Assembly (NCBI RefSeq): GCF_001306135.1
Contig: NZ_LGKP01000046.1
Location: 62,001 to 126,000, forward strand
From: Herpetosiphon geysericola
GTDB taxonomy: Bacteria; Chloroflexota; Chloroflexia; Chloroflexales; Herpetosiphonaceae
Direction: 5' to 3'
Length of the DNA stretch: 64,000 bases
Program-made: the position numbers and the translations under genes
Notes under the pieces: model-generated
What the model was told of the DNA's origin: nothing
Seen by the model: only the letters and a program-made list of their open reading frames with translations
Database searches by the model: none
In this document: piece after piece, positions 1 through 64,000 of the stretch
Layout: the number at the start of each line of letters is the position of its first letter
How positions within the stretch are numbered: the stretch's first letter is position 1

Positions 1-1
1 A

Positions 2-49
2 GAACCAAGCCCAACCCTTGATCCAAATGCGCCAACGGCGACGCCTTAA
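2..49 (+). CDS. C-terminal tail of an upstream gene (partial)
   Basis: An open frame enters from the left edge and reads EPSPTLDPNAPTATP before a TAA at 47-49, ten bases before the dcd start. The Pro/Thr-rich tail could end an upstream gene in the same operon. It is too short to identify and may be chance. Confidence 0.3.
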   Translation, partial: EPSPTLDPNAPTATP

Positions 50-58
50 GGAGTTTAT

Positions 59-1339
59 ATGTCAATCAAAGCTGATCGCTGGATTAAGCGCATGGCCCAA
101 GAACACGGCATGATCGAGCCATTTATCGATGGCCAAGTGCGCGGCGGAGTCGTCTCCTATGGCTTGTCGTCGTATGGCTACGATATTCGGATCGCCGATG
201 AATTTAAAATTTTCACCAATGTCAATTCGGCAATTATCGACCCCAAAAACTTCGATCCGCGCTCATTCGTCGATGTCAAAGCTGATGTCTGTATCATTCC
301 ACCAAACTCGTTTGTGCTCTGCCGCACCATCGAATATTTCCGCATTCCGCGCAATGTGCTGTGCGTGTGCGTCGGCAAATCAACGTATGCACGCTGTTTT
401 AGCGGCGATACTCGGGTCGCGCTGGTTGATGGCACAAACCCAACCTTGGCGGAAATGGCTAAACGCTCAGAGCAAGGCGAGCTATTCTGGGGCTATAGCA
501 TTGGGCCAAATGGCCGAATCATTGTGACGCTGCTTGAACAGCCACGCTACATCGGGCGCGACAGCTTGCTGGAAATCACGCTTGATAATGGACAGACCAT
601 CCAATGCACTCCTGATCATGAGTTTATGCGGCGCGATGGCACGATGGTGCAAGCAGCCAATTTGCGGCCAAACGATTCTTTGATGCCCTTATATCGCCAA
701 CTTTTTCGTGGCTATGAAATGGTCTATCAATTGATCAATGGCCATTATTTCCCAACCCATCGCCTAGCCGATGAATGGAATCTTCGCCATAATATTTATG
801 CCGAGCAAGCTCATACCCATCGCCATCACATTGACCATGATCGCCTCAACAACCAACCATGGAACATCATGCGCATGGATGCTGAGTATCGCCAATTGCG
901 TCAACCAGCAACTTTGCAATCAATCCAGACGTTAAATGATCAGCGCAATCAGACCAATCAACAGCATTACCGTCAAGCGCCAGTTGGGCAGCACACGCCC
1001 CAACCAGTCAACCACAAAATCACCGCGATCAAGGAATTGGCTGGCACACACGATGTCTATTGTTTATCGGTGCCTGAAGCTGGCAACTTTGCGCTTGATG
1101 CAGGCGTTTTTGTTTCAAACTGTGGTCTGATCGCGAATGTAACGCCCTTCGAGCCAGGCTGGGAAGGCTACGTGACGATCGAAATTAGTAATACCACCCC
1201 ATTGCCAGCCAAAATCTACGCCAACGAAGGCATCGCCCAAGTGCTGTTTTTCGAGGGCGATGAGTTGCCAGAAGTGGCCTATGATGATCGTTCGGGCAAG
1301 TATCAAGGCCAAACAGGCGTAACCTTGCCGCGAATTTAA
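59..1339 (+). CDS. dcd: dCTP deaminase interrupted by an intein
   Basis: Deaminates dCTP to dUTP, feeding dTMP synthesis in the cytoplasm. The host protein is split into residues 1-112 and 355-426. Joined, they give about 184 residues, close to the usual size of bacterial Dcd. The N-extein ends in the conserved active-site motif GKSTYAR and the C-extein resumes with [16 protein letters not shown], followed by [19 protein letters not shown], which carries the expected catalytic Glu. AAGGAG lies at 48-53, five bases before the ATG. The 242-residue insert must be spliced out for activity because it separates active-site residues. Identification of the host enzyme is very secure. Confidence 0.95.
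395..1120 (+). mobile_element. Intein with HNH homing-endonuclease motif inside Dcd
   Basis: In-frame 242-residue intein (host residues 113-354). Block A starts with the nucleophile Cys in [10 protein letters not shown]. Block B has TPDH at 184-187. Block F is [18 protein letters not shown]. The last intein residue is Asn354 in VFVSN, followed by Cys355 as +1 nucleophile. The penultimate residue is Ser, not the usual His. Between the splicing blocks, [16 protein letters not shown] (about 254-269) matches the HNH pattern His-His...Asn-Asn...Asn, so the endonuclease may be intact. Codon style matches the host, suggesting long residence. Splicing itself is inferred. Confidence 0.93.
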
Positions 1340-1419
1340 TTATTGATTTGGCCATTTTAATAAATCAGCCTACAATACAAGCAACCACCATGTTCGTGGT
1401 AGCAAGGATGTAAAAGCAT

Positions 1420-1803
1420 ATGTTGGTAACAGGTGTTGATTTAATTGAGATCGATCGGATTAATCAGGCAGTTTCGCGCTGGGGCCAGCGTTTTGCCCGC
1501 CGCGTGTGGACAGAGGCAGAATGGTTGCGTTGCCGTGATAGCGCTCAATCGCTCGCCGCACGCTGGGCAGCCAAGGAAGCTGCTGCTAAAGCCCTTGGTG
1601 TTGGCTTAAAGGGCATCGGCCATCCCGCTTGTTCGGTTGCATGGCGCGAGATTGAAGTGGCTAATGATCCTCAAGGCAAGCCTATGTTGCGGCTCCACGG
1701 TGCAGCCCATCAACGCTCTGAAGAGCTAGGCATTCGCCATTGGTCGGTCAGCCTTTCGCATAGCGGCGAGCAAGCAATCGCGTTTGTGGTAGGCATGGGC
1801 TAG
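1420..1803 (+). CDS. acpS: Holo-[acyl-carrier-protein] synthase
   Basis: Transfers 4'-phosphopantetheine from CoA to a Ser of acyl carrier protein. At 127 aa it has the size of the AcpS family. GVDLIEIDRI at the N-terminus supplies the Mg-binding Asp, and AARWAAKEAAAKALGVG near residue 50 supplies the conserved Glu and Lys. The C-terminal WSVSLSHSGEQAIAFV strand is typical. A possible promoter precedes it (TTGGCC 1348-1353, 17 bases, TACAAT 1371-1376), and AAGGATG lies upstream of the ATG. It is probably transcribed separately from dcd and ends at the hairpin at 1814-1850. Confidence 0.95.
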   Translation: MLVTGVDLIEIDRINQAVSRWGQRFARRVWTEAEWLRCRDSAQSLAARWAAKEAAAKALGVGLKGIGHPACSVAWREIEVANDPQGKPMLRLHGAAHQRSEELGIRHWSVSLSHSGEQAIAFVVGMG

Positions 1804-1813
1804 CTCAAATAGA

Positions 1814-1850
1814 ATCAATGGGCGCTAGCAGTTGGCTAGCGCCCATTGAT
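1814..1850. terminator. Bidirectional hairpin terminator
   Basis: Perfect 16-bp stem (ATCAATGGGCGCTAGC and its complement) with a 5-base loop. It sits between the convergent acpS and lamin-tail genes and could stop transcription from both sides. No long T-run is seen. Confidence 0.75.
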
Positions 1851-1860
1851 GTTTAAGCAC

Positions 1861-2919
1861 CTAATTAGCCAAAAACGAAATCAAACGGCCTTCTGCGTCG
1901 TACAACGAAGCATCATCTGGATCATTATTATTCCAAATTGGGCCTGATGCGGTGGAATTAATCGTGCGAGTTTCGCCAGCAGCCAAACTTCCAGCCAGCG
2001 TTGCATGCAATTGGTTGCCGCGAATGCTGCAAATTCTCCAGCCATCAATCGCAACTGGCGCATTGCTCACATTTTGCAGCACAACTTTTTCGGCAGCCTT
2101 ATCCACGCTAACAATTTTCACTGGATAATTGCTGGCCACGGTTGGGTCGGCTTGGCAATTATTAAACGATGGTGGTGGAGGTGCAGGAATTGGGGTTGGG
2201 GTGGGCGTAACAATCGGCGCAGGCGTTGGCGTTACTGGTGGCTGCGGCTGTGGCTGCGGAATTACGCCTCTGTTGTCCAAAACTTCTTTGCCCAATAAGC
2301 CCAGCAAAACTTTAAATTCGTCAGGATTATTAGGATGCCATTCGAGCCGCGCCCGCTCAAACCATTGAGTTTGCACCGTATCGCCATTGGCATTGGTTTC
2401 AAGATTCACGCTAGTCAACGGCAAACCAAAGAGTTGCAACGAACGGGCATAATTATCTAAGCCAGGAATTTTGAGGCCATGCGCTTGCCAATAGCTTTTG
2501 AAACCAAGCCCATTGCTTTGATCGCAAACGTTATGGCCAGTCTCTTCAAACCACAAACAGCCTTCAACTGGCCCAGCTTCACGGTCTGCAACAGCTCGCC
2601 CAAGCTGTTGCAAGCGTTCTTTGCCCAATAAGCCCAAGAGCACTTCGTAGGCAGTACCCGCATTTTCTGGGTGCACTTCAAAGCGATTGCGTTCAAGCCA
2701 TTGGGTATGATAACTCATGCCCGTATCTGGGTTTGGTTCGGCTTTGGCAAAGGTAATTGGGTAGCCAAAAACTGGCAAGCCACCGTTATCGTCCCAATAA
2801 TCGCTGAATGGTTCTTCCAAACAATAGGGGTTGTTGACTTCGACGAAGCATAAATTATGGGCAGCGGCGGCGCGAGGCAATAAACCAGCAAGCAGTAACA
2901 GCCAAATCCAACGGCGCAT
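1861..2919 (-). CDS. Secreted protein: two FGYP/WxER modules plus lamin-tail domain
   Basis: A hydrophobic signal peptide (MRRWIWLLLLAGLLPRAAA) indicates export. Two modules of about 85 residues follow (roughly 30-110 and 120-215). Each has a YW..NGGLPVFGYP-like or related segment, then QWxERxRxEhHPxN and a VLLGLLGKE ending. A Pro/Thr linker (about 226-255) leads to a C-terminal beta domain with VVLQNVSNAPVAIDGWRI, which resembles a lamin-tail domain. Such modules are frequent in exported Chloroflexota proteins; their ligand is unknown to me. It is transcribed alone and converges on acpS. Confidence 0.8.
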   Translation of the reverse strand: MRRWIWLLLLAGLLPRAAAAHNLCFVEVNNPYCLEEPFSDYWDDNGGLPVFGYPITFAKAEPNPDTGMSYHTQWLERNRFEVHPENAGTAYEVLLGLLGKERLQQLGRAVADREAGPVEGCLWFEETGHNVCDQSNGLGFKSYWQAHGLKIPGLDNYARSLQLFGLPLTSVNLETNANGDTVQTQWFERARLEWHPNNPDEFKVLLGLLGKEVLDNRGVIPQPQPQPPVTPTPAPIVTPTPTPIPAPPPPSFNNCQADPTVASNYPVKIVSVDKAAEKVVLQNVSNAPVAIDGWRICSIRGNQLHATLAGSLAAGETRTINSTASGPIWNNNDPDDASLYDAEGRLISFLAN

Positions 2920-2992
2920 AGCAGTTTCCTCAGCTAAAAAACGTCGTTGTTAGTATACCAAAGGCTAGCTTTGTTAATTGATTAAATAACAG

Positions 2993-3026
2993 CAGGCCCG
3001 CTGATCAAGTCTGATCAACGAGCCTG
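2993..3026 (-). terminator. Hairpin downstream of tRNA-Leu
   Basis: Two 15-base arms (CAGGCCCGCTGATCA and TGATCAACGAGCCTG) pair with two imperfect positions around a 4-base loop, immediately 3' of the minus-strand tRNA. Likely its transcription terminator. Confidence 0.6.
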
Positions 3027-3030
3027 TGGT

Positions 3031-3116
3031 TGGTGCCGAGGGCGGGAGTCGAACCCGCACCCCCTTGCGAGGAGAGATGTTTAAGACCTCAGCGTCTGCC
3101 ATTCCGCCACCTCGGC
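3031..3116 (-). tRNA. tRNA-Leu (anticodon UAA)
   Basis: 86-nt class II tRNA including an encoded CCA. The acceptor GCCGAGG pairs with CCTCGGC. The anticodon stem GAGGT/ATCTC encloses the loop CTTAAAC, giving anticodon UAA. A long variable arm (TCCTCGCAAGGGG region) and a T arm with GGGTTCGACTCCC follow, as expected for leucine tRNA. It reads UUA/UUG codons. Confidence 0.95.
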
Positions 3117-3173
3117 GCAACGAGCAAGATTATAGCGCATATTAGATTTTTTGGCAAATTAGTTTTCATTTAT

Positions 3174-3188
3174 TGATATAATATATCA
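3174..3188 (+). promoter_or_regulatory. -10 box embedded in a palindrome upstream of the GNAT gene
   Basis: TGATATA-A-TATATCA is a perfect 15-base palindrome containing TATAAT (3177-3182). The ATG of the next gene is 33 bases further on. TTGGCA at 3151-3156 is the best -35 match but with wide 20-base spacing. A repressor bound here would cover the promoter. Confidence 0.5.
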
Positions 3189-3214
3189 GTAATTTAACCA
3201 TATGAGGAATTGGC

Positions 3215-3772
3215 ATGCGCCTTGATCATGGAATCTATACGCTGCGCGAAGCAACGAGCGCTGATTTAGCGGGAGCCCGCCAGCTGATGTTACATACCTT
3301 TGAGCACGATTTTGGGATTGGCTACGTTGCCAAATGGCATGCTGACGTTGATGATTTAGCCGGAACCTATTTGGCAAACCCGCGCCAAGTGCTGTTTGTG
3401 GCGGTCGTTCAGGCAACTGGCGAGGTTGTTGGCACATGCGCGGTGCGTACCGGCGGCCCCAAACCACCCTACAAGCCAGAATGGCTGGTGGAACGCTATA
3501 ACACTGCCGAAACCGCCCAACTCGTGCGGGTTTATGTCGCTTCAGATCATCGTCGGGCAGGCTTGGCGCGTCGCTTGGTGAGTCTAACCCGTAACTGGAT
3601 TCTCAACGAAGGCACATATCGTACAATTTATTTGCATACCAACCCAGCGATTGCCGGAGCCGAGCAGTTTTGGCGCTCGCTGCCAACCAGCGAAATCTAC
3701 GACGATCGGCCAGATCAAGGCGAATTTCAAAATATTCACTTTGAAATGGATCACACAACGCCGATTATTTAA
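3215..3772 (+). CDS. GNAT-family N-acetyltransferase
   Basis: Predicted acetyl-CoA-dependent N-acyltransferase, 185 aa, substrate unknown. The acetyl-CoA-binding motif A is visible as AQLVRVYVASDHRRAGLARR (about 100-120), preceded by the beta strand VLFVAVVQATGEVVGTCAV. TIYLHTNPAIAGAEQFWRSL near the C-terminus is the typical second half of the fold. A GAGG Shine-Dalgarno lies before the ATG. It is monocistronic and overlaps the convergent yigZ-like gene by four bases at the stop codons. Confidence 0.85.
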   Translation: MRLDHGIYTLREATSADLAGARQLMLHTFEHDFGIGYVAKWHADVDDLAGTYLANPRQVLFVAVVQATGEVVGTCAVRTGGPKPPYKPEWLVERYNTAETAQLVRVYVASDHRRAGLARRLVSLTRNWILNEGTYRTIYLHTNPAIAGAEQFWRSLPTSEIYDDRPDQGEFQNIHFEMDHTTPII

Positions 3773-4386
3773 TCATCGAGGGCAATTAATTCGCTTTCAG
3801 CATAGGTTAATTCACGAATAGCCACAGCACATTCTTGCCAGCGATCTTGAGGCAACGCCAGCATCAAGGTAATATCGCTGGCAAAATCTTCACTTTCAAT
3901 CACCGGATCAAAGCTCGTCAGCAAACGCCGCAATAATTCATATTGATTGTAATTAATCGTCACCATACCAGTGCGCCGAATAACTTGTTCTTTAGTTGGT
4001 AAATCGTTGAGCGCTTTTTGCAAGGTTCCGCCATAGGCGCGTACCAAGCCGCCAGTGCCTAATTTGATCCCGCCAAAATAACGGGTTACGACCGCTGCAA
4101 TATCACCAATCCCACTGCCCTGCAATACTTGCAACATCGGGCGGCCAGCGGTGCCAGCAGGTTCGCCGTCATCAGATGAGCCAATGTCAGCGTGCGGGCC
4201 AAGCCCAATTTGAAAAGCCCAACAATTGTGGTTTGCATCGGGATAGCGTGCAGCAATTGTGGCAATTGCTTGTTTAGCTTCAGCCAAGGTTGGTGCATGC
4301 ACAACCGTAGCAATAAAGCGCGAGTGTTTAATATCTTGTTCAAATTTATGCTCATTCGCCGGAATTTGATAACGAGTTGAAGTCAT
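3769..4386 (-). CDS. yigZ: YigZ/IMPACT-family (UPF0029) protein
   Basis: Small cytoplasmic protein of the IMPACT family, which in eukaryotes modulates translational stress signalling; the bacterial role is poorly defined. Diagnostic segments are EHKFEQDIKHSRFIATV at the N-terminus, WAFQIG, and SDDGEPAGTAGRPMLQVL followed by VTRYFGGIKLGTGGLVRAYG. The second domain (about 140-205) fits the UPF0029 C-terminal fold. The start was set at MTSTRYQ because the upstream MIGF has no supporting Shine-Dalgarno. It lies just downstream of the response regulator gene, so co-transcription is possible. Confidence 0.88.
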   Translation of the reverse strand: MTSTRYQIPANEHKFEQDIKHSRFIATVVHAPTLAEAKQAIATIAARYPDANHNCWAFQIGLGPHADIGSSDDGEPAGTAGRPMLQVLQGSGIGDIAAVVTRYFGGIKLGTGGLVRAYGGTLQKALNDLPTKEQVIRRTGMVTINYNQYELLRRLLTSFDPVIESEDFASDITLMLALPQDRWQECAVAIRELTYAESELIALDD

Positions 4387-4403
4387 AAAACCTATCAATC
4401 TAG

Positions 4404-5024
4404 CTAAATTAATTGACGCTCATAGGCAATCGAAACCGCTTCGGTACGATTATGAGCACCAAGCTTTTGAAAAATGCTGTTAAGATGAAACTTAACCGTG
4501 CGTTCAGTAATATTCAATGTATAGGCAATCTGTTTATTGGCAAAGCCTTGGGCTAAATGCTGCAAAACTTCGTGCTCACGCGGAGTTAATTCAACCAAAC
4601 TCGTATCGCGCTGCACCTGGCGCAACAGTTTTGAGGCAATCAACGGGTGCAAGGTCGAGCCGCCAGCATAAATCAAACGAATTGCGGCAAATAATTCGTC
4701 GCGTGGCGCACCTTTGAGCAAATAGCCCTGCGCGCCAGCCCGCACTGCCCCAATAATCCGCTCATCAGTATCAAATGCGGTAAACACCAAAACCCGCAGC
4801 TCGGCTGTCGCGAGATTGAGCTGTTCAAGCACCGCCACGCCATCTAATTCAGGCAATTCAAGGTCAAGCAACAATAAATCGGGCTGAAGTTGCTGGCACA
4901 ATGCCAAGGCTTGGCGGCCATCGCTGGCCTCACCAACTACCGCAAAATCGGCTTGGGTGCTCAAAATTGCCACTAAGCCCTCGCGCACCACCGGATGATC
5001 ATCAACAACAAGAATTCGAATCAT
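4404..5024 (-). CDS. NarL/FixJ-type response regulator
   Basis: Receiver domain plus LuxR-type HTH, 206 aa. Acidic pocket residues are in ILVVDDHPVV, and the phosphoacceptor is Asp54 in LLLLDLELPELDG. The conserved Lys is in GYLLKGAPRDEL. The DNA-binding domain runs from LTPREHEVLQHLAQG through NKQIAYTLNITERTVKFHL. It is encoded four bases downstream of a matching histidine kinase, forming a classical NarX/NarL-like pair. The signal and regulon are unknown. Confidence 0.93.
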   Translation of the reverse strand: MIRILVVDDHPVVREGLVAILSTQADFAVVGEASDGRQALALCQQLQPDLLLLDLELPELDGVAVLEQLNLATAELRVLVFTAFDTDERIIGAVRAGAQGYLLKGAPRDELFAAIRLIYAGGSTLHPLIASKLLRQVQRDTSLVELTPREHEVLQHLAQGFANKQIAYTLNITERTVKFHLNSIFQKLGAHNRTEAVSIAYERQLI

Positions 5025-5028
5025 GGAT

Positions 5029-6171
5029 TTAACTCCCTAATGGCACGGCAATACAAACCTCAGTACCAGCGCCAAGGGTGCTTTTGATTTCAAGGCTGCC
5101 ACCAAGCAAACGGGTACGTTCATTCATGCCAATTAAGCCAAAATGCTGAGGCTTGGCAAGAGTTGGGTCGAAACCACAGCCATTGTCGTGCACGCAAATT
5201 TCAATCTGACTTGGCGTGGCATGATATTCGATCACCACTTGGCTGGCTTGGGCGTGCTGGCGCACATTATTCAGGGCTTCTTGCACAATCCGCAACAAAC
5301 CAACCTCAATTCGCAAGGGCAATGGTTGCAAAGCGCCAATCGTTTGTAATTCAAGGTTAAATGGATCGTGCTCGTGGTTCAAGGTTGCTAAGGCTTCGAC
5401 CAAACTCCGGCCTTCCAAAGGCGCAGCCCGCAGATCGAGCACCGAACGGCGCGCCTCATCAAGATTATAGCGCGTCCATTGCAAGGCTTGATGAATTTTG
5501 GCGCGACCGCGCTCGGTTGCGCCAACCTCAAACAAGGCATCGGCGGTTTCGAGCTGCAACAAAACCGCAGTCAGGCCTTGGGCCAAGGTATCATGGATTT
5601 CGCGGGCAATTCGGTTGCGCTCTTCGACCGCGCCCAAGCTCAGCGAGCGCTCAAACAGGCGGGTGCGCTCAATCGCCATGCTCAGCAAATCGCCGACGGT
5701 GTGCAACAAGCGCAAATCAGCGGCGCTCAGTTCGCACCAATCGGGGCTAGCCACATTAAAAACCCCTAGTTTACGCCCATGGGCCATCAAGGGAATCGAC
5801 GAATGGAAGCGTACTTCAGCAGTGCCTTGCGGCACATGGCGTAAACGGCTACAACGAATCACGCTGATATTGGCCGCGCGTTCCAAATCATCATCACGAA
5901 AGCGCTCCAAGCAATAACAATCGTCTTCTAAGGCTTGGGGATGGCACAACACCGGAGGCAAATGGTAAGCCGCCGCCAAATAATGGGTTGTTTGATCATC
6001 GCGCAGCAGCCAAACCCAACCAGTGTGCAAACCAAGCAACTCTGCGACCAATTCCAAAACGGTTTGCAACGCTTGATCAAGCTGGTTGCTGCGGTTAAGG
6101 GCCTCGGCAACCTGATTCAAAATCGTCAATTCATGGTTTCGGCGCGCCAACACCGCTGGATCATTGCTCAT
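5029..6171 (-). CDS. GAF-domain sensor histidine kinase (HisKA_3 class)
   Basis: Soluble kinase without membrane segments, about 380 aa. A short coiled region (NHELTILNQVAEALNRSNQL) precedes a GAF domain (about 25-180) with DCYCLERFRDDD and CSRL segments, so it may bind a small ligand or cofactor. The H-box is ERNRIAREIHDTLAQGL, and the ATPase domain has NNVRQHAQAS and DNGCGFDP. It probably phosphorylates the response regulator encoded immediately downstream. I place the start at MSNDPAVLARR; a longer frame begins 20 codons upstream in AT-rich repetitive sequence. It diverges from radC. Confidence 0.92.
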   Translation of the reverse strand: MSNDPAVLARRNHELTILNQVAEALNRSNQLDQALQTVLELVAELLGLHTGWVWLLRDDQTTHYLAAAYHLPPVLCHPQALEDDCYCLERFRDDDLERAANISVIRCSRLRHVPQGTAEVRFHSSIPLMAHGRKLGVFNVASPDWCELSAADLRLLHTVGDLLSMAIERTRLFERSLSLGAVEERNRIAREIHDTLAQGLTAVLLQLETADALFEVGATERGRAKIHQALQWTRYNLDEARRSVLDLRAAPLEGRSLVEALATLNHEHDPFNLELQTIGALQPLPLRIEVGLLRIVQEALNNVRQHAQASQVVIEYHATPSQIEICVHDNGCGFDPTLAKPQHFGLIGMNERTRLLGGSLEIKSTLGAGTEVCIAVPLGS

Positions 6172-6277
6172 TATCAACACCTTTTTGGCCAATTTTGCCA
6201 AATTCATAGCCAAGCATGCCAAATTTGCCACCGTTGTGGCTCTCCACTACCAACCATTTTAGTGCGAGTTCGATAGT

Positions 6278-6973
6278 ATGAGCAACTATTTTATCTCAAT
6301 TAAGGAATTACCATCCAGCGAACAGCCACGCGAACGCCTGCGTGACTTTGGGCCACAAGCGCTGTCTGATGCTGAAATTTTGGCGATTTTGTTGCGGGTG
6401 GGTGTGCAAGGCATGAATGTGCTTCAGCTTGCCCAACTATTGCTACGCGAGCATGGCGGCTGGCATGGCCTGCAAAAGATCGAGTTCAGCGATTTATGCC
6501 GCATTCGTGGAATGGGCGAGGCCAAAGCAGCCCATATCAAGGCCGCGCTGGAAATTGGGCGGCGTTTGCTGCTGGCAGCACCCAACCAGCCGCTGCAAAT
6601 CACCTCGCCTGCTGATGTGGTGGGCTTGCTGCAAGTGGAGATGAGCCATTTGGATAAGGAGCATCTGCGGGTGGTGATTCTCAATACCAAAAACCATGTG
6701 CTGAAAATCGAAAACGTGACAATTGGCTCGTTGAATAGTGCTAGCGTGCGCATTGCAGAGGTGTTTCGTGAGCCAATTCGCTTAAATGCGGCGGCAATTA
6801 TTGTTGTGCATAATCATCCAAGCGGCGACCCAACGCCCTCGCCCGACGATATTTTAGTGACCAAGCAATTGATTCAGGCTGGGCAGTTACTCGATATTGA
6901 CGTGCTTGACCATTTGGTGATCGGTCAAGCACGCTGGGTCAGTATGCGCGAACGGCGCTTGGCTTGGCTGTAG
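6278..6973 (+). CDS. radC: RadC-family JAB/MPN protein
   Basis: 231 aa. An N-terminal helix-hairpin-helix segment (LQKIEFSDLCRIRGMGEAKA) is followed by a JAB/MPN domain with the metalloprotease-like motif HNHPSGDPTPSPDD. RadC proteins were historically linked to DNA repair, but that role is disputed and the function is best called unknown. Key metal ligands (two His, Ser, Asp) are present, so the fold appears intact. It is transcribed divergently from the kinase gene and ends two bases before the convergent ribBA stop. Confidence 0.93.
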   Translation: MSNYFISIKELPSSEQPRERLRDFGPQALSDAEILAILLRVGVQGMNVLQLAQLLLREHGGWHGLQKIEFSDLCRIRGMGEAKAAHIKAALEIGRRLLLAAPNQPLQITSPADVVGLLQVEMSHLDKEHLRVVILNTKNHVLKIENVTIGSLNSASVRIAEVFREPIRLNAAAIIVVHNHPSGDPTPSPDDILVTKQLIQAGQLLDIDVLDHLVIGQARWVSMRERRLAWL

Positions 6974-6974
6974 G

Positions 6975-8204
6975 TTATTCTGCCGAATTCAAATTCGACA
7001 AGGTATGGCCCATGCGTTCGCGCTTGGTGCGCAAATAGGCTTGGTTTTCGCTATTTGGGTCGGTTTCCAAGGAAAGTTGTTCGACAACGTGCAAGCCATA
7101 GCCTTCAAAGCCAATGATCTTTTTGGGATTATTGGTGAGTAGGCGTAAATCGCGTAAGCCCAAATCGGCCAGCATTTGCGCGCCCAAGCCATAATCGCGC
7201 AAATCAGCAGGGAAGCCCAAGCGTTCGTTGGCCTCAACCGTATCTAAGCCTTGGTCTTGCAGCATATAGGCACGAATTTTGTTGGTCAGGCCAATGCCAC
7301 GGCCTTCTTGGCGCAAATAGAGCAACACGCCACGGCCTTCTTGGGCAATCCGTTGCATGGCTTTTTCGAGTTGCGGGCCGCAATCGCAGCGCAACGAGCC
7401 AAAAGCATCGCCAGTTAAACATTCGGAGTGAACCCGCACCAACACTGGCTCGGCGGTTGAAATATCGCCCATAATCAATGCTACAGCTTCTTTGGCTTGT
7501 TGGTCGGGCGTATCGATTTTGCTTTCGTAGGAGATAATTTGAAATTCACCATATTTAGTTGGCAAGCGGGCCTCGGCGGTGCGTGTCACCAACAATTCGC
7601 GTTCGCGGCGATAGCGAATCAATTGCTCAACGCTAATAATTTTCAGATCATGCTTTTCGCCAAATATTGCAAGATCAGGCATGCGGGCCATCGTGCCATC
7701 GTCGTTCATGATTTCGCAAATGACCCCAGCAGGATACAAACCAGCCAAGCGTGCCAAATCAACCGAGGCTTCGGTTTGGCCAACCCGCCGCAAAACACCG
7801 CCCTCGGCAGCGCGCAAAGGAAACACATGGCCAGGCCGCGAAATATCGCTTGGCTTGGAATTGGGATTAATCACAGTTTGGATGGTATGCGCTCGATCAT
7901 AGGCTGAAATGCCAGTAGTTACGCCTTGCGCAGCTTCGATTGAAACCGTGAAATTCGTACCAAACTTAGAATTATTCGAGGTAACCATCATGGGAATTTC
8001 CAACTCGTCAAGGCGCTGACCAGTGATGGCCAAGCAGATCAGCCCACGGCCTTCTTTAGCCATAAAATTAATTGCCTGTGGCGTAACAAACTGGGCAGCA
8101 CATGCGAGATCGCCCTCGTTTTCGCGATCCTCATCGTCGACGATGATCACCATTTTTCCTGCTGCATAATCTTGCAGTGCTTCTTCGATGCTTGCCAACG
8201 GCAT
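6975..8204 (-). CDS. ribBA: Bifunctional DHBP synthase / GTP cyclohydrolase II
   Basis: Makes both riboflavin precursors: 3,4-dihydroxy-2-butanone 4-phosphate from ribulose 5-phosphate, and the pyrimidine from GTP. N-terminal RibB domain: [21 protein letters not shown] and [13 protein letters not shown]-terminal RibA domain (from about residue 205): [19 protein letters not shown] with the zinc cysteines, then RQEGRGIGL. The start at MPLASIEE has an AGGAGTG Shine-Dalgarno; the frame extends ten codons further upstream without support. It clusters with ribE, though ribD and ribH are not in the window. Confidence 0.96.
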
Positions 8205-8234
8205 AGCTTCACTCCTTATGCGACAATCAAACAC

Positions 8235-8981
8235 TCATTGTTTGGTACAGACCCAAAGCCAGCGATGGCTGATCGGGGTTGGTTCAGTCAGCACGAAACA
8301 ATCGTACACGGCCTCTATTGTAAACCCGTTTAACCGTAAAAGCTGCTCTAATATGGCTTGGCTATAGCCACGTTCTGCATGCTGCTCACTAAATCGCTCA
8401 AACAAGCCATCATCGCGCTGGGCAAAACCAGTTAGTTGCAACCACGAGATACAGCGTTCTGGCTCAAATTGCGAATGCATAATATGGACATAGCCATCGC
8501 GTTCATCGATTTCAACTGGCTGCCAAACATGCTCCAAAAAATAGGGCGTGTTAATATCGAAAATCCAGCGTCCGCCAGGCTCCAGCGCTGCCGCCACACA
8601 GCCAAAGGTGGCAGCCAAATCAGCTTCTTCAAGCAAATAATTGAGGCTATCGTAAAAACAAGTGACTAATTGCACTGGCGTGCTGACCTGCCAATCGCGC
8701 ATATCGGCGCGCCGAAAACGAATTGAACGTTGCTGAGTTACGTCGCCACGAGCCTTGCGTTGGGCGACGCGCAGCATCTCGCGCGAGGCATCAATGCCCA
8801 ATACATCCCAGCCCAAATCGGCATGCATCAAGGCCAACGTACCCGTGCCACATGCCAAATCGATCATCGAACGGCCAGCCACGGGATGCAATTCCAACAC
8901 CCGTTGCAAATAATCAAACATCAAGACGCTAAAATGGAGCTGCCCGTCATCATAGTAACGGGCATAGTCGTTATACATCAT
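8235..8981 (-). CDS. Class I SAM-dependent methyltransferase
   Basis: 248 aa. Motif I is MIDLACGTGTLALMHADLG and the SAM-ribose acidic loop is VLGIDASREML. RRADMRDWQV and TCFYDSLNYLL follow as motifs II-III, typical of the Methyltransf_25 group. The substrate cannot be told from sequence. It lies between ribE and ribBA on the same strand with short gaps, so all three are probably one transcript; a link to flavin metabolism is conceivable but unproven. The ribosome site is weak. Confidence 0.87.
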   Translation of the reverse strand: MMYNDYARYYDDGQLHFSVLMFDYLQRVLELHPVAGRSMIDLACGTGTLALMHADLGWDVLGIDASREMLRVAQRKARGDVTQQRSIRFRRADMRDWQVSTPVQLVTCFYDSLNYLLEEADLAATFGCVAAALEPGGRWIFDINTPYFLEHVWQPVEIDERDGYVHIMHSQFEPERCISWLQLTGFAQRDDGLFERFSEQHAERGYSQAILEQLLRLNGFTIEAVYDCFVLTEPTPISHRWLWVCTKQ

Positions 8982-9009
8982 TTATCGGTTCCATCTAGAC
9001 AAATGGTGC

Positions 9010-9621
9010 TTATTCTGCAAGCATTTTGCGATCAAAACGCACGATATTTTCAACATACTTGGCCAAAATATCAACTTCGATATTCACCGTATCGCCAACC
9101 TGCTGTTGGCCAATAATCGCCCAGGCTTGGGTATGGGCAATAATCGCCAAGCCAAAGCTATCGTCGGTGGTGCGCGTGATCGTCAAGCTCGTGCCATCAA
9201 CCGCAACAAACCCTTTTTCGACGATATAGCGCATCAAGCCTGGCGCAACCCGAATCGTAATTGCCTTGGATTCGCCCTCTGGCTCGATGGCGATAATTTC
9301 GCCAGTGCCATCGACGTGGCCTTGCACATAATGGCCGCCCATGCGTCGCCCAGCGGCCAACGCGCGCTCTAAATTGACTGCGCTACCAACCTTGAGCTGG
9401 CCCAAGTTGGTACGGCGCAAAGTTTCTGGGGCTAAACCAACCTCAAACCAATCGGTTTCAAAGGCCGTTACGGTCAAACAAACACCGTTGACTGCAATAC
9501 TATCGCCTAATTGAGCATCGCTGGTAGCCAAACTACAGCCAATACGCAAGCTATTATCGCGCTCAAGGCCAGTATTCGCCACCAAAATTGTGCCAATTTC
9601 TTCAATAATGCCTGTAAACAT
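9010..9621 (-). CDS. ribE: Riboflavin synthase, alpha chain
   Basis: Dismutates two 6,7-dimethyl-8-ribityllumazine molecules into riboflavin and the pyrimidine precursor. The N-terminal MFTGIIEEIG is diagnostic. The two lumazine-binding repeats show GVCLTV and GTSLTI strands respectively, with GHYVQGHVDGTG joining them. Length (203 aa) is standard. It is first in the ribE-methyltransferase-ribBA run. I see no recognisable FMN riboswitch upstream; the leader instead holds heptamer repeats. Confidence 0.95.
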   Translation of the reverse strand: MFTGIIEEIGTILVANTGLERDNSLRIGCSLATSDAQLGDSIAVNGVCLTVTAFETDWFEVGLAPETLRRTNLGQLKVGSAVNLERALAAGRRMGGHYVQGHVDGTGEIIAIEPEGESKAITIRVAPGLMRYIVEKGFVAVDGTSLTITRTTDDSFGLAIIAHTQAWAIIGQQQVGDTVNIEVDILAKYVENIVRFDRKMLAE

Positions 9622-9640
9622 TGTATATTCCCTTTAGTAA

Positions 9641-9668
9641 GAACATAGAGCATAGAGCATAGAGCATA
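9641..9668. repeat. Short heptamer repeat (AGCATAG type)
   Basis: Four tandem copies of a 7-mer, GAACATAG then AGCATAG units, just upstream of ribE. Read on the other strand the unit is CTATGCT, one base from the CTATGTT unit 90 bases away, so the two arrays face each other. Confidence 0.8.
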
Positions 9669-9760
9669 AATTTAATTATACTTCATCAATAAGTTATAAT
9701 CACTATGCATAGCATAATTATTAAATAGAGTAAAGAATATTTATAATTTAAGCAGATTCA

Positions 9761-9836
9761 TTCTATGTTCTATGTTCTATGTTCTATGTTCTATGTTCTA
9801 TGTTCTATGTTCTATGTTCTATGTTCTATGTTCTAT
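9761..9836. repeat. Perfect tandem heptamer array (TTCTATG)n
   Basis: About 10.9 uninterrupted copies of TTCTATG in 76 bases. The array runs into the stop codon of the helicase gene (TGA at 9836-9838, minus strand). Copy perfection implies recent expansion or strand-slippage polymorphism. It resembles the short tandemly repeated heptanucleotides known from some cyanobacteria. Confidence 0.97.
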
Positions 9837-11845
9837 CATCCCAATACACTATCCAACAAGGCGGCGTTGGTTTTTTCGGCTTCGTTGAGTGTATCGTTGG
9901 CTTTGCGCAACTCTTCGCCAAGCAATTCCATTTGGGCCCGAATTTCATCAAAGCTCTTTGAATGCAAAATAATATCAGTTATGCGTACTTCAAGGCTTTG
10001 TTGTTCGTGCATAAACGAAAGCATTGCATCAATTTCGCCAATGACGGTTTGGAACATATCGATTTTACCAGTCAGCACGTGCAAAATATATTCTTCGATT
10101 GTGCCACGTAAAATCAAGGTATAAATTTCAACAGGCCGTTCTTGACCATAACGATGCACCCGCCCAATCCGTTGCTCAATCCGCATTGGATTCCATGGCA
10201 AGTCGTAATTAACCAAGCGATGGCAGAATTGTAAGTTAAGCCCTTGCCCGCCACTCTCGGTTGATAAAAAGACTTGGGCTTTGCCATCACGGAAACGTTC
10301 AACCGCGCTGCGTTTTTGCATCCCGCTCAGGCCACCGTGGAAGAGCACCGATTCGACTCCGTGATCAGCCAAGAAATCGCGTAGGAATTCCAAGGTTGCC
10401 ACAAACTCGGTATACACGATAATTTTGCTATCATCGTTCTTGACAATTTTCAATAATGTACGCGCTTTGGATGGAATCTGCATCTCATCAACGATTTTAA
10501 GCAAGCGATCCAATTCGCCGCTATCAGCACCATCCATCTTGCCCAAGCGTGCAGTCATTGCGCCACGTAACGTATGGCCAACAGCGCGCGGACTAGAAGT
10601 CATTTCTTTGAGCAACGTCATGAGCACTAAAACCAATTTTGAAACAACAACTTTACCATCGATGCTTTGCAGCACAATTTCGCCTTCAACATAGCGTTGG
10701 TAGATATGCTTGCAAAAGCGAACCATTGCATCGTGAAAATCGTGCTCATCATCGGTTAATTCAATTTCATGATGATGAATTAAGCGCGGTGGCAACTCGG
10801 TGAGAGTATTTGAACGTCGGTTGCGAATCATCACCTCGTTGAGCAATGCCCGTAAATGATCAACGTTACGCGCATGACGCCGATCTTCCATAAATAGTTT
10901 TTGGAATTGACGTGGCCCTTTGAGATGACCAGGCCGGGCAACCGTAATCAAATTATACAATTCGCGCAGCTCATTTTGAACAGGGGTTGCTGAGAGCAAT
11001 AAACAATGTTTGCGATTCAAGTTGAAAACAAATTTATAACGCCCAGTTCGGTGATTTTTAAGCATATGACATTCATCAATCACCAACATATCCCAAGTTC
11101 GGTCGGTCAATGCTTTACGATAGGCGCCTTTAGCACGATCAATTGAGCCAACGACCAACGGATATTGGCCAATATCAGTATCATCGCCTAAACGATGAAA
11201 ATTCATGCCAAACTTATCGTGCATTTCTTCGAGCCATTGCTCGGAAAGCGGCGCTGGGGTCAAAATCAAACATGTACGAATCATTTCGCGCAAATGATAT
11301 TCTTTGATGATCAAGCCAGCTTCGATGGTTTTACCCAAACCAACTTCATCGGCCAAAATCGCGTTGCCATGCATTTCGCCCAAAACCCGCCGCACGGCAC
11401 GTAATTGATATTCCTTGGCATCAATCGCGGCATATTCGAGCGAAAGCAAGTGGTCGAAACCACCTTTGAGGGTGTAATGTTCAGCTTGTTCGCGCACTGC
11501 CCAACGATCGGCTGGCGTAACGTGGCCACTCAGCAAGCGCGCGCGTTCGCCATCGGTTGGTGGTCGAAAACGCAATTCATTCAAAATTGGCGGCAAAGCT
11601 TGCAGGCGCGGCGGCGCAGCAACCGGAATCTGCGGGCGAGTTGCCCGAGTATTGGGCGTTAAGGCCGCTTCAAAATCGGCGCGGATCAAATATTCATCTA
11701 ATTCAAAGCCTAAATGCAATAAATCTGCTTCAATTTCAGGCTGATCAATCTCAGGCAGTGCTTGCACAAGTTGGGTTAGCTCAAAGGCTGGCTCAGGCAA
11801 GCTCGCCAAAATCTCAAGATAGCGCTGGCGACGTAATTCTTCCAT
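9836..11845 (-). CDS. SNF2/RapA-type DEAD-like helicase
   Basis: 669 aa SF2 ATPase. Motif I LADEVGLGKTIEAGLIIKEY, motif II IDECHMLKN (DExH with Cys), a LSATPVQNELRELYNL segment (motif III), and motif VI EQRIGRVHRYGQ place it near RapA/HepA and other SNF2 proteins. The first 110 residues are family-specific and unassigned. The C-terminal tail (about 600-669) is coiled-coil rich. It should remodel nucleic-acid-protein complexes such as stalled RNA polymerase. It is encoded 17 bases after a TerB-N-like gene, suggesting a functional pair. Confidence 0.93.
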   Translation of the reverse strand: MEELRRQRYLEILASLPEPAFELTQLVQALPEIDQPEIEADLLHLGFELDEYLIRADFEAALTPNTRATRPQIPVAAPPRLQALPPILNELRFRPPTDGERARLLSGHVTPADRWAVREQAEHYTLKGGFDHLLSLEYAAIDAKEYQLRAVRRVLGEMHGNAILADEVGLGKTIEAGLIIKEYHLREMIRTCLILTPAPLSEQWLEEMHDKFGMNFHRLGDDTDIGQYPLVVGSIDRAKGAYRKALTDRTWDMLVIDECHMLKNHRTGRYKFVFNLNRKHCLLLSATPVQNELRELYNLITVARPGHLKGPRQFQKLFMEDRRHARNVDHLRALLNEVMIRNRRSNTLTELPPRLIHHHEIELTDDEHDFHDAMVRFCKHIYQRYVEGEIVLQSIDGKVVVSKLVLVLMTLLKEMTSSPRAVGHTLRGAMTARLGKMDGADSGELDRLLKIVDEMQIPSKARTLLKIVKNDDSKIIVYTEFVATLEFLRDFLADHGVESVLFHGGLSGMQKRSAVERFRDGKAQVFLSTESGGQGLNLQFCHRLVNYDLPWNPMRIEQRIGRVHRYGQERPVEIYTLILRGTIEEYILHVLTGKIDMFQTVIGEIDAMLSFMHEQQSLEVRITDIILHSKSFDEIRAQMELLGEELRKANDTLNEAEKTNAALLDSVLG

Positions 11846-11862
11846 TGATATGAACCTATTTT

Positions 11863-14043
11863 CTACTGATTTGGCTTCTGGTCGTGAGCGGCTTCGCTTA
11901 AGCGTAAACGCGCTAAGGGCAACAATAAACTGGCATGGCTCCGTGGATCAAGCTCGGCTGCACGGCGCAAAAAGGCTACAGCCTCGGTTGGCCGCCCTTG
12001 ATCGAGCGCTTCTGCTCCATAGGTCAAATAGAGCTCGACCAACTGTGGGTCGCTGGCCAATTGCACATAGATAGCCTCGGCTGGGCCATCGCCAGCGTTG
12101 GTTGGCAGTTCGGCCAACTCTGCTTGTTCGGCCTCGATTTCCTCGGCGCTCATGCGAGCAGTACGTGGAGCAGAGCGGCGTTGCGCCTTAATTTCTTCTT
12201 GGGCTTGACGCGCCACATCGGCAGCAACACTGACCGCACTCACCACCCGCCGCTTGGAGCGAGTGTAGCTGAAATTCACAATTGGCAAATCGCTGAGCGG
12301 GCCATTATCCATTTCCCATTCGCTAAGCAATTGCTCGGCACGTTCGGCAATTTGGTCGAAGCATTCGCGGGTCAATGGCGTATGATTGAAACCGCCAACT
12401 CGCGCCACATACAACAAGCCGCGGCCATCAACCACCCCGCCTGCATTCCACAACAATTCCAGCAAGCGCGTAGCTTGATCGGGGTTCATCGGCGTGCGAT
12501 TGAAGGCTGCATTTGCCCGTTCAACATCGCCAAAATCGCTATACAGCGGCATCAGCAAATCGAGGCCAGCCCGCATCAACGATTCATCATTAGTCTGATC
12601 GAAAATGGTTTCGAGCATGCCCACAATGTTATGTTTAAGCAAACGCGGATCACGCTCGTCAAACCACGAATCGGTCTGTTCCTGGGCTTTTTGCGGAGTA
12701 AGACGGCTAAACGCTGCCTCTAAGCCTTTAAAACGCACCGACCAAAACACTTCCAAAGGCTTCACATCCTCGCCTGCCAGCCAATCCAAATACCACCAGC
12801 GTTGTTCTGGGGTTAAGGTTTTGTAGGAAGCGACGGCGTAGGTTGGCGGCGTTGGGGCATTCCATGGTTCTGGTGAGCTTGGTTGCTTAATCGGCAAACT
12901 ACGAATCAGCACCGCATCGGGCGAGGTATTTTGGCGGCCACTCCAATAGGAAAAAACATCCCATTCGTTTTTGACGACTTTGACCCCAGGTACTTTTTGG
13001 ATGCGATTTAACTTTTGCTCTAGAATCTCCTCTTCTTCCTCAGTCATCACATATTCAGCAGAGCCAGAGAGATCAAATTGAACCACACCGCCATCGCCCT
13101 TGAGAATGCCATCGAGCAATTCGAGGCCATCGAGCGGCGTGCTGCCTTTTTTGTTTGAGCGTACTTGCTCTTGGGCAGCGGCAGCCAAACCTCGAATAAA
13201 GCTGGCAGCATCGGAGCGATCGAATAAAAAGACCCCTTGCGAAAGCTCCAAGGCGCGGGCAACCCACATCACCAAGGTATCGCTATAATTCAGCGCAACC
13301 GGCATGGTTGGTGTTTGCTCAACCATCGTGCGAATGACGGTGGTCTGATGGCGCTCGCCCCAACGATCAGCAATATCGCGCATGGCTTGTTCGATCGTTG
13401 CGCGTTTGCCGCCTAAACCACGGCCAAGCTTGAAATTACAGCGCGAGGCGATATCAAAAAGCAACGGGCCGCTGGCTTCGATCGAGGCCAAGGCGAAACA
13501 GCGAATCAACACATCGGCGGGAATTGCATTTGAGGGAGTAAAAATGGTTAACCACTCGCCTAATCCATCTGCTTGTGAGGCTGCATAGGCCAAGGTCAAA
13601 ACATTGCCAATTGAGCTTTGGGCCACCGCATCGTTGGTGCTCGAATCGTACAATTGGCGCATGGCCGTAATCGCCTCATCGCGGCGGGTGGTAGTTAATT
13701 CGGCGCATAAGGCATACAGCCGCATAATCCGAAACAGTTGGATTGCGCAACTCTCGTCGCCAGCCAACCAGGCAATATAATTCCAGCGTTGTTCTGGGGT
13801 TAATGAGGCATAGGTCGGCGAATAGGTGAAATAGCCGCCCCAGGTTACCCGCCCGCCCGTTGGCCGCATCACCGGAAAACGCACCAAATCGAGCATAATC
13901 CGCGTATCCAACATGAAACGCCCAGGCTGTTGATTAATATGTACTCCAACCAACGAACGGATACTCTCAGCCATCCGCTCAAATGTAGCCCGATCTTCAG
14001 CAGAAAGTGTACGTTGTGGAATAGCGCGAGTAGTGCGTGCCAT
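11863..14043 (-). CDS. Large TerB-N-like protein with TPR-like C-terminus
   Basis: 726 aa, soluble, no catalytic motif recognised. Two related segments, YASLTPEQRWNYIAWLAGD (about 75-95) and YKTLTPEQRWWYLDWLAGE (about 400), followed by helices, resemble the TerB-N domain found in tellurite/stress-response gene neighbourhoods. The C-terminus (about 655-726) contains a TPR-like pair with LDQGRPTEAVAFLRRAAELDP. It heads a two-gene operon with the helicase. The TerB-N assignment is by eye and moderate; the function is unknown. Confidence 0.75.
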   Translation of the reverse strand: MARTTRAIPQRTLSAEDRATFERMAESIRSLVGVHINQQPGRFMLDTRIMLDLVRFPVMRPTGGRVTWGGYFTYSPTYASLTPEQRWNYIAWLAGDESCAIQLFRIMRLYALCAELTTTRRDEAITAMRQLYDSSTNDAVAQSSIGNVLTLAYAASQADGLGEWLTIFTPSNAIPADVLIRCFALASIEASGPLLFDIASRCNFKLGRGLGGKRATIEQAMRDIADRWGERHQTTVIRTMVEQTPTMPVALNYSDTLVMWVARALELSQGVFLFDRSDAASFIRGLAAAAQEQVRSNKKGSTPLDGLELLDGILKGDGGVVQFDLSGSAEYVMTEEEEEILEQKLNRIQKVPGVKVVKNEWDVFSYWSGRQNTSPDAVLIRSLPIKQPSSPEPWNAPTPPTYAVASYKTLTPEQRWWYLDWLAGEDVKPLEVFWSVRFKGLEAAFSRLTPQKAQEQTDSWFDERDPRLLKHNIVGMLETIFDQTNDESLMRAGLDLLMPLYSDFGDVERANAAFNRTPMNPDQATRLLELLWNAGGVVDGRGLLYVARVGGFNHTPLTRECFDQIAERAEQLLSEWEMDNGPLSDLPIVNFSYTRSKRRVVSAVSVAADVARQAQEEIKAQRRSAPRTARMSAEEIEAEQAELAELPTNAGDGPAEAIYVQLASDPQLVELYLTYGAEALDQGRPTEAVAFLRRAAELDPRSHASLLLPLARLRLSEAAHDQKPNQ

Positions 14044-14202
14044 CGTGGATTATGTCACCTCAAATTTAAACATCAGCGCTTATTGTAGCATATTTCTAGC
14101 TGGCCGTCAGAATTCACTCTCGCGGATTGAATAAATTTATTCAGGCTGCAAGCCAAGTGCAACCATTGGATAAGCTGCATTCGGCAGCCACAGCACCCGC
14201 AC

Positions 14203-14505
14203 TCAGTAGCCTTCGTATTCGATGACTTGCCCAAGCGTTGCTACTAGTTCAAGCGCTGGCACATTGCTGCTAACCCAAAAACTCAATTCGATGCGCGCTG
14301 CTTGCTCTTCACTGTCCGGATAATATTCACCAAGCGTAATCGTTAAATAGCCATCGCCAACGCTCGTCTTGGGCGGCGCAATCAAAAGTTGTTCATGGGC
14401 AAAAGCTTCAATTGGCAAACTAGGGGCCTGTTCAGCAGTCAAACGAATCGCTACCTGAATTGATTGTTGCTCAATTGCGAGCAATTGCACTTGATAATTT
14501 GCCAC
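14203..14505 (-). CDS. Small hypothetical protein
   Basis: 100 aa, soluble, acidic, all-beta in appearance (alternating hydrophobic strands such as YQVQLLAIEQQSIQVAIRL and YLTITLGEYYP). Not recognised. Codon use resembles the neighbours, and no competing frame is better. It stands alone on the minus strand between the TerB-N-like gene and the NnrS-like gene. Confidence 0.6.
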   Translation of the reverse strand: MANYQVQLLAIEQQSIQVAIRLTAEQAPSLPIEAFAHEQLLIAPPKTSVGDGYLTITLGEYYPDSEEQAARIELSFWVSSNVPALELVATLGQVIEYEGY

Positions 14506-14689
14506 GCTGATTGTTCAACCAAACCATAGCTTGCTATAATAATTAAAGATCGCTGGCTTGGTTAAAAAGCGAATCCGCACGCCAAGCGCTTGCTTTGGCT
14601 CAGTTGAACTATCTAAAATTTGCAAAACCCCAAGGTTCAGGCCTGGCTCACTATACGCCACAATCGTAGCCCCTGAATTAAAGGCTAGA

Positions 14690-15949
14690 TTAGGATTTAT
14701 GCGCCAAACGCCGCACATGCACTGGCTGATAGATTGTTGCCAGCATGCTCAGGCTAAAGAGCAGAGCTGCCAAGCCATGCAGGCTTGCGCCAAACACCAG
14801 CAACCAACGTGCCAATGCCACGTTTGCCACCAAACCAGCCCAACCAAGGTCAATCAGCAAGACCGCGCTAATTGCCAAAACCACTTGCCAATTGGCAACT
14901 CCGGCGAGGCCCAATGGCCGCCCCATAAAGCGCGGCAACATAAAATAGGCCATACCATAAATCAACATCGTCGCAAAGCCAGCTAAATTCGATTCAACAT
15001 GGATTGGGCGAAGTTGCGCGCCCAAAGCCCGATCAAAGGCAAAGCTAATGCCAAAGCCGATGCCAACCGCCAAATAGAAAACCGCAGCCCGAATGCACCA
15101 CATGGTCAAAGGCCCAATGCGCCGCGGTTGCACGATGTTCAATTGATTGGTTTGCTGCTTGGCGACGGTTGCTAAAACTGGAATCAACAACCAGACACAG
15201 CAACAAAGCGCACACAAAACCAAGCTCGCGCCAAGCGCAAATAAGGCTGGCAGATCAAAGCCCAAGCCAAGCACAATGCTCAGCAAGCCAACGTGATGCA
15301 GGACCAAGCCCGCCCGCAACCAGCCTGGATTGCGCGGCGCTTGACCCGACCAACGCGGCAATACATGGCAGCTAACCCCGATAATCATCAACATCATCCA
15401 GCCAAGGGTCAGCACATGCTCGGCGCTCAACAGCCAGCGGGCATGAATTAAGCCAAATTCACGGGCAAGAATTAAGCTCAGGGCCACAGGTAAACTTGCG
15501 CCCGAGGTTTTGGTCGCGAGGGTCGAGAGCCGATCGATCTGTTGTTGCTGCGGCGAAGCAGGCATACTTGGGCGCAATTTGGGGCTACGCAAGAGTTGGA
15601 TAATATTCGCCATAAATAACCAACTGCCCAGCCACTCCAAGCCCAAGCCAAGCCGATAGCTCAGTTGGCTATACCACACAAGGCCGCTACTAGCCAACAC
15701 CACGCCCAAGCTCCAAACCAACCAGTGCACTTCAAGCCAAGCTGGTTTGGTAAAGTTGCGGCCACTAAATACCGGAGTTGTATGATAATTAACCGCAAAA
15801 ATACTACAGCTAATCCAGCCATAGAGCAGCAGATGCACCCACGCATCCCAGCGCTGCGGGCCAGCAGCCGTCAAAGCCAAATGCACAAGCGTAGCCAGCA
15901 ACAAGGCTGCGAGGCCACTAAGCCAAAATAATTTACTATGCCGCGCCAT
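14690..15949 (-). CDS. NnrS-like polytopic membrane protein
   Basis: 419 aa with about 12 predicted membrane helices. It contains two copies of a motif, His-x(n)-Gly-Trp/Phe then LPRxxG: HVLTLGWMMLMIIGVSCHVL followed by PRWSG, and HVESNLAGFATMLIYGMAYF followed by MLPRFMG. Such His/LPR repeats occur in NnrS-type haem proteins and distant haem-copper oxidase relatives tied to nitric-oxide tolerance. It begins the nitrite/NO island, and two half-size relatives lie at the other end (19.3-20.2 kb). Haem binding is an inference. Confidence 0.72.
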   Translation of the reverse strand: MARHSKLFWLSGLAALLLATLVHLALTAAGPQRWDAWVHLLLYGWISCSIFAVNYHTTPVFSGRNFTKPAWLEVHWLVWSLGVVLASSGLVWYSQLSYRLGLGLEWLGSWLFMANIIQLLRSPKLRPSMPASPQQQQIDRLSTLATKTSGASLPVALSLILAREFGLIHARWLLSAEHVLTLGWMMLMIIGVSCHVLPRWSGQAPRNPGWLRAGLVLHHVGLLSIVLGLGFDLPALFALGASLVLCALCCCVWLLIPVLATVAKQQTNQLNIVQPRRIGPLTMWCIRAAVFYLAVGIGFGISFAFDRALGAQLRPIHVESNLAGFATMLIYGMAYFMLPRFMGRPLGLAGVANWQVVLAISAVLLIDLGWAGLVANVALARWLLVFGASLHGLAALLFSLSMLATIYQPVHVRRLAHKS

Positions 15950-16020
15950 ACAAATTCTCCATTAACGAGCCGATCTAAGGCTAGTCTATGCAGAAAGTGC
16001 CTTCAGCACAGCGATATTTC

Positions 16021-16404
16021 TCACATGGCATTACGATTAGTGACGGTTGGAAACAGGCCAGCACGCCGTTGATGGCAACTAAAATAGATCAATTCGGCGC
16101 TGGTAGCTTGAATCGAACGAGCAGCGCCACGGGGGATACAGATAATCGAGCCAGCGCCAATCGGCTGCTGCACCAAATCGATCTCCAACATTCCTGTGCC
16201 TTCAAGCACCAACAGCAACACATCAACTTCATTATTTTGATGCTTGGGAATCCCATCGCCAAGCCGAAACCGCAACAAATTAAGGTTTAGTTGCTCGGTC
16301 GTGTAGCTCCACAACGGCCCGTCAATTTCGCTCTGGCTGCGCAGTTGAGCCAAATCCAGCGGCGCAAACGTACCAACAATCAATTGCGAAAGTAATGCAT
16401 GCAT
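16021..16404 (-). CDS. Cupin-domain protein
   Basis: 127 aa single beta-barrel. LGDGIPKHQNNEVDVLLLVL gives the first cupin motif with one His and a Glu, and GAGSIICIPRGAARSI the second, in which the usual His is Ala/Ala. The metal site is therefore incomplete and it may act as a ligand sensor rather than an enzyme. It diverges from the Crp/Fnr gene across 56 bases. Confidence 0.78.
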   Translation of the reverse strand: MHALLSQLIVGTFAPLDLAQLRSQSEIDGPLWSYTTEQLNLNLLRFRLGDGIPKHQNNEVDVLLLVLEGTGMLEIDLVQQPIGAGSIICIPRGAARSIQATSAELIYFSCHQRRAGLFPTVTNRNAM

Positions 16405-16460
16405 TGGGCAAATTCCTTGTACTATGATGGGAGCGTTCTAGTGCAACGAGGATACTACAG

Positions 16461-17129
16461 ATGGATCGAAATGCCTTATTTGCCCATGTCAGTTTCACCC
16501 GCGATCTATCGCCACCAATTATTGCTGCGTTGAGCAGCCATGCCTATGAACAAACCGTCGAACGTGGCAGCATTATTACGCTTGAGGGCGAGCCAGCCAG
16601 CGCCATGTATTTGCTGTATAGTGGGCGCATCAAGGTTGTGCGCCATTCAATCGAGGGCCGTGAGCATATTTTACACTTGGTTGAGGCCAATGATCATTTT
16701 AATACAGTGCCGATGTTTCGTGAGCCGCGCTGCCCCGCTACCAGCGAAGCCCTAGTCAGCAGCCAATTATTAGCAATTCCGCGTGAGCATATTCGCCAAG
16801 TTGCCCAACAATATCCCGAATTGGCGTTGGCAATCTTGGGCGAGTTTGCCAATCGCTTGCATAGTTTGGTTGGCTTGATTGAAAATTTGGCTTTGCATAC
16901 GGTCAACGGGCGCTTGGCGCGCTTGTTGTTGCAACAGGCTAGCCTCGCCGAACACAACCCGCAATTAGCACCATTAACCCAAGCCGAAATGGCCGCCCAT
17001 ATTGGCTCAGTGCGCGAGATGGTTGGGCGGGCGCTCAAGGCCTTTGATGCCCAAGGCTTGATACGACTTGATCGCGGCATGATCGACATTATCGATCCCC
17101 AAGGTTTAGCTGCCCAAGCTGAGCTTTAG
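16461..17129 (+). CDS. Crp/Fnr-family transcription regulator
   Basis: 222 aa. The N-terminal cyclic-nucleotide-type domain includes VERGSIITLEGEPASAMYLL and the SGRIKVVRHSIEGREHIL roll. The C-terminal winged HTH has TQAEMAAHIGSVREMVGRAL as recognition region. No N-terminal Cys cluster is present, so it is not an oxygen-sensing FNR. By context it is closer to the Dnr/NnrR type that senses nitric oxide, or a haem- or ligand-binding variant. It probably regulates the surrounding nitrite/NO genes. Its 3' end overlaps the convergent ferredoxin gene by 41 bases. Confidence 0.9.
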   Translation: MDRNALFAHVSFTRDLSPPIIAALSSHAYEQTVERGSIITLEGEPASAMYLLYSGRIKVVRHSIEGREHILHLVEANDHFNTVPMFREPRCPATSEALVSSQLLAIPREHIRQVAQQYPELALAILGEFANRLHSLVGLIENLALHTVNGRLARLLLQQASLAEHNPQLAPLTQAEMAAHIGSVREMVGRALKAFDAQGLIRLDRGMIDIIDPQGLAAQAEL

Positions 17130-17343
17130 TCAATGGCTGGCTGCTTGGCGCAAAGCGAATCGCAAACGAACGACTAATTGCCTCAGTTGGGCAGGCAGCT
17201 TCGCAACGATCGCAAAAGGTACAGGCTTCGGGCTGGCTCAAGACTGCTTGTTGTTGCTCAAGCGTTACTGCCTTGGTTGGGCAAACAGTTTCACAAACTC
17301 CACAGGCAACACAACGTTGCAGATTGATCACTGGCAAAAACAT
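17089..17343 (-). CDS. 2[4Fe-4S] ferredoxin-like protein
   Basis: About 84 aa. Two cluster motifs are clear: CVACGVCETVCPTKAV and CTFCDRCEAACPTEAI, each CxxCxxCxxxCP. It likely donates electrons to the co-oriented nitrite reductase or another member of the island. The start at MFLPVINLQRC is chosen because GGAG sits at a good distance. A longer frame (126 aa) would overlap the end of nirK. The stop lies inside the 3' end of the convergent Crp/Fnr gene. Confidence 0.85.
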   Translation of the reverse strand: MFLPVINLQRCVACGVCETVCPTKAVTLEQQQAVLSQPEACTFCDRCEAACPTEAISRSFAIRFAPSSQPLTKAQLGQLNLGDR

Positions 17344-17410
17344 CATCAACTCCGATCGTTCACTGGCAGCGCGAGCCAAAACCGGCGCTGCCAGCTCAAT
17401 TGATGCTCGT

Positions 17411-18799
17411 TTAGTTTTTGGGGTCGCCATCGCCTGCTTGGAAGAGGCCCAAGGCCCCCCGACCCACAAAGTTGAACGCGTGAGTCACGATTGGATACAA
17501 GCCATCTTCGGCGGTGCGGAATTCGACAATTGCGCCTTGGGCTGGCGCTAAATCGACAGCCTGCGAGCCATAGCCATTAGCGGTTTCAGGCCGTAATTGC
17601 ACGCCTTCTTTGATCACGGTGTTGAAAATTGTGCCAACCACGTGGAATGAGCTATCGATGCTTGGGCCTGCATTCAGCACAAATACCCGCACTGTGCCAC
17701 CAGTTTTGACCTCGATTGGATGATCTTTATATTGGTTGGCAACACCGTTGAACACCACATATTCAGGCGCTGGCGCTGCCGAAGCAGCTTTTTCAAGGCT
17801 GACCAAATCGCCTTGTGGGCCGAGATACCATTCGCTTTGCACCAAGGCAACTTCGTGATCAACTGCGGGCAAGCCTTCTTTGGGTTCAACAATCACCATT
17901 CCATACATCCCATTGGCAATGTGATGCAGCGCTGGAGTCGTGCCACAGTGATACATCCAAACCCCAGCATAATTGGCTTGCCACTCGTAAACTTTATCTT
18001 CGCCAACATTGATCGAGGTCATTTCGTCGTTCCAAGCAACCTCGCTGGAGTGGAAGTCGATCGAGTGGGGCACCTCGTTGGAGCTTGGGTTTTTCAGGTG
18101 AATCCGCACGGTATCGCCAACTTTAACCCGAATGACGGGGCCGGGCACTGTGCCACCAAACGTCCAGACATGCTGCACATAGCCTGGAGCTACGGTCATA
18201 TCTTTTTCTTCAACCACCAAATCAATCTCGTGGATGGTGCCTTCGAGCGCAGCAGGAGCTTTGGCATCGTACAACATATATTCTGGAGCCGACTCATCGG
18301 CGGCAATATTGCTCTCTGGCGCTGGCCCGCTATGGTCATCCATCATCGTTGGCGTGACGGCTGCATTGGCCGAGGCAACTTGAATCGTGCCTTTCATGCC
18401 AGCGGCTTCGTGGCCAGGCACTGCGCAAATAAAACTCAGACCTTCGGCGGGAACCGTCACATCGGCAGTCACCGTTTCGTTGCTATTAGCACTAATTTTG
18501 GTGCCATCAGGCAAGGTTATGTCGTGTGGAATCACACCATCATTGACTAATTTAATCGTATAGACGCCAGCACTTGGCACAGTCAGATTCTGGGGCTTGA
18601 AGCCCATTTCAAACGAATGAATTTCGAGCACTGCTTGGCTCGTTTGTTGACTCGTTTGCTGGCTCATGGCTTGGCTTTCGGGATTATGCGAAGCCGTTGG
18701 TGAGAGCGAACTCGTGCGACTTACTTGGTCGCCACAGGCGACGATACTGGTTAATAACAGACTAAAAATCACTACCATAGTGAATGATCGGCGGTTCAT
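17411..18799 (-). CDS. nirK: Copper nitrite reductase with extra N-terminal cupredoxin domain
   Basis: Reduces nitrite to nitric oxide outside the membrane. The start at MNRRSFTMVV has AAGGAG upstream; the signal peptide ends in a lipobox-like SIVACG, so it may be a lipoprotein. Residues about 65-155 form a plastocyanin-like domain with PHDI, FICAVPGHEAAGMKG giving the His/Cys/His/Met type-1 copper set. The NirK core follows: HSIDFH (His and the catalytic Asp), MYHCGTTPALHHIANGMYG (type-1 Cys/His/Met plus a type-2 His), SSFHVVG and IVTHAFN (remaining type-2 His). The fused cupredoxin probably delivers electrons. Confidence 0.93.
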   Translation of the reverse strand: MNRRSFTMVVIFSLLLTSIVACGDQVSRTSSLSPTASHNPESQAMSQQTSQQTSQAVLEIHSFEMGFKPQNLTVPSAGVYTIKLVNDGVIPHDITLPDGTKISANSNETVTADVTVPAEGLSFICAVPGHEAAGMKGTIQVASANAAVTPTMMDDHSGPAPESNIAADESAPEYMLYDAKAPAALEGTIHEIDLVVEEKDMTVAPGYVQHVWTFGGTVPGPVIRVKVGDTVRIHLKNPSSNEVPHSIDFHSSEVAWNDEMTSINVGEDKVYEWQANYAGVWMYHCGTTPALHHIANGMYGMVIVEPKEGLPAVDHEVALVQSEWYLGPQGDLVSLEKAASAAPAPEYVVFNGVANQYKDHPIEVKTGGTVRVFVLNAGPSIDSSFHVVGTIFNTVIKEGVQLRPETANGYGSQAVDLAPAQGAIVEFRTAEDGLYPIVTHAFNFVGRGALGLFQAGDGDPKN

Positions 18800-18931
18800 T
18801 GCGACGCTCCTTGCTTGAAAGCGAACCATCAATCGATGCTGGGAATCGCCAGTGATCGATATGCAATTGGATTAGGCCAGCCGTTGTAATTACATAGCCC
18901 TAGCTTAGAACCGCTGCAACGCCTTGGCTGT

Positions 18932-18976
18932 GACTTTTCTCGCATGCTTGCTGAATCCTTGCTTGTGAGAAAAGTC
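18932..18976. promoter_or_regulatory. Inverted repeat in the nirK/ric divergent region
   Basis: GACTTTTCTC and its exact complement GAGAAAAGTC are separated by 25 bases, and the arms extend to 13 bases with one mismatch. The repeat sits between divergent nirK and the ScdA_N gene, so it may be an operator for both. No canonical FNR box (TTGAT-N4-ATCAA) was found nearby. Confidence 0.5.
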
Positions 18977-19036
18977 GCTGCTGGTTGAGTAAGCATCAGC
19001 TATTGTAGGCTCAGCTTTATTTTTGCAAGGAGCAAC

Positions 19037-19255
19037 ATGATGCAAGCAACAAGCTTAACGCCCGATGTGATCGCCGAAACAACTTTAACCAGTTTGGCTG
19101 ATACCCACCCCAATGTCATGGCCGTTTTACGCGAGCATGGTTTTGATTTGTGCTGTGGCGGCGGCTTGAGCCTAAGTCAGGCCGCGCAAGCCCATAACGT
19201 CGAGCTTGCGCCAATCGTGGCCGCTCTCAGCGCGATTTTGGCCAAAGAAGCCTAG
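19037..19255 (+). CDS. ScdA_N/DUF542 domain protein (RIC N-terminal type)
   Basis: 72 aa. Matches the N-terminal domain of RIC/YtfE/ScdA iron-sulfur repair proteins: SLADTHPNVMAVLREHGFD followed by LCCGGGLSLSQAA, with the conserved CC pair. RIC proteins repair clusters damaged by nitric oxide. The usual hemerythrin di-iron domain is absent, so this is a stand-alone DUF542 protein. AAGGAG precedes the start. It heads an apparent operon with the two small membrane proteins. Confidence 0.88.
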   Translation: MMQATSLTPDVIAETTLTSLADTHPNVMAVLREHGFDLCCGGGLSLSQAAQAHNVELAPIVAALSAILAKEA

Positions 19256-19275
19256 TTTGCAAAGGAGCCAAGACC

Positions 19276-19713
19276 ATGCCAACGCTTGCTCGTTACTATA
19301 TTCGCACCGCATTTGTCTGGCTGGTCTTGGCCTTCGCGATTGGCATCGCCATGCTCACCAGCCAGCTTTGGGCGCTCAAAACCAATCCCTTGGCGGCTTT
19401 GCAAATAGTGTTTTATCACGCCTTGATGGTTGGCTGGGTCACCCAATTAATCGTTGGCGTGGCGATTTGGCTGTTTCCAGTGCATAGCCGCGAGCAACCA
19501 CGAGGCAACGAAAACGTAGCATGGGCCGCCTATGCCACGTTCAACCTTGGGCTTGGGCTGCGCAGCATCGTCGAACCACTGTTGCAATGGGCACCAAGCG
19601 GCCTCGTCAAATGGGCGATCGTTGGCGCGGCCTGTTTGCAAGTCGCCGCCTTGTGGTTGATTTTGCTGATGCTTTGGCCCCGAGTCAAAGCCAAAGTGAG
19701 CAAAGCCAAATAG
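19276..19713 (+). CDS. Four-helix membrane protein, half-size NnrS-like
   Basis: 145 aa with four predicted membrane helices. FYHALMVGWVTQLIVGVAIW followed by LFP matches the His-x-GW...G...LP motif found twice in the 419-aa protein at 14.7-15.9 kb. This suggests a half-length relative of NnrS or the haem-copper oxidase core. It lies 20 bases after the RIC-type gene and 15 bases before a paralogue, so the pair probably assembles as a heterodimer. Haem binding is inferred. Confidence 0.7.
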   Translation: MPTLARYYIRTAFVWLVLAFAIGIAMLTSQLWALKTNPLAALQIVFYHALMVGWVTQLIVGVAIWLFPVHSREQPRGNENVAWAAYATFNLGLGLRSIVEPLLQWAPSGLVKWAIVGAACLQVAALWLILLMLWPRVKAKVSKAK

Positions 19714-19728
19714 CGCAGAGGTGCAATC

Positions 19729-20166
19729 ATGCCAAAATTTAGTCTCTTCAGCATTCGCGCCAGTTTGCTCTATTTGGTGATTGGCGGCAGCGTTGGCGGC
19801 ATCATGTTGGTCAGCAAGGCAATTGGGGTTTGGCCTTGGATTTGGTATTGGCGCACAGCCCACATTCACGCCATGCTGGTGGGCTGGTTGCTCAACCTGA
19901 TTTTTGGGGTAGCTTTTTGGATTTTGCCACGGCTTGATGCCCATGGCTGGCGCGGCTCACCATGGCTGGTTTGGTCGGCGAGCGGCTTGTTGCAGGCTGC
20001 GCTGGCAGTGCTAGTTTGGGCCAGTATTTGGCCGTGGTCGGCAGCAATCGCCATCGCCAGCAGCCTCGAATGTTTGGCTGCCATTGCAATTGCCTGGCAT
20101 TGCTGGCCCCGCTTGCAGCCATTAATCATCGAGCCACGGCCAGCCAAAACAAGTAAACTCGATTAA
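19729..20166 (+). CDS. Four-helix membrane protein, paralogue of the preceding gene
   Basis: 145 aa, four predicted helices. HIHAMLVGWLLNLIFGVAFW followed by ILPR repeats the motif of its neighbour and of the NnrS-like protein, with two His and the complete LPR. Equal length and adjacent position suggest tandem duplication followed by divergence. It is third in the RIC-type operon. Function unknown; a role in NO tolerance or as a haem membrane subunit fits the context. Confidence 0.7.
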   Translation: MPKFSLFSIRASLLYLVIGGSVGGIMLVSKAIGVWPWIWYWRTAHIHAMLVGWLLNLIFGVAFWILPRLDAHGWRGSPWLVWSASGLLQAALAVLVWASIWPWSAAIAIASSLECLAAIAIAWHCWPRLQPLIIEPRPAKTSKLD

Positions 20167-20171
20167 TCCAG

Positions 20172-20255
20172 CTTCGTGTCCTTCGTGGTTAAAAATGCAT
20201 GATCCTATATTTAGCTACCAGACTGGCCCCTGAACCCTAGCCCCTAATCCCTCAT
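20172..20255. repeat. Intergenic CTTCGTG and CCCTAATCCC-type repeats
   Basis: Holds one unit CTTCGTGTCCTTCGTGG (20172-20188) and a degenerate run of CCCTAGCCCCTAATCCCT-like hexamers (about 20225-20252). Both types recur in other gaps of the window (51.6, 53.3, 57.1, 58.5, 61.2 and 63.1 kb). Confidence 0.7.
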
Positions 20256-20262
20256 TTGAAAT

Positions 20263-20365
20263 TGTCATCTTGACACTACTGATCATTGTGTTAGAATGAC
20301 AATATTAGGGGCGTTTGCTGCGTCCCGCTCTTTTTCTCACGATTTATAGTGTCAAAATGACACTA
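20263..20365 (+). promoter_or_regulatory. Three palindromic operator-like sites upstream of nadA
   Basis: Site A, TGTCA-TCT-TGACA (20263-20275). Site B, TGTTA-GAA-TGACA (20289-20301). Site C, TAGTGTCA-AAA-TGACACTA (20347-20365), a perfect 8-bp-arm palindrome. All share TGTCA-N3-TGACA and lie 30-130 bases before the nadA ATG. NAD biosynthesis genes are often repressed by NrtR, NiaR or NadQ-like regulators; which one applies here cannot be told. Confidence 0.72.
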
Positions 20366-20394
20366 ATCGCATATTAACCCAATGGAGGGTCATC

Positions 20395-21522
20395 ATGGCC
20401 GTCATCGCAGCCGAAGCAATTGGTGTGGCACACGAGCGTGCCGAGGACTATGCAGGGCTATCAATCGCAGAATTGGATCAACGGATTGCTGAGGCTAAGG
20501 CCAAATTGGGCGAGCGGTTGGTTATTCTGGGCCATCACTATCAACGTGATGATGTGGTTAAGCATGCCGATTTGAGCGGTGATTCCTACGGGCTTTCGGT
20601 TGATGCCCGTAAAGCTGCCGCTGAATATATCGTCTTTTGTGGGGTTCACTTCATGGCCGAAAGCGCCGATATTCTTGGGCGCGACGACCAAACCGTGATT
20701 CTGCCCGACCATACTGCTGGCTGTTCGATGGCCGATATGGCCGACATCGAACAACTTGAAGAAGTTTGGGAGGAGCTTGACGAAATTTTGGGCGATGCAG
20801 AAGCCCAGGTCATGCCAATTACCTATGTCAATTCAACTGCCGCCGTCAAGGCCTTTGTTGGCGAACATGGCGGTGCATGCTGCACCTCATCCAACGCCGA
20901 GCCAATTGTGCGTTGGGCCAAAAGCTTGCGCCCCAAAATGCTCTTCTTGCCCGACCAACACCTTGGCCGCTATACGGCTTTTGCCAAACTTGGCATTCCG
21001 CTCGATAAAATGTTGGTCTGGAATCCCAATTTGCGCTATGGTGGCCACACCCCAGAAGCAATTCGCGAGGCCGAAGTGTTGCTTTGGGCTGGTCATTGCT
21101 CAGTCCATGCGCAATTCCGCCCAGCCTATATCAAAGCATGGCGCGAAAAGCACCCAGAAATTAATGTGATTGTGCACCCAGAATGCACCTTGGGTGTAAC
21201 CAACGAAGCAGATTATGTTGGCTCAACCGCCTATATCATCAAAACGATCAACGAGGCTCCAGCTGGCAGTATGTGGGCAGTTGGCACCGAAATCAACCTG
21301 GTTAATCGTTTGCAAAGCAATAATCCCGATAAAACGATTGTCTCGGTTTCACCGTTTGCCTGTCTTTGCTCAACCATGTATCGGATCGATCCCGAGGAAT
21401 TGTGCTGGGTGTTGGAGAATTTGGTCGAGGGCAAGGTGGTTAATCAAATTGCCGTGCCAACCGCAATCAAACAAAAAGCCCGCTTGGCCTTGGAACGTAT
21501 GTTGGAAATCGCTGGCAATTAA
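20395..21522 (+). CDS. nadA: Quinolinate synthase
   Basis: Condenses iminoaspartate with dihydroxyacetone phosphate to quinolinate in de novo NAD synthesis; it needs a [4Fe-4S] cluster. 375 aa. Hallmarks are LGHHYQRDDVVKHADLSGDS near the N-terminus and three cluster cysteines in HTAGCSMAD, HPECTLGV and FACLCSTMY. GGAGG precedes the ATG. It is monocistronic, bounded by the three operator-like sites upstream and a strong terminator downstream. No nadB or nadC is in the window. Confidence 0.96.
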   Translation: MAVIAAEAIGVAHERAEDYAGLSIAELDQRIAEAKAKLGERLVILGHHYQRDDVVKHADLSGDSYGLSVDARKAAAEYIVFCGVHFMAESADILGRDDQTVILPDHTAGCSMADMADIEQLEEVWEELDEILGDAEAQVMPITYVNSTAAVKAFVGEHGGACCTSSNAEPIVRWAKSLRPKMLFLPDQHLGRYTAFAKLGIPLDKMLVWNPNLRYGGHTPEAIREAEVLLWAGHCSVHAQFRPAYIKAWREKHPEINVIVHPECTLGVTNEADYVGSTAYIIKTINEAPAGSMWAVGTEINLVNRLQSNNPDKTIVSVSPFACLCSTMYRIDPEELCWVLENLVEGKVVNQIAVPTAIKQKARLALERMLEIAGN

Positions 21523-21552
21523 CCGACCACAAGTGTACGTATCATAACAGCA

Positions 21553-21591
21553 GCAAAACCCCGCGCCTGCAGTGTCGGCGCGGGGTTTTGC
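21553..21591 (+). terminator. Strong hairpin terminator of nadA
   Basis: Perfect 15-bp GC-rich stem (GCAAAACCCCGCGCC and complement) with a 9-base loop, and a T-run inside the descending arm. It can serve nadA and the convergent membrane gene. Confidence 0.88.
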
Positions 21592-21604
21592 ATACGCTCA
21601 TAAT

Positions 21605-22003
21605 TTAGGCATTAACCAGCTTGCGGCGCAGCGCAATAATTTCGGTCTCGGTAATCAGCGCCACCAAAATAGCTTGCGCAATCAAGAAGCCATAGCCCCA
21701 AACTGTTGGCTCGAAGGTTGGCCCCACGATTAGCCAAATGCTTTCGGCCAGCCACAGCCCATTGACCACCACCACAAACCAAGCTGCCGCCCGACTGATC
21801 GTCGGGCGAAACGACAACCAAACCAACCACGTCACCCAAGGAATCAAGCCCAAGCCAACATACCACAAAAAGCTGCTTGGCAAGCCGAAAAAATGGGCCA
21901 GCGGTTGATTGAGACCAAGCAAACCAAGCATCAAGGTTCCAGCGCTTACGCCATCAAACCGAATCGCATAGCGTAATAATTGAGGGTGTTGTAACCAACG
22001 CAT
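21605..22003 (-). CDS. Four-helix membrane protein, hypothetical
   Basis: 132 aa from the ATG with AAGGAG seven bases upstream (a longer frame starts 11 codons earlier). Four predicted membrane helices, for example GVSAGTLMLGLLGL and AAWFVVVVNGLWLAESIWLI. No catalytic motif. It is divergent from the XRE regulator gene, and the palindrome between them suggests it is that regulator's target. Confidence 0.7.
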   Translation of the reverse strand: MRWLQHPQLLRYAIRFDGVSAGTLMLGLLGLNQPLAHFFGLPSSFLWYVGLGLIPWVTWLVWLSFRPTISRAAAWFVVVVNGLWLAESIWLIVGPTFEPTVWGYGFLIAQAILVALITETEIIALRRKLVNA

Positions 22004-22077
22004 CGCATTGCTCCTTAGCATAAACTCAAATCCCAACAGGGTCAGGTTTCAAAACCTAGTTGCAGCATAGGCGCTGA

Positions 22078-22119
22078 TAGTTGCTGGCACAATTACCTCA
22101 GAGGTAATCGTGGCAACTA
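22078..22119. promoter_or_regulatory. Nested palindrome between divergent membrane and XRE genes
   Basis: Inner perfect palindrome ATTACCTC-A-GAGGTAAT (22092-22108) is flanked by outer arms TAGTTGC (22078-22084) and GCAACTA (22113-22119). It lies 75 bases from one start and about 20-25 from the other, as expected for an autoregulatory operator. Confidence 0.68.
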
Positions 22120-22137
22120 CCCAATTTGTGCTAAGAT

Positions 22138-22962
22138 GTGGCTATGAAACAAGCAGCAATTGGTTCACTCATCCGTACATGGCGGCAACGACGCCATTTG
22201 AGCCAGCTCGATCTGGCCAGCGATGCCAATATTTCGACCAAACATTTGAGTTTCTTGGAGACTGGGCGCTCGCAGCCAAGCCGCGATATGCTGTTGCACT
22301 TGGCCGAGCATTTAGAAGTGCCATTGCGCGAGCAAAATGTGCTCTTGGTGGCAGCAGGCTATGCGCCGTTGTTCAGCGAGCGTTCGCTTGATGATGATGA
22401 TTTAGACCCTGCGCGTGAGGCAATTCAGCATGTCTTACACGGTCACGAGCCATATCCGGCGATTGCGATTAATCGCCATTGGCAGATGATCATGGCGAAT
22501 AATTGTATTGATTATTTTCTGGCAGGCGTTGCAAGCGAACTCTTGACCCCACCAGTTAATGTGCTACGCTTGAGCTTACATCCTCAGGGCTTGGCACCGC
22601 AAATCGTCAATTTGGCAGCCTGGAAAGCCCATTTGTTGGCCCGGTTACGCCATCAAATCGAGCTAACCGCCGATGGCTCGTTGAGCGAACTCTACCAAGA
22701 ATTGGCAGCCTATCCTACCAATCAAGCGCATTCCACGCCAATTCCTGCCTACCATGAAACCATGGATATTGCCTTGCCCTTTGCGTTACGCACTCCACAC
22801 GGTGTGCTCAGCTTTTTTAGCACAACCATGGTGTTTGGCACGCCAATCGATGTGACGGTTTCTGAATTGGCGATTGAGGCGTTTTTCCCAGCCAATACAG
22901 CAACAGCCGAGCTACTGCGCCAACTGCATGCCGCTAAAACCAGCTCACGAGTGAGCAATTAA
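22138..22962 (+). CDS. XRE-family regulator with MmyB-like ligand domain
   Basis: 274 aa. N-terminal HTH: IGSLIRTWRQRRHLSQLDLA, then NISTKHLSFLETGRSQPSRD. The rest (about 100-270) has the MmyB-like fold signature seen as AINRHWQMIMANN and VLRLSLHPQGLAPQIVN. These repressors usually sense a small molecule and control an adjacent gene. The frame starts at GTG 22138; ATG at 22144 is equally possible. The stop overlaps the ATG of the phosphatase gene, so they are co-translated. Confidence 0.9.
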   Translation: MAMKQAAIGSLIRTWRQRRHLSQLDLASDANISTKHLSFLETGRSQPSRDMLLHLAEHLEVPLREQNVLLVAAGYAPLFSERSLDDDDLDPAREAIQHVLHGHEPYPAIAINRHWQMIMANNCIDYFLAGVASELLTPPVNVLRLSLHPQGLAPQIVNLAAWKAHLLARLRHQIELTADGSLSELYQELAAYPTNQAHSTPIPAYHETMDIALPFALRTPHGVLSFFSTTMVFGTPIDVTVSELAIEAFFPANTATAELLRQLHAAKTSSRVSN

Positions 22963-23537
22963 TGGCAGCGAAACATCCACGCCTAAGCCCAGCCGAACCT
23001 GAAAGCATGCCCACTGTGCCAATTCCAGCTGCTTATTGGGTGCTTCCAAATCGCTTGCTTGCTGGCGAACATCCAATGTTGCAAGATAAAGAACCACTGC
23101 ATGTGCGCTTGCAACGCTTCAGTGCAGCAAATATCAGCCTTTTTATTGACCTGACTGAGCAGGACGAAACCCACGAGCTTGGCGATTATCTGGCGGCATT
23201 TCAGCAAGTGCAATTGAATCAACAACCAGTACCGATTCGTTACCATGCGCCAATTCCCGATATGCAGGTTCCATCAATCGTGCAGATGCAGGCGATTCTT
23301 GCGCGGATTATTGTGGCGCTTGACCAGCAACGAACCGTCTATGTACATTGTTGGGGCGGCTTGGGCAGAACGGGCACCGTGCTTGGCTGTTTGCTCATAC
23401 AGCATGGCTGGGAATACACCGAAGCCTTGGCCCACATTGCTGCGTTACGCCAAGGCTCCCGTGATGAGCGTTATCCATCGCCCAGTAACGATCTCCAACG
23501 CCAGTTCATCGCCGATTGGCGCAACCACATCGTTTAG
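22962..23537 (+). CDS. Dual-specificity/tyrosine-type phosphatase
   Basis: 191 aa cytoplasmic phosphatase of the Cys-based superfamily. The P-loop is VHCWGGLGRTGT (C-x5-R) at about 127-137, preceded by the general-acid region HAPIPDMQVPS. It removes phosphate from protein Tyr/Ser/Thr or a small phosphoester; the substrate is unknown. The start codon overlaps the stop of the XRE gene, suggesting the pair is expressed together. It ends two bases before the convergent VOC gene. Confidence 0.88.
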   Translation: MAAKHPRLSPAEPESMPTVPIPAAYWVLPNRLLAGEHPMLQDKEPLHVRLQRFSAANISLFIDLTEQDETHELGDYLAAFQQVQLNQQPVPIRYHAPIPDMQVPSIVQMQAILARIIVALDQQRTVYVHCWGGLGRTGTVLGCLLIQHGWEYTEALAHIAALRQGSRDERYPSPSNDLQRQFIADWRNHIV

Positions 23538-23538
23538 G

Positions 23539-23952
23539 CTATTTGGGCTGGGTTAGGCTGAAAATATTGCCAAAGGGATCTTTGAAGGTTGCTTCGATCC
23601 CATAAAATTGATCTTGTGGTGGAGCCACAAACTCAACGCCACGCTCTTTGAATTCGTTATAGCTCGCATCACAATCGTCAGTTTGGAAAACGCCAGGCCC
23701 AACCACGCCAGTTTGTAATAAGGCTCGCATTTGCGCCACAATCTCATTGCTCATCATCGTGCCACCCTCTTTGACCTCAAACAGCACAATATCGACTTCA
23801 GGCTGGTTCTTTGGGCCGACCGTCAACCAGCGAAAGCCATTATCCAACTTCATATCCATACGCACGTCAAAACCCAATTTATTCACATAAAAATCATAGG
23901 CTAGCTCATGGTCAAGCACGTAAATGGTGGCATGCGAAAGTTTGGTAATCAT
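23539..23952 (-). CDS. VOC-superfamily (glyoxalase/bleomycin-resistance fold) protein
   Basis: 138 aa from an ATG with AGGAGCAACA directly upstream. Two beta-alpha-beta-beta-beta repeats: ITKLSHATIYVLDHELAYDF followed by YVNKLGFDVR, and VFQTDDCDASYNEFKERGVE with ATFKDPFGNIFSL at the end. Metal-ligand positions (His, Glu) are partly present. Function within the VOC group is unknown. The AraC-type regulator lies just upstream on the same strand. Confidence 0.88.
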   Translation of the reverse strand: MITKLSHATIYVLDHELAYDFYVNKLGFDVRMDMKLDNGFRWLTVGPKNQPEVDIVLFEVKEGGTMMSNEIVAQMRALLQTGVVGPGVFQTDDCDASYNEFKERGVEFVAPPQDQFYGIEATFKDPFGNIFSLTQPK

Positions 23953-24036
23953 TGTTGCTCCTAACACAGTCGAACATTCGTTCATAACGTGAGTATACAG
24001 GAAGCAGCAGCAGAAAACTTCTTGAAAATTGCGCAG

Positions 24037-24456
24037 CTAGTTGGCGCGCTGCAAACCAAGCCCAAAAATCGTGCGATAGCAGCCGGGGATAAAGTGGCGC
24101 GGCAGGCTGATGCCTTGAAAATGGCGGCGGCGATAGTGGCTCGGCGCGTGGCCTGTGCTGCGTTGAAAGAGGCTACTAAATGAGCCAAGGCTTTGAAACC
24201 CAACGGCAAAACAAACCTCAGTCACCGATAAATCGCTGCTAATCAGCAGATCGCGGGCGCGTTCAAGGCGGCGTTGAATTAAATATTGGTGCGGCGTAAT
24301 TTCAAAGTTGCGCTGAAAGAGGCGTAAAAAATGATAGTGCGAAAAGCCAATCTGCTCGGCGATAGCAGGCAATTCCAATGGAGCTGCATAAGCGCCATCA
24401 ATATATTGGCGCGATTGCCAGACGAGCTGGGTGGTTGATGGTACAAGAACGTGCAT
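24037..24456 (-). CDS. AraC-family regulator (HTH only)
   Basis: 139 aa comprising essentially the two-helix DNA-binding unit: LPAIAEQIGFSHYHFLRLFQ and VTEVCFAVGFQSLGSFSSLF. No ligand-binding domain, similar in size to SoxS/MarA types. It probably regulates the downstream VOC gene. The tail after about residue 110 is unassigned. Confidence 0.9.
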   Translation of the reverse strand: MHVLVPSTTQLVWQSRQYIDGAYAAPLELPAIAEQIGFSHYHFLRLFQRNFEITPHQYLIQRRLERARDLLISSDLSVTEVCFAVGFQSLGSFSSLFQRSTGHAPSHYRRRHFQGISLPRHFIPGCYRTIFGLGLQRAN

Positions 24457-24567
24457 AAGCCTCCCAAATGCAGCTAGTATAGCAGATTTTAGGCCAAAAT
24501 CAACACATTCGTTCGAATATTATTTAGCATCAGCCTACAACTATGGCTCAAAATAGCGCTGTTCGGC

Positions 24568-24602
24568 ATAAAAAAGCCCCTCTCCTGCCTAGCAGAAGAG
24601 GG
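24568..24602 (-). terminator. Rho-independent terminator of the GH13 gene
   Basis: On the minus strand CCCCTCTTCTGC-TAGG-CAGGAGAGGGG forms a hairpin followed by CTTTTTTATG. It lies 26 bases past the GH13 stop codon. The sequence continues into GGTTGGGGTTAA, a motif shared with the gap at 37.5 kb. Confidence 0.9.
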
Positions 24603-24627
24603 GTTGGGGTTAATAGAACACCGCGTT

Positions 24628-26310
24628 TTAGCGTAGCACAAAGACCTTGCCACCAGATCCAGGCACTTCGATCGTGGCAATGCCTTCCGGCGTTTCGCGA
24701 TCGTAGTTATAGACCCATTCGTGCCATAGGCCACCAACTGGGAAATGCACATCAAGGTATTGCAGGGTGATGCCAAAATTGACCACCACAATTACATGCT
24801 CGCTGCCATCGTCGGCCCAACGATAGTAGGCCAACAATTTGCGCTCAGCATCGACCGCAATTGGTTGAACATTGTTGCCAACCAAGGCCTTCGACGAGGT
24901 ACGCAATTGGATCATGCCTCGATAAAATGCGTGCAAATCGCTGCCTTCTGGCGTTTCCAACAGCTCCCACTTCAGCACATTCTTATCGATTGTGCGCTCG
25001 GTATCCATGCCAAATTCTTGGCCATGGTAGAGCATGGGCACGCCAGCAGCGGTAAACAGCACAATCGCACCCAAGCGTGATTTCAAATAGGCAGTTTCGC
25101 GGCTAATATTGCCATTGGTTTGAGCTTCGTAAATAATCCGCTGCTCGTCGTGCGATTCAAGATAATTGATCGCTTGCGCATTATCGCTATAGCCAGCATT
25201 GCGAAAATCAACAATGCCCATAGTTGCTTCAACATTGCCATATTGATTGCCCTCGAAATCGCCCTCGCGCAAGTTGGCAAACATTTGCGAATGGAACGAG
25301 CGATGCCACGACGAATCCATATCGGTGTTGAGCACCATGCCAGTGTAATCTTTGAGATTTTCGGCAATCAAATAGACATGCTGCTTGACTTGGCGTGCTT
25401 GCCAGCCCAAGAACGAAACCCCGTTCTCGCCATCGAAGCCAATGCCTTCAGCATGGTCATAGCGGAAGCCATCGACGTGCATATCGCTGAGCCAATATTG
25501 TTGCACATCGCTCATCAATTGCTTGACCGCTTCGTTCCAGTGGTTCAAATCGGGGAAGCCCCATGGGTTGCCATCGCTGCTAAAGAACGGGCTTTGATCG
25601 TAGGGATACAAATAATTGATCGGGCTTGAGTGATCGACGTGATTAAACACCACATCCAAAATCACGCCAATGCCATGTTGGTGCGCCGTATCGATCAGTT
25701 CGCGCAAATCTGCAGGCGTGCCATAGGTTGATTCAGGCGCGAAAAAGTAGGCGGGATTGTAGCCCCACGAACGATCACCTGGAAACTCAAACAAAGGCAT
25801 CAGTTCAAGCGCGTTAACGCCTAAATCCTGCAAATAAGGAATGCGCTCGGTCACCGCTTTGAACGTTCCAGCCTCGCTAAAATCGCCAACATGAATTTCG
25901 TAAATCACCAATTCATTGAGTGGACGAATGCCAAAATCAGCATCGTGCCACTCATAGGCTGGCTCACCAACGTGGATAATTGCTTGCGGTTGATCGCCGC
26001 CAGCCCAGCGCAATTCACGGGCATAGGGATCGCCGATAATCGTTTCGCCATCGACGACAAATTGATAGGCATGTTCGCCAGGCGTTAAATTCTCTTTGAT
26101 AATCCACCAAACGCCACGATCCGAGATACTTAACGGGTCGGCGGTTTGATCCCAATCGTTAAACGAGCCAATCAGGTGGACGCTCTGCTTCCACGGTGCA
26201 TACAGCGCAAAAGCAACCTTGCCATTGCCTTGATCGTGCGCACCCATCCAAACCCCATCGGGCAAACTAGCAACGGTTGGTGAAGCGTCAGCATTGGCTT
26301 CGCTTTGCAT
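24628..26310 (-). CDS. GH13 alpha-amylase-family enzyme with CBM48 domain
   Basis: 560 aa. The N-terminal CBM48-like domain (about 20-110) has VHLIGSFNDWDQTADPL. The GH13 barrel shows DVVFNHVDHSSP, the nucleophile in GFRYDHAEGI, the acid/base in YLIAENLKD and the stabiliser in ESHDEQRI. Architecture fits glucan branching enzymes or trehalohydrolase-like isoamylases. A debranching GDE gene lies 13 kb away, so a role in glycogen or maltodextrin metabolism is likely. The exact reaction is not decided by sequence alone. Start chosen with GAGGT upstream. Confidence 0.85.
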   Translation of the reverse strand: MQSEANADASPTVASLPDGVWMGAHDQGNGKVAFALYAPWKQSVHLIGSFNDWDQTADPLSISDRGVWWIIKENLTPGEHAYQFVVDGETIIGDPYARELRWAGGDQPQAIIHVGEPAYEWHDADFGIRPLNELVIYEIHVGDFSEAGTFKAVTERIPYLQDLGVNALELMPLFEFPGDRSWGYNPAYFFAPESTYGTPADLRELIDTAHQHGIGVILDVVFNHVDHSSPINYLYPYDQSPFFSSDGNPWGFPDLNHWNEAVKQLMSDVQQYWLSDMHVDGFRYDHAEGIGFDGENGVSFLGWQARQVKQHVYLIAENLKDYTGMVLNTDMDSSWHRSFHSQMFANLREGDFEGNQYGNVEATMGIVDFRNAGYSDNAQAINYLESHDEQRIIYEAQTNGNISRETAYLKSRLGAIVLFTAAGVPMLYHGQEFGMDTERTIDKNVLKWELLETPEGSDLHAFYRGMIQLRTSSKALVGNNVQPIAVDAERKLLAYYRWADDGSEHVIVVVNFGITLQYLDVHFPVGGLWHEWVYNYDRETPEGIATIEVPGSGGKVFVLR

Positions 26311-26445
26311 AAATGTGAACCTCATTGACTACCTAGGGCGCTAGCTAGCACTCTAGCTTATTAATTCTGAACCCCATCTATAGCAGAGGCTATGCCACAA
26401 AATGCTGGCGGCGGATACCCCAACCAGCCAATTAACAACCTCAAG

Positions 26446-26463
26446 ATCAGGTCGCGACCTGAT
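26446..26463. promoter_or_regulatory. Perfect 18-bp palindrome upstream of the sigma gene
   Basis: ATCAGGTCGCGACCTGAT is self-complementary with no spacer, 70 bases before the sigma ATG. A strong candidate operator for a dimeric repressor. Confidence 0.6.
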
Positions 26464-26533
26464 GCCAAGCTGGCTGATCGTGGTTAGACTAGCTATACGC
26501 CCGCCACAGCATCGATTTAATAGGAGTGAACCA

Positions 26534-27445
26534 ATGATGTTGCACGCCAGCAACGAACCAGCCCTTGATGACGGGCTGCAACGTTATCTTAATGAAATTG
26601 CTGAAACTCCACTCCTAGCAGCAGAAGAGGAGCAAAAGCTAACCCAGATTGTTCATGTGGCTCGTCAAGCCCAACCCTCAGCAGCTTGTCGGATTGAACG
26701 CTGCCCAAGTTGCGCCCTCTTTGAGCAATGCGTGAGCAAGCTTCGAGAGCCAGCCCACGAGCAACTAGTGCGGGCTAATTTGCGCTTAGTCGTCAGTATT
26801 GCTAAACGCTACCGCGGCTTTGGTCTGCCCTTCCAAGATTTAATTCAAGAGGGCAATATTGGCCTTATGAATGCAATTGAGCGCTTTGATGCAACCAAAG
26901 GCGTGCGCTTCTCCACCTATGCAACATGGTGGATTCGCCAAGCGATTACCCGTTCGCTGGCCAATCAAGGTCGGCTTATTCGCTTGCCAGTTCATCGCTG
27001 GGAACTCTTGATCAAAGTGCGGCGAGTTGAAACCAAATTGCTGCAAGCCCTTGGCCGTGAACCAAGCGCCCACGAAATTAGCACTGCATTGGGCGTACCA
27101 GAAGAGAAAATTTGCGATTTACTGAGCATTGCTCAAGTGCCAATTTCGCTGGCAACCCCGAAAAATGAAGAAACCGATATGTTGCTTGGCGATAGCTTGC
27201 CCGACGAAGATTGGGAAGACGAACTTGAATGCTTGCTGACCAGCATCGATGCCCAATATACGCGGGCAATGCTTAACCAACTTTCTGAGCAAGAGCAAGA
27301 GGTGTTGACTTTGCGCTATGGCCTGAACGATGGCAAAAGTCGTTCGCTTTCCGAAGTTGGCGCAGTTGTTGGGCGCACGCGGCAGCGGATTCAACAAATT
27401 GAGGCTGGCGCATTGCAAGTGTTGCGCATCCATTTATCGCAGTGA
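26534..27445 (+). CDS. Sigma-70 family factor (RpoD-like, group 2) with Cys cluster
   Basis: 303 aa from an ATG with TAGGAGTG upstream; the frame extends 44 codons further but without support. Region 1.2 (DGLQRYLNEIAETPLL), region 2 (LVSIAKRYRGFGLPFQDLIQ and YATWWIRQAITRSLANQGRL), region 3, and region 4 with LTLRYGLNDGKSRSLSEVG are all present. Between regions 1.2 and 2.1 is an insert, CRIERCPSCALFEQC, with four cysteines that could bind zinc or an Fe-S cluster. It is an alternative housekeeping-type sigma factor; its regulon is unknown. Confidence 0.92.
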   Translation: MMLHASNEPALDDGLQRYLNEIAETPLLAAEEEQKLTQIVHVARQAQPSAACRIERCPSCALFEQCVSKLREPAHEQLVRANLRLVVSIAKRYRGFGLPFQDLIQEGNIGLMNAIERFDATKGVRFSTYATWWIRQAITRSLANQGRLIRLPVHRWELLIKVRRVETKLLQALGREPSAHEISTALGVPEEKICDLLSIAQVPISLATPKNEETDMLLGDSLPDEDWEDELECLLTSIDAQYTRAMLNQLSEQEQEVLTLRYGLNDGKSRSLSEVGAVVGRTRQRIQQIEAGALQVLRIHLSQ

Positions 27446-27458
27446 ACGAGTTTAAGCG

Positions 27459-27836
27459 ATGAATAGCTTTTTAATGGTCGCAGGATTACTCACCATGCTG
27501 ATGGCGGTAGCCCACAGCGTTTTGGGCGAGCGCTTAATCTTGCGTCCATTAGCCCGCCAAATCCAAACAACTTCTAATAAACTGCTACAATCGCGCTTAC
27601 CAACGCTGCGCTTTACCTGGCACATCACCAGTATTTTAGGCTTGGCAATGGCATGGCTCTTTTTTGATTGCGCCCAGCAAACCAACCTTGCAGCAAGCCA
27701 CATCACCCTGCTGCGCACCAGTTCAATTGCCTTCTTGCTCTGTTTTGGCGTTGCCTTGATTGGCTCGCGCGCCAAGCATCCCTCGTGGCTGGTATTTTTG
27801 ATTATTGCTAGCTTGACCTGGCTCAGCACCACCTAA
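27459..27836 (+). CDS. Small four-helix membrane protein
   Basis: 125 aa, hydrophobic, four predicted helices, including MVAGLLTMLMAVAHSVLGE and FTWHITSILGLAMAWLFF. Two His within the first helices may be conserved. Not recognised. It lies 13 bases after the sigma gene and is probably co-transcribed, so it might be a membrane partner, though anti-sigma activity is only a guess. Confidence 0.65.
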   Translation: MNSFLMVAGLLTMLMAVAHSVLGERLILRPLARQIQTTSNKLLQSRLPTLRFTWHITSILGLAMAWLFFDCAQQTNLAASHITLLRTSSIAFLLCFGVALIGSRAKHPSWLVFLIIASLTWLSTT

Positions 27837-27893
27837 ACCCCTAAAATCAGCTATACTTATCAGCACAATTGAGCTAGAAAATAGGTACGTTGT

Positions 27894-28559
27894 ATGACGC
27901 AGATTCTGAGTGCTGATTTTTACCAACGCCATTCGTTGTTGGTTGCGCGTGAGCTTTTGGGCTGTACCTTGGTGCGGCGCTTAGCCAGTGGCGAAGAATT
28001 ACGCGGGCGGATTGTTGAAACTGAAGCCTATACCCCTGATGATCCTTCCTGCCATGCCCATCGTCGCAACACCCCACGCGCCCGTTCGATGTTCGCATTG
28101 GGTGGCATTAGTTATGTCTACATCATTTATGGCATCTATCATTGCTTAAATGTGGTAACGCAAGGGCTTGATGAAGGCGCGGCGGTGCTGATTCGGGCGA
28201 TCGAGCCATTGGCTGGAATTGCAACCATGGCCGAGCTTGGCCAAAAAGATCTGGTCAAACCGCTGCGGATTGCTAGCGGGCCGGGCATGCTGTGTCGCGC
28301 GATGGCGATCGACAAGCGGCTTGATGGCGTTGATGTCTGTTCGAGTGGGGCTGGATTGTGGGTTGAGCAAGGCCTAAGCTTGGCTGATAGTGCAATTATC
28401 CAAACCCCGCGCATTGGGATCAATAGCGACCCGCATACGGTTGCTGCGCCATGGCGGTTGATTGTCGCCGATTCATTGGCCCTCAGTGGCACACGGCGCC
28501 AAAATACTGGCCACAGCTATCAACCACAGCCGCATTGGTTCCAAAACGAAGCTATCTAG
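27894..28559 (+). CDS. mpg: 3-methyladenine DNA glycosylase (AAG/Mpg type)
   Basis: Removes alkylated purines and related lesions as the first step of base excision repair. 221 aa. GRIVETEAYTPDDPSCHAHR contains the catalytic Glu region, and MFALGGISYVYIIYGIYHCL and LNVVT the conserved Tyr/Asn strand. RIGINSDPHTVAAPWRL near the end is typical. A TATACT -10-like box lies about 40 bases before the ATG. It is a single gene. Confidence 0.93.
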   Translation: MTQILSADFYQRHSLLVARELLGCTLVRRLASGEELRGRIVETEAYTPDDPSCHAHRRNTPRARSMFALGGISYVYIIYGIYHCLNVVTQGLDEGAAVLIRAIEPLAGIATMAELGQKDLVKPLRIASGPGMLCRAMAIDKRLDGVDVCSSGAGLWVEQGLSLADSAIIQTPRIGINSDPHTVAAPWRLIVADSLALSGTRRQNTGHSYQPQPHWFQNEAI

Positions 28560-28575
28560 CTATTTTAAAAGCCAT

Positions 28576-28605
28576 TTGACACAAATCGCACTTTTATGTC
28601 ATTAT
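28576..28605 (+). promoter_or_regulatory. Promoter of the WXG100-muramidase-like gene
   Basis: TTGACA (28576-28581), 18 bases, CATTAT (28600-28605). The leader to the ATG is then about 125 nt. CCAACAC at 28627 is complementary to GTGTTGG at 28721, which overlaps the GGAGG ribosome site, so a long-range pairing could mask translation. Confidence 0.5.
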
Positions 28606-28734
28606 AAGGCAGTCGTGGTATAGCAACCAACACACTACCATGATTCCCCAGAGCAGGATACGGTTAAGATTTCTGGCGATAGCCTACCGTCGAGGGCTAT
28701 TTCCATCTTTTAGCACGCGAGTGTTGGAGGATTC

Positions 28735-30003
28735 ATGGCCGCACCAATCGTTCAAGCTGATTTTGAAGTACTTGACCAAGTTGCCCAACGCCTAAGCAAA
28801 AATGCTGATAGCGTTACGGCATTGCAAAGCACGCTCAAACAAACCATTGAAAACTTACGTTCAACCTGGATCGGCGCTGCATCGGATGCCTTTCAACGCG
28901 AAATGCAAGCCGATCTGTTGCCAGCAGTTCAACGCTTGATCAACTCATTACAAGTAGCCCAAGGCACAACCTTAGAAATCAAAAAGGTTATGCAACAAGC
29001 AGAGCAAGAAGCCTCAGGCTTGTTTAAAGGCGATCTGACCGGCGGCGGTTCAGCAAGCACCCAAGGTGCTGGCGCTTCTGGTGGTGGTGCCGCAAGTGGT
29101 GGTGCTGCTGAAACAGCAACAACCACTGCAAGCGCTGGTGCTGGCGTTATGGCTGGCGGCAGTGGCGGCGGTGGCGGCGGTGGTGGTGGTACTGCTAGTG
29201 CCTCTGCGCAACCAGCTGGCGGCGCTAAAGCTTCCGGTGGCGGCGGTGGCGGTGGCGGTGGTGGCGGTGGTACTGCTAGTGCCTCTGCACAACCAACTGG
29301 TGGCGCTAAAGCTTCTGGTGGCGGTGGCAGCGCAAGTGCAGCAGCCAGCGGCTCAAGCATTGGCAAACTTTCCGAAAAATACGAAACTGGCGGACGTGGC
29401 CCAGGCACCGTTTCATCGGGCAAGGGCGACCTTGGTGGGGCTTCATACGGTTCATACCAAATGACCAGCCAAACCATGATCAAAAAAGATGGCAAACTGG
29501 TTGCCGTCAATGGCGGACGGGTCGCTGAATTTTTGCGCAACCCAGCTGGCCAACAATATGCTAAAGAGTTTGAAGGCTTGAAACCTGGTAGTGCAGAATT
29601 TACCGCCAAATGGAAACAAATCGCTGCACGCGATCCAGAAGGCTTTAAAGCTGCCCAACATCAGTATATTGAAAACACTCACTATCAACCCCAAGTGAAC
29701 AAACTCAGCGCAGCAGGCCTCGATGTGAGCAAATACTCACCAGCCTTGCGCGATGTTGTTTGGTCAACGTCAGTCCAACATGGCCCAGGCGCAAGCGTTA
29801 TCACCAATGCCCTCAAAGGCCAAAATATCAGCCAAATGAGCGAATCGCAAATTATTAATGCGATTTATACCGAGCGCAGCAAAACCCTGCCAAACGGTCG
29901 CTTAGCCTACTTCAAAAATACCAGCGATGCTGGGGTTATTCAAGGCTTGAAAAACCGCTTCGTCAGCGAACGCAAAGATGCCTTGAACATGTTAAATCAC
30001 TAA
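28735..30003 (+). CDS. WXG100-type protein fused to a muramidase-like C-terminal domain
   Basis: 422 aa. Residues 1-95 are a two-helix WXG100-like unit with the turn STWIGAASDAF. Residues about 105-205 are a Gly/Ala/Ser linker with a tandem duplication. Residues about 208-422 form a domain with KLSEKYETGGRGPGTVSSGK and GGASYGSYQM. This resembles lysozyme-like/VgrG-related peptidoglycan hydrolases, with Glu in YETGG as possible catalytic residue. It is probably exported by a type VII-like system and acts on cell wall. No signal peptide, immunity gene or secretion ATPase is in the window. Domain order is well supported, activity is inferred. Confidence 0.8.
   Translation: MAAPIVQADFEVLDQVAQRLSKNADSVTALQSTLKQTIENLRSTWIGAASDAFQREMQADLLPAVQRLINSLQVAQGTTLEIKKVMQQAEQEASGLFKGDLTGGGSASTQGAGASGGGAASGGAAETATTTASAGAGVMAGGSGGGGGGGGGTASASAQPAGGAKASGGGGGGGGGGGGTASASAQPTGGAKASGGGGSASAAASGSSIGKLSEKYETGGRGPGTVSSGKGDLGGASYGSYQMTSQTMIKKDGKLVAVNGGRVAEFLRNPAGQQYAKEFEGLKPGSAEFTAKWKQIAARDPEGFKAAQHQYIENTHYQPQVNKLSAAGLDVSKYSPALRDVVWSTSVQHGPGASVITNALKGQNISQMSESQIINAIYTERSKTLPNGRLAYFKNTSDAGVIQGLKNRFVSERKDALNMLNH
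29160..29335 (+). repeat. Tandem duplication in the Gly-rich linker
   Basis: Two near-identical units of about 80-90 bases encode poly-Gly followed by TASASAQPxGGAKASGGG. They differ mainly in poly-Gly length and one Ala/Thr change, a slippage-prone low-complexity linker. Confidence 0.8.
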
Positions 30004-30025
30004 ACCACGTTCTTTTTTTAATTAG

Positions 30026-30064
30026 CCAACGCCCCGCTGATCAATTGATCAAGCGGGGCGTTGG
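30026..30064 (+). terminator. Hairpin terminator after the WXG100 gene
   Basis: 13-bp stem CCAACGCCCCGCT/AGCGGGGCGTTGG around a loop that itself contains the palindrome GATCAATTGATC. It lies 23 bases after the stop codon. Confidence 0.85.
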
Positions 30065-30398
30065 TCTATCTACGCGTAGTCTGCGCTGCTTAGAGCACGA
30101 TCTACCAAACAGTTGCAACGTTTTTCAAGGCTGATTGATTGCTGCTTGCGCCTAGAGCCATGGTATCATCGGAGCCAATTGATACAGCTGTTCATTTTGA
30201 GTTGCTCGTTGGTCGGGGGCAAATTAGCTGGCAAGCTGCATCGAATCCTGCACATTATGCAGATCTTTGGGCTGCGTGTTGCATTCGCTATCCAGCTGCA
30301 AGCAAAATTCATTAATAATTACTTAAAATAAGGCAATGTATGCGTTAATTGAAGCTGACTGTGTGGATGGATTCGTAGGGCTGTCGTAACGCTGCTAG
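30065..30398. other. Intergenic region, no convincing gene
   Basis: About 330 bases between a terminator and the response-regulator promoter. A 72-codon frame on the plus strand has no ribosome site or family features. CTACGCGTAG (about 30070) is a small palindrome. I see nothing else that can be supported. Confidence 0.6.
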
Positions 30399-30427
30399 TT
30401 GTACTTTTTTCAAGTGTCGCATACAAT
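30399..30427 (+). promoter_or_regulatory. Promoter of the single-domain response regulator
   Basis: TTGTAC (30399-30404), 17 bases, TACAAT (30422-30427), a good sigma-70 type match about 57 bases before the ATG. Confidence 0.6.
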
Positions 30428-30483
30428 AGAGTGAGATCGCTACGCCATTATCGCGCTCCATATACCACAGAAAGGATGCAGCG

Positions 30484-30900
30484 ATGCCCCCAATTCAAAA
30501 AGCGTTTGTTATGGTTGTCGAAGATAACGCCGACAACATGTGGATTATTACCGAAATGCTCAATGATGACCCACGCGTGCGCTATTGTAATGTTCGGCCA
30601 TCAGGAAAGCAGCTTTTCGCATTTATGGCAAAAAACGACGTTCCACCAATTAATTTAGTCTTGCTTGATTTAAATTTGCCTGGTGATGACGGATACAGCA
30701 TTCTCGAAAAGATTCGGGTTCATCCAAAATTACTGAATGCAATCGTGGTTGCAGTCAGTGCTGATAACACAGCAGAAGACGTTGCCAAAGTACGCGCTGC
30801 GGGGTTCGATGGGTTTATTGGCAAACCTTTACGCCACGATCGGTTTCCAGAACAATTACAACGGGTAATGGATGGCGAAGGTGTCTGGGAGCCAGATTAG
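30484..30900 (+). CDS. Single-domain response regulator (CheY-like)
   Basis: 138 aa receiver domain with no output. Acidic residues in VVEDNADNMW, the phosphoacceptor in LLDLNLPGDDGY, and the conserved Lys in FIGKPLRHDRF. It likely relays phosphate or acts by protein contact. It lies in front of a cluster of GAF-STAS, FIST, REC-LC7 and hybrid-kinase genes on the opposite strand and may belong to the same network. AAGGATG precedes the start. Confidence 0.93.
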   Translation: MPPIQKAFVMVVEDNADNMWIITEMLNDDPRVRYCNVRPSGKQLFAFMAKNDVPPINLVLLDLNLPGDDGYSILEKIRVHPKLLNAIVVAVSADNTAEDVAKVRAAGFDGFIGKPLRHDRFPEQLQRVMDGEGVWEPD

Positions 30901-30920
30901 GCCCAAGTAGGTCGGGATAC

Positions 30921-30960
30921 AAAAATGGGTGCGCTCAATGGGTTGAGTTCACCCATTTGT
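30921..30960. terminator. Bidirectional hairpin
   Basis: AAATGGGTG...CTCAA pairs with TTGAG...CACCCATTT, with two internal mismatches. It lies between the convergent response regulator and GAF-STAS genes. Confidence 0.7.
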
Positions 30961-30963
30961 TGG

Positions 30964-31941
30964 TTAAGCAAACAGTTTATAACCACGCGAGCCAGCCAGT
31001 TGAAAGGCTAAACGCAAGGCATGCTGCAAATCGTTGGTTGTGCGCATCCCAGCTAAATCCATGCTCAACGAGACCAAAATTTGGGCCACATCGGGCGAAA
31101 TCCCACATAGAATAATTTGGGTTCCGAGCAAGCGCGCCGATTGAGCCAGCTGCAATAGGCTATTGGCGGCAATATAATCGAGCGCCGCAATCCCCGTAAT
31201 ATCAATAATACACACTGTGGCATGATGTTGGCTGATTGTCTGCAAGACGTTGGCGGTTATTTGGCTGGCTCGCTCTTGGTCAACCGTGCCAATTAGCGGC
31301 AACAACATCACTGCATCGGCAATTTGCAGCAATGGCGCTGAAAGCTCGCGAATGGTTTGCAGCAATCGTTCTTGCTCTTGATACACATCGGTTAATCGGC
31401 TGAGGGTTTGCTCTAGCTGAGCATTGGCTTGAGCTAAATCGCGTTGCTGCTGCTGATCGCGCAATCGCCCAAGCGTAATCGCCAAAGCGCTGCCAATGCG
31501 GTTGGCAAAAATATTAAATAACGAGATTTCGACGGTGCTAAATGTCTGGCCTTTCAAGCGCCCCGCAAAAATCCAACCCAACAATGCGCCTTCATTCCAA
31601 ATTGGCAGGCCCATGGCTGCTTGCATTGGATATTGGCCTTGCAAGGGATCAATTGGCCATGGCAACGCTTCGCCTCCCTGCCATGCTTGGCTATAGGTGC
31701 CAAGTTGGGCTGGCTCTGTTAGCTCAATCGTGGCCAAAACCCGCTTGAGCCGCACACCACGCGCAGCCTTAGCAACCAATTGCAACGGCGCTTCGAGCAG
31801 ATAGCAAATCGCCACTTCGCAGGCAAACAATCTGGTTACTTTATCGAGGGCAACATCCAAGGTGGCCTCAATCGTTGTTAACGTTAAAGGCAGCGACGAA
31901 ATTTCATAGAGAATGGCTAGTTCGATTTCACGATTGAGCAT
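30964..31941 (-). CDS. GAF-STAS signalling protein (RsbR-like)
   Basis: 325 aa soluble protein. N-terminal GAF domain (about 10-150), a coiled coil (QQRDLAQANAQLEQTLSRL), then a C-terminal STAS domain (about 205-310) starting PLLQIADAVMLLPLIGTVDQ. RsbR-type STAS proteins are kinase targets in stressosome complexes. Here the phosphorylation-loop region reads IDITGIAALDYIAA: one Thr is kept, but the usual second Thr/Ser after the Asp is Tyr. It probably senses a ligand and modulates a partner; partners may be the adjacent FIST and REC proteins. Confidence 0.85.
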   Translation of the reverse strand: MLNREIELAILYEISSLPLTLTTIEATLDVALDKVTRLFACEVAICYLLEAPLQLVAKAARGVRLKRVLATIELTEPAQLGTYSQAWQGGEALPWPIDPLQGQYPMQAAMGLPIWNEGALLGWIFAGRLKGQTFSTVEISLFNIFANRIGSALAITLGRLRDQQQQRDLAQANAQLEQTLSRLTDVYQEQERLLQTIRELSAPLLQIADAVMLLPLIGTVDQERASQITANVLQTISQHHATVCIIDITGIAALDYIAANSLLQLAQSARLLGTQIILCGISPDVAQILVSLSMDLAGMRTTNDLQHALRLAFQLAGSRGYKLFA

Positions 31942-31962
31942 ACAACGTCATCCGTTCAATGG

Positions 31963-33138
31963 TCAGGCCTGACCAATAGCGTACACAACAACGGTTTTAT
32001 TGTGGAACAATGCGCCGCCAGTTTCCGCAGCGGCAATTTCGCCAAAACTAAACATCCCAACCACTGGCACATCCAAGCCTGCAACTTCGCGAATACGTTG
32101 AACTTCGGTCGCAGCTTCGTCGCCAAGCATTGCCAAGCGCGAAACACAATCGAAAATAATTAAGGCTGCTGGCGGCCCTTCAATCGCAGCTAAAGCACGT
32201 TTGGTCGCCAGTTGGGCTGCGTTGAACAAGGTTTCGGGCGAGCCATGCATAATGTGGGCAACCACGTTTTTGGGCACGCTGGCAATACATTCAATCGAGC
32301 CATCGGGATGGGTGCGCAGTGGATCACGAATCAAAAACTCGCCATTAATTTGGGGCAAGCCAATGGGGTGGTCAATCACAAAGCGGCCAAAATTTTCGAC
32401 TGTCAAATCGGGAAACAGCTCCTGGTAAACCGCAAAGGCAGGTCGACCATCAAGCTCATAGATGATTGTGCCTTCGCTGCGAGTAACGACCAAGCCACGG
32501 GCCGCTGGCTCCCAGCCATGTTGCACCCCAATTCCCATTGGCGTGGGCGATTGCAACACCCCAACCGCCGCCCCATCGCTAATCACCTGATCGTTGACAA
32601 ATTGATAGGTCTGTTTGAACTGGAAACTATCGCCAGCGCCGCCGCCAACCATCGGGCAGAGTGGGCCAAACGCGGCAGTTGCATGTTGCACAAAATCGGT
32701 CAAGGTGCCAGCCAAACCATCGACCAGCACGAGCGCTGCCTGCGAACCAGCTGCCTGATCCAAGGCAGCTTCCAATTGATCGGCCAATTGATCGGCCAAT
32801 TGATCGGCAACCTTGCTGGGATCGGCTTTTACTCCGGCCACTAAGCCTAAATCGAGTTTGAGCGCATCGGATGTCAATGCCAGAACCACCACGCCATTGG
32901 TATAGGTGCCAGCATTACTAATAATACCGCCTGCGCAGCAACCGATTAATGGCGCTTGCTGGCTGGCAGCACGAATTCCCTGCACAACTGCTGCTTGATC
33001 ATAGGTATCGGTGGTAAAGGCGATTAGACAGGTGGGCAAATGGGGGGCAAGCTGCGAGCAAGCTTGCTCGGCGGCGGCAAAACCAGCGTTATAGCTGTGC
33101 TCAATCTGCGATGCACCGGTAGCTGCGTGGGTTGTCAT
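31963..33138 (-). CDS. FIST-domain sensory protein
   Basis: 391 aa. FIST_N (about 20-220) and FIST_C (about 230-370) domains are recognisable, with LVDGLAGTLTDFVQHATAAF, VGGGAGDSFQFKQTYQFVND and the final FSFGEIAA segment. FIST proteins occur with chemoreceptor and two-component genes and are thought to bind small ligands such as amino acids. A short tandem repeat ADQLADQLADQL near residue 125 stems from a 12-base DNA repeat. Start set at MTTHAATG with GAGG upstream. Confidence 0.85.
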   Translation of the reverse strand: MTTHAATGASQIEHSYNAGFAAAEQACSQLAPHLPTCLIAFTTDTYDQAAVVQGIRAASQQAPLIGCCAGGIISNAGTYTNGVVVLALTSDALKLDLGLVAGVKADPSKVADQLADQLADQLEAALDQAAGSQAALVLVDGLAGTLTDFVQHATAAFGPLCPMVGGGAGDSFQFKQTYQFVNDQVISDGAAVGVLQSPTPMGIGVQHGWEPAARGLVVTRSEGTIIYELDGRPAFAVYQELFPDLTVENFGRFVIDHPIGLPQINGEFLIRDPLRTHPDGSIECIASVPKNVVAHIMHGSPETLFNAAQLATKRALAAIEGPPAALIIFDCVSRLAMLGDEAATEVQRIREVAGLDVPVVGMFSFGEIAAAETGGALFHNKTVVVYAIGQA

Positions 33139-33337
33139 GGTGGATACCTCACAACACAAAAGATGCAGTGACGTCATTGTCGCAAGTGCGGATTAGCTAG
33201 GCCTAGAATACGATGGAAAATGGGATGTAGGCAAGACACCGAAGGGTTAATCAGTTGCATTCTAGCGGGTGAATGGATGCTGAGAACGAAGCTGTGTAGT
33301 TGCTGAGGCTTGGCTACACAGCTTCATTGATAGGCAA

Positions 33338-34597
33338 TTAGCCCTCAAGCTCGTCGGCCAATTCGCGCACAGCACGCTTGGCATACAACCAAACCGTGCC
33401 CAGTTTGGGGGCGGCGATGGTTTTATCGAAGACCATAACCAACAAAAATTGCTTGCCGACATCAAAAATATAAAAATCGTAGATGTCGCCTTCGTGCATA
33501 TACAGGCCGCTGCCAGGATCGTTATGCAGTTGGCGGGTATAATCGACCATCGTCGAAAAGCTGGTGGCCAACAAGGGCAAAAATGGCGGCAATGGCAGCG
33601 AGGTGTGGCCTTCTTCAACCAACGGAACGCCCCAGCGGTCGGTCAAAATTGTTGATTGAGCACCGAGCTGCACCCCGAGATCTTTGAGTTTGGCTACCAA
33701 GGGAGCCAAAGTTTCAGCAGTCAAGACCAACGAACCACCGCTGCGCAACTTCGAGCCAAACACATCATCAGCATTGCTCGCTGGTGGTGGCGTTTGCTGA
33801 GCTGGCGGTGGCGTTTGCTGGGTTGGGGCAGCAGGGCGCGCCGGAGTTGTTGCTGGCCGTGCAGGAGTTGCCGCAGGCCGCGTTGGTTGTTGGGCGGTAG
33901 GCCGTGGGCTAACTGGTGGTGGCGCTGAGCGCGTCGCTGGCGCTGGGCGCGCACTAACAGGCGGTGGCGCAGTCCGCGAGCGCTGAGGTGGTGCAGTTGG
34001 GCGTGGGCTAACAGGTGGCGGTCCTTTACTGATGCTGGCTGGCGCTGGGGCTGGCGTAGTTGTCCGCACTACAGGAGTTGGCGCTTTGGAAACTGGCGGT
34101 GGGCCACCCATTTTGGCAGGCGCAGGCGCTTTAGAAACGCTTGGCGGTGGCGCAAAGCGCGACGGTGCTTGAGGCTGTGGTTCTGGCTCTGGCTCTGGTT
34201 CGTAGACTGGTTCAGGCTCGACCGGACGCGGTGGTGGCGCTGCTTGCAGCGCTTCATCTAAAGCATCAAGCACCAAAACTGCCGTTAAATTGCGGTCAAT
34301 AAACCGAAATACGCCGCGCTGGGCTGCTTGCTCAGCAACCTCTGGGTTGGCCGAACGAGCGACCAGAATCACCCGCGTGTCGGGCGCAAAATTTGGCACA
34401 AGATCTGCCAAATCCAAGCCGCTAAACCCGGGCAAATCATAATCGGCAATCAAGACATCGGGCGCAATTTGTTGCAATTCCCACAATGCCTCGTTGGACG
34501 ATTGCAGCATCGAAAGCTCAATTTCGCCTGTGACAGCCGTACTCAGCGATTGAAGCACCGTATTATCACCAGCTACCACAAAGACCCTGTAGCCCAT
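33338..34597 (-). CDS. REC domain - Pro-rich linker - Roadblock/LC7-like domain
   Basis: 419 aa. The receiver domain (1-120) includes YRVFVVAGDNTVLQSL and LIADYDLPGFSG with the likely phosphoacceptor. About 170 residues of Pro/Ala repeats (APPPVSPRPTAPP style) follow. The last 130 residues begin around GSLVLTAETLAPLVAKLKDL and resemble a Roadblock/LC7 (MglB-like) fold, usually a small-GTPase partner. The start at MGYRVFVV has AGGAG five bases upstream. Its 3' neighbour is the FIST gene, its 5' neighbour a hybrid kinase. It may link phosphorelay to a motility or polarity GTPase. Confidence 0.8.
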   Translation of the reverse strand: MGYRVFVVAGDNTVLQSLSTAVTGEIELSMLQSSNEALWELQQIAPDVLIADYDLPGFSGLDLADLVPNFAPDTRVILVARSANPEVAEQAAQRGVFRFIDRNLTAVLVLDALDEALQAAPPPRPVEPEPVYEPEPEPEPQPQAPSRFAPPPSVSKAPAPAKMGGPPPVSKAPTPVVRTTTPAPAPASISKGPPPVSPRPTAPPQRSRTAPPPVSARPAPATRSAPPPVSPRPTAQQPTRPAATPARPATTPARPAAPTQQTPPPAQQTPPPASNADDVFGSKLRSGGSLVLTAETLAPLVAKLKDLGVQLGAQSTILTDRWGVPLVEEGHTSLPLPPFLPLLATSFSTMVDYTRQLHNDPGSGLYMHEGDIYDFYIFDVGKQFLLVMVFDKTIAAPKLGTVWLYAKRAVRELADELEG

Positions 34598-34617
34598 ACA
34601 AACTCCTACTTGTGAGG

Positions 34618-36246
34618 CTAAAGCCCCCGCTGTGGCAGTGCAACCGTGAACGTACTGCCGCGACCTTCTTCGCTTTGAACCCAAACATGACCATTATGCA
34701 ATGCAACCAAGCCTTGCACAAGGGCTAAACCTACCCCAGTACCCCCATACTCACGGGTGAGTGATTGGGCTACTTGGTAAAACCGATCGAAAATCCGTTG
34801 CAACTGCGATTCAGGAATCCCAATGCCCGAATCGCTGATGCTCACAAACACCCATGGCCCAGGTTGTAGCGTGCCTTTGAAATAGGTGTGTTCATAGGGC
34901 ACAGCTTGCACCGTCTCGCACCATGCTCGCAGCGTAATCATGCCCTCTGCTGGGGTAAATTTCATGGCGTTTGAGAGCAAACTCATCAACACCAAGGCAA
35001 TTTTGGCCCGATCTGCATACAAGGTGCAAAGTGCATCGGGCGGCGTGGCCAATGAGATCGTTTGGGCTTTCTTTTGGGCCAGGCCTTGCATTTGCTCGAT
35101 AACTTCATACAGCAATTCATCAAGCACAATTGGCTCAACCTGCAACTCGGTTTGGCGCGTATCCAAACGCCGCAGGTGGGTCATATCGTCGATAATTTCC
35201 TTCATGCGCTGAGCGCTCTCGACCAAACGATCAAGATAGGTGCGAATTGGCTGCTCGCTGCGTTCTTGAATCACGATGCCATAGCCAAGCACCACCGCTA
35301 GCGGCGTGCGCAACTCATGCGAGGTGATCGAAATAAACTCGCTTTTCAGCCGATCAAGCTCTTGCAAACGCCCGTTGGCCTCTTGTACCCGCGTAAAAAG
35401 CTGGGCATTATTCAAGGCAGAGGCTGCTTGATTCAGCAACAGCATCATGCCTTCGATCTGAGCGCTCGGCAAGGCTTCAGTATAATCAAATAAAGCGCTG
35501 CCGATCATCGCCCCGCCAACCCGCAAGGGAAACGTAATGACGTTATGTTCAGTATTGGCTAAATTGAGTGTGGTTTGAATTGGCTGTTGCTGGTGATAGG
35601 TTTCTTGCAATAACTGCCAACCAACTTCATTCAATTGGGGATGAGTGGCATTACCCATCAGCAACCGTGGTGCTTCCTCAGGCTGTTGCAACAAGAAATA
35701 GCCAAATTGACAGCCAATTTCGCTATTGGTAACCCGCACAATCTCGCCGCACAATTCACTCAGCGAAAGCGTGCGATTAAAGGCACTGCTTAATTCGAGT
35801 TGATGCACAATTGCTTCAAGCTTGACCTTTTGCAACACCGTTGCTCGTTGATGCAACACTTGGGCAACGCTCAAGCGCATTTCTTCAATCTCAAAGGGCT
35901 TGCTCAGATAGCTGGTTACGCCCTGTTGCACCGCCTCGCGCAGCGTTTCCAAGGTAGTTTGGCCAGTCATGATAATCACAGCCAAGCCTGGATTTAACGC
36001 CCGAGCCTGCCGAGCCAACTCTAGGCCGCTCATCTCAGGCATTTTAATATCGGTCAACAACAAATCGAACCCTTGATGGCGCATATAATCAAGCGCGACC
36101 AAGCCCGACGTTGTATCAACAACTTGATAGCCGACATTGCGCAGCGCTTTCGAGCAATAGCGGCAAATCGTCGTATCATCATCGACAACAAGAATAGTCG
36201 GCGCGCGACTATACTCAGAGGCTTCGTTGGGTTGGCGTTCGGTCAT
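34618..36246 (-). CDS. Receiver-GAF-histidine kinase
   Basis: 542 aa, soluble. N-terminal receiver: ILVVDDDTTI, LLLTDIKMPEMSG and LSKPFEIEEM. A GAF domain (about 165-290) follows. The kinase core has SEFISITSHELRTPLAVVLG (H-box), SNAMKFTPAEG (N), DSGIGIPESQ (G1) and YGGTGVGLALVQG (G2). It can both receive and pass phosphate. The REC-LC7 gene starts 21 bases downstream of its stop, so these form an operon. ATG at 36246 or TTG at 36252 could serve as start. Confidence 0.93.
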   Translation of the reverse strand: MTERQPNEASEYSRAPTILVVDDDTTICRYCSKALRNVGYQVVDTTSGLVALDYMRHQGFDLLLTDIKMPEMSGLELARQARALNPGLAVIIMTGQTTLETLREAVQQGVTSYLSKPFEIEEMRLSVAQVLHQRATVLQKVKLEAIVHQLELSSAFNRTLSLSELCGEIVRVTNSEIGCQFGYFLLQQPEEAPRLLMGNATHPQLNEVGWQLLQETYHQQQPIQTTLNLANTEHNVITFPLRVGGAMIGSALFDYTEALPSAQIEGMMLLLNQAASALNNAQLFTRVQEANGRLQELDRLKSEFISITSHELRTPLAVVLGYGIVIQERSEQPIRTYLDRLVESAQRMKEIIDDMTHLRRLDTRQTELQVEPIVLDELLYEVIEQMQGLAQKKAQTISLATPPDALCTLYADRAKIALVLMSLLSNAMKFTPAEGMITLRAWCETVQAVPYEHTYFKGTLQPGPWVFVSISDSGIGIPESQLQRIFDRFYQVAQSLTREYGGTGVGLALVQGLVALHNGHVWVQSEEGRGSTFTVALPQRGL

Positions 36247-36284
36247 GGCCAACTACACTCCTCGATCAACCTAGCTTGGTAGGA

Positions 36285-37436
36285 TCAGGGTGACAGGGGT
36301 TCAAGTGCTGCTGCCGGTAGCAGCGTTTGCTTCCCATCACTAAGGGTTATTTCAACGACATGCGAACGAACACCAGAGGGCAAGAGTTGGGGTAGGGCTG
36401 GGAAACTGCGCACAGTGCCAACCGTCCCGCGATGGGGTCCAGCTACAATACGGGCTGGGCTGCCAACCGCTAAACTTGCTTTAATGACGGCTGCTTGCTC
36501 AATATTGCGAACCCGCGAGAGTGGAATCACCACCCGTGGGCGGCGTTGAGGGCTACGCAGTTGGGTTACGCCTTCGATCAAGGCTTCTTGTTGATCATAT
36601 AACGATAGCGTTTTGAACAACGCTTCGTTCATCGGATGCACCCCAAAACCTTCAGTGATCATCAAGGTCAGGCCGGGATCACGATTGTAGGGCGGGGCTG
36701 GCAAGCGCCATGTATTATAGCCTGTGCGCCATGCATCAAAACCATCATCGCCAAGGAAATCACGCAATTCGTGTTCTTCGATGCCACCAACAATCACGCC
36801 GCGCACTTGCTCATCGATTGCTCTACGCAAGGCTGCCGCCGTAATGCTCGCGCCGCCAATCAAAATTGCATAGGCCGAACGCGCATCGATCGAGCTAATA
36901 TCAACTTGCTCTTTAGGGTCAGTCACCAACAAGCGCAGCACCCCAAAACGCTCGCCGCCAAGGCCAAAAATGCCTTGTACATACGAGGCTGGCGTTTCGA
37001 TAATTACCGTGCGCGAATCAGGCACTTCCATCACAATCCCGCGAACTTGAGCTTTAAGTTCGATTGGCAGGGGATTAGGGGTGAGGGTGACATAGCCTGT
37101 GCTGCGATCAATCGTTGTTATTGTACCAGCAACCGGAGCTACCACGCTAGCGCCAGCAATTAATCCAGCCCGCGCCAGCACTTCACCCTTGGCGACTTTA
37201 TTGCCCTCTTCTTTTTTCATTTTCGAATAAACTTGGGTCGGCAATACACCAAGATCGCGCGCAATATTAATAATTTGTGGATCAAGAGGGTATTGCGCTC
37301 TCAATACGATATCATCTGGCTCCACCCGACTGCCAACCCGCACCAGCACTTCTCCTTCAACTGGCAGTTGGCGTTCGATGCGTGCAACCGTATGCATGAC
37401 GACCGGGGCAGCACCATCAGGGTAGTAGTGCGTCAT
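36285..37436 (-). CDS. Hypothetical protein with biotinyl/lipoyl-like and KOW-like segments
   Basis: 383 aa, soluble. The N-terminus (about 20-130) has KVAKGEVLARAGLIAGASVV and APVAGTITTIDRSTGYVTL, reminiscent of barrel-sandwich hybrid folds. The middle carries AYAILIGGASITAAALRRAI and an RGVIVGGIEEHEL Rossmann-like strand. The last 60 residues include SPARIVAGPHRGTVGTVRSF, a KOW-like turn. Overall function not recognised. It sits upstream of the signalling cluster on the same strand. Confidence 0.65.
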   Translation of the reverse strand: MTHYYPDGAAPVVMHTVARIERQLPVEGEVLVRVGSRVEPDDIVLRAQYPLDPQIINIARDLGVLPTQVYSKMKKEEGNKVAKGEVLARAGLIAGASVVAPVAGTITTIDRSTGYVTLTPNPLPIELKAQVRGIVMEVPDSRTVIIETPASYVQGIFGLGGERFGVLRLLVTDPKEQVDISSIDARSAYAILIGGASITAAALRRAIDEQVRGVIVGGIEEHELRDFLGDDGFDAWRTGYNTWRLPAPPYNRDPGLTLMITEGFGVHPMNEALFKTLSLYDQQEALIEGVTQLRSPQRRPRVVIPLSRVRNIEQAAVIKASLAVGSPARIVAGPHRGTVGTVRSFPALPQLLPSGVRSHVVEITLSDGKQTLLPAAALEPLSP

Positions 37437-37765
37437 TGGTTGGGTCTCCTACAGGGCAGTGGCAACAGGCTGCATTATAGCATAGCCCGGCCCGCTCTAT
37501 ATAGTGGTTTTTTGGGCCATAGCAAGCCCGAATTCGGTGTGTTCCCTCACCTCAACCCCGCTCCCGACCGACGGGCGAGGGGCTTTCCAACAAGGGTATT
37601 TGGTGATATCCTCGAACGAGGATAATCCTTCAATCGTCCTTTAGGGGGTGCAGGGGAATGAAAACCCCCTGCGTTTCCCTCCAGGGGAGGGACGGAAGGG
37701 TGGCGAATCTTAATTGAATCGGATAGACCTATCAATTCTTAATAACGAAGGTTGTAACGGTTGAA
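37437..37765. other. Intergenic region with two kinds of G/C-rich repeat
   Basis: About 330 bases without a gene. It contains a CCCTCACCTCAACCCC...GGCGAGGGG type hairpin element (about 37544-37585), related to the terminator near 24.6 kb, and one copy of a longer REP-like element (37641-37703) listed separately. No supported coding frame. Confidence 0.75.
37641..37703 (-). repeat. REP-like element, copy 1
   Basis: On the minus strand it reads CCACCCTTCCGTCCC, then a GGAGGGAAACGCAGGGGG, a TTTTCAT loop and CCCCTGCACCCCC. The internal hairpin GCAGGGG/CCCCTGC is shared with copies at 51.3, 51.5 and 53.3 kb. Confidence 0.85.
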
Positions 37766-39739
37766 TTAGCGACTATTCAGCTCGACGCTACAGCGCAGCA
37801 ATTCGGCCACGCTCCAAGCCTGCCATGGACAGCCACGCGGTGTAATCGGCGTGTCGCCATCGAAAATTTCGCTCACCGAGCCAATGCCAGCATCGCGGAG
37901 GTGATCGGCGAACGGTTGCAAGTAGCTCCGCGCTTGCTCGACCCCATACACTTTGCTCACCGCACTAATAAATGGGCCAATCAGCCAGCCCCAAGTAATG
38001 CCTTGATGATACGAAGCATCACGGGTTTTCAAATCGCCGCCATAAAGGCCAAGATAGTGTGGATCGTGGGGAGCCAACGAGCGCAGCCCATATGATGTCA
38101 GCAGATGGCGCGCACAACTATCCACCACCGCTTTGGCCTTGGCATCGTCAAGCGGCGAGTGCGCAACCGAAACCGCGAATAGTTGATTAGGCCGCAAGGC
38201 AGGGTCAGCGCCATGGGGGCCGTCGATCACATCGTAGAGATAGCCGTGTTCTGCCGACCAAAAGCGTTGGTAGCCAATCGCCACATGTTCAGCAGCCAGC
38301 CGAAAGCGCTCAACATCGTGATCATAGCCCAATAAGGTGGCAAATTCGCCTAAAGTGCGCAAGGCGCTATACCACAAGGCGTTAATTTCAACTGCTTTGC
38401 CTTCGCGCGGCGTAACCACCCAATCCTCAAACTTAGCATCCATCCATGTTAATTGCACATTGGGTTCGCCAGCAGTCAGCAGATAATCATCGGCCACTTT
38501 GATCGAGTAGCGCGTGCCGCGTTCATGCCAATCAATAATCTCAACCAGTTTGGGGTATAAATCGGCAACCAATTGAATATCGCCAGTTGCTTGATAGACT
38601 GTGCGTAACGCTTGAAAAAACCAAAGCGTGGCATCGACAGTGTTGTATTCTGGCTCAGCGCCAACATCAGGAAAGCGGTTGGGCAACATGCCTTGGCTCA
38701 AAAAATGGCTCCACGTGCGCAATACATCAGCAGCCAAATTGGCCCGCCCAGTTGCCATCAACAAGCCAGGCAAAGCAATCATCGTATCGCGGCCCCAATC
38801 GCTGAACCATGGATATCCAGCAATCACGCTCCAGCCTTGCCATGTGCTGCCATCGGGCAATTGCACCGCCCGCCGCACCATAAATTGATCGGCTGCATAC
38901 ACCAGTTGCTTAATAAAATCGGGCGCTTTTTGCAAGAGCCGCGCTTGCTCCAATAATGCTGCTTGGCGAGCTTGCTCACGTGCCAATGCCGTCAGGCCAT
39001 CGGTGCTTGGCTCGGCCTCGGTCGAAAATACCAAGGTTAGGCTTTGGCCTGGTTGCAAGCTTGCACTAAATTCGCCAGCTTGCACCAAACGCGCTGTATC
39101 GGGATAGCCACGTTCTAACTCTTCACGATAGTAAATTTCTTCGACCCAGCTTGCTGGCTCGCTTTGCCAGGTTGCTTGGTCGCAGATCATGCGCACCTTG
39201 GTTCCAGCAGGAGTCGTCATCAACACGCCATTGGCTAATTCGCTAAAACGTGGCTGCCAATCGGCCTGAACTGTTGTATCGTGGTGATCGCGCTCGGTCA
39301 GCAAAGGCCGCAAGCAGAGGTTAATCTGGTCGTTGCCCCGCTCATGGGTCAACAGCACATAGGTTGTATTGGCGCCATCTTCCATCCAAATGCGTTGGCT
39401 AAGCACTGCTTCGGCCAAACCATAGCGCGCAGTTGGAATCGTGCCATCCAAGTGCCAGGTTTCAAGGTTGCGATAGCCCTCGCTTAATCGGCCATCGCTA
39501 TATTCAAAGCTGCTTAATGCGTAGGTTTCGCTGCCATATTGCGCGCTTGCTTGCAAGCCACCAACCAACAAGGTTCGGCCTAGGGGCGGCTCTAAGGCGG
39601 CAATCAACAAGCCATGGTATTTACGAATTGGCGCATTTGCCAACAGCGAACCCATGGCATAGGCTCCAGCACCATTGGTCACAATCCACTCGCGGCGCAA
39701 GGCGGCAGCCGGATGCCCAAGAATTTCACGTCCAAACAT
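37766..39739 (-). CDS. Glycogen debranching enzyme (amylo-alpha-1,6-glucosidase, GDE type)
   Basis: 657 aa. The N-terminal beta domain begins REWIVTNGAGAYAMGSLL with RKYHGLL, characteristic of bacterial/archaeal GDE. The C-terminal (alpha/alpha)6 barrel has WFSDWGRDTMIALPGLLMAT, FRDVG-like FPDVGAEPEYNTVDATLW and HQGITWGWLIGPF. It hydrolyses alpha-1,6 branches of glycogen. With the GH13 enzyme at 24.6 kb this indicates glycogen turnover. A single gene bounded by repeat-rich DNA on its 3' side. Confidence 0.92.
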   Translation of the reverse strand: MFGREILGHPAAALRREWIVTNGAGAYAMGSLLANAPIRKYHGLLIAALEPPLGRTLLVGGLQASAQYGSETYALSSFEYSDGRLSEGYRNLETWHLDGTIPTARYGLAEAVLSQRIWMEDGANTTYVLLTHERGNDQINLCLRPLLTERDHHDTTVQADWQPRFSELANGVLMTTPAGTKVRMICDQATWQSEPASWVEEIYYREELERGYPDTARLVQAGEFSASLQPGQSLTLVFSTEAEPSTDGLTALAREQARQAALLEQARLLQKAPDFIKQLVYAADQFMVRRAVQLPDGSTWQGWSVIAGYPWFSDWGRDTMIALPGLLMATGRANLAADVLRTWSHFLSQGMLPNRFPDVGAEPEYNTVDATLWFFQALRTVYQATGDIQLVADLYPKLVEIIDWHERGTRYSIKVADDYLLTAGEPNVQLTWMDAKFEDWVVTPREGKAVEINALWYSALRTLGEFATLLGYDHDVERFRLAAEHVAIGYQRFWSAEHGYLYDVIDGPHGADPALRPNQLFAVSVAHSPLDDAKAKAVVDSCARHLLTSYGLRSLAPHDPHYLGLYGGDLKTRDASYHQGITWGWLIGPFISAVSKVYGVEQARSYLQPFADHLRDAGIGSVSEIFDGDTPITPRGCPWQAWSVAELLRCSVELNSR

Positions 39740-39778
39740 AGTGTTATGTCCTGCTAAAATGGTCGGCTTTGGCTGCGA

Positions 39779-40243
39779 TTATAGCAGAGCAGCCGGCTCA
39801 ATTTGAATTTGCTCAGCACGATAGATTAAGCGTGCTCGCGCTCCATAACTGATCGTTGCAATCCATGGCAGCACTAATTCCAGCATCCTCGGCGATTGAA
39901 AATGTTGGATTTTGGTCGCTGGATGCGGATAATAAATGTAGCCAGCATAGCGTTGGGCTTGCCACAGTAGCTGACAATGAATAAATGAAAAATCTTCTGG
40001 CGGGTGTAAATCAGTCCAGCGTAGTGCGCGAAAGGTATAATCTGCTTGCAACAGCCGCCATTGGGCTGGCTGAATATCAAGATTAATCGTTGCCAAATAC
40101 AAGCCCGTTAGATCAAGCCCCAAAGCGGCAAAATAGGGCTGTTGCATGGCAATTGTGCCCGCTGGATACGGCGAATCGCTGGCGTGGCCTGAAGCCACGC
40201 CATGGCCACGAATAACGGTTCCATCAACCAATGCTTGCGTCAT
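39779..40243 (-). CDS. Hypothetical protein, possibly RibK (DUF120)-like barrel
   Basis: 154 aa. GTVIRGHGVASGHASDSPYP, then LDLTGLYLATINLDI and, near the end, MLELVLPWIATISYGARARL. The order G.GxAS, T/L-x-N-LD and a C-terminal ELVLP strand is reminiscent of the archaeal CTP-dependent riboflavin kinase barrel, but catalytic residues cannot be confirmed by eye. It lies just upstream of the debranching gene on the same strand. Treat as unknown. Confidence 0.55.
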   Translation of the reverse strand: MTQALVDGTVIRGHGVASGHASDSPYPAGTIAMQQPYFAALGLDLTGLYLATINLDIQPAQWRLLQADYTFRALRWTDLHPPEDFSFIHCQLLWQAQRYAGYIYYPHPATKIQHFQSPRMLELVLPWIATISYGARARLIYRAEQIQIEPAALL

Positions 40244-40299
40244 AGCTCCACCATTCGCTGAATTGCCAGCTAAGTGTAAAACAAAACCTCAGGAATACA

Positions 40300-40327
40300 A
40301 ACAGCACCATGGATTCATGGTGCTGTT
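40300..40327. terminator. Hairpin between DUF120-like and VOC genes
   Basis: Perfect 12-bp stem AACAGCACCATG/CATGGTGCTGTT with a 4-base loop, downstream of the minus-strand VOC gene. No clear T-run. Confidence 0.65.
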
Positions 40328-40351
40328 GTAAAGCAAACTATTTGCTAAGCG

Positions 40352-40765
40352 TTATTGGGGTGGGGCAGCGTTCATGTCCATATTAAAGAATTCCCAAATA
40401 TGGCCATCGAAATCTTGAATGCTGCGACTGTACATCGCACCCATTTCAATTGGCTCGCTGAAACTGGTAGCCCCAAGCGAAAGCGCCTTGTCATACATTT
40501 GGTCAACAGCTTCGCGGCTGTCCATGGTCAACGACACCAGCACTTCAGTTGCGCTGCGGGCATCGCTAATCGCAGCATTTTTTGGAATAAATTCTTTGAA
40601 CTTGGGATGAGTCAGCAGCATCACATAAATTGTTTCGCTAATCACAATGCTGGCAGCAGTTTCATCACTAAATTGCAAATCTTGTTCGTAGCCGAGGCCT
40701 TTGAAAAATTCAATTGATTTGGGGAGGTCTTGCACTGCGAGATTAATAAACACTTGAGTATTCAC
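40352..40765 (-). CDS. VOC-superfamily protein (PhnB/glyoxalase-like)
   Basis: About 137 aa from a GTG codon with AGGAGTGACGAC just upstream; a longer frame begins 19 codons earlier but would overlap the HhH gene. TQVFINLAVQDLPKSIEFFK and the terminal YSRSIQDFDGHIWEFFNMD define the VOC fold, and the end carries the usual metal-binding Glu. Similar proteins are often annotated as lactoylglutathione-lyase-like; the substrate is unknown. Confidence 0.88.
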   Translation of the reverse strand: MNTQVFINLAVQDLPKSIEFFKGLGYEQDLQFSDETAASIVISETIYVMLLTHPKFKEFIPKNAAISDARSATEVLVSLTMDSREAVDQMYDKALSLGATSFSEPIEMGAMYSRSIQDFDGHIWEFFNMDMNAAPPQ

Positions 40766-40793
40766 GTCGTCACTCCTTACATTCAACACAAAC

Positions 40794-41021
40794 TCAATCC
40801 TGCGTATTTGTTTCATCAGCAAAGGTTAGGCCCTTGGCAGCCAACGCTTCGCGCAACTGCCGGATGCCTTTTGGCCCCATGCCATGCAGTTTGCCAAGCT
40901 CAAGAGTGGTCACCTGGGTTAGCTGGGCCAAACTCGTGTAGCCAGCATGCAGCAAGGCTCTATAGGCAGGGCGGCTTAGTTTAGGCGGAAAATCAGCGCT
41001 CGGTTGCTCAGCTGCGTTCAT
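40794..41021 (-). CDS. Small helix-hairpin-helix protein
   Basis: 75 aa. LSRPAYRALLHAGYTSLAQL followed by LGKLHGMGPKGIRQLREALA is a helix-hairpin-helix pair, as in the RNA polymerase alpha C-terminal domain and related DNA-binding modules. It probably binds DNA without sequence preference or acts as an adaptor. The gene lies 28 bases upstream of the VOC gene and is likely co-transcribed with it. Confidence 0.78.
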   Translation of the reverse strand: MNAAEQPSADFPPKLSRPAYRALLHAGYTSLAQLTQVTTLELGKLHGMGPKGIRQLREALAAKGLTFADETNTQD

Positions 41022-41175
41022 CGGCCAAGTTCCTCTATCACCAATAAAACAAATGTTCTATTTCAGTATACACGTTTACTTCAAAAAGTCAAGTAGCAAT
41101 TTCACAAAAACAAGCGAATATTGGTGCTCAATGTGGCTATACTAGCAATTGATTCTTGCGAGGAGTGTATGCAGT

Positions 41176-42654
41176 ATGATCAAGCCATTATTGGTAAGTG
41201 CTGATAGCCAGCCCCTTTATCAACAACTTTACCAACATGTGCGCCAAGCGATTTTAAACGGCGAGCTTAAGCGCGGCATGCAATTGCCTTCCAGCCGCAG
41301 CCTCGCTAGCCAACTTAGCCTTTCGCGCAATACCGTGCTGAATGCCTACGAGCAACTAATTGCCGAAGGGTATCTTGAAAGTTATAGCGGCCAAGGCACA
41401 TTTGTAGCGCGCAATCTGCCTGAGCTTGATCTGCCAACGTTGCAATCATCCAACCAAGCAAATCCCAGCCAAGCCCAACATCGCTTAGCTGACCATGCCT
41501 TAGACCAAATTTACGCGCCCCAAATGACCAACAATGCAACCAGCGCGCACTTAATTGGCCAACCGCTCAGCTCGGGCATTCCAGCAATCGCCGATTTTCC
41601 CAGCGGCTTATGGCAACGGTTGCAACATCAACAAATTCGTCATTTAGGCAAGGCCAGCTTAGGCTATCAAGCTGCGAAGGGCTATGCACCGTTACGCGAG
41701 GCAATCGCCAAGCACATCGGATTAACCCGCCAAGTGCAATGCAGCCCAGAGCAAATTTTGATTACAAATGGGGCGCAGGCAGCGCTCAATCTAGCCATTC
41801 ATGGCTTACTCAACGCGGGCGAACAGGTTTGGATGGAAGATCCTGGCTATTTGGGTGTGCGTGGGGTCTTGTTGGGGGCTGGGGCCAGCATCGTGCCAGT
41901 GCCAGTCGATCACGAGGGCTTGCAGGTGGCCAGCGGCATTGCGCTCGCGCCCCATGCCCGCTTGGTGTATGTCACGCCCTCACATCAATTTCCGCTTGGC
42001 AGCACGCTGAGCCTTAGCCGTAGATTGCAACTTTTGGAATGGGCCGCCCAGCAGCAAGCCTATATTCTTGAAGATGATTATGATAGCGAATATCGCTACG
42101 CTGGCCGCCCAATTGCCTCGCTGTATAGCCTTGATCAAGCAGAGCGGGTGCTCTACGTTGGCACCTTCAGCAAAGTGCTATTTCCTGCTTTGCGAATTGG
42201 CTACCTAGTTGTGCCGCCAAATTTGGTTGAGCCGTTCACGCTGTTGCGGCGCTTGGCCGATGTGCATACGCCATTAATTAATCAAGCAACCTTAGCCGAA
42301 TTTATCAATGCAGGCCATTTCAGCCGCCATCTTCATCGCATGTGCCAACTCTATGCTCAGCGCCGCGATTATATGCTGCAATTGCTGCGCGAACTTGGCT
42401 TAGAAGTCAATGCGCCGCCTGCGGGAATGTATTGCACGGCGTGGCTCCCAGCGGGTATTGATGCTCAAATGGTAACCAGCTTAGCGGCACAGCGCGGCCT
42501 CTTGATCGAGAATGTCAACCATTTTGCGTTGCGGCCACTCAGTCGCCAAGGAATTTTGCTTGGCTATGCAGGCTTTAGCCCAGAGCTTATGCGGGCTGGA
42601 ATCGAGCAGCTTGGACAGATTTTACAGCAACTCCAAACTGGTACCATTAACTGA
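41176..42654 (+). CDS. MocR-type regulator (GntR HTH plus aminotransferase domain)
   Basis: 492 aa. Winged HTH of GntR type at the N-terminus: PLYQQLYQHVRQAILNGELK, then LPSSRSLASQLSLSRNTVLN. The rest is a class I aminotransferase-like domain with ILEDDYDSEYRY and the PLP lysine in VGTFSKVLFPALRIGY. These proteins sense PLP or amino compounds. The start at MIKPLLVS is preferred (GAGGAG upstream). An AhpD-like gene follows at 42.7 kb in the same direction and is a likely target. Confidence 0.92.
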   Translation: MIKPLLVSADSQPLYQQLYQHVRQAILNGELKRGMQLPSSRSLASQLSLSRNTVLNAYEQLIAEGYLESYSGQGTFVARNLPELDLPTLQSSNQANPSQAQHRLADHALDQIYAPQMTNNATSAHLIGQPLSSGIPAIADFPSGLWQRLQHQQIRHLGKASLGYQAAKGYAPLREAIAKHIGLTRQVQCSPEQILITNGAQAALNLAIHGLLNAGEQVWMEDPGYLGVRGVLLGAGASIVPVPVDHEGLQVASGIALAPHARLVYVTPSHQFPLGSTLSLSRRLQLLEWAAQQQAYILEDDYDSEYRYAGRPIASLYSLDQAERVLYVGTFSKVLFPALRIGYLVVPPNLVEPFTLLRRLADVHTPLINQATLAEFINAGHFSRHLHRMCQLYAQRRDYMLQLLRELGLEVNAPPAGMYCTAWLPAGIDAQMVTSLAAQRGLLIENVNHFALRPLSRQGILLGYAGFSPELMRAGIEQLGQILQQLQTGTIN

Positions 42655-42733
42655 TCAAAAATTGGCACTGGTAGCAACCACAGCGCTTGCTAGAATACAG
42701 CTATCGAATTTCTTTTGTGTGAGGTTTCTAGCA

Positions 42734-43222
42734 ATGAGAGCTCGTTTAGATTATATGGCAACCCTTCCTGAAGCCTTTAAACCGTTATTAAAATTGAGTG
42801 ACCTTGCGCACAACAGCGGCTTAGAGCCAGCGATTGTCAACTTAATTGAAATTCGCGCTTCGCAAATTAATCGTTGTGGCTATTGCCTCGATATGCACAC
42901 CAAAGATGCCCGCAGCGCTGGCGAAACCGAGCAACGGATTTATGGGCTGAATGCATGGCGCGATACGCCCTACTACAATCAGCGCGAACGCTTGGCGCTT
43001 GAATTAACCGAAGTGTTGACCCAAATTGCCCTAAACCACGTTGCCGACGAGTTCTATCAACGCTTGCTTGGCGCATTTAGCGAAAGCGAATTGGTTAAAT
43101 TAGTTACCGCAATTAGCACGATTAATATGTGGAATCGCTTTGCAATTACCTTCCAAAGCGATGCTGGCAGCTACAAGACCGAGCATTTCGTGGCCCAAAC
43201 AGCCTTAGAAAAAACCCACTAG
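42734..43222 (+). CDS. Carboxymuconolactone decarboxylase / AhpD-like protein
   Basis: 162 aa. The CMD motif is RASQINRCGYCLDMHTKDAR with the redox-active CxxC and downstream His. The start at MRARLDYM is supported by GAGG eight bases upstream; a longer frame begins inside the MocR gene and is rejected. Family members act as peroxiredoxin-reducing disulfide proteins or alkylhydroperoxidases. It is adjacent to MocR and probably regulated by it. Confidence 0.9.
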   Translation: MRARLDYMATLPEAFKPLLKLSDLAHNSGLEPAIVNLIEIRASQINRCGYCLDMHTKDARSAGETEQRIYGLNAWRDTPYYNQRERLALELTEVLTQIALNHVADEFYQRLLGAFSESELVKLVTAISTINMWNRFAITFQSDAGSYKTEHFVAQTALEKTH

Positions 43223-43225
43223 TTT

Positions 43226-43267
43226 TAAATGGCAACACGGCAGGATCAACTGTCATGTTGCCATTTA
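43226..43267. terminator. Bidirectional hairpin at the end of the AhpD-like gene
   Basis: TAAATGGCAACA pairs with TGTTGCCATTTA, and CAG/CTG extends the stem, with imperfect positions between. It overlaps the stop codon of the convergent winged-helix-like gene and so could serve both operons. Confidence 0.75.
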
Positions 43268-43699
43268 AGTGTGCTCTTCGTTGGCTTGATCGTCGAAGTT
43301 TGGCAGATCGCGTGGTGCTGTTGCTTGGTCGAGCGTCTGCCAAAGCGTGGCGATTCTAGGCCGCGCCTGAGGCTCATCATTGGGCGCAGGGCTTTGAGCC
43401 GCAGGATTGTTTGAACGCGGCAGATTGCTGGCTTTGGCGCGCAAATTAACTTTATAGCACCGTGGCTCGCCAGCAATTAAAATGAGATATTGCTGTTCAA
43501 GCAGCGCTGCAAGTGCCTGTTGAATTTCAAGCCCGCTGAATGTTTGAGCATCTGGCAATGCAGCGAGTGCCTCGCCAAGCTTTGGCTCAGCAACCTCACG
43601 CTGGCGCAAAATCGCCCGAATCAGGCTGCGTTCGGCCAAGCTCAAATGCTGAAGATCCAAGATGCTCAGGCCAGCATGGATTTCGTCGGAATGCTCCAT
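43265..43699 (-). CDS. Small winged-helix-like protein with disordered tail
   Basis: 144 aa from MEHSDEI with GGAGTGAGT upstream. The first 95 residues look like a winged helix: LSLAERSLIRAILRQREVAE, LEIQQALAALLEQQYLILIA, then a beta hairpin CYKVNLRAK. The last 50 are Pro/Asn/Ala-rich and probably disordered. Last gene of the six-gene dual-ATPase operon. It may be a regulator or adaptor; the family is not recognised. Confidence 0.65.
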   Translation of the reverse strand: MEHSDEIHAGLSILDLQHLSLAERSLIRAILRQREVAEPKLGEALAALPDAQTFSGLEIQQALAALLEQQYLILIAGEPRCYKVNLRAKASNLPRSNNPAAQSPAPNDEPQARPRIATLWQTLDQATAPRDLPNFDDQANEEHT

Positions 43700-43729
43700 A
43701 CTCACTCCACGGTGATCGGGTGATTCCAA

Positions 43730-44800
43730 TTAGCTCGTTTGGTCGGGCGGACGACGGTCGCGGCGTTGGCGAGCTTCACGCGCTTTTTCTTGCAAATTAC
43801 GGAAGAAATCGCTATCGACAATTTCATCAACTTGCTGTTTGCGCTGGCCCTCATCAACAATAATTTGCAATTCGGCAACCTGTTGGCGCAACTTGTTTTC
43901 CCGTTCGCGCACTTTATCGACCATCATGGCAAAGACGCTGGCAAGCGTCGCAACTTCATCACGCCAGCGACTGCTACTTTCGGGCACTTCGGAGCTATAA
44001 TCGCCATTGCTAATTTGGGTGGCAACCGCAGTTAAGCCAATAATTGGGCGGGTCAGGCGGTGGGCAATCAGATAAACCGCAATCGCCAAAAGCGCGGTCA
44101 CAAGCAAAAAGCCTGGAATAAGGGTTTGGCTAATTCGATTGCGCACAGCAGCTACTTCGGCCACACACAGATCAACCCCAACCGCGCCAACTGTCTCACC
44201 TTTAGCATTGTAAATCGGCGCAGCGCCTGCAATCCATTCGCCCCACTGATCAGTCGATGGATTGGGATCGATGCTTGGTTCGCGCAAGCCACGCGCCATA
44301 TCGGGCGTAAAACCACCAGCCGCCGTAAATGGTGCATTAATCAGCGGGCGGGTATCTGGCCGAATCGTACAGCCAGCGCTTGATTCGCTAGCCAACGCTT
44401 GTTCGCGTGGGGTTGGTGTTTGGCCAGGCGGAATCGCCGCGCTCACCACAAAGCGCGCTTGTTCTGGCTCGTTGGGCAATTGCACAAAGCTATAAATGCC
44501 CGAAGCCTTGGGATTAATCGTTTTAACTTCGCGCAAGTAGGCATTAATTTTGAGATAGGTTGGATCATCGATTTGGCCTTGGGTATACAGCGCGCTATGT
44601 TCATCGCCATCGATACCAGCGGCGGCAGTTTTGGCAATCGCCATCAAATCGGCTTCAAGCTCTGCTTGGGCATTGTTGGTGGCATAATTCAAAAACCAGA
44701 TGAAGACTCCGGTTAAAACACTTAAAAACAACATGGTAAAAATGGCCAATAAACGCCAACGCAGGCTCAAAAAACGGCTTTTAGGTGCTACGGCTGTCAT
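43730..44800 (-). CDS. Cache-HAMP receptor without output domain
   Basis: 356 aa. TM1 (about 13-36: LLAIFTMLFLSVLTGVFIWF), an extracellular Cache/PAS-like domain (about 40-225) with YSFVQLPNEPEQARFVVSAA and GAAPIYNAKGETVGAVGVDL, TM2 (about 228-250) and HAMP (about 250-305). A short coiled tail ends in VDEIVDSDFFRNLQEKAREA. No kinase, methyl-accepting or cyclase domain follows, so the signal must pass to a partner through the tail. Its neighbours in the operon are a GNAT protein and a winged-helix-like protein. Confidence 0.85.
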   Translation of the reverse strand: MTAVAPKSRFLSLRWRLLAIFTMLFLSVLTGVFIWFLNYATNNAQAELEADLMAIAKTAAAGIDGDEHSALYTQGQIDDPTYLKINAYLREVKTINPKASGIYSFVQLPNEPEQARFVVSAAIPPGQTPTPREQALASESSAGCTIRPDTRPLINAPFTAAGGFTPDMARGLREPSIDPNPSTDQWGEWIAGAAPIYNAKGETVGAVGVDLCVAEVAAVRNRISQTLIPGFLLVTALLAIAVYLIAHRLTRPIIGLTAVATQISNGDYSSEVPESSSRWRDEVATLASVFAMMVDKVRERENKLRQQVAELQIIVDEGQRKQQVDEIVDSDFFRNLQEKAREARQRRDRRPPDQTS

Positions 44801-44813
44801 AGAATGCTATTCC

Positions 44814-45626
44814 TCACCGCAACGACGCAAGCGCGTGCTGCACAAAAGGATTATCGTCATCCAAATAGTAAACATCATGGTAAATCGCTTGCACAATTGC
44901 TTGAATTGTCGTGAGCTTCAACGGCTGCTGCTGGCTGGGATAAAAGACTAAATGCATTGGTTGTGGCGCAATTGGCAGTTGGCGCGCTGCCTGCTCGTCA
45001 CTATTTTTTATTACTGGTGGCTCGATATACTCAACTGGCAATAACACAGCACCATTATTGAGATGAAAGCGTAGCCGCGCCTCACGCTCTTGGCGTTCAT
45101 CTTCATGCAGCCCATCCTCAACCCGCGTGACTTCAGCACTATAGCCCAAAACCGCCCCATTGCCGCTATACAAGGCATCAAGCGCCAACTGTTGATGGGT
45201 TGCTTGCACCAACCAACGGCCAATGCCCGTACCGCGCACTTGCTGATTGATGCCGATAAATGCGCCGTGGCCAAAATTACGCCGATACAGATAGCTGAAC
45301 ATACGCACCCCAACAGGCTTGCCATTGTGCTCAATCAGCCACAAATGGTCAAGCGTGGCTGGATGGCTGCGCGAAAACGGCTCTGCATACATGGCCAAAA
45401 ATGGTTCATAATGGGCCAAATGCGGGAAAATTGTGGCGAATAGAGCCTGCACAAGCTCAATCTCGCTGGCCTCAGCCCCCAAAATAGCCCGTAGCTGCAT
45501 GCCCTTGGGCGCATCATGGTTGGCTTGCGGCGGAATCATCGGCCAACGCACGCTATCTTGCAACTTATGCCACAATGGCTCTAATTCGCCAAACTGAGCT
45601 AAGCGCGCCTCAGAACTCGATGCCAT
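44814..45626 (-). CDS. GNAT-family acyltransferase
   Basis: 270 aa. The acetyl-CoA loop is GINQQVRGTGIGRWLVQATH (about 130-150), preceded by HLWLIEHNGKPVGVRMFSYL. N- and C-terminal extensions of about 80 residues are unassigned. The substrate is unknown. Its start overlaps the end of the translocase-like gene by 17 bases and its stop is 13 bases from the receptor gene, indicating tight coupling in the operon. Confidence 0.82.
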   Translation of the reverse strand: MASSSEARLAQFGELEPLWHKLQDSVRWPMIPPQANHDAPKGMQLRAILGAEASEIELVQALFATIFPHLAHYEPFLAMYAEPFSRSHPATLDHLWLIEHNGKPVGVRMFSYLYRRNFGHGAFIGINQQVRGTGIGRWLVQATHQQLALDALYSGNGAVLGYSAEVTRVEDGLHEDERQEREARLRFHLNNGAVLLPVEYIEPPVIKNSDEQAARQLPIAPQPMHLVFYPSQQQPLKLTTIQAIVQAIYHDVYYLDDDNPFVQHALASLR

Positions 45627-46962
45627 CGAGGACGCTCCTTCGTCGAGAGCGCGACAGTCGCCAGTTCAGCAGACTTTTATCGTAGACATGGCGGATGCGC
45701 CAAGCAGCCCACAGGCCAACAGCCGTGGCCAGCAAGGCAAAACCAAGGTACAGCAGCGTGCTTAGCGAAGCGGCTAGCCCACCAAGCCAGCTTGGCAACA
45801 AGATCAGGCTAATCACCCCACAGCCAACGATTGTCGCGAATGAATAACAATAGCTATCAAGAAAAACGCTTACGCGCCCGCGCCGCTCGTCGGGAACAAT
45901 ACTCTGCACCGATTTGCGCAAGGGTTCATCCCAGCCAGTTTGGGCCAAACGCGCCCCAAAACGGCCAATCAACCCGCCAATCAGTGGTTGCGCCAAAGCT
46001 CCCAGAATACACAGCAACAGAACGATGGGCAGCGCGATAAAGGCTTGTTTGGGGCTAGTTTTGCTGAGCAACCGCCCAGCCAACAGCCATTGAAACAGCA
46101 AAAGCACCAGCACAAAACCTAATTTGTAGAAGCCATACAGTTGCTGAAAACGCAACGGATCGGCGGCCACAATCTGGTCAATGCTGCGCAAAAAGTGAAA
46201 TTCGATCACGGTTAACGCCAAGCCAGTTGTAAATAACACCAGCGCTAGCAAGCGAAACAATGGCACATGGCGAATCACATCCAAGCCAGTATTAAAGGTC
46301 GCGCGAATCGATTCGCGTTCACTTTTGCTTTGGCGCGCGCGCAATTCGGATTGATGAAAGATCAGCCAGACGAAGCCAATCCCCAAAAAGCAGAAGCCAG
46401 CGCATAAACCAAGCACCAAGTTCGTGTTGTCGTGGTCGTTACCAACCATCCATGTGGCGATGAGCGCTGCCAGGCCGTTGCCCAAGAGGCTGCCGATGGT
46501 CGCGCCTGCGCCAAGCAAGGGAAATAAACGCTTGGCCTCGGACGTGGCATAAATATCATTGGCTAAGGCCCAAAATGCCAAGGGAAATATGGCATATTGC
46601 TGTTCGTTGAGGATCGATAAGGCTGGATAAAGCAGCCAAGCAGGAGCCTTGAACCAAAACAGCGCCAACAGCCCCAGATAGCAGGCACCAAAACCAGCCA
46701 ACAAGCGCTGAATCAGCTTGACCCGCTCAGTTCGATCAACAATCAGCGCATAGCTGCCAGCAGCAACAATCGTCAGCAACATGCCAACTGGCCAAAGCCA
46801 CAAGAGCTGTTCGGTGCCAAGGCTGCTAATAAAGCCTGCCATGGCCACCACATCGGCCAGTTCAAGCACCAACGTATTTAATCCCAGCAAGCCCATGAGC
46901 GCAAGCACCAAGCGCCATTCTTGCGGTTGGACTTTTAAGCCTTGTTCCAAGCGTTTGAGCAT
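45610..46962 (-). CDS. NTP/NDP-translocase-like (MFS-related) membrane protein
   Basis: 450 aa, about 12 predicted membrane helices. FWALANDIYATSEAKRLFPL followed by LGAGATIGSLLGNG matches the signature region of ADP/ATP translocases of the Tlc type and their free-living bacterial relatives. Whether it exchanges nucleotides is unproven; homologues in free-living bacteria may be sensors or transport other substrates. It is third in the six-gene operon, after the two ATPases. Confidence 0.78.
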   Translation of the reverse strand: MLKRLEQGLKVQPQEWRLVLALMGLLGLNTLVLELADVVAMAGFISSLGTEQLLWLWPVGMLLTIVAAGSYALIVDRTERVKLIQRLLAGFGACYLGLLALFWFKAPAWLLYPALSILNEQQYAIFPLAFWALANDIYATSEAKRLFPLLGAGATIGSLLGNGLAALIATWMVGNDHDNTNLVLGLCAGFCFLGIGFVWLIFHQSELRARQSKSERESIRATFNTGLDVIRHVPLFRLLALVLFTTGLALTVIEFHFLRSIDQIVAADPLRFQQLYGFYKLGFVLVLLLFQWLLAGRLLSKTSPKQAFIALPIVLLLCILGALAQPLIGGLIGRFGARLAQTGWDEPLRKSVQSIVPDERRGRVSVFLDSYCYSFATIVGCGVISLILLPSWLGGLAASLSTLLYLGFALLATAVGLWAAWRIRHVYDKSLLNWRLSRSRRRSVLDGIEF

Positions 46963-47005
46963 GCAGCTCGCATCCTTTGCGCAAGTACAACAATGTCCGC
47001 AGCGA

Positions 47006-47758
47006 TTAAGCGGTCAGGGTTGCAGCCACATTAGTCAACAGTAGGGAGATAGGATGGTCGGGATGGTCGACAACAAAAATATGGGCGTTGGCATCGGTTG
47101 CTGGCTGATACTCGGCCAACAATTCGGCGTAGGGCAAGGCAGCCAAGACCGGGCGTTGATAAATTTGTTCGATTTTTTGCTGAACTTCGCGCAAATTATA
47201 ATGCTCAGGAATTTGGTTGACAACCAGCACCATCTCGTCAATGCCAAGCTGCTCGGAAATATCGATCACCACGCCAGTACCTTGCAAATCTTGCTCGCGC
47301 AATTGCAACACCAGCAGCTGAATATCGGAAAAAGCAATGGATGGCAAGGCAGCAAATTGCACACCTGGTTGGGTATCAATCAACAACACATCCAAGCCCA
47401 AAGTATTGATCAACAGCTCGAAACTATCGCTAAGCAAGAGAATATCGTAATCGATTGTGCTATTGCGGGTGGCAAATGGCACGAGATACAGCTGACCTTT
47501 GAGGGCATGGCGAATGCTAGAGTTCAGCTCAACGGCTGTCGCTTCGATGCCACACTTGCCCCAGAGAAAATCATTCAGGCTATGGGTGATCGCGCTATCA
47601 GCCACGCCAAAAATCGCTTGAATTGAGGGCGAGCTAACATCACTATCAATAATTGCGACCCGTTGGCCAGCTGCTGCCAAGATCGTCGCAATATTAGCAG
47701 TTAATTGCGATTTACCAGTGCCTGGGCGAAACGAATGGATCGAAATAATCTTGGGCAT
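47006..47758 (-). CDS. MinD/ParA-like ATPase B
   Basis: 250 aa from MPKIISIHSF. The Walker A region reads HSFRPGTGKSQLTANIATIL: the P-loop is kept, but the signature Lys of the deviant Walker A is Arg and a Gly is Pro. Walker A' is VAIIDSDVSSPSI and Walker B LDVLLIDTQPGV. It is a close paralogue of the next gene, probably a membrane- or complex-associated switch rather than a cell-division MinD. No MinE or MinC is nearby. Confidence 0.88.
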   Translation of the reverse strand: MPKIISIHSFRPGTGKSQLTANIATILAAAGQRVAIIDSDVSSPSIQAIFGVADSAITHSLNDFLWGKCGIEATAVELNSSIRHALKGQLYLVPFATRNSTIDYDILLLSDSFELLINTLGLDVLLIDTQPGVQFAALPSIAFSDIQLLVLQLREQDLQGTGVVIDISEQLGIDEMVLVVNQIPEHYNLREVQQKIEQIYQRPVLAALPYAELLAEYQPATDANAHIFVVDHPDHPISLLLTNVAATLTA

Positions 47759-47782
47759 GGATGCCTCGCCATCATTCCACAA

Positions 47783-48535
47783 TTAGACTAAGCGATTGGC
47801 GACCGCGCGTAAGGATTGAGTTAATGGATGATCGGGATATTGCAACGCGAAAATGCCTGAACTTGCAAGGGTCATCATCTCATCGGAGTGCGGCAAGACG
47901 GCGGCAACCTCGGCGTTGTAGGTTTTTTCGACTCGGGCCTTGACCTCAGCAAAGTTGAACGAGGTTGGCACTTTATTGACCAATAAAAAGAGCTGCGGCA
48001 CATCCAATTTATGCGCCACATCAACCGTCACCCCAGTGCCTTGATAATCTTGCGAGTCTGGGCGCAAAATAATAATCAACGCATCAGAGATCGCAATCGA
48101 GAGCAAGGTTTCTTCATTCAAGCCAGGGTGCGTATCGATCAACAACACATCGAGCTTCAGCTCCTCGACCAAGCGATGAAAACCATCGTTGAGCAAGCCC
48201 ACATCGTAGCCTTCACGCAGCACGCGGGCAATTTCGCCAGCCTTAATGCTCGAAGGAATCAGAAAAATTTGGCCTGCATTCAAGCCCTTGACCTTGGAGC
48301 TAACATCGTAGGCCGCTTGCTTGATTTCGCATTTGCCCCACAAATAGTCGTTGAGCGAATATTTCATGCTGGCATCGTCGAGGCCAAAGAGCACGTGAAT
48401 ACCAGGCGACATGATATCGGTATCGATAACCCCAACCCGCCGACCAGTCGCGGCAATCAGGCTGGCGAGATTAGCAGTTGTGTTTGATTTACCCGTGCCA
48501 CCCCGAAACGAGTGGATTGAAAGAATCTTCGACAT
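47783..48535 (-). CDS. MinD/ParA-like ATPase A
   Basis: 250 aa. Walker A HSFRGGTGKSNTTANLASLI (Arg replaces the signature Lys), A' VGVIDTDIMSPGIHVLFGLD, Walker B LDVLLIDTHPGLNEETLL, and the adenine-binding segment LFLLVNKVPTSF. First gene of the operon; AGGAG lies nine bases before the ATG. It is homologous along its whole length to the following ATPase B, indicating tandem duplication. Likely a dimeric switch for the downstream receptor/transporter set. Confidence 0.88.
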   Translation of the reverse strand: MSKILSIHSFRGGTGKSNTTANLASLIAATGRRVGVIDTDIMSPGIHVLFGLDDASMKYSLNDYLWGKCEIKQAAYDVSSKVKGLNAGQIFLIPSSIKAGEIARVLREGYDVGLLNDGFHRLVEELKLDVLLIDTHPGLNEETLLSIAISDALIIILRPDSQDYQGTGVTVDVAHKLDVPQLFLLVNKVPTSFNFAEVKARVEKTYNAEVAAVLPHSDEMMTLASSGIFALQYPDHPLTQSLRAVANRLV

Positions 48536-48769
48536 GCAGGTGCTCCTGTAAAATGGCAAGTGCTGGTGTACACGGAGAGATAATGCTGGACATCATAGCC
48601 CATGGTAAGCCAATAATCAACGCTTCAAACAGCCAATGGTTGCTAGTTTTGGTAGTTCTTACAGCAGCCAAATCATCCCATGGCTGTATCTTTGGTTACA
48701 TTCGATAGTAGCAATTTGGGCCTAGAATAGGCAGAACACCGGGCTAGAGTGATAGAAAGAAAGGCTTGT

Positions 48770-49780
48770 ATGCTTGAACTTCCTGATCCGCTGGATCAAG
48801 CCCCTACCCGTGAATCAATCCAACATTACGTCAATCAGGGCATTATCGATCGTTCGCTGCTGCAACGAGCTTTACAGCTTAGTGGATTTACCCCGAATGC
48901 TCAAGCTTGGGTCAAATTTTTGAATCTGATGTTGTTGGTGCTTGGGGCAGGCTTGGCCGTCTGCGGTGTCTTTTTCTTTTTTGCCTTTAATTGGCAAACG
49001 ATGCATCGCTTTGTCAAACTTGGTTTAGTGCAAGGCGGCTTGCTGCTTAGTACGGTTGCTGCCTTGTGGTATGGGCTTGAGCGCATCGAAGGCAAAATTT
49101 TGCTGACCGTCAGCGCTTGTTTGGTTGGCGCACTCATGGCCCTATTTGGCCAAATTTATCAAACTGGAGCCGATGCCTACACCCTCTTTTTGAATTGGGC
49201 CTTGGTTATCACTGGCTTTGCCATTGCTGGTAATTTTGCCCCGTTGTGGCTGTTGTGGTGGGCATTGTGGAATCTTACGCTAAGCCTCTACTATGAACAA
49301 ACTGGTGATTTTAGCCATACGAAGGAATTATTGAGCCTGTTTAGCTTCAATGGGCTAAGTTTTGCCGTGGTTGAATTTTTGCGCCAACGCAAGCTTGCTT
49401 GGCTACAAACAAATTGGTTTCATCGCGTGCTTGGCTTAATGACGCTTTGGATACTGATACTTATCAGCAATTACTTTGGCGATGAAGTCTACAGTTACTC
49501 AGCGACCGACGTGAGTACTATGGCGATCTTGCTTTACGTTTTGGCGCTTGGCGTACTAGCTGCAATAACTGCTTATCACTATTTTATTAATTTTGATGGG
49601 TTGCTCGCCTTGGCAGGCCTTGGCACGATCTGGTTTTTTGTTGATCGCTGGCTGATCGAATGGCTCTCCGATGATTTTGCAATCAGTTTCTTGGTGTTAG
49701 GCATGATTATTTTGGGTCAAACAATCGGCTCAATTGTTTGGGTGCGTCAACGGCAACAATTGCAAGGAGGCCATGCATGA
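48770..49780 (+). CDS. DUF2157 membrane protein
   Basis: 336 aa. A soluble N-terminal segment (ESIQHYVNQGIIDRSLLQRA) is followed by about ten membrane helices, including WVKFLNLMLLVLGAGLAVCG and the conserved FGQIYQTGADAYTLFLNW. This fits DUF2157. First of three overlapping genes; its TGA overlaps the ATG of the DUF4401 gene. DUF2157 proteins are of unknown function, usually next to DUF4401 and GDYXXLXY proteins. Confidence 0.9.
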   Translation: MLELPDPLDQAPTRESIQHYVNQGIIDRSLLQRALQLSGFTPNAQAWVKFLNLMLLVLGAGLAVCGVFFFFAFNWQTMHRFVKLGLVQGGLLLSTVAALWYGLERIEGKILLTVSACLVGALMALFGQIYQTGADAYTLFLNWALVITGFAIAGNFAPLWLLWWALWNLTLSLYYEQTGDFSHTKELLSLFSFNGLSFAVVEFLRQRKLAWLQTNWFHRVLGLMTLWILILISNYFGDEVYSYSATDVSTMAILLYVLALGVLAAITAYHYFINFDGLLALAGLGTIWFFVDRWLIEWLSDDFAISFLVLGMIILGQTIGSIVWVRQRQQLQGGHA

Positions 49781-50841
49781 ACACAGCACGCTATAGCATT
49801 CGCCAATTATTCGCCGACCTTGAGCTTGAGCCACCAGGCTTTGTGCCCGCTGCCCAGCCGCCAAGCGAATATCCGTGGTATATGCGCATTTTTGCCGGCA
49901 TTGGTGCATGGTTGGCAGCCTTGCTGTTTATTGGCTTTTTGGTCATCACTCGCATCATCATTAATGAAGTTGGGGCGTTAATTGTTGGCCTGATTCTATG
50001 TGGAGTTTCGGCTGGGTTGCATCACAACAAAAGCTCATCAACATTTGTCCATCAGTTTGCGCTTGCAACTAGCATTGCGGGCCAAATTTTGGCAGTTATT
50101 GGCTGGGTTGTGATCCTCGATGGATCATACATTGGATCGGCGCTTGGCGTAATCGTGCTCGAAATCGTCCTGTTTGCAATTCAACGCGATTTCATTCAAC
50201 GCTTGATTGCAACGTTGGCAATTATCGCCGCCATCCATGTGATTGTTGGCGATCTGAGTCGTTGGAACGAAAATTTCAATTATATTTATTTGCTGTTGAG
50301 TTGCTTAATTATCATGTTTTCGGGCTTTCTATGGCTCGAACCAAAAATTCACGCCGATGAGCTTTGGCCAAGTGCCGCACCCATAGGCTATGGAATCCTG
50401 CTGTTTATGGGAGCGTCAAGCATATTTACCAATGTTGATTGGGCTGATCTCGCGCTACGCAGCAATTTTTTCATGCTGCCAGCACTGGTGGGGATCATCT
50501 GCTTAGGCATCAGCATCTGGATGATTATTAATGAATTTGCCTATCAGTTAAACCCAATTGAACTTGGGTCGATCGGCATTGGCTTATTGTTTATTGCCTT
50601 TATTGGCTTCAACACGCCAGCAATCATTATCGCTTTACTGATCCTGGTACTCAGCTATTGGCGCGGCTATTGGGTGATGTTTGGGTTTGGCTGCTTGGCA
50701 TTGCTTAGTGCATTGAGCTTGTATTATTACAATCTTAATATTTCGTTGCTTTACAAATCAATCATCTTATTTGCTAGTGGCTTAACATTATTGGTAATTC
50801 GGGCATTAATCATCAAATTAAATCAAAAGGAAGCGTTATGA
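49777..50841 (+). CDS. DUF4401 membrane protein
   Basis: 354 aa, about ten membrane helices. The soluble start TARYSIRQLFADLELEPPGF, then PWYMRIFAGIGAWLAALLFI, is the DUF4401 signature. The start codon overlaps the previous stop (ATGA), with AGGAGG upstream; its own stop overlaps the next start. It probably forms a membrane complex with its two neighbours. Confidence 0.9.
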   Translation: MNTARYSIRQLFADLELEPPGFVPAAQPPSEYPWYMRIFAGIGAWLAALLFIGFLVITRIIINEVGALIVGLILCGVSAGLHHNKSSSTFVHQFALATSIAGQILAVIGWVVILDGSYIGSALGVIVLEIVLFAIQRDFIQRLIATLAIIAAIHVIVGDLSRWNENFNYIYLLLSCLIIMFSGFLWLEPKIHADELWPSAAPIGYGILLFMGASSIFTNVDWADLALRSNFFMLPALVGIICLGISIWMIINEFAYQLNPIELGSIGIGLLFIAFIGFNTPAIIIALLILVLSYWRGYWVMFGFGCLALLSALSLYYYNLNISLLYKSIILFASGLTLLVIRALIIKLNQKEAL

Positions 50842-51320
50842 GTATTCGGATTGGATTAATTATTCTTAGCTTGATTGCATGTCTCGGTTTGGTCAATTAT
50901 AGCGTTGTGCAACGCGAAGAAATTATCAATACAGGTCGGGTGGTTTATCTCGAATTAGCGCCAGTTGATCCGCGTTCGCTGTTGCAAGGCGACTATATGC
51001 GTTTGAACTACGAAACATTCCCCCGCTCGTATGATCAAGCATATTCATCGCATGGCATTTTGGTGATTACGCTTGATGAGCAAAACATTGGCACATTCAG
51101 CCATTTTGAATATGGTGAGCAACCCTTGGCTGTCAACCAGCAGCGGCTCAAATATCGCTCGAATGGCTATGATGTGCAGATTGCAGGCGAATCGTTTTTC
51201 TTTGAGGAAGGCACTGGCGAGCGCTTTAACGCTGGCAAGTATGCTGAATTTCGGGTTAACGCTGTTGGCGAGATGGCGTTGGTTGGCTTGCGGGATAAGA
51301 ATTTACAGCCGATCAAATAA
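50838..51320 (+). CDS. GDYXXLXY-domain protein
   Basis: 160 aa. One N-terminal membrane anchor (GLIILSLIACLGLVNYSVVQ), then the diagnostic RSLLQGDYMRLNYE and a beta-rich domain ending GLRDKNLQPIK. Named for the GDYxxLxY motif. Third gene of the DUF2157 operon; translational overlap suggests fixed stoichiometry. Function unknown. Confidence 0.92.
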   Translation: MSIRIGLIILSLIACLGLVNYSVVQREEIINTGRVVYLELAPVDPRSLLQGDYMRLNYETFPRSYDQAYSSHGILVITLDEQNIGTFSHFEYGEQPLAVNQQRLKYRSNGYDVQIAGESFFFEEGTGERFNAGKYAEFRVNAVGEMALVGLRDKNLQPIK

Positions 51321-51329
51321 TTTTTTCTA

Positions 51330-51408
51330 TCCTTCCGTCCCGCCAGCAGAAGATGCAGAGAGTTTTTAGCCTTCTGCATCTCCCAAATGTTTATGTACTG
51401 GATTGTTG
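51330..51408 (+). repeat. REP-like element, copy 2
   Basis: Begins CCTTCCGTCCCGCC, has a diverged internal hairpin (AGATGCAGAGAG/CTTCTGCATCT), and continues CCCAAATGTTTATG with a tail TGGATTGTTG as in copies 3 and 4. Confidence 0.85.
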
Positions 51409-51507
51409 ATATGAGTTCTCAATCCCCCAAACACCCACATTCACGGTTCCGATTCCCGATCACCAATCATTTCAAGGGTAGGTTGTAAATCAGCATGTTT
51501 GATCACC

Positions 51508-51590
51508 ACCCTTCCGTCCCGCCTCCAGGCGGGAGACGCAGGGGGTTTTCAGCCCCCTGCACCCCCAAATATTTACTTAATGGACTGTTG
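51508..51590 (+). repeat. REP-like element, copy 3
   Basis: Most complete copy: ACCCTTCCGTCCCGCC, GGCGGGAGACGCAGGGGG, a TTTTCAG loop, CCCCCTGCACCCCCAAATA and a TGGACTGTTG tail. The hairpin arms GCAGGGGG and CCCCCTGC are perfect. Confidence 0.9.
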
Positions 51591-51723
51591 CTGTGATTCT
51601 ATACCCCACACTTCTTACTCTTCGTACTTTCGGTTAACCTAATCTTAGCTCTTCTTCGTGCGCTTCGTGGTTGCCGTTTCACATCCTTCTGATCCCCGAT
51701 CCCCAACCCCCGATCCCTCAGTA

Positions 51724-53010
51724 TTACAACGCTTCGGCTGGGGTTTGACTGAGGCTTGGCTCATTGATAATTGGCGCAGATGCTTGGGTTTGATGGCTTT
51801 CCATGGTCATTACTGAGCGCAGCCCAAAGCCCAAGAAACCCATTGCAAGAGTGACAACGCCGCCAAGAATGTACCAAATCCGCAGCCCAAAAGCATCGGC
51901 GATTGGCCCAGCAAGCAATAAACCAACTGGAGCCATGGCAGTGGCAAAGCTAGCAACTAACGAGAAAACGCGGCCTTGCAATTCGGGGGCAATCACACCT
52001 TGGATCATCGCGCCAAACGAGCCATTGACAATTGGTAAACTCAGGCCAACCAAGCCGTTCATCACAATTGCTCCCCAAATTAACGAACTTGGCATGATCC
52101 CCAAGAACAGCGTAAACGCCCCAAGCAGCACGAGGCCAAACAACGCGGTGACGATGCGGCGCTTGAATCCGCCCCAAACGCTGAGCAAAACCCCGCCCAG
52201 AATAATGCCAATCGAGAGTGCTGCTTCCATCCAGCCCAGCTCGCTGGCTCCACCACCAAAAATTTTGGTCACCAAAAGAGGCAACAACGAACCAACAGGC
52301 GTGATAACCAAATTGATCACACTGACCATGATCAAGCTAATCAACAAGCCACGCCAGCCAATTACATAGGCGAAACCCTCGCGCATATCTTGCCAAAAGG
52401 TAACGCTGCGGTTGGCATCGCGTTGGGGCTGAGGAATGCGTACAAACAGCAAGGGCAAAATAGCTAATAACGCCGTAATGACATCAATTGATAAGACCGC
52501 TTGCAAGGGAAATGTGGCAACCAGCCATGCCCCTAACGGCGCAGCGACAATATTCATGCCGCCATGTAAGGCTTGGTTTAGGCCTTGAACCCGCGCTAAA
52601 TGGGTTTTTGGCACCAACAGCACCGTTGAAGCGCCCATCGCCGTGGCATGGAAACGCTCACAAACCGAGCGCAGCAATAAGGCAAGATAAATCTGCCAAA
52701 TTGCATCCGAGCCTTGCCAGATGAGCACTGCCAAACCAATCGTCACCAACATCGAGCAGGCATCAGCCACCAACATAATGACTTGGCGATTCATGCGGTC
52801 GACCCAGGTGCCAATAAATGGCGAGAGCAAAACCGCTGGCAACATAGCCATTAACGAGGCAAATGCTAAGGTTGTGGCTGAACCAGTGCGCAGAGTCAAA
52901 TTCCAAATAATCGCGAATTGAACCAATTGACTGCCAATTAATGAACAAACTTGACCCAGCCAAATACTGAGAAAGCGACCGAGCCAAGGTGATGATGATT
53001 GATCGTGCAT
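51724..53010 (-). CDS. MFS transporter, probable exporter
   Basis: 428 aa, about 12 membrane helices. WLGRFLSIWLGQVCSLIGSQ at the start and the loop motif PFIGTWVDRMNRQVIM (a MFS motif A variant) place it among the MFS_3 (enterobactin/macrolide exporter-like) group. The end is soluble. Substrate unknown; it may export a lipophilic metabolite or drug. It is transcribed alone. Confidence 0.88.
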   Translation of the reverse strand: MHDQSSSPWLGRFLSIWLGQVCSLIGSQLVQFAIIWNLTLRTGSATTLAFASLMAMLPAVLLSPFIGTWVDRMNRQVIMLVADACSMLVTIGLAVLIWQGSDAIWQIYLALLLRSVCERFHATAMGASTVLLVPKTHLARVQGLNQALHGGMNIVAAPLGAWLVATFPLQAVLSIDVITALLAILPLLFVRIPQPQRDANRSVTFWQDMREGFAYVIGWRGLLISLIMVSVINLVITPVGSLLPLLVTKIFGGGASELGWMEAALSIGIILGGVLLSVWGGFKRRIVTALFGLVLLGAFTLFLGIMPSSLIWGAIVMNGLVGLSLPIVNGSFGAMIQGVIAPELQGRVFSLVASFATAMAPVGLLLAGPIADAFGLRIWYILGGVVTLAMGFLGFGLRSVMTMESHQTQASAPIINEPSLSQTPAEAL

Positions 53011-53160
53011 TGCTAGCTCCTGTGGTTGAAACTAGCCACACTATAGTTGGCTCAGGCCATAATCGGCAGCCCGCAAAAGGTGTATCTTGGGTATGTAGCC
53101 CTAAGCAGGCTGATGATAGCTCAATTGCCAAGCTCTACACCTTTTGGTGCAGCGATGCAA

Positions 53161-53191
53161 ACGCCCCTTGATCAGGTCGATCAAAGGGCGT
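53161..53191. terminator. Hairpin in the MFS/PQQ-protein gap
   Basis: ACGCCCCTTGATC pairs with GATCAAAGGGCGT with one mismatch around a 5-base loop, followed by TTTATAAA on the plus strand. Confidence 0.6.
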
Positions 53192-53269
53192 TTATAAATG
53201 CTTTATTGCATCCATTCGGCATTCTTTAGGGATGACTTGTTCAATCGAAGGGCTAGATTTACCATCGAT

Positions 53270-53338
53270 CCGCGGGAGGGAAACGCAGGGGTTTTCAGCC
53301 CCTGCACCCCCAAATATGTATTCTGTGGATTGTTCGCT
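53270..53338 (+). repeat. REP-like element, copy 4
   Basis: Truncated at its 5' side: CGCGGGAGGGAAACGCAGGGG, split by a TTTTCAG loop from CCCCTGCACCCCCAAATA, then TGGATTGTTCGCTG. Same order of parts as copies 2 and 3. Confidence 0.85.
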
Positions 53339-53433
53339 GTTTGCCAAATCCCCTTTGTGTACTTCGCGTTCTTCGCGGTTACCATGCCCTCAATCCCCAG
53401 CACATCGTTATCGCAAAACAAATAAGATCAGGG

Positions 53434-55572
53434 CTACTTGCGCACAACTGGCAAGTAAACCTGTTCTGGCGTAAATTCCTCGTAGACTGCGGTGTAGGTT
53501 GTAGCGCTGGCAGGCGTTGTAACGTTGCGGGGATTGCTGGTGTTGTTATCGCTCCAGCGTACAAAGCGCCACCAACGATTATTATCAATATAGACTGGCG
53601 CAGTTACCCGTAAGACATAGCCCTGCCATGAAACAAACGGCTCATCGGCCTCGATTGGATCGTTGTTGACCACGAAGTTGGCATTAGCATTCGGGGTTGA
53701 AGCCAAGGTTATATTAACTTTGCGTGGTTGGAGCGTTTGGGTAACGACATGGTTCAAGCCGCTATTATCGGTCGCAGTTAGCTCTAGCTCCAAGTAGCTG
53801 TTGCTCGCAGCCAGCAAATCTTCTGGCGCTGGCGCAGTAAAGCTAAAACTATTGGTCGTTGGTTGGGTCAAATAAGGGTGGGTGTGGGTATCGTGATGCA
53901 AAATCACTTTCCACGATAAGGCGCTGGCTGGTAACGTGCCTTGTTCTGCATCGCTCGCTTGGCCGCGCACCTGAATGCTTTGGCCAACTGCGAAGAGTGC
54001 GCTTGGGCTTGGTTCAGTGATACTGGCAACTGGTGCAGTTGCGCCAATGCGTACCACCGCTTGGCTGACGCTCGATATATCGCCATTGCTGCCACGTAAA
54101 TACAAGGTCGCGGTGTAAGTACCATTGCTGGTGTAGGTGTAGGATGTGCTGGCAGTGCTGGTTTGACGAGTCGTGCCATTGCCAAAATTCCAGAAGTAGG
54201 TCGCACCGCTGCTTGGTGTGGTTGCGCTAAAAGTTACAGCTAATGGGGCGGCGCCAAAACTAGGATTCGCCGTAAAGGCTGAGTTTAAGCCAGCTGCGCC
54301 ATTGTAGCTAATGCGGCGAATTTCGCCACCATTGGCGTAGGTTGCATAATATAAGGCTTGCTGTGCACCGTTGGGGCCAAACGCCATATGCGTCACCGAC
54401 CCAGGGTTATCCGAGAAGGTCAGGACTGAGCTATACGGCGCTTGGGCTGAAATCATAAAGATTTTGCCACAGACATAATCGCCAAACATATAGCCGCTGT
54501 AATTACTCGGGAAGGTATTGGCAGGCACAAACGCGCCGCCAGTAATCGAATTACAGTTGGTAAATGGCGCACCTGCATTGCCATGGCTATATTCATAAAT
54601 TGGGTCGACCATATTGGCAGGTGTTGGCGAACATGGCCCCGTTGAATTATTGACCCGCGTGCCTTCACGACAATTCCAGCCATAATCCTTACCAGCAACA
54701 ACTTCGTCAATTTCTTCACGGATATTTTGGCCAACATCGTTGACAAACAAGCGCACGCCAGTCGCATTGGGATCGAAGGTCATACGGTAAGGATTGCGAA
54801 AGCCCCAAGCCCACGTTTCTTGGCAAATTGTGCCGCTGGCAGCAGCGCCGGTATTACAGCGAGCAGTGCCAGTGCCAGTAAATGGATTATCGCTGGGAAT
54901 CGTGCCATCGGCATTGATGCGCAAAATTTTGCCCAGCAAGGTATGGCGTTCGCGCGAGGCATCGTTGGCCCCACCACAGCCGCTATCGAGATAATCGCAG
55001 CCGCCATCGCCAACGCTCACAAACAACTTGCCATCTTTGCCAAAGCCAAGATCGCCAGCATTGTGATTGCCATTGTACGACGTGATGTTATCGAGCAAAA
55101 CCGATTCTGAGCTTAAATCGAGGGCGTTATTGCTCCAGGTAAAGCGCGAAACCCGATTAACTGGATTGACCGTTTCGCTCTGTTGAGGGCAACTATTGGG
55201 AGTTTGGTTAAATTTGTTGAAGGTATAATAGATATAAACATACGGTCGTCCGCTGGTAAATTGCGGGTCAACCGCGATGCCCAACAAACCGCGCTCGAAA
55301 TCGTAGCAAACCCGCGAGCCAAGGCTCAGCACCGTGCGCGTGCTGGTGCCGTTCCAAGCTAATAATTGACCATTTTGTTGCGTAATCAACATCTCGCCTG
55401 ATGGCAACCAGGTAAAGGCGGTTGGGGCATCAAGGCTATTAGCGGGAACAACGACGCTTTGGGTAAATCCAGCAGGGACGGCAGTGGGGGCAACATCAGG
55501 CTGAACTTGGCGAACAAATGAAATCGAAAGGCTCGAAAAGATCAGCGCAACCACAATAAGCCAACGCGACAT
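53434..55572 (-). CDS. Secreted PQQ-type sugar dehydrogenase-like protein with PKD domain
   Basis: 712 aa. Signal peptide at the N-terminus, then a six-bladed propeller of the glucose/sorbosone dehydrogenase family: PTAFTWLPSGEMLITQQNGQ, ERGLLGIAVDPQF, NHNAGDLGFGKDGKLFVSVG and DYGWNCREGTRVNN. A PKD domain (about 440-525) carries ATYFWNFGNGTTRQTSTAST. The last 190 residues form beta domains unassigned by me. It may oxidise sugars in the envelope or be a non-enzymatic propeller. No membrane anchor. Confidence 0.88.
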   Translation of the reverse strand: MSRWLIVVALIFSSLSISFVRQVQPDVAPTAVPAGFTQSVVVPANSLDAPTAFTWLPSGEMLITQQNGQLLAWNGTSTRTVLSLGSRVCYDFERGLLGIAVDPQFTSGRPYVYIYYTFNKFNQTPNSCPQQSETVNPVNRVSRFTWSNNALDLSSESVLLDNITSYNGNHNAGDLGFGKDGKLFVSVGDGGCDYLDSGCGGANDASRERHTLLGKILRINADGTIPSDNPFTGTGTARCNTGAAASGTICQETWAWGFRNPYRMTFDPNATGVRLFVNDVGQNIREEIDEVVAGKDYGWNCREGTRVNNSTGPCSPTPANMVDPIYEYSHGNAGAPFTNCNSITGGAFVPANTFPSNYSGYMFGDYVCGKIFMISAQAPYSSVLTFSDNPGSVTHMAFGPNGAQQALYYATYANGGEIRRISYNGAAGLNSAFTANPSFGAAPLAVTFSATTPSSGATYFWNFGNGTTRQTSTASTSYTYTSNGTYTATLYLRGSNGDISSVSQAVVRIGATAPVASITEPSPSALFAVGQSIQVRGQASDAEQGTLPASALSWKVILHHDTHTHPYLTQPTTNSFSFTAPAPEDLLAASNSYLELELTATDNSGLNHVVTQTLQPRKVNITLASTPNANANFVVNNDPIEADEPFVSWQGYVLRVTAPVYIDNNRWWRFVRWSDNNTSNPRNVTTPASATTYTAVYEEFTPEQVYLPVVRK

Positions 55573-55589
55573 ACTTCCTCCTTAAACAC

Positions 55590-55632
55590 AACCACCGCGA
55601 ACAAAGCCCTAAAAACCTTGTTCGCGGTGGTT
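55590..55632 (-). terminator. Hairpin terminator of the acyl-CoA dehydrogenase gene
   Basis: Perfect 15-bp stem AACCACCGCGAACAA/TTGTTCGCGGTGGTT with a 13-base loop, 24 bases downstream of the dehydrogenase stop and just before the PQQ-protein start. Confidence 0.82.
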
Positions 55633-55655
55633 TCCGCTCCGATGGCTAGCGCTGT

Positions 55656-56903
55656 TTAAGCGTTCCAAGCCTCTTCGTCGTAGGCTGGCAACTCACAGCG
55701 TAAGGGCTTGTTTTCGCGCTCTGAGAGCGCAAAATCTGCTTGCAACAACTCTTGAAGCTCGCGGGTTCCTTCGTAGATCACCGCGCCGCGACTGTTGCGC
55801 AAGTAGCGTTCAACTGGATACTCATCGCTAAAGCCATAAGCACCGTGAATTTGAATTGCATCGTTGGCACAGTTGAAACTTTCGACCGTGGCATGCCATT
55901 TGGCCAAGGTGGTTTCGCGGGTGTTGCGAATGCCTTGGTTTTTGAGCCAGCCAGCGCGATAGCACAGCAAGCGCGCGGTTTCTAGTTTCAGCACCATATG
56001 GCTGATCATACGTTTAACCAACTGGTGTTGGCCAATTTGGACCCCGAAGGTTTCGCGCTCTTTGGCATATTTAACCGAAGCTTCTAAGGCAGCTTGGATC
56101 AAGCCAGTTGCGCCAGTTGCCACGGTGTAGCGCCCGTTATCCAAGGCGGTCATGGCAATTTTAAAGCCTTCGCCTTCTTCGCCCAAGCGGTTGGCGACAG
56201 GCACGCGCACATTTTCAAAAATGACGCTACCAGTGTTGCCAGCGCGCACGCCCAACTTGCCATGAATTGGCACACTTGAAACGCCTTCAAAACTGCGTTC
56301 GACAATAAATGCCGTCATGCCGCGTTGTTTTTTGGCTTTGTCGGTGTAAGCAACCACCAAATAGTGGTCGGCCAAATCCGAGAGGCTAATCCAGGTTTTT
56401 TCGCCATTGAGAATATAGTGATCGCCTTCAAGCACTGCCGTCGATTGCATACCTGCAACGTCGGTGCCAGCGTTTGGCTCGGTCAGACAATAGGCAGCAA
56501 TTTTTGCGCCAGTAGCTTGGGGAACCAGATATTTTTGCTTTTGTTCTTCAGTGCCCCATTGGAAGACTGCCAATGAGTTAAGGCCAGTATGCACGCTGAG
56601 AATCACCCGCAGCGAGGTATCGACCCGCTCTAGCTCTTCACAAACGACTGCAAGGCCCAAATAGTCGAAGCCTGCGCCGCCATATTTTTGGGGTAAACAC
56701 ACGCCGAGAAAACCGAGTTCGCCCATTCGTTTGATAATTGGCACCATGTGCTCGGCGGTTCCGGCATGGTCACCAGCGCCCTTGCGATCCCATTCGCGAA
56801 TATAGGGGGCGACTTCTTTTTCAGCAAAATCGCGCACAGTTTTACGCAGCATATCGTGCTGTTCGTTAAGCAAAAAACCGTAATTTTCGGTCCAATCAAT
56901 CAT
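55656..56903 (-). CDS. Acyl-CoA dehydrogenase
   Basis: FAD enzyme oxidising acyl-CoA to enoyl-CoA in fatty-acid or branched-chain amino-acid catabolism; the specific chain length is unknown. 415 aa from MIDWTENYG; a longer frame starts 29 codons upstream without support. YCLTEPNAGTDVAGMQSTAV and GEKTWISLSDLADHYLVVA bind FAD, and the C-terminal ASVKYAKERETFGVQIGQHQ and IQIHGAYGFSDEYPVERYLR, then SRGAVIYEGTRELQ, contain the catalytic base region. Transcribed alone. Confidence 0.93.
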   Translation of the reverse strand: MIDWTENYGFLLNEQHDMLRKTVRDFAEKEVAPYIREWDRKGAGDHAGTAEHMVPIIKRMGELGFLGVCLPQKYGGAGFDYLGLAVVCEELERVDTSLRVILSVHTGLNSLAVFQWGTEEQKQKYLVPQATGAKIAAYCLTEPNAGTDVAGMQSTAVLEGDHYILNGEKTWISLSDLADHYLVVAYTDKAKKQRGMTAFIVERSFEGVSSVPIHGKLGVRAGNTGSVIFENVRVPVANRLGEEGEGFKIAMTALDNGRYTVATGATGLIQAALEASVKYAKERETFGVQIGQHQLVKRMISHMVLKLETARLLCYRAGWLKNQGIRNTRETTLAKWHATVESFNCANDAIQIHGAYGFSDEYPVERYLRNSRGAVIYEGTRELQELLQADFALSERENKPLRCELPAYDEEAWNA

Positions 56904-57007
56904 GGCTTGTTCTACCTCGTGTGTGCTGTATAGCTCGTCGCTTGCCCCATTGCAAGCAACATGTAGCTCTAGCATAGCATATCTTGGCAATTTGCGCGTG
57001 AGTCATG

Positions 57008-57037
57008 AGAACATAGAACAAAGAGCATAGAACATAG
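57008..57037. repeat. Heptamer repeat (ACATAGA type), copy 3
   Basis: AGAACATAGAACAAAGAGCATAG plus a further AACATAG: imperfect 7-mer copies related to those at 9641 and 9761. Split here: GAACATAGAACAAAG then AGCATAGAACATAG. Confidence 0.8.
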
Positions 57038-57103
57038 GGCTTGGGGATCGGTTGTTGGGTGATGGGGATCGGGAATTTTCTTTTAACGCAGAGGTATTGA
57101 TAA

Positions 57104-57330
57104 GGATGAATTATGAATTATGAGGGATGAAGGGTGTGGCATTCAGGAAAATGCAAATATTTAGACTCAAGCGGCTTTCGTGCTCTTCGTGCTCTTCGTG
57201 TTCTTCGTGGATCAAAAATTTGAAACCACGAAGAACACAAAGAACGATTATTGGTAGCTATTTTGCCTTCTGACTTTTGACTTTTGCCTTCTGATTTGGT
57301 ATTTCATCCCTCATACCTCATAATTCATCC
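57104..57330. repeat. Nested inverted-repeat (snapback) intergenic element
   Basis: The outer arms are 28 bases (57104-57131 and 57303-57330), complementary with two mismatches, starting GGATGAATTATGAA and ending ATAATTCATCC. The inner arms are 13-bp perfect (GTGTTCTTCGTGG 57198-57210 and CCACGAAGAACAC 57226-57238) around a 15-base loop. CTCTTCGTG direct repeats precede the inner arm, and TTTTGAC/TTTTGCC heptamers follow it. The acyl-CoA dehydrogenase and xylose isomerase genes flank it. It has the shape of a miniature inverted-repeat element. Confidence 0.85.
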
Positions 57331-57332
57331 TT

Positions 57333-58481
57333 CTATCTGGCTCCCATCAACAGTTCGAAGGTCAGTTGATCGAGCTTTTCGTAGCCGAGGCCACGGGCGC
57401 CAAGCGCTTGACGATCGAATTGATAGGCTTTGAGCGCGGCGGCTCGTTCTGGCGTATAGGCACCACGGAATGGCTCAACCTCAGCATTTGGCGCATTGAT
57501 TTGAGCCAAAAGCGCTTGAATTTCGGCATCGGCGTTGAAGCGCTTAACTTTTTCGGCCAAGATTTCGTAGGTGCGCATACAGCCACGAGCAAAATCTTTA
57601 ACCCCTTCCAGATCTTCGCTGCGGTAAGCATGAGCATCGAAGTGCAATGGGCCGTCATAGCCAGCGTCTTGCAGCAATTTGACCAAGAAAAAGCTTTGTT
57701 TGTAGTTTTGCGCGCCAAAACGATAATCTTGGTCGTAGCGCCCGCTATTTTGATCGTTCAGGTCGATATGGAACAGTTTGCCTGCATCAATCGCCTGCGC
57801 CACGGCATGGGTGAAGTTCAAACCTGCCATGGTTTCGTGGGCAACTTCTGGGTTCACCCCAACCATCTCTGGTTGATCGAGGGTCTGAATAAAGCCCAAC
57901 ATGGCTCCAGTGGTGGGCAAAAAGATGTCGCCGCGTGGTTCGTTGGGCTTGGCTTCCAACGCAAAACGATAGCCATAGCCTTGGGCGTTGCTATATTCGC
58001 ACAAGAAGTTGAGCGCTTCGCGGAACCATTTCAAGCCTTCGAGCAAATTTTTCGAGGCATCGGTTTCGCTGCCTTCACGGCCACCCCAAAAGACATAGGT
58101 TTTAGCGCCAAACTCTGCGCCTAAATCCATTGCGGCCATGGTTTTTTGCAAGGCATAGGCCCGTACCGCCGGATCGTTGCTGGTAAACGCGCCATCTTTG
58201 AAGGCTGGGTCGCCGAACAAATTGGTGGTTGCCATTGGCACGACCAAGCCAGTATCTTTGAGCGCTTGCTTGAAATCGGTCACAATTTGGGCTTTTTGGC
58301 TGGCGCTAGCATCAATTGGCACTAAATCGTTATCGTGAAAATTAACACCCCACGCTCCAACTTCGGCCAAGAGATGCACAATCTCAACTGGTGAGAGGGT
58401 TTTGCGCACTGGCTCGCCAAATGGATCGCGCCCGACATTGCCGACTGTCCATAATCCGAAGCTAAACTTATGCTGGGTCAT
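57333..58481 (-). CDS. xylA: Xylose isomerase
   Basis: Converts D-xylose to D-xylulose. 382 aa, the short (class I, actinobacterial-type) size. [16 protein letters not shown] holds the catalytic His, [20 protein letters not shown] and [20 protein letters not shown] the metal-binding Glu and Lys, and [18 protein letters not shown] the metal Asp cluster. It follows an alpha-xylosidase gene, completing a xyloside catabolic route. No xylulokinase is in the window. Confidence 0.96.
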
Positions 58482-58506
58482 GATTCAATTCCTTTTCTTG
58501 ATTCAC

Positions 58507-58593
58507 GAAGGATGAAACCACGAAGGGCGCGAAGAACGCTAAAAAATCTTTTTCCAACGTTGGACAACTGATCACAACGTTATTTCATCCTTC
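58507..58593. repeat. Second, shorter inverted-repeat element
   Basis: Arms GAAGGATGAAA (58507-58517) and TTTCATCCTTC (58583-58593) are perfect complements and share GGATGAA/TTCATCC ends with the larger element at 57.1 kb. Inside is ACCACGAAGGGCGCGAAGAA, the same CTTCGTG-type unit in reverse. Confidence 0.8.
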
Positions 58594-58688
58594 AAATCTA
58601 GCGCCTAAACCCTTTACAATTCTCAATAACCAAGCTCCTCTGTTTTCTGTTCTTGCTTCCCGATCCCCTAATCCCCAACAACCGATCC

Positions 58689-61016
58689 CTAACTTTTCAA
58701 CTTCACGACCAGCTTGGTTGCCTGACCAAGAGCCGTGAGTTGGACTCCAAGTGGGTGTTGTTCGACTAAGGCTTCATCTGCGCTTGCGACCTGTTGGATG
58801 CCAACCAATACAATGTGCCAATCGCTGGCTTGACCTTCTTGCACGATGCTGATTGTATCACCATCGCGGCGCGCACTCCACGAGGCAGTAATATCGCCAT
58901 TGATTGATGGAACCATGGTATAGGCTGCTTGGCCATCGCCCAATTCATACAGGTTCAAGCTGACGCCGTTGGTATAATCGTAATCTGGCCGTTCGCTATT
59001 ATTGCCGATTGCGATCAAGCTGTTGGGGCGGGCCAGGATTGGCAAGCTCAACATATCGTGAGTTTCAGTAACCCAACGTGGGCCTTCGATAACCGCGCCA
59101 GTGGTGATTTGGGTCCAGCGGCCAGCAGGCACATAATAACTCACGGTGTTGTCATAGGCAAAGACTGGCGCAACCAACAACGAATCACCAAGCATATATT
59201 GGCGATCGAGATAATCGCAGGTCGGATCGTTCGGGAATTCCAGCAACATTGCCCGCATCACCGGAATCCCACTTGTGGAAGCGGTCACAGCAGCCCCGTA
59301 GAGATAGGGCATCAAGCGCGATTTAAGCTTGGTGAAGTAGCGCAACACATCAACAGCTTCTTCATCGTAGATCCATGGTACACGATAGGTATGGTTGCCA
59401 TGCAAGCGGCTGTGTGATGAAAGCATGCCGAAGGCGATCCAGCGTTTGTAAATCTCAACTGGTGGCATGCCCTCGAAGCCGCCAATATCGTGGCTCCAGA
59501 AGCCAAAACCCGAAAGCCCTAATGATAAACCGCCGCGTAAACTTTCAGCCATCGATTCGAAGGTCGATTCGCAATCGCCGCCCCAGTGGACAGGGAATTG
59601 TTGGCCACCAGCAGTTGCCGAACGCGCAAACAACACAGCATCGTTCAGGCCACGTTCGGTTTGCAACAAATCAAACACGACTTTGTTGTAAAGATGAGTG
59701 TAGTAGTTGTGCATGCGCTGTGGGTCGGAGCCATCGAAGTAGGCTACATCGGTTGGAATGCGCTCGCCAAAGTCGGTTTTGAAACAATCAACACCCATAT
59801 CGAGCAGGCCTTTGAGTTTGGCCGCATACCAAGCACATGCATCAGGATTGGTGAAATCGACCAAGCCCATGCCCGATTGCCACATATCCGATTGCCAAAC
59901 ATCGCCATTGGGCTTTTTCACCAAGTAGCCATGCTCCATGCCTTCACGGAACAGCGCCGAACGCTGGGCAATGTATGGGTTAATCCAGACACAAATTTTC
60001 AGGCCACGATCTTTGAGCCGTTTGAGCATGGCTTCAGGGTCGGGGAAGGTGCGTGAATCCCATTCGAGATCGCACCAGTGGAATTCGCGCATCCAGAAAC
60101 AATCGAAGTGAAAGACGTGCAAGGGCAAATCGCGGTCGGCCATGCCTTGGATAAAGCTGGTCACAGTTGCTTCATCATACGAGGTGGTAAACGAGGTTGT
60201 GAGCCACAAGCCAAACGACCATGCTGGCGGCAAGGCTGGGCGGCCAGTCAAAGCGGTGAATTTTTCGAGAATTTCCTTGGGCGTTGGGCCATAGATCACA
60301 AAATATTCGAGGCTTTGGCCTTGAACGCTGAATTGCACCCGCGAAACTTTTTCCGAGGCAATTTCAAAGGCGACGTTTTCTGGCTGATTGACGAACACGC
60401 CATAGCCGCGATTGGTCAGATAGAAGGGCACATTTTTGTAGGCTTGCTCGCTGCCAGTGCCGCCATCTTGGTTCCAAACATCGACCGATTGGCCGTTTTT
60501 GACGAAGGCGGTGAAGCGTTCGCCCAAGCCATACACTTGTTCGCCAACGCCGAGCGATAGTTGCTCGTGCATAAATTCGCCTTCGCCAGCCAAGCTAATG
60601 TAGCCAACACCTTTGCGGCCACTGCTGGTTACACGGCGATTTTCGGCCCAAAAATTGATGCTCCAATCGCCAGTTTTGGGGATTTGCACACTCAATTTGC
60701 CGCTGGTCAAGCGAAATTCTTGCTCATCTTCGCTGGTGCTGACGCTCTCATTGGCCGCTTCGGCAATCGCGAAGTTGGGGCTTAATGGGCGTTGGCCTTC
60801 GAAGTGGGTGAGCTTGACCCGAATCACATCGGGCATTGGCGAGGAAAAACGGGCGGTAATCGTCCCCAAGTTCAAGGTATCGCCACGATGGTTGATCCGC
60901 TTGCCTGGAGCGTACACCGTCAGACTTGTATCGTTAATGTGGCCATCGTAGGCTTGTGATGCGAACAGGGCATTAACCCCCTCACGCATCATCCAATATC
61001 CATCAGTAAATTTCAT
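58689..61016 (-). CDS. GH31 alpha-xylosidase (YicI type)
   Basis: Releases xylose from alpha-xylosides such as isoprimeverose. 775 aa from MKFTDGYWMMREGVN with AAGGA nine bases upstream; the frame extends 18 codons further. The catalytic nucleophile is in DCFKTDFGERIP and the acid/base in HWGGDCESTF. FWMREFHWCDLEWDSRTFPD and GFWSHDIGGFEG are typical of the YicI/XylS subgroup rather than alpha-glucosidases. Part of the xyloside operon. No signal peptide, so it acts in the cytoplasm. Confidence 0.92.
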   Translation of the reverse strand: MKFTDGYWMMREGVNALFASQAYDGHINDTSLTVYAPGKRINHRGDTLNLGTITARFSSPMPDVIRVKLTHFEGQRPLSPNFAIAEAANESVSTSEDEQEFRLTSGKLSVQIPKTGDWSINFWAENRRVTSSGRKGVGYISLAGEGEFMHEQLSLGVGEQVYGLGERFTAFVKNGQSVDVWNQDGGTGSEQAYKNVPFYLTNRGYGVFVNQPENVAFEIASEKVSRVQFSVQGQSLEYFVIYGPTPKEILEKFTALTGRPALPPAWSFGLWLTTSFTTSYDEATVTSFIQGMADRDLPLHVFHFDCFWMREFHWCDLEWDSRTFPDPEAMLKRLKDRGLKICVWINPYIAQRSALFREGMEHGYLVKKPNGDVWQSDMWQSGMGLVDFTNPDACAWYAAKLKGLLDMGVDCFKTDFGERIPTDVAYFDGSDPQRMHNYYTHLYNKVVFDLLQTERGLNDAVLFARSATAGGQQFPVHWGGDCESTFESMAESLRGGLSLGLSGFGFWSHDIGGFEGMPPVEIYKRWIAFGMLSSHSRLHGNHTYRVPWIYDEEAVDVLRYFTKLKSRLMPYLYGAAVTASTSGIPVMRAMLLEFPNDPTCDYLDRQYMLGDSLLVAPVFAYDNTVSYYVPAGRWTQITTGAVIEGPRWVTETHDMLSLPILARPNSLIAIGNNSERPDYDYTNGVSLNLYELGDGQAAYTMVPSINGDITASWSARRDGDTISIVQEGQASDWHIVLVGIQQVASADEALVEQHPLGVQLTALGQATKLVVKLKS

Positions 61017-61210
61017 TGTTAAATCCTTAGTTAAGGCTATAGGCTTGTGGCTATTGGCTATAGGGCTCAATCTTGGCTGGCACTATCTATCGATACCGAT
61101 TGATTCTCCGATAGCCCAAAGCCTATAGCCATTATTTATCTGCGCCGCTGCGTTAATATCCCTAAGCTTTATACTCTGACCCCTAATCACTGATCGCTGA
61201 TCCCTCGATC
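61017..61210. repeat. Intergenic GATCCCT-type repeats
   Basis: About 190 bases between the permease and xylosidase genes. It contains GCTATAGG...CCTATAGC-type inverted words (about 61038 and 61120) and a degenerate CCCCTAATCACTGATCGCTG run ending GATCCCTCGATCC, related to runs in other gaps. No gene. Confidence 0.65.
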
Positions 61211-62074
61211 CTACTTCACACTACCTGCGGCGATGCCTTTGGTCAGGGTGCGTTGGAAGATCAGGAAGAAGATAAAGCAGGGCAGAATCCCTAACAACGC
61301 CGAAGCGCTGGATAAGGTGGCTTCCATGTTACGTTGGCCTTGCAGCACGCCTACCGCAATCGGTACGGTTTGGCGATCGTTGCTAATCAACAAAATCAAG
61401 GGCAAGAAAAATTCATTCCATGTCCAGATGAAAAAGAAGGTGAAGAGCACCGCAAGCGTTGGGCGGCTGACAGGAACAATGATCTTAAACAAGAGTTGGA
61501 GTTTATTGCAGCCATCCAACATCGCCGCTTCCAGCATTTCCTTGGGAAAGGTGCTGAATACCGACGAAAGCAAATAGGTGCCAAAGGCGCTCTGAATCAC
61601 CGAGAAAATCAAGATCACCACAAAGCGAGTGTTGTAAAGGTCGAATTCTTTGGAAAGGTAGTACAACGGATAGACCAGTGATTCTTGGGGCAGGGTGTTG
61701 GCAACCATAAACAGAATCAACAGCCAAATCCGACCTTTGATCCGCCCAATACCCAAGGCAAAGGCGTTGAGGAGCGATAACAGCACGCCGATCACCGCTA
61801 CGCTAGCACTAATCAACAGGCTATTCAGCAACTTCTGGCTATAATCGACCCGCTGCCAAAACTCCACGATGCCAGCAATCGACCATTCGGTTGGCCAGCT
61901 TAATGGCCCGTAGGTTGCATAATCCTCTGGTGTTTTGAAGGCATTGATAATAACGATTGCAAATGGCAATAGCACAACGAGCAGCACGATCAATAGCGCA
62001 GCCAGCACAAAGAAGCGCCCAATGCCAGCCTTGTGTGGTTTTTTGTAGCTTGATTTCAATGGAAGGCTGGTCAT
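61211..62074 (-). CDS. ABC sugar transporter permease (MalG-like)
   Basis: 287 aa, six membrane helices. The EAA loop that docks the ATPase is EMLEAAMLDGCNKLQLLFKI. It is the inner-membrane partner of the permease encoded one base upstream. No ATPase gene is in the operon, so a shared MsmK/MalK-type ATPase probably drives it. The likely substrate is a xylo-oligosaccharide or isoprimeverose by gene context. Confidence 0.92.
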   Translation of the reverse strand: MTSLPLKSSYKKPHKAGIGRFFVLAALLIVLLVVLLPFAIVIINAFKTPEDYATYGPLSWPTEWSIAGIVEFWQRVDYSQKLLNSLLISASVAVIGVLLSLLNAFALGIGRIKGRIWLLILFMVANTLPQESLVYPLYYLSKEFDLYNTRFVVILIFSVIQSAFGTYLLSSVFSTFPKEMLEAAMLDGCNKLQLLFKIIVPVSRPTLAVLFTFFFIWTWNEFFLPLILLISNDRQTVPIAVGVLQGQRNMEATLSSASALLGILPCFIFFLIFQRTLTKGIAAGSVK

Positions 62075-62075
62075 C

Positions 62076-62969
62076 TTAAAGCTCCTCGGCTGATTGGCGC
62101 CGAATAAAGAAAATCGTCAAGCCAATGATAATCATGGTCATGACGGTGGAAATTGCTGAGCCATAACCAATATTGGCTTTCTCAAAGAAGTTTTGGTAGG
62201 CAAAGTAGGAAGGAACCAAGGTAGAGCTACCAGGTCCGCCGCGAGTTAGCACATAAATTTGGCCAAAAACTTTGAGCGAGGCAATCGTTGTGGTCAGTAG
62301 CACCACAAAAATCTCAGGCCGAATTAAGTGCACCGTGATATAGCGAAAACGATCAAACCAATCTGCGCCATCAAGCACTGCTGCCTCGTAAATTTCGGGG
62401 TCGATGCGCTGCAAGCCAGCCATAAAAATCACCAGTGGATAGCCCAGCTGGAACCAAACCATAATCACCATCACGCTGGGCAAGGCAGTTTGGCGATTGC
62501 CCAGCCAGTTGCGAGTTAAATTATCGAGGCCCAGTGCTTCGAGAAAGCCATTCAAGGCCCCATAATTTGGGTGCAGAATCCAAGCCCAAACCACGCCAGC
62601 AATTGCCACTGGCAAAATTTGGGGCAGATAAAAGGCAGCGCGAAAAAAGCTGGCCGTACCAGAGCCAAATTTATTGCCAATGTAATCGTAGAGCACCGCC
62701 GCGAGCAGCAAGCCCAGCAAGGTTGGCACAATCGTCATGGCCACCAACATCGCCAAATTGTTACGGAATGATGCCCAAAACGTGCTATCACGGAACAAGC
62801 GGGCATAGTTATCCAGCCCAGCCCATTTTGGTGTGCCAACACCCTGCCAATGGGTGAAACTTGTGCCAATATTCATCAAGAAGGGAATGGCGATAACCAG
62901 CACAAACAGTATCAAGCCGGGCAGCAAAAACCACCAGTAGCCCCTGTTTGTTGAACGTTTAAGCAGCAT
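62076..62969 (-). CDS. ABC sugar transporter permease (MalF-like)
   Basis: 297 aa, six membrane helices, EAA loop EIYEAAVLDGADWFDRFRYI. N-terminal WFLLPGLILFVLVIAIPFLM is typical of carbohydrate permeases. Its stop is one base from the start of the next permease. Together with the binding protein upstream it forms the importer of the xyloside operon. Confidence 0.92.
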   Translation of the reverse strand: MLLKRSTNRGYWWFLLPGLILFVLVIAIPFLMNIGTSFTHWQGVGTPKWAGLDNYARLFRDSTFWASFRNNLAMLVAMTIVPTLLGLLLAAVLYDYIGNKFGSGTASFFRAAFYLPQILPVAIAGVVWAWILHPNYGALNGFLEALGLDNLTRNWLGNRQTALPSVMVIMVWFQLGYPLVIFMAGLQRIDPEIYEAAVLDGADWFDRFRYITVHLIRPEIFVVLLTTTIASLKVFGQIYVLTRGGPGSSTLVPSYFAYQNFFEKANIGYGSAISTVMTMIIIGLTIFFIRRQSAEEL

Positions 62970-63007
62970 TGCCGTAACCTTTCGATTGGTAGCTAGAATG
63001 TTGATGA

Positions 63008-63036
63008 GGGATCGGGGGCTAGGGGTCGGGGTCGGG
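63008..63036 (+). promoter_or_regulatory. G-run cluster (G-quadruplex-capable) upstream of the permease
   Basis: Five G-runs of 3-5 bases in 29 nt on the plus strand, with loops of 2-3 bases (ATC, CTA, TC, TC). A C-rich stretch (CCCCTAGCCCCTAACC) lies about 100 bases further on. It sits in the leader between the binding-protein and permease genes. Structure formation is untested. Confidence 0.4.
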
Positions 63037-63165
63037 ATTGCTATCCTTTGCCCTAAATTCTAGCCACAAACCCATTAGATACCTCGTTAGCAGAGCTGAG
63101 GGTCAAGAAATGAGGCTAAATCTTAATTTCCTGACCCCTAGCCCCTAACCACTGGCCCCTACTCC

Positions 63166-64000
63166 CTACTTGCCTAAGGTTGCGCGATGTTCTTGGTATG
63201 GGATTGCAATGGCATCAAGCATTTCGCTTGGGGTTTTAGTGCCATCAATCAACTCTTGCACGTTAGCAACCAACACATCGTAGTAGCCTGGGGCTGGCCA
63301 GTCGGGGTAGAAGGCCAAACCGTCTGCTTTGGAAATTGCATCGAAGTTTTGGATTAATTCTTTATTCTTTTCGTTGGTGATTTTGCTGACGTCAGCGTTG
63401 ACTGGCACGCCACCAGAGTTGCCCAACAAGGTCTGGATGTCTTGGCTCATGGTGATGTCGATGAAATCGTAGACCAGTTCTTTGTTTTGGGCATTAGTTG
63501 GCACGGCCCAGATGTTGCCGCTTGATCCAGGGTGCAATTTATTGCCTGGGAACAAGAAGGTGCCCCATTCAAAGCCCTTGATTTCGTCGCTGAAGCGACC
63601 ATACCACCAGCTGCCAGAAATCATGATTGGGAACGTACCATTGGTGAAGGCCACGCCCATATCTTCGGCCTTGATGCCAGTTGCATCTTTGCTGATATAG
63701 CCTTTGCTGACCCATTCGGCCATTTTTTCAGCGCCATAGGTAAATTCTGGGCCACGGAAATCGACATCGCCTTGATAGAGTTGGAAGGCGTTGACGAATT
63801 CGCGGTTGGCTTTGCTCAACACCAATTCATAGAAAATCTGTTGGGCAGGATATTCAGCGCCGCCAACGGAGAGCGGCGTGATGCCTTGCTGGACAAAGGC
63901 ATCCATCACAGCTTCGAATTCGGCGAAGGTGGTTGGCACTTGCAAATTAGCTTTGGCAAACATGTCTTTGTTGTAATAGACCATCACATATTCTGCATAG
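63166..64000 (-). CDS. Extracellular sugar-binding protein (N-terminus beyond window)
   Basis: The frame is open to the window edge, and the codons before the first internal start read YAEYV, so at least the signal peptide and first part are missing. Visible features: MVYYNKDMFAKANLQVPTTF, GKYISKD-like GYISKDATGIKAEDMGVAFT, and PIMISGSWWYGRF, typical of family 1 solute-binding proteins. 278 or more residues are visible. It supplies substrate to the two permeases downstream. The C-terminus ends EHRATLGK. Confidence 0.93.
   Translation of the reverse strand, partial: YAEYVMVYYNKDMFAKANLQVPTTFAEFEAVMDAFVQQGITPLSVGGAEYPAQQIFYELVLSKANREFVNAFQLYQGDVDFRGPEFTYGAEKMAEWVSKGYISKDATGIKAEDMGVAFTNGTFPIMISGSWWYGRFSDEIKGFEWGTFLFPGNKLHPGSSGNIWAVPTNAQNKELVYDFIDITMSQDIQTLLGNSGGVPVNADVSKITNEKNKELIQNFDAISKADGLAFYPDWPAPGYYDVLVANVQELIDGTKTPSEMLDAIAIPYQEHRATLGK

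Follow-up and report, generated by a model that had tools for sequence, protein, structure and literature searches.

MinD/ParA (A/D) ATPases and their partners (MinE, ParB, PomX, TlpT and McdB) are the closest described systems to the first ATPase of the locus reported here, M1. M1 resembles them in fold and motifs, with a P-loop Lys, DxD and DTxPG switches, and a short basic element that is carried by a modular partner. However, M1 has Arg in place of the signature Lys, has, judged by its length, no membrane-targeting sequence, and is paired with a degenerate paralogue. Unlike in the known partners, the element in question is a C-terminal tail common to many sensor types. A MinD/ParA ATPase without the signature Lys has been described in Synechococcus elongatus (McdA; PMC6328274), but McdA has Ser at this position, acts with a separate partner (McdB), positions carboxysomes and has no receptor tails.

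The Cache-HAMP sensors WalK, KinD and DcuS have the same input half as the receptor of this locus, which carries a novel tail where Cache-HAMP chemoreceptors and kinases have an MCP, HisKA or HATPase domain. The carrier of the locus belongs near the NTT and NTT-HEAT-cNBD carriers and is a candidate member of the clade treated by Major et al., who did not link that clade to MinD or receptor genes. IcfG/PP2C-STAS partner switching is also related by gene neighborhood. IcfG is tied to carbon regulation (PMC12329169), and the described IcfG operon does not include M1 or the tail. Partner-switching genes adjoin M1, tail and carrier genes in several lineages, but are absent from the DNA analyzed here.

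This window, a stretch of 64,000 nucleotides from the gliding soil bacterium Herpetosiphon geysericola, contains six co-directional ORFs on the minus strand at 43265-48535, where the preliminary description had placed a six-gene operon. The features, in operon order, are as follows.

47783..48535, minus strand: M1, an RGGTGK-type MinD-like ATPase of 250 aa (SFRGGTGKSN, DTDI, DTHPG).
47006..47758, minus strand: M2, a degenerate M1 paralogue of 250 aa (SFRPGTGKS, DTQPG).
45610..46962, minus strand: NTT (TLC ATP/ADP translocase)-like / MFS carrier of 450 aa (PF03219; MFS_1, 35.7).
44814..45626, minus strand: GNAT acetyltransferase-like protein of 270 aa (PF00583, 28.5 bits; cut-off 20.7).
43730..44800, minus strand: Cache-HAMP receptor of 356 aa with the shared tail at its end (HAMP PF00672; AlphaFold, Foldseek).
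43736..43906, minus strand: the tail, a coil (RE..L......L....D), a break and a helix (I[TV].[TS][DE][FY][FY]..L...A...R), from a 57-column alignment and column counts.
43265..43699, minus strand: small winged-helix protein, start codon ATG at 43699, whose C-terminus bears an (I/L)W..LD motif (family alignment, AlphaFold/Foldseek).
43223..43270, minus strand: terminator hairpin that closes the operon (-26 kcal/mol, z -4.85), then GGGTTTTTTC.

From M1 to the winged-helix gene, the intergenic gaps are 24, 43, -17, 13 and 30 nt. The suggestion of one transcript was upheld; the gaps are short (13-43 nt), and there is a single true overlap, the 17 nt shared by the carrier and GNAT genes. No shuffled sequence formed an RNA hairpin as stable as the terminator, and a promoter scan gave no improvement over shuffles.

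Both ATPases read S-F-R-(G/P)-G-T-G-K-S, so that Arg, as had been noticed earlier, stands where the deviant Walker A box (KGGxxGKT) has its signature Lys. In the family alignment, this Arg and the GGTGK are retained in essentially all M1 relatives, and the P-loop Lys (GK) is present in all aligned sequences; with D38, DTDI and DTHPG, M1 is a member of the MinD/ParA family. Its best structural sequence match is MinD (1hyq, E 3e-21), and the PF10609 (NUBPL/Mrp) model matches it as well. The identity of M1 as a cell-division MinD was rejected, since the curated NCBIfam models score far under their cut-offs (TIGR01968, 53.4 vs 212.9 bits; TIGR01969, 90.8 vs 201.75); a KGGVGKT MinD-like gene (L003) is present elsewhere in the genome. 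The M1 family ends uniformly ~241 residues past the signature Arg, which we take to be ~18 residues short of the end of E. coli MinD, and on this length argument M1 lacks a MinD-type C-terminal membrane-targeting helix. Another 30 Chloroflexota genomes have M1 orthologues with 50-98% identity, and those on plasmids of Cyanobacteria, Deinococcus and Rhizobium have 56-63%. A degenerate second MinD adjoins M1 in more than 12 loci across phyla, including a Deinococcus plasmid, and the M2 types form clusters on the tree. M1 and M2 thus differ in kind, the former being a canonical member of the RGGTGK family and the latter degenerate. Since M2 retains the Lys of the P-loop and the Asp of DxD, calling it a poor ATPase is a guess.

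Pfam detected only HAMP in the receptor, and a kinase, MCP or cyclase domain was absent by both Pfam and the AlphaFold model (pLDDT 79). This model consists of a TM segment, a Cache-like domain, a second TM segment, HAMP, a coil, a break at 329/330 and a helix (331-349); the Cache-like domain matches WalK (3e-10), KinD, DcuS and CitA in Foldseek. Having neither an MCP signaling hairpin nor HisKA/HATPase domains, the receptor was rejected as a plain chemoreceptor or histidine kinase. Its last ~57 residues form the conserved coil-break-helix tail, which has no family in Pfam, NCBIfam or PDB and no solved structure. A tail search that included HAMP was discarded because it matched 172 of 251 genomes, mostly by HAMP alone, and was redone with the tail core only, represented by an ungapped 57-column alignment of 50 proteins (model A6). 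Two columns, D18 and R46, are near-invariant (87/88 each). The end of the tail is basic, with a near-invariant Arg, and the net charge of the tail is only about +1.5. Elsewhere, the same tail is fused to cNMP, REC-GAF, CHASE2 and cyclase-FHA inputs, and it also occurs on dCache-HAMP, Nif11-dCache-HAMP, CHASE3-HAMP and GAF-HAMP proteins; by this domain survey, it is swapped among many sensor types. The Cache domain, HAMP and conserved tail seen in the preliminary description are all present, but its term "output-less" does not suit a protein whose tail is the most telling part. Its other term, an envelope-sensing system, fits only the Herpetosiphon variant, as soluble cNMP, REC, GAF and cyclase proteins carry the same tail.

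Loci retrieved on account of M1 supplied the tail model, which is a point against the pairing, although the model was afterwards tested on M1-free genomes. In Chloroflexota, the tail was found in 30 of 31 M1-positive and 0 of 220 M1-negative genomes (Fisher 5e-38), or, counted by genus, in 17/18 vs 0/144 (P about 4e-22). The same 2 of 101 Deinococcota genomes carry both (2/2 with M1, 0/99 without), as does the same single genome among 189 Myxococcota (1/1 vs 0/188), and M1 is present on 6 of the 7 tail-bearing plasmid records. A MAG labeled Pleurocapsa minor proved to be misnamed, its "phylum" sample repeating Chloroflexota genomes, and the cyanobacterial co-occurrence is therefore drawn from plasmids only. 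Tail genes abut M1 in Rhizobium (with a 4-nt overlap), Kovacikia, Nostoc, Myxococcota and Thermoleophilia, and 32 of 59 lie within 10 kb of it. Against the pairing stand the other 27, which are not near M1, and the sole M1-positive Chloroflexota genome without a tail (G185, 80% complete). A genome may have up to four tail proteins for one ATPase family, and no component other than M1 is a constant companion of the tail. These distributions strongly support a functional coupling of tail and M1. Because genomes with the tail almost always have M1, the output that the receptor seemed to lack is probably the tail itself, talking to the ATPase; a physical contact between the two, its direction and its output are what we infer from this.

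The same six genes occur in five Herpetosiphon genomes, with one core locus per genome, and a Herpetosiphonaceae MAG contig has five of the six and ends before the sixth. Conservation of gene order outside the strain, on which the preliminary description had staked its reading, was found in Herpetosiphon, and Thermoflexales, 'Ca. Aquidulcis' and one Deinococcus plasmid keep most of the gene set. Across phyla, M1 has as recurring neighbors the winged-helix protein (47 of 79 GTDB loci), the NTT-like carrier (23 of 79) and, more rarely, GNAT (6 of 79); being present in just six, GNAT is an optional part, and it and a hydrolase are the variable members among related loci. The translocase-like and GNAT assignments made earlier agree with Pfam scores above cut-offs. 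The carrier exceeds the PF03219 gathering score (34.4 vs 21 bits), which makes it an NTT/TLC member on Pfam, but is far below the cut-off of the NTT superfamily model TIGR00769 (32.3 vs 387.2 bits). It weakly matches the plant NTT1 structure 9j3j and is without the HEAT-cNMP extension found in relatives; among loci, the carrier is NTT-like, of the aromatic amino-acid permease type, or absent. The winged-helix call was also sustained: the AlphaFold model matches MecI, BlaI and cullin WHB folds with probability 1.0, though with E values of only 4e-3 to 4e-2, and a comparison with PDB folds returned only generic winged helices.

An IcfG-type partner-switch cluster (AGE epimerase-STAS-GlgX-STAS-SpoIIE phosphatase genes) is present in six loci (L053, L097, L122, L124, L139 and L147) and is continuous with M1, tail and carrier genes in Deinococcus, Chloroploca, Thermoflexales and Anaerolineae; none was found in the 64-kb window or adjoining the operon. 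REC-SpoIIE phosphatases directly precede M1 in several loci. Such a phosphatase was also sought beside the Herpetosiphon operon and is absent there, the genome having only dispersed PP2C-type matches. Some cyanobacterial copies sit in RiPP/bacteriocin clusters.

The operon is apparently the Herpetosiphon form of a widespread, seemingly undescribed bacterial module in which many sensors share one tail. In the searchable literature, which covers subscription journals little, no paper was found that joins MinD with NTT, HAMP tails, GlgX or Herpetosiphon, in line with the earlier failure to match the genes to a described pathway. Our preferred reading, held with moderate confidence, is that diverse receptors, by means of the tail they share, all feed into a MinD-type ATPase switch, as a many-inputs-to-one-ATPase module; the idea of the ATPases as the likely switch had been raised before and is supported. 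Ligand binding by the Cache domain would alter the HAMP and tail coil, and the amphipathic end helix (331-349), with the conserved Arg at its end, would dock on the M1 dimer, or on an M1:M2 heterodimer, in the ATP-bound state and thereby set M1 ATP hydrolysis or dimer state. M2 may hold nucleotide, probably hydrolyze it poorly, and serve as a regulatory partner. In Herpetosiphon, the membrane carrier would read the ATPase state through the winged-helix protein as a putative adaptor, and in loci with adjoining PP2C/partner-switch proteins these might read it. It counts against this reading that loci differ in output: the carrier varies in type or is absent, and the IcfG cluster is missing from the window.

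The main rival, which we consider rather unlikely, is that M1, together with M2, works as a positioner of the ParA/MinD type, the tail being a cargo adaptor or ATPase-activating peptide by which receptors and soluble regulators are distributed or clustered in the cell, much as PpfA-TlpT and ParC handle chemoreceptor arrays. The stimulus then need not go through the ATPase. Spatial positioning is the established role of the MinD/ParA family, in whose known activating partners the extensions used are short and positively charged (PMC7993993, PMC10241942); the tail has a basic end with its near-invariant Arg, and McdA shows that an ATPase can position without the signature Lys. However, the tail includes a long coil that runs on from HAMP or a linker, unlike a free N-terminal peptide, its net charge is low, and M1, by the length argument, has no room for a MinD-type membrane-targeting sequence. 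In addition, an ATPase of this kind usually has a single cargo, whereas the tail is common to cNMP, REC, GAF, Cache and cyclase proteins, and linkage to PP2C/STAS clusters suits signaling better.

It is improbable that the direct target of the tail is the partner-switch phosphatase or the winged-helix/zinc-ribbon proteins, with M1/M2 being a maturation or chaperone-like ATPase for the carrier, co-inherited because all parts are needed. The phosphatases directly before M1, the carrier genes as common neighbors and the PF10609 match are consistent with this possibility, but the tail follows M1 in Rhizobium, Thermoleophilia and Nannocystaceae loci without phosphatase, carrier or zinc ribbon, and only M1 always accompanies it. 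A conflict or defense system of multicellular prokaryotes, of the kind with inactive MinD/ParA domains beside cNMP cyclases and peptidases, overlaps in taxa and domain types (PMC7159879, Kaur et al.), and the RiPP/bacteriocin neighbors agree with it; yet it is very improbable, as PADLOC gave only generic ATPase matches, to PDC-M28B, for the six proteins, there is no toxin or nuclease effector, the locus is genus-wide and single-copy, unlike patchy defense islands, and IcfG links it to carbon regulation. That this is an ordinary operon of unrelated genes, as the varying GNAT and hydrolase might suggest, is hardly credible given the co-inheritance both per genome and per genus, and given that genes for M1, M2, the tail, the winged-helix protein and the carrier recur across phyla.

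The preferred reading, convergence of many receptors on one ATPase, is directly testable, since the tail motif is short enough for peptide-binding tests. More tentatively, these genes could represent a distinct class of signal transduction, in which Cache, cNMP, REC, GAF, CHASE and cyclase receptors use one C-terminal docking tail that is received solely by a pair of MinD-fold ATPases, active M1 and degenerate M2, and this pair passes the state of the stimulus on to a membrane carrier or PP2C/STAS partner switches; the class would rank like one- and two-component systems, with ATPase dimerization replacing phosphotransfer. If this is true, a fold whose known role is to position chromosomes and division sites would also serve as receiver in a general sensory system. 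An output would then be at hand for many proteins that are annotated as cache, GAF, cNMP-binding or response regulator and have none assigned. The NTT-like carriers of free-living bacteria, the REC-SpoIIE phosphatases by IcfG clusters and the orphans of the "MinD/ParA family" would then have a common context.

The six genes of the operon are co-directional, run on the minus strand from 48535 to 43265 with successive gaps of 24, 43, -17, 13 and 30 nt, and end at a hairpin (-26 kcal/mol; z -4.85) with a stretch of T behind it. Because the gaps are tight and the hairpin closes the run, a single transcript is likely, as the preliminary description had proposed.

43265-48535, minus strand: M1 (the first MinD-like ATPase gene), M2 (its degenerate paralogue), NTT/TLC-like carrier, GNAT, Cache-HAMP receptor, small winged-helix protein
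42512-43222, plus strand: convergent gene directly beyond the shared hairpin, resembling by eye a carboxymuconolactone decarboxylase/AhpD-like protein

In H. aurantiacus, an alpha/beta hydrolase gene that is absent in the window strain is inserted between the receptor and winged-helix genes (L039:13421-14275).

Both ATPases indeed carry Arg at the position of the MinD/ParA signature Lys, as first described. Among 155 distinct relatives from the fetched loci, 128 have RGGTGK(S/T)N, and DTDI-like and DTHPG motifs are the rule. The rest are mostly of a second, degenerate type (RPGTGKS, RRGTGKS or ARAGIGKS; DTHAG, DTAAG, etc.), which shares operons with the RGGTGK type. The degenerate forms are strongly clustered (2 changes vs 17 in shuffles) in a maximum-likelihood tree whose deep branches are unresolved. 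The solved structures nearest to M1 are MinD proteins; M1 scores far under the cut-offs of curated MinD models and leaves no space for a membrane-targeting tail of the MinD type. Elsewhere, the genome has a separate MinD-like gene with KGGVGKT.

The receptor was initially considered output-less. Its last 57 residues, however, align without gaps with 50 diverse proteins and form a conserved tail, RE..L......L....D followed by I[TV].[TS][DE][FY][FY]..L...A...R, in which D18 and R46 are conserved in 87/88 proteins. In the AlphaFold model, a long coil leaves HAMP and breaks at 329/330, after which residues 331-349 are helical. The tail is covered by no Pfam, NCBIfam or PDB family, and reversed sequences, searched as a control, gave zero matches. 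In some tails a TETDYF motif is repeated. The tail is the C-terminal end of proteins with very different inputs.

Inputs found on tail proteins
Various loci: cNMP-binding; dCache-HAMP; Nif11-dCache-HAMP; cyclase-FHA; CHASE3-HAMP; GAF-HAMP; REC-GAF; HisKA-REC-GAF hybrid
Cyanobacterial plasmids: CHASE2; GAF

Common to many sensor types and co-inherited with M1, the tail is probably the output of the receptor. Just upstream of M1 on a plasmid of Nostoc sp. UHCC 0926, a dCache-HAMP-tail receptor carries a fused Nif11 leader-type domain (L098:5036-6850), and other cyanobacterial copies (L100, L101) are located within Nif11/NHLP bacteriocin clusters.

Of 251 Chloroflexota genomes, 31 have M1 (E below 1e-40); 30 have the tail core (E below 1e-7), and each of these also has M1 (Fisher 5e-38); the sole M1-positive genome without a tail is an 80%-complete MAG. 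By genus, the tail occurs in 17/18 M1-positive vs 0/144 M1-negative genera (4e-22). Both occur in the same 2 of 101 Deinococcota and the same 1 of 189 Myxococcota genomes, samples whose center genome was picked for having M1, such that their weight lies in tail absence elsewhere. A longer tail model matched in 9/9 genomes reached via M1 loci, and 72,556 plasmids contained the tail in 7, M1 in 13 and both in 6. The training loci of the tail model were selected through M1, yet the model also detects tails at a great distance from M1, and in genomes without M1 it detects none; rare misses are possible, as the genome search begins with a filter step. Of 59 tail genes, 32 have M1 within 10 kb and the remainder are scattered; a genome has up to four tail proteins vs one or two M1 genes. 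A MAG labelled Pleurocapsa minor (L137; JAHHHY010000001.1) groups with Chloroflexota in the genome sampling and is probably misnamed.

Neighbors at 79 GTDB loci around M1 (lower bounds, owing to contig ends)
Winged-helix family: at least 47
Tail: at least 44
Tandem cyclases: at least 24
70-aa zinc-ribbon protein: at least 23
NTT-like carrier: at least 23
PrsW-like proteases: at least 22
GNAT: at least 6

Nearly the whole module forms one run in 'Ca. Aquidulcis' (L183); a Thermoflexales locus (L122) combines the six gene types of the window operon with another tail protein, and the genes on a Deinococcus plasmid (L097) are M1, winged-helix, tail, M2, carrier and tail. Carriers are often fused with HEAT and cNMP domains, a fusion that NTT proteins are known to have (PMC5381601). 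Other lineages have, after M1 and in place of the carrier, a protein that resembles aromatic-amino-acid permeases and bears an additional N-terminal region (EVLGGMP.KRA) (L055:6626-8716, L181:3560-6613, L057:3781-5862). The zinc-ribbon protein (L042:12651-12869 and 22 other loci) has CWxC... and CxFCGRxVCKDH, ends in PQPEPIxMPExY, and matched no Pfam family over cut-off.

In Deinococcus, Chloroploca/Oscillochloridaceae, Thermoflexales and one Anaerolineae MAG, the module directly continues a run of AGE epimerase, STAS, GlgX, STAS and REC-SpoIIE phosphatase genes; such clusters run on without interruption into M1-tail-carrier genes at L097, L124, L139, L147, L053 and L122, which represent several lineages in two phyla. 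The IcfG carbon-regulation cluster is made up of the same gene types (PMC12329169). On a Nostoc NIES-3756 plasmid, M1 adjoins AGE-STAS-GlgX, and a CHASE2-tail protein adjoins STAS, an ATP-binding protein and PP2C. A relative with 42% identity occupies the same place on Streptomyces plasmids. Near the Nostoc CHASE2-tail gene is a gene annotated similarly to the AhpD-like gene of the window.

The literature searched, with most subscription papers outside its reach, contained no description of the tail, a tail-MinD link or the composite operon. The component families are known; the arrangement and the tail appear to be new. The bolder interpretation, that this is a distinct class of signal transduction, would depend on a presumed contact between the tail and M1.

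Different sensor domains are swapped onto a common tail, which is co-inherited with M1 and accompanied by recurrent partners. We propose that the tail contacts M1 and that a stimulus, by altering the tail coil, would shift the ATP-driven dimer state of M1. M2 may be a regulatory partner; the winged-helix protein, which has a conserved C-terminal (I/L)W..LD motif, may be an adaptor; and the read-outs would be the carrier plus, in loci that have it, the phosphatase. The main alternative is that the module is a positioning system, for which everything known of the MinD/ParA-type ATPase family speaks. The predictions of the two diverge on loss of M1, which would affect receptor localization in a positioning system vs signaling in the proposed switch.
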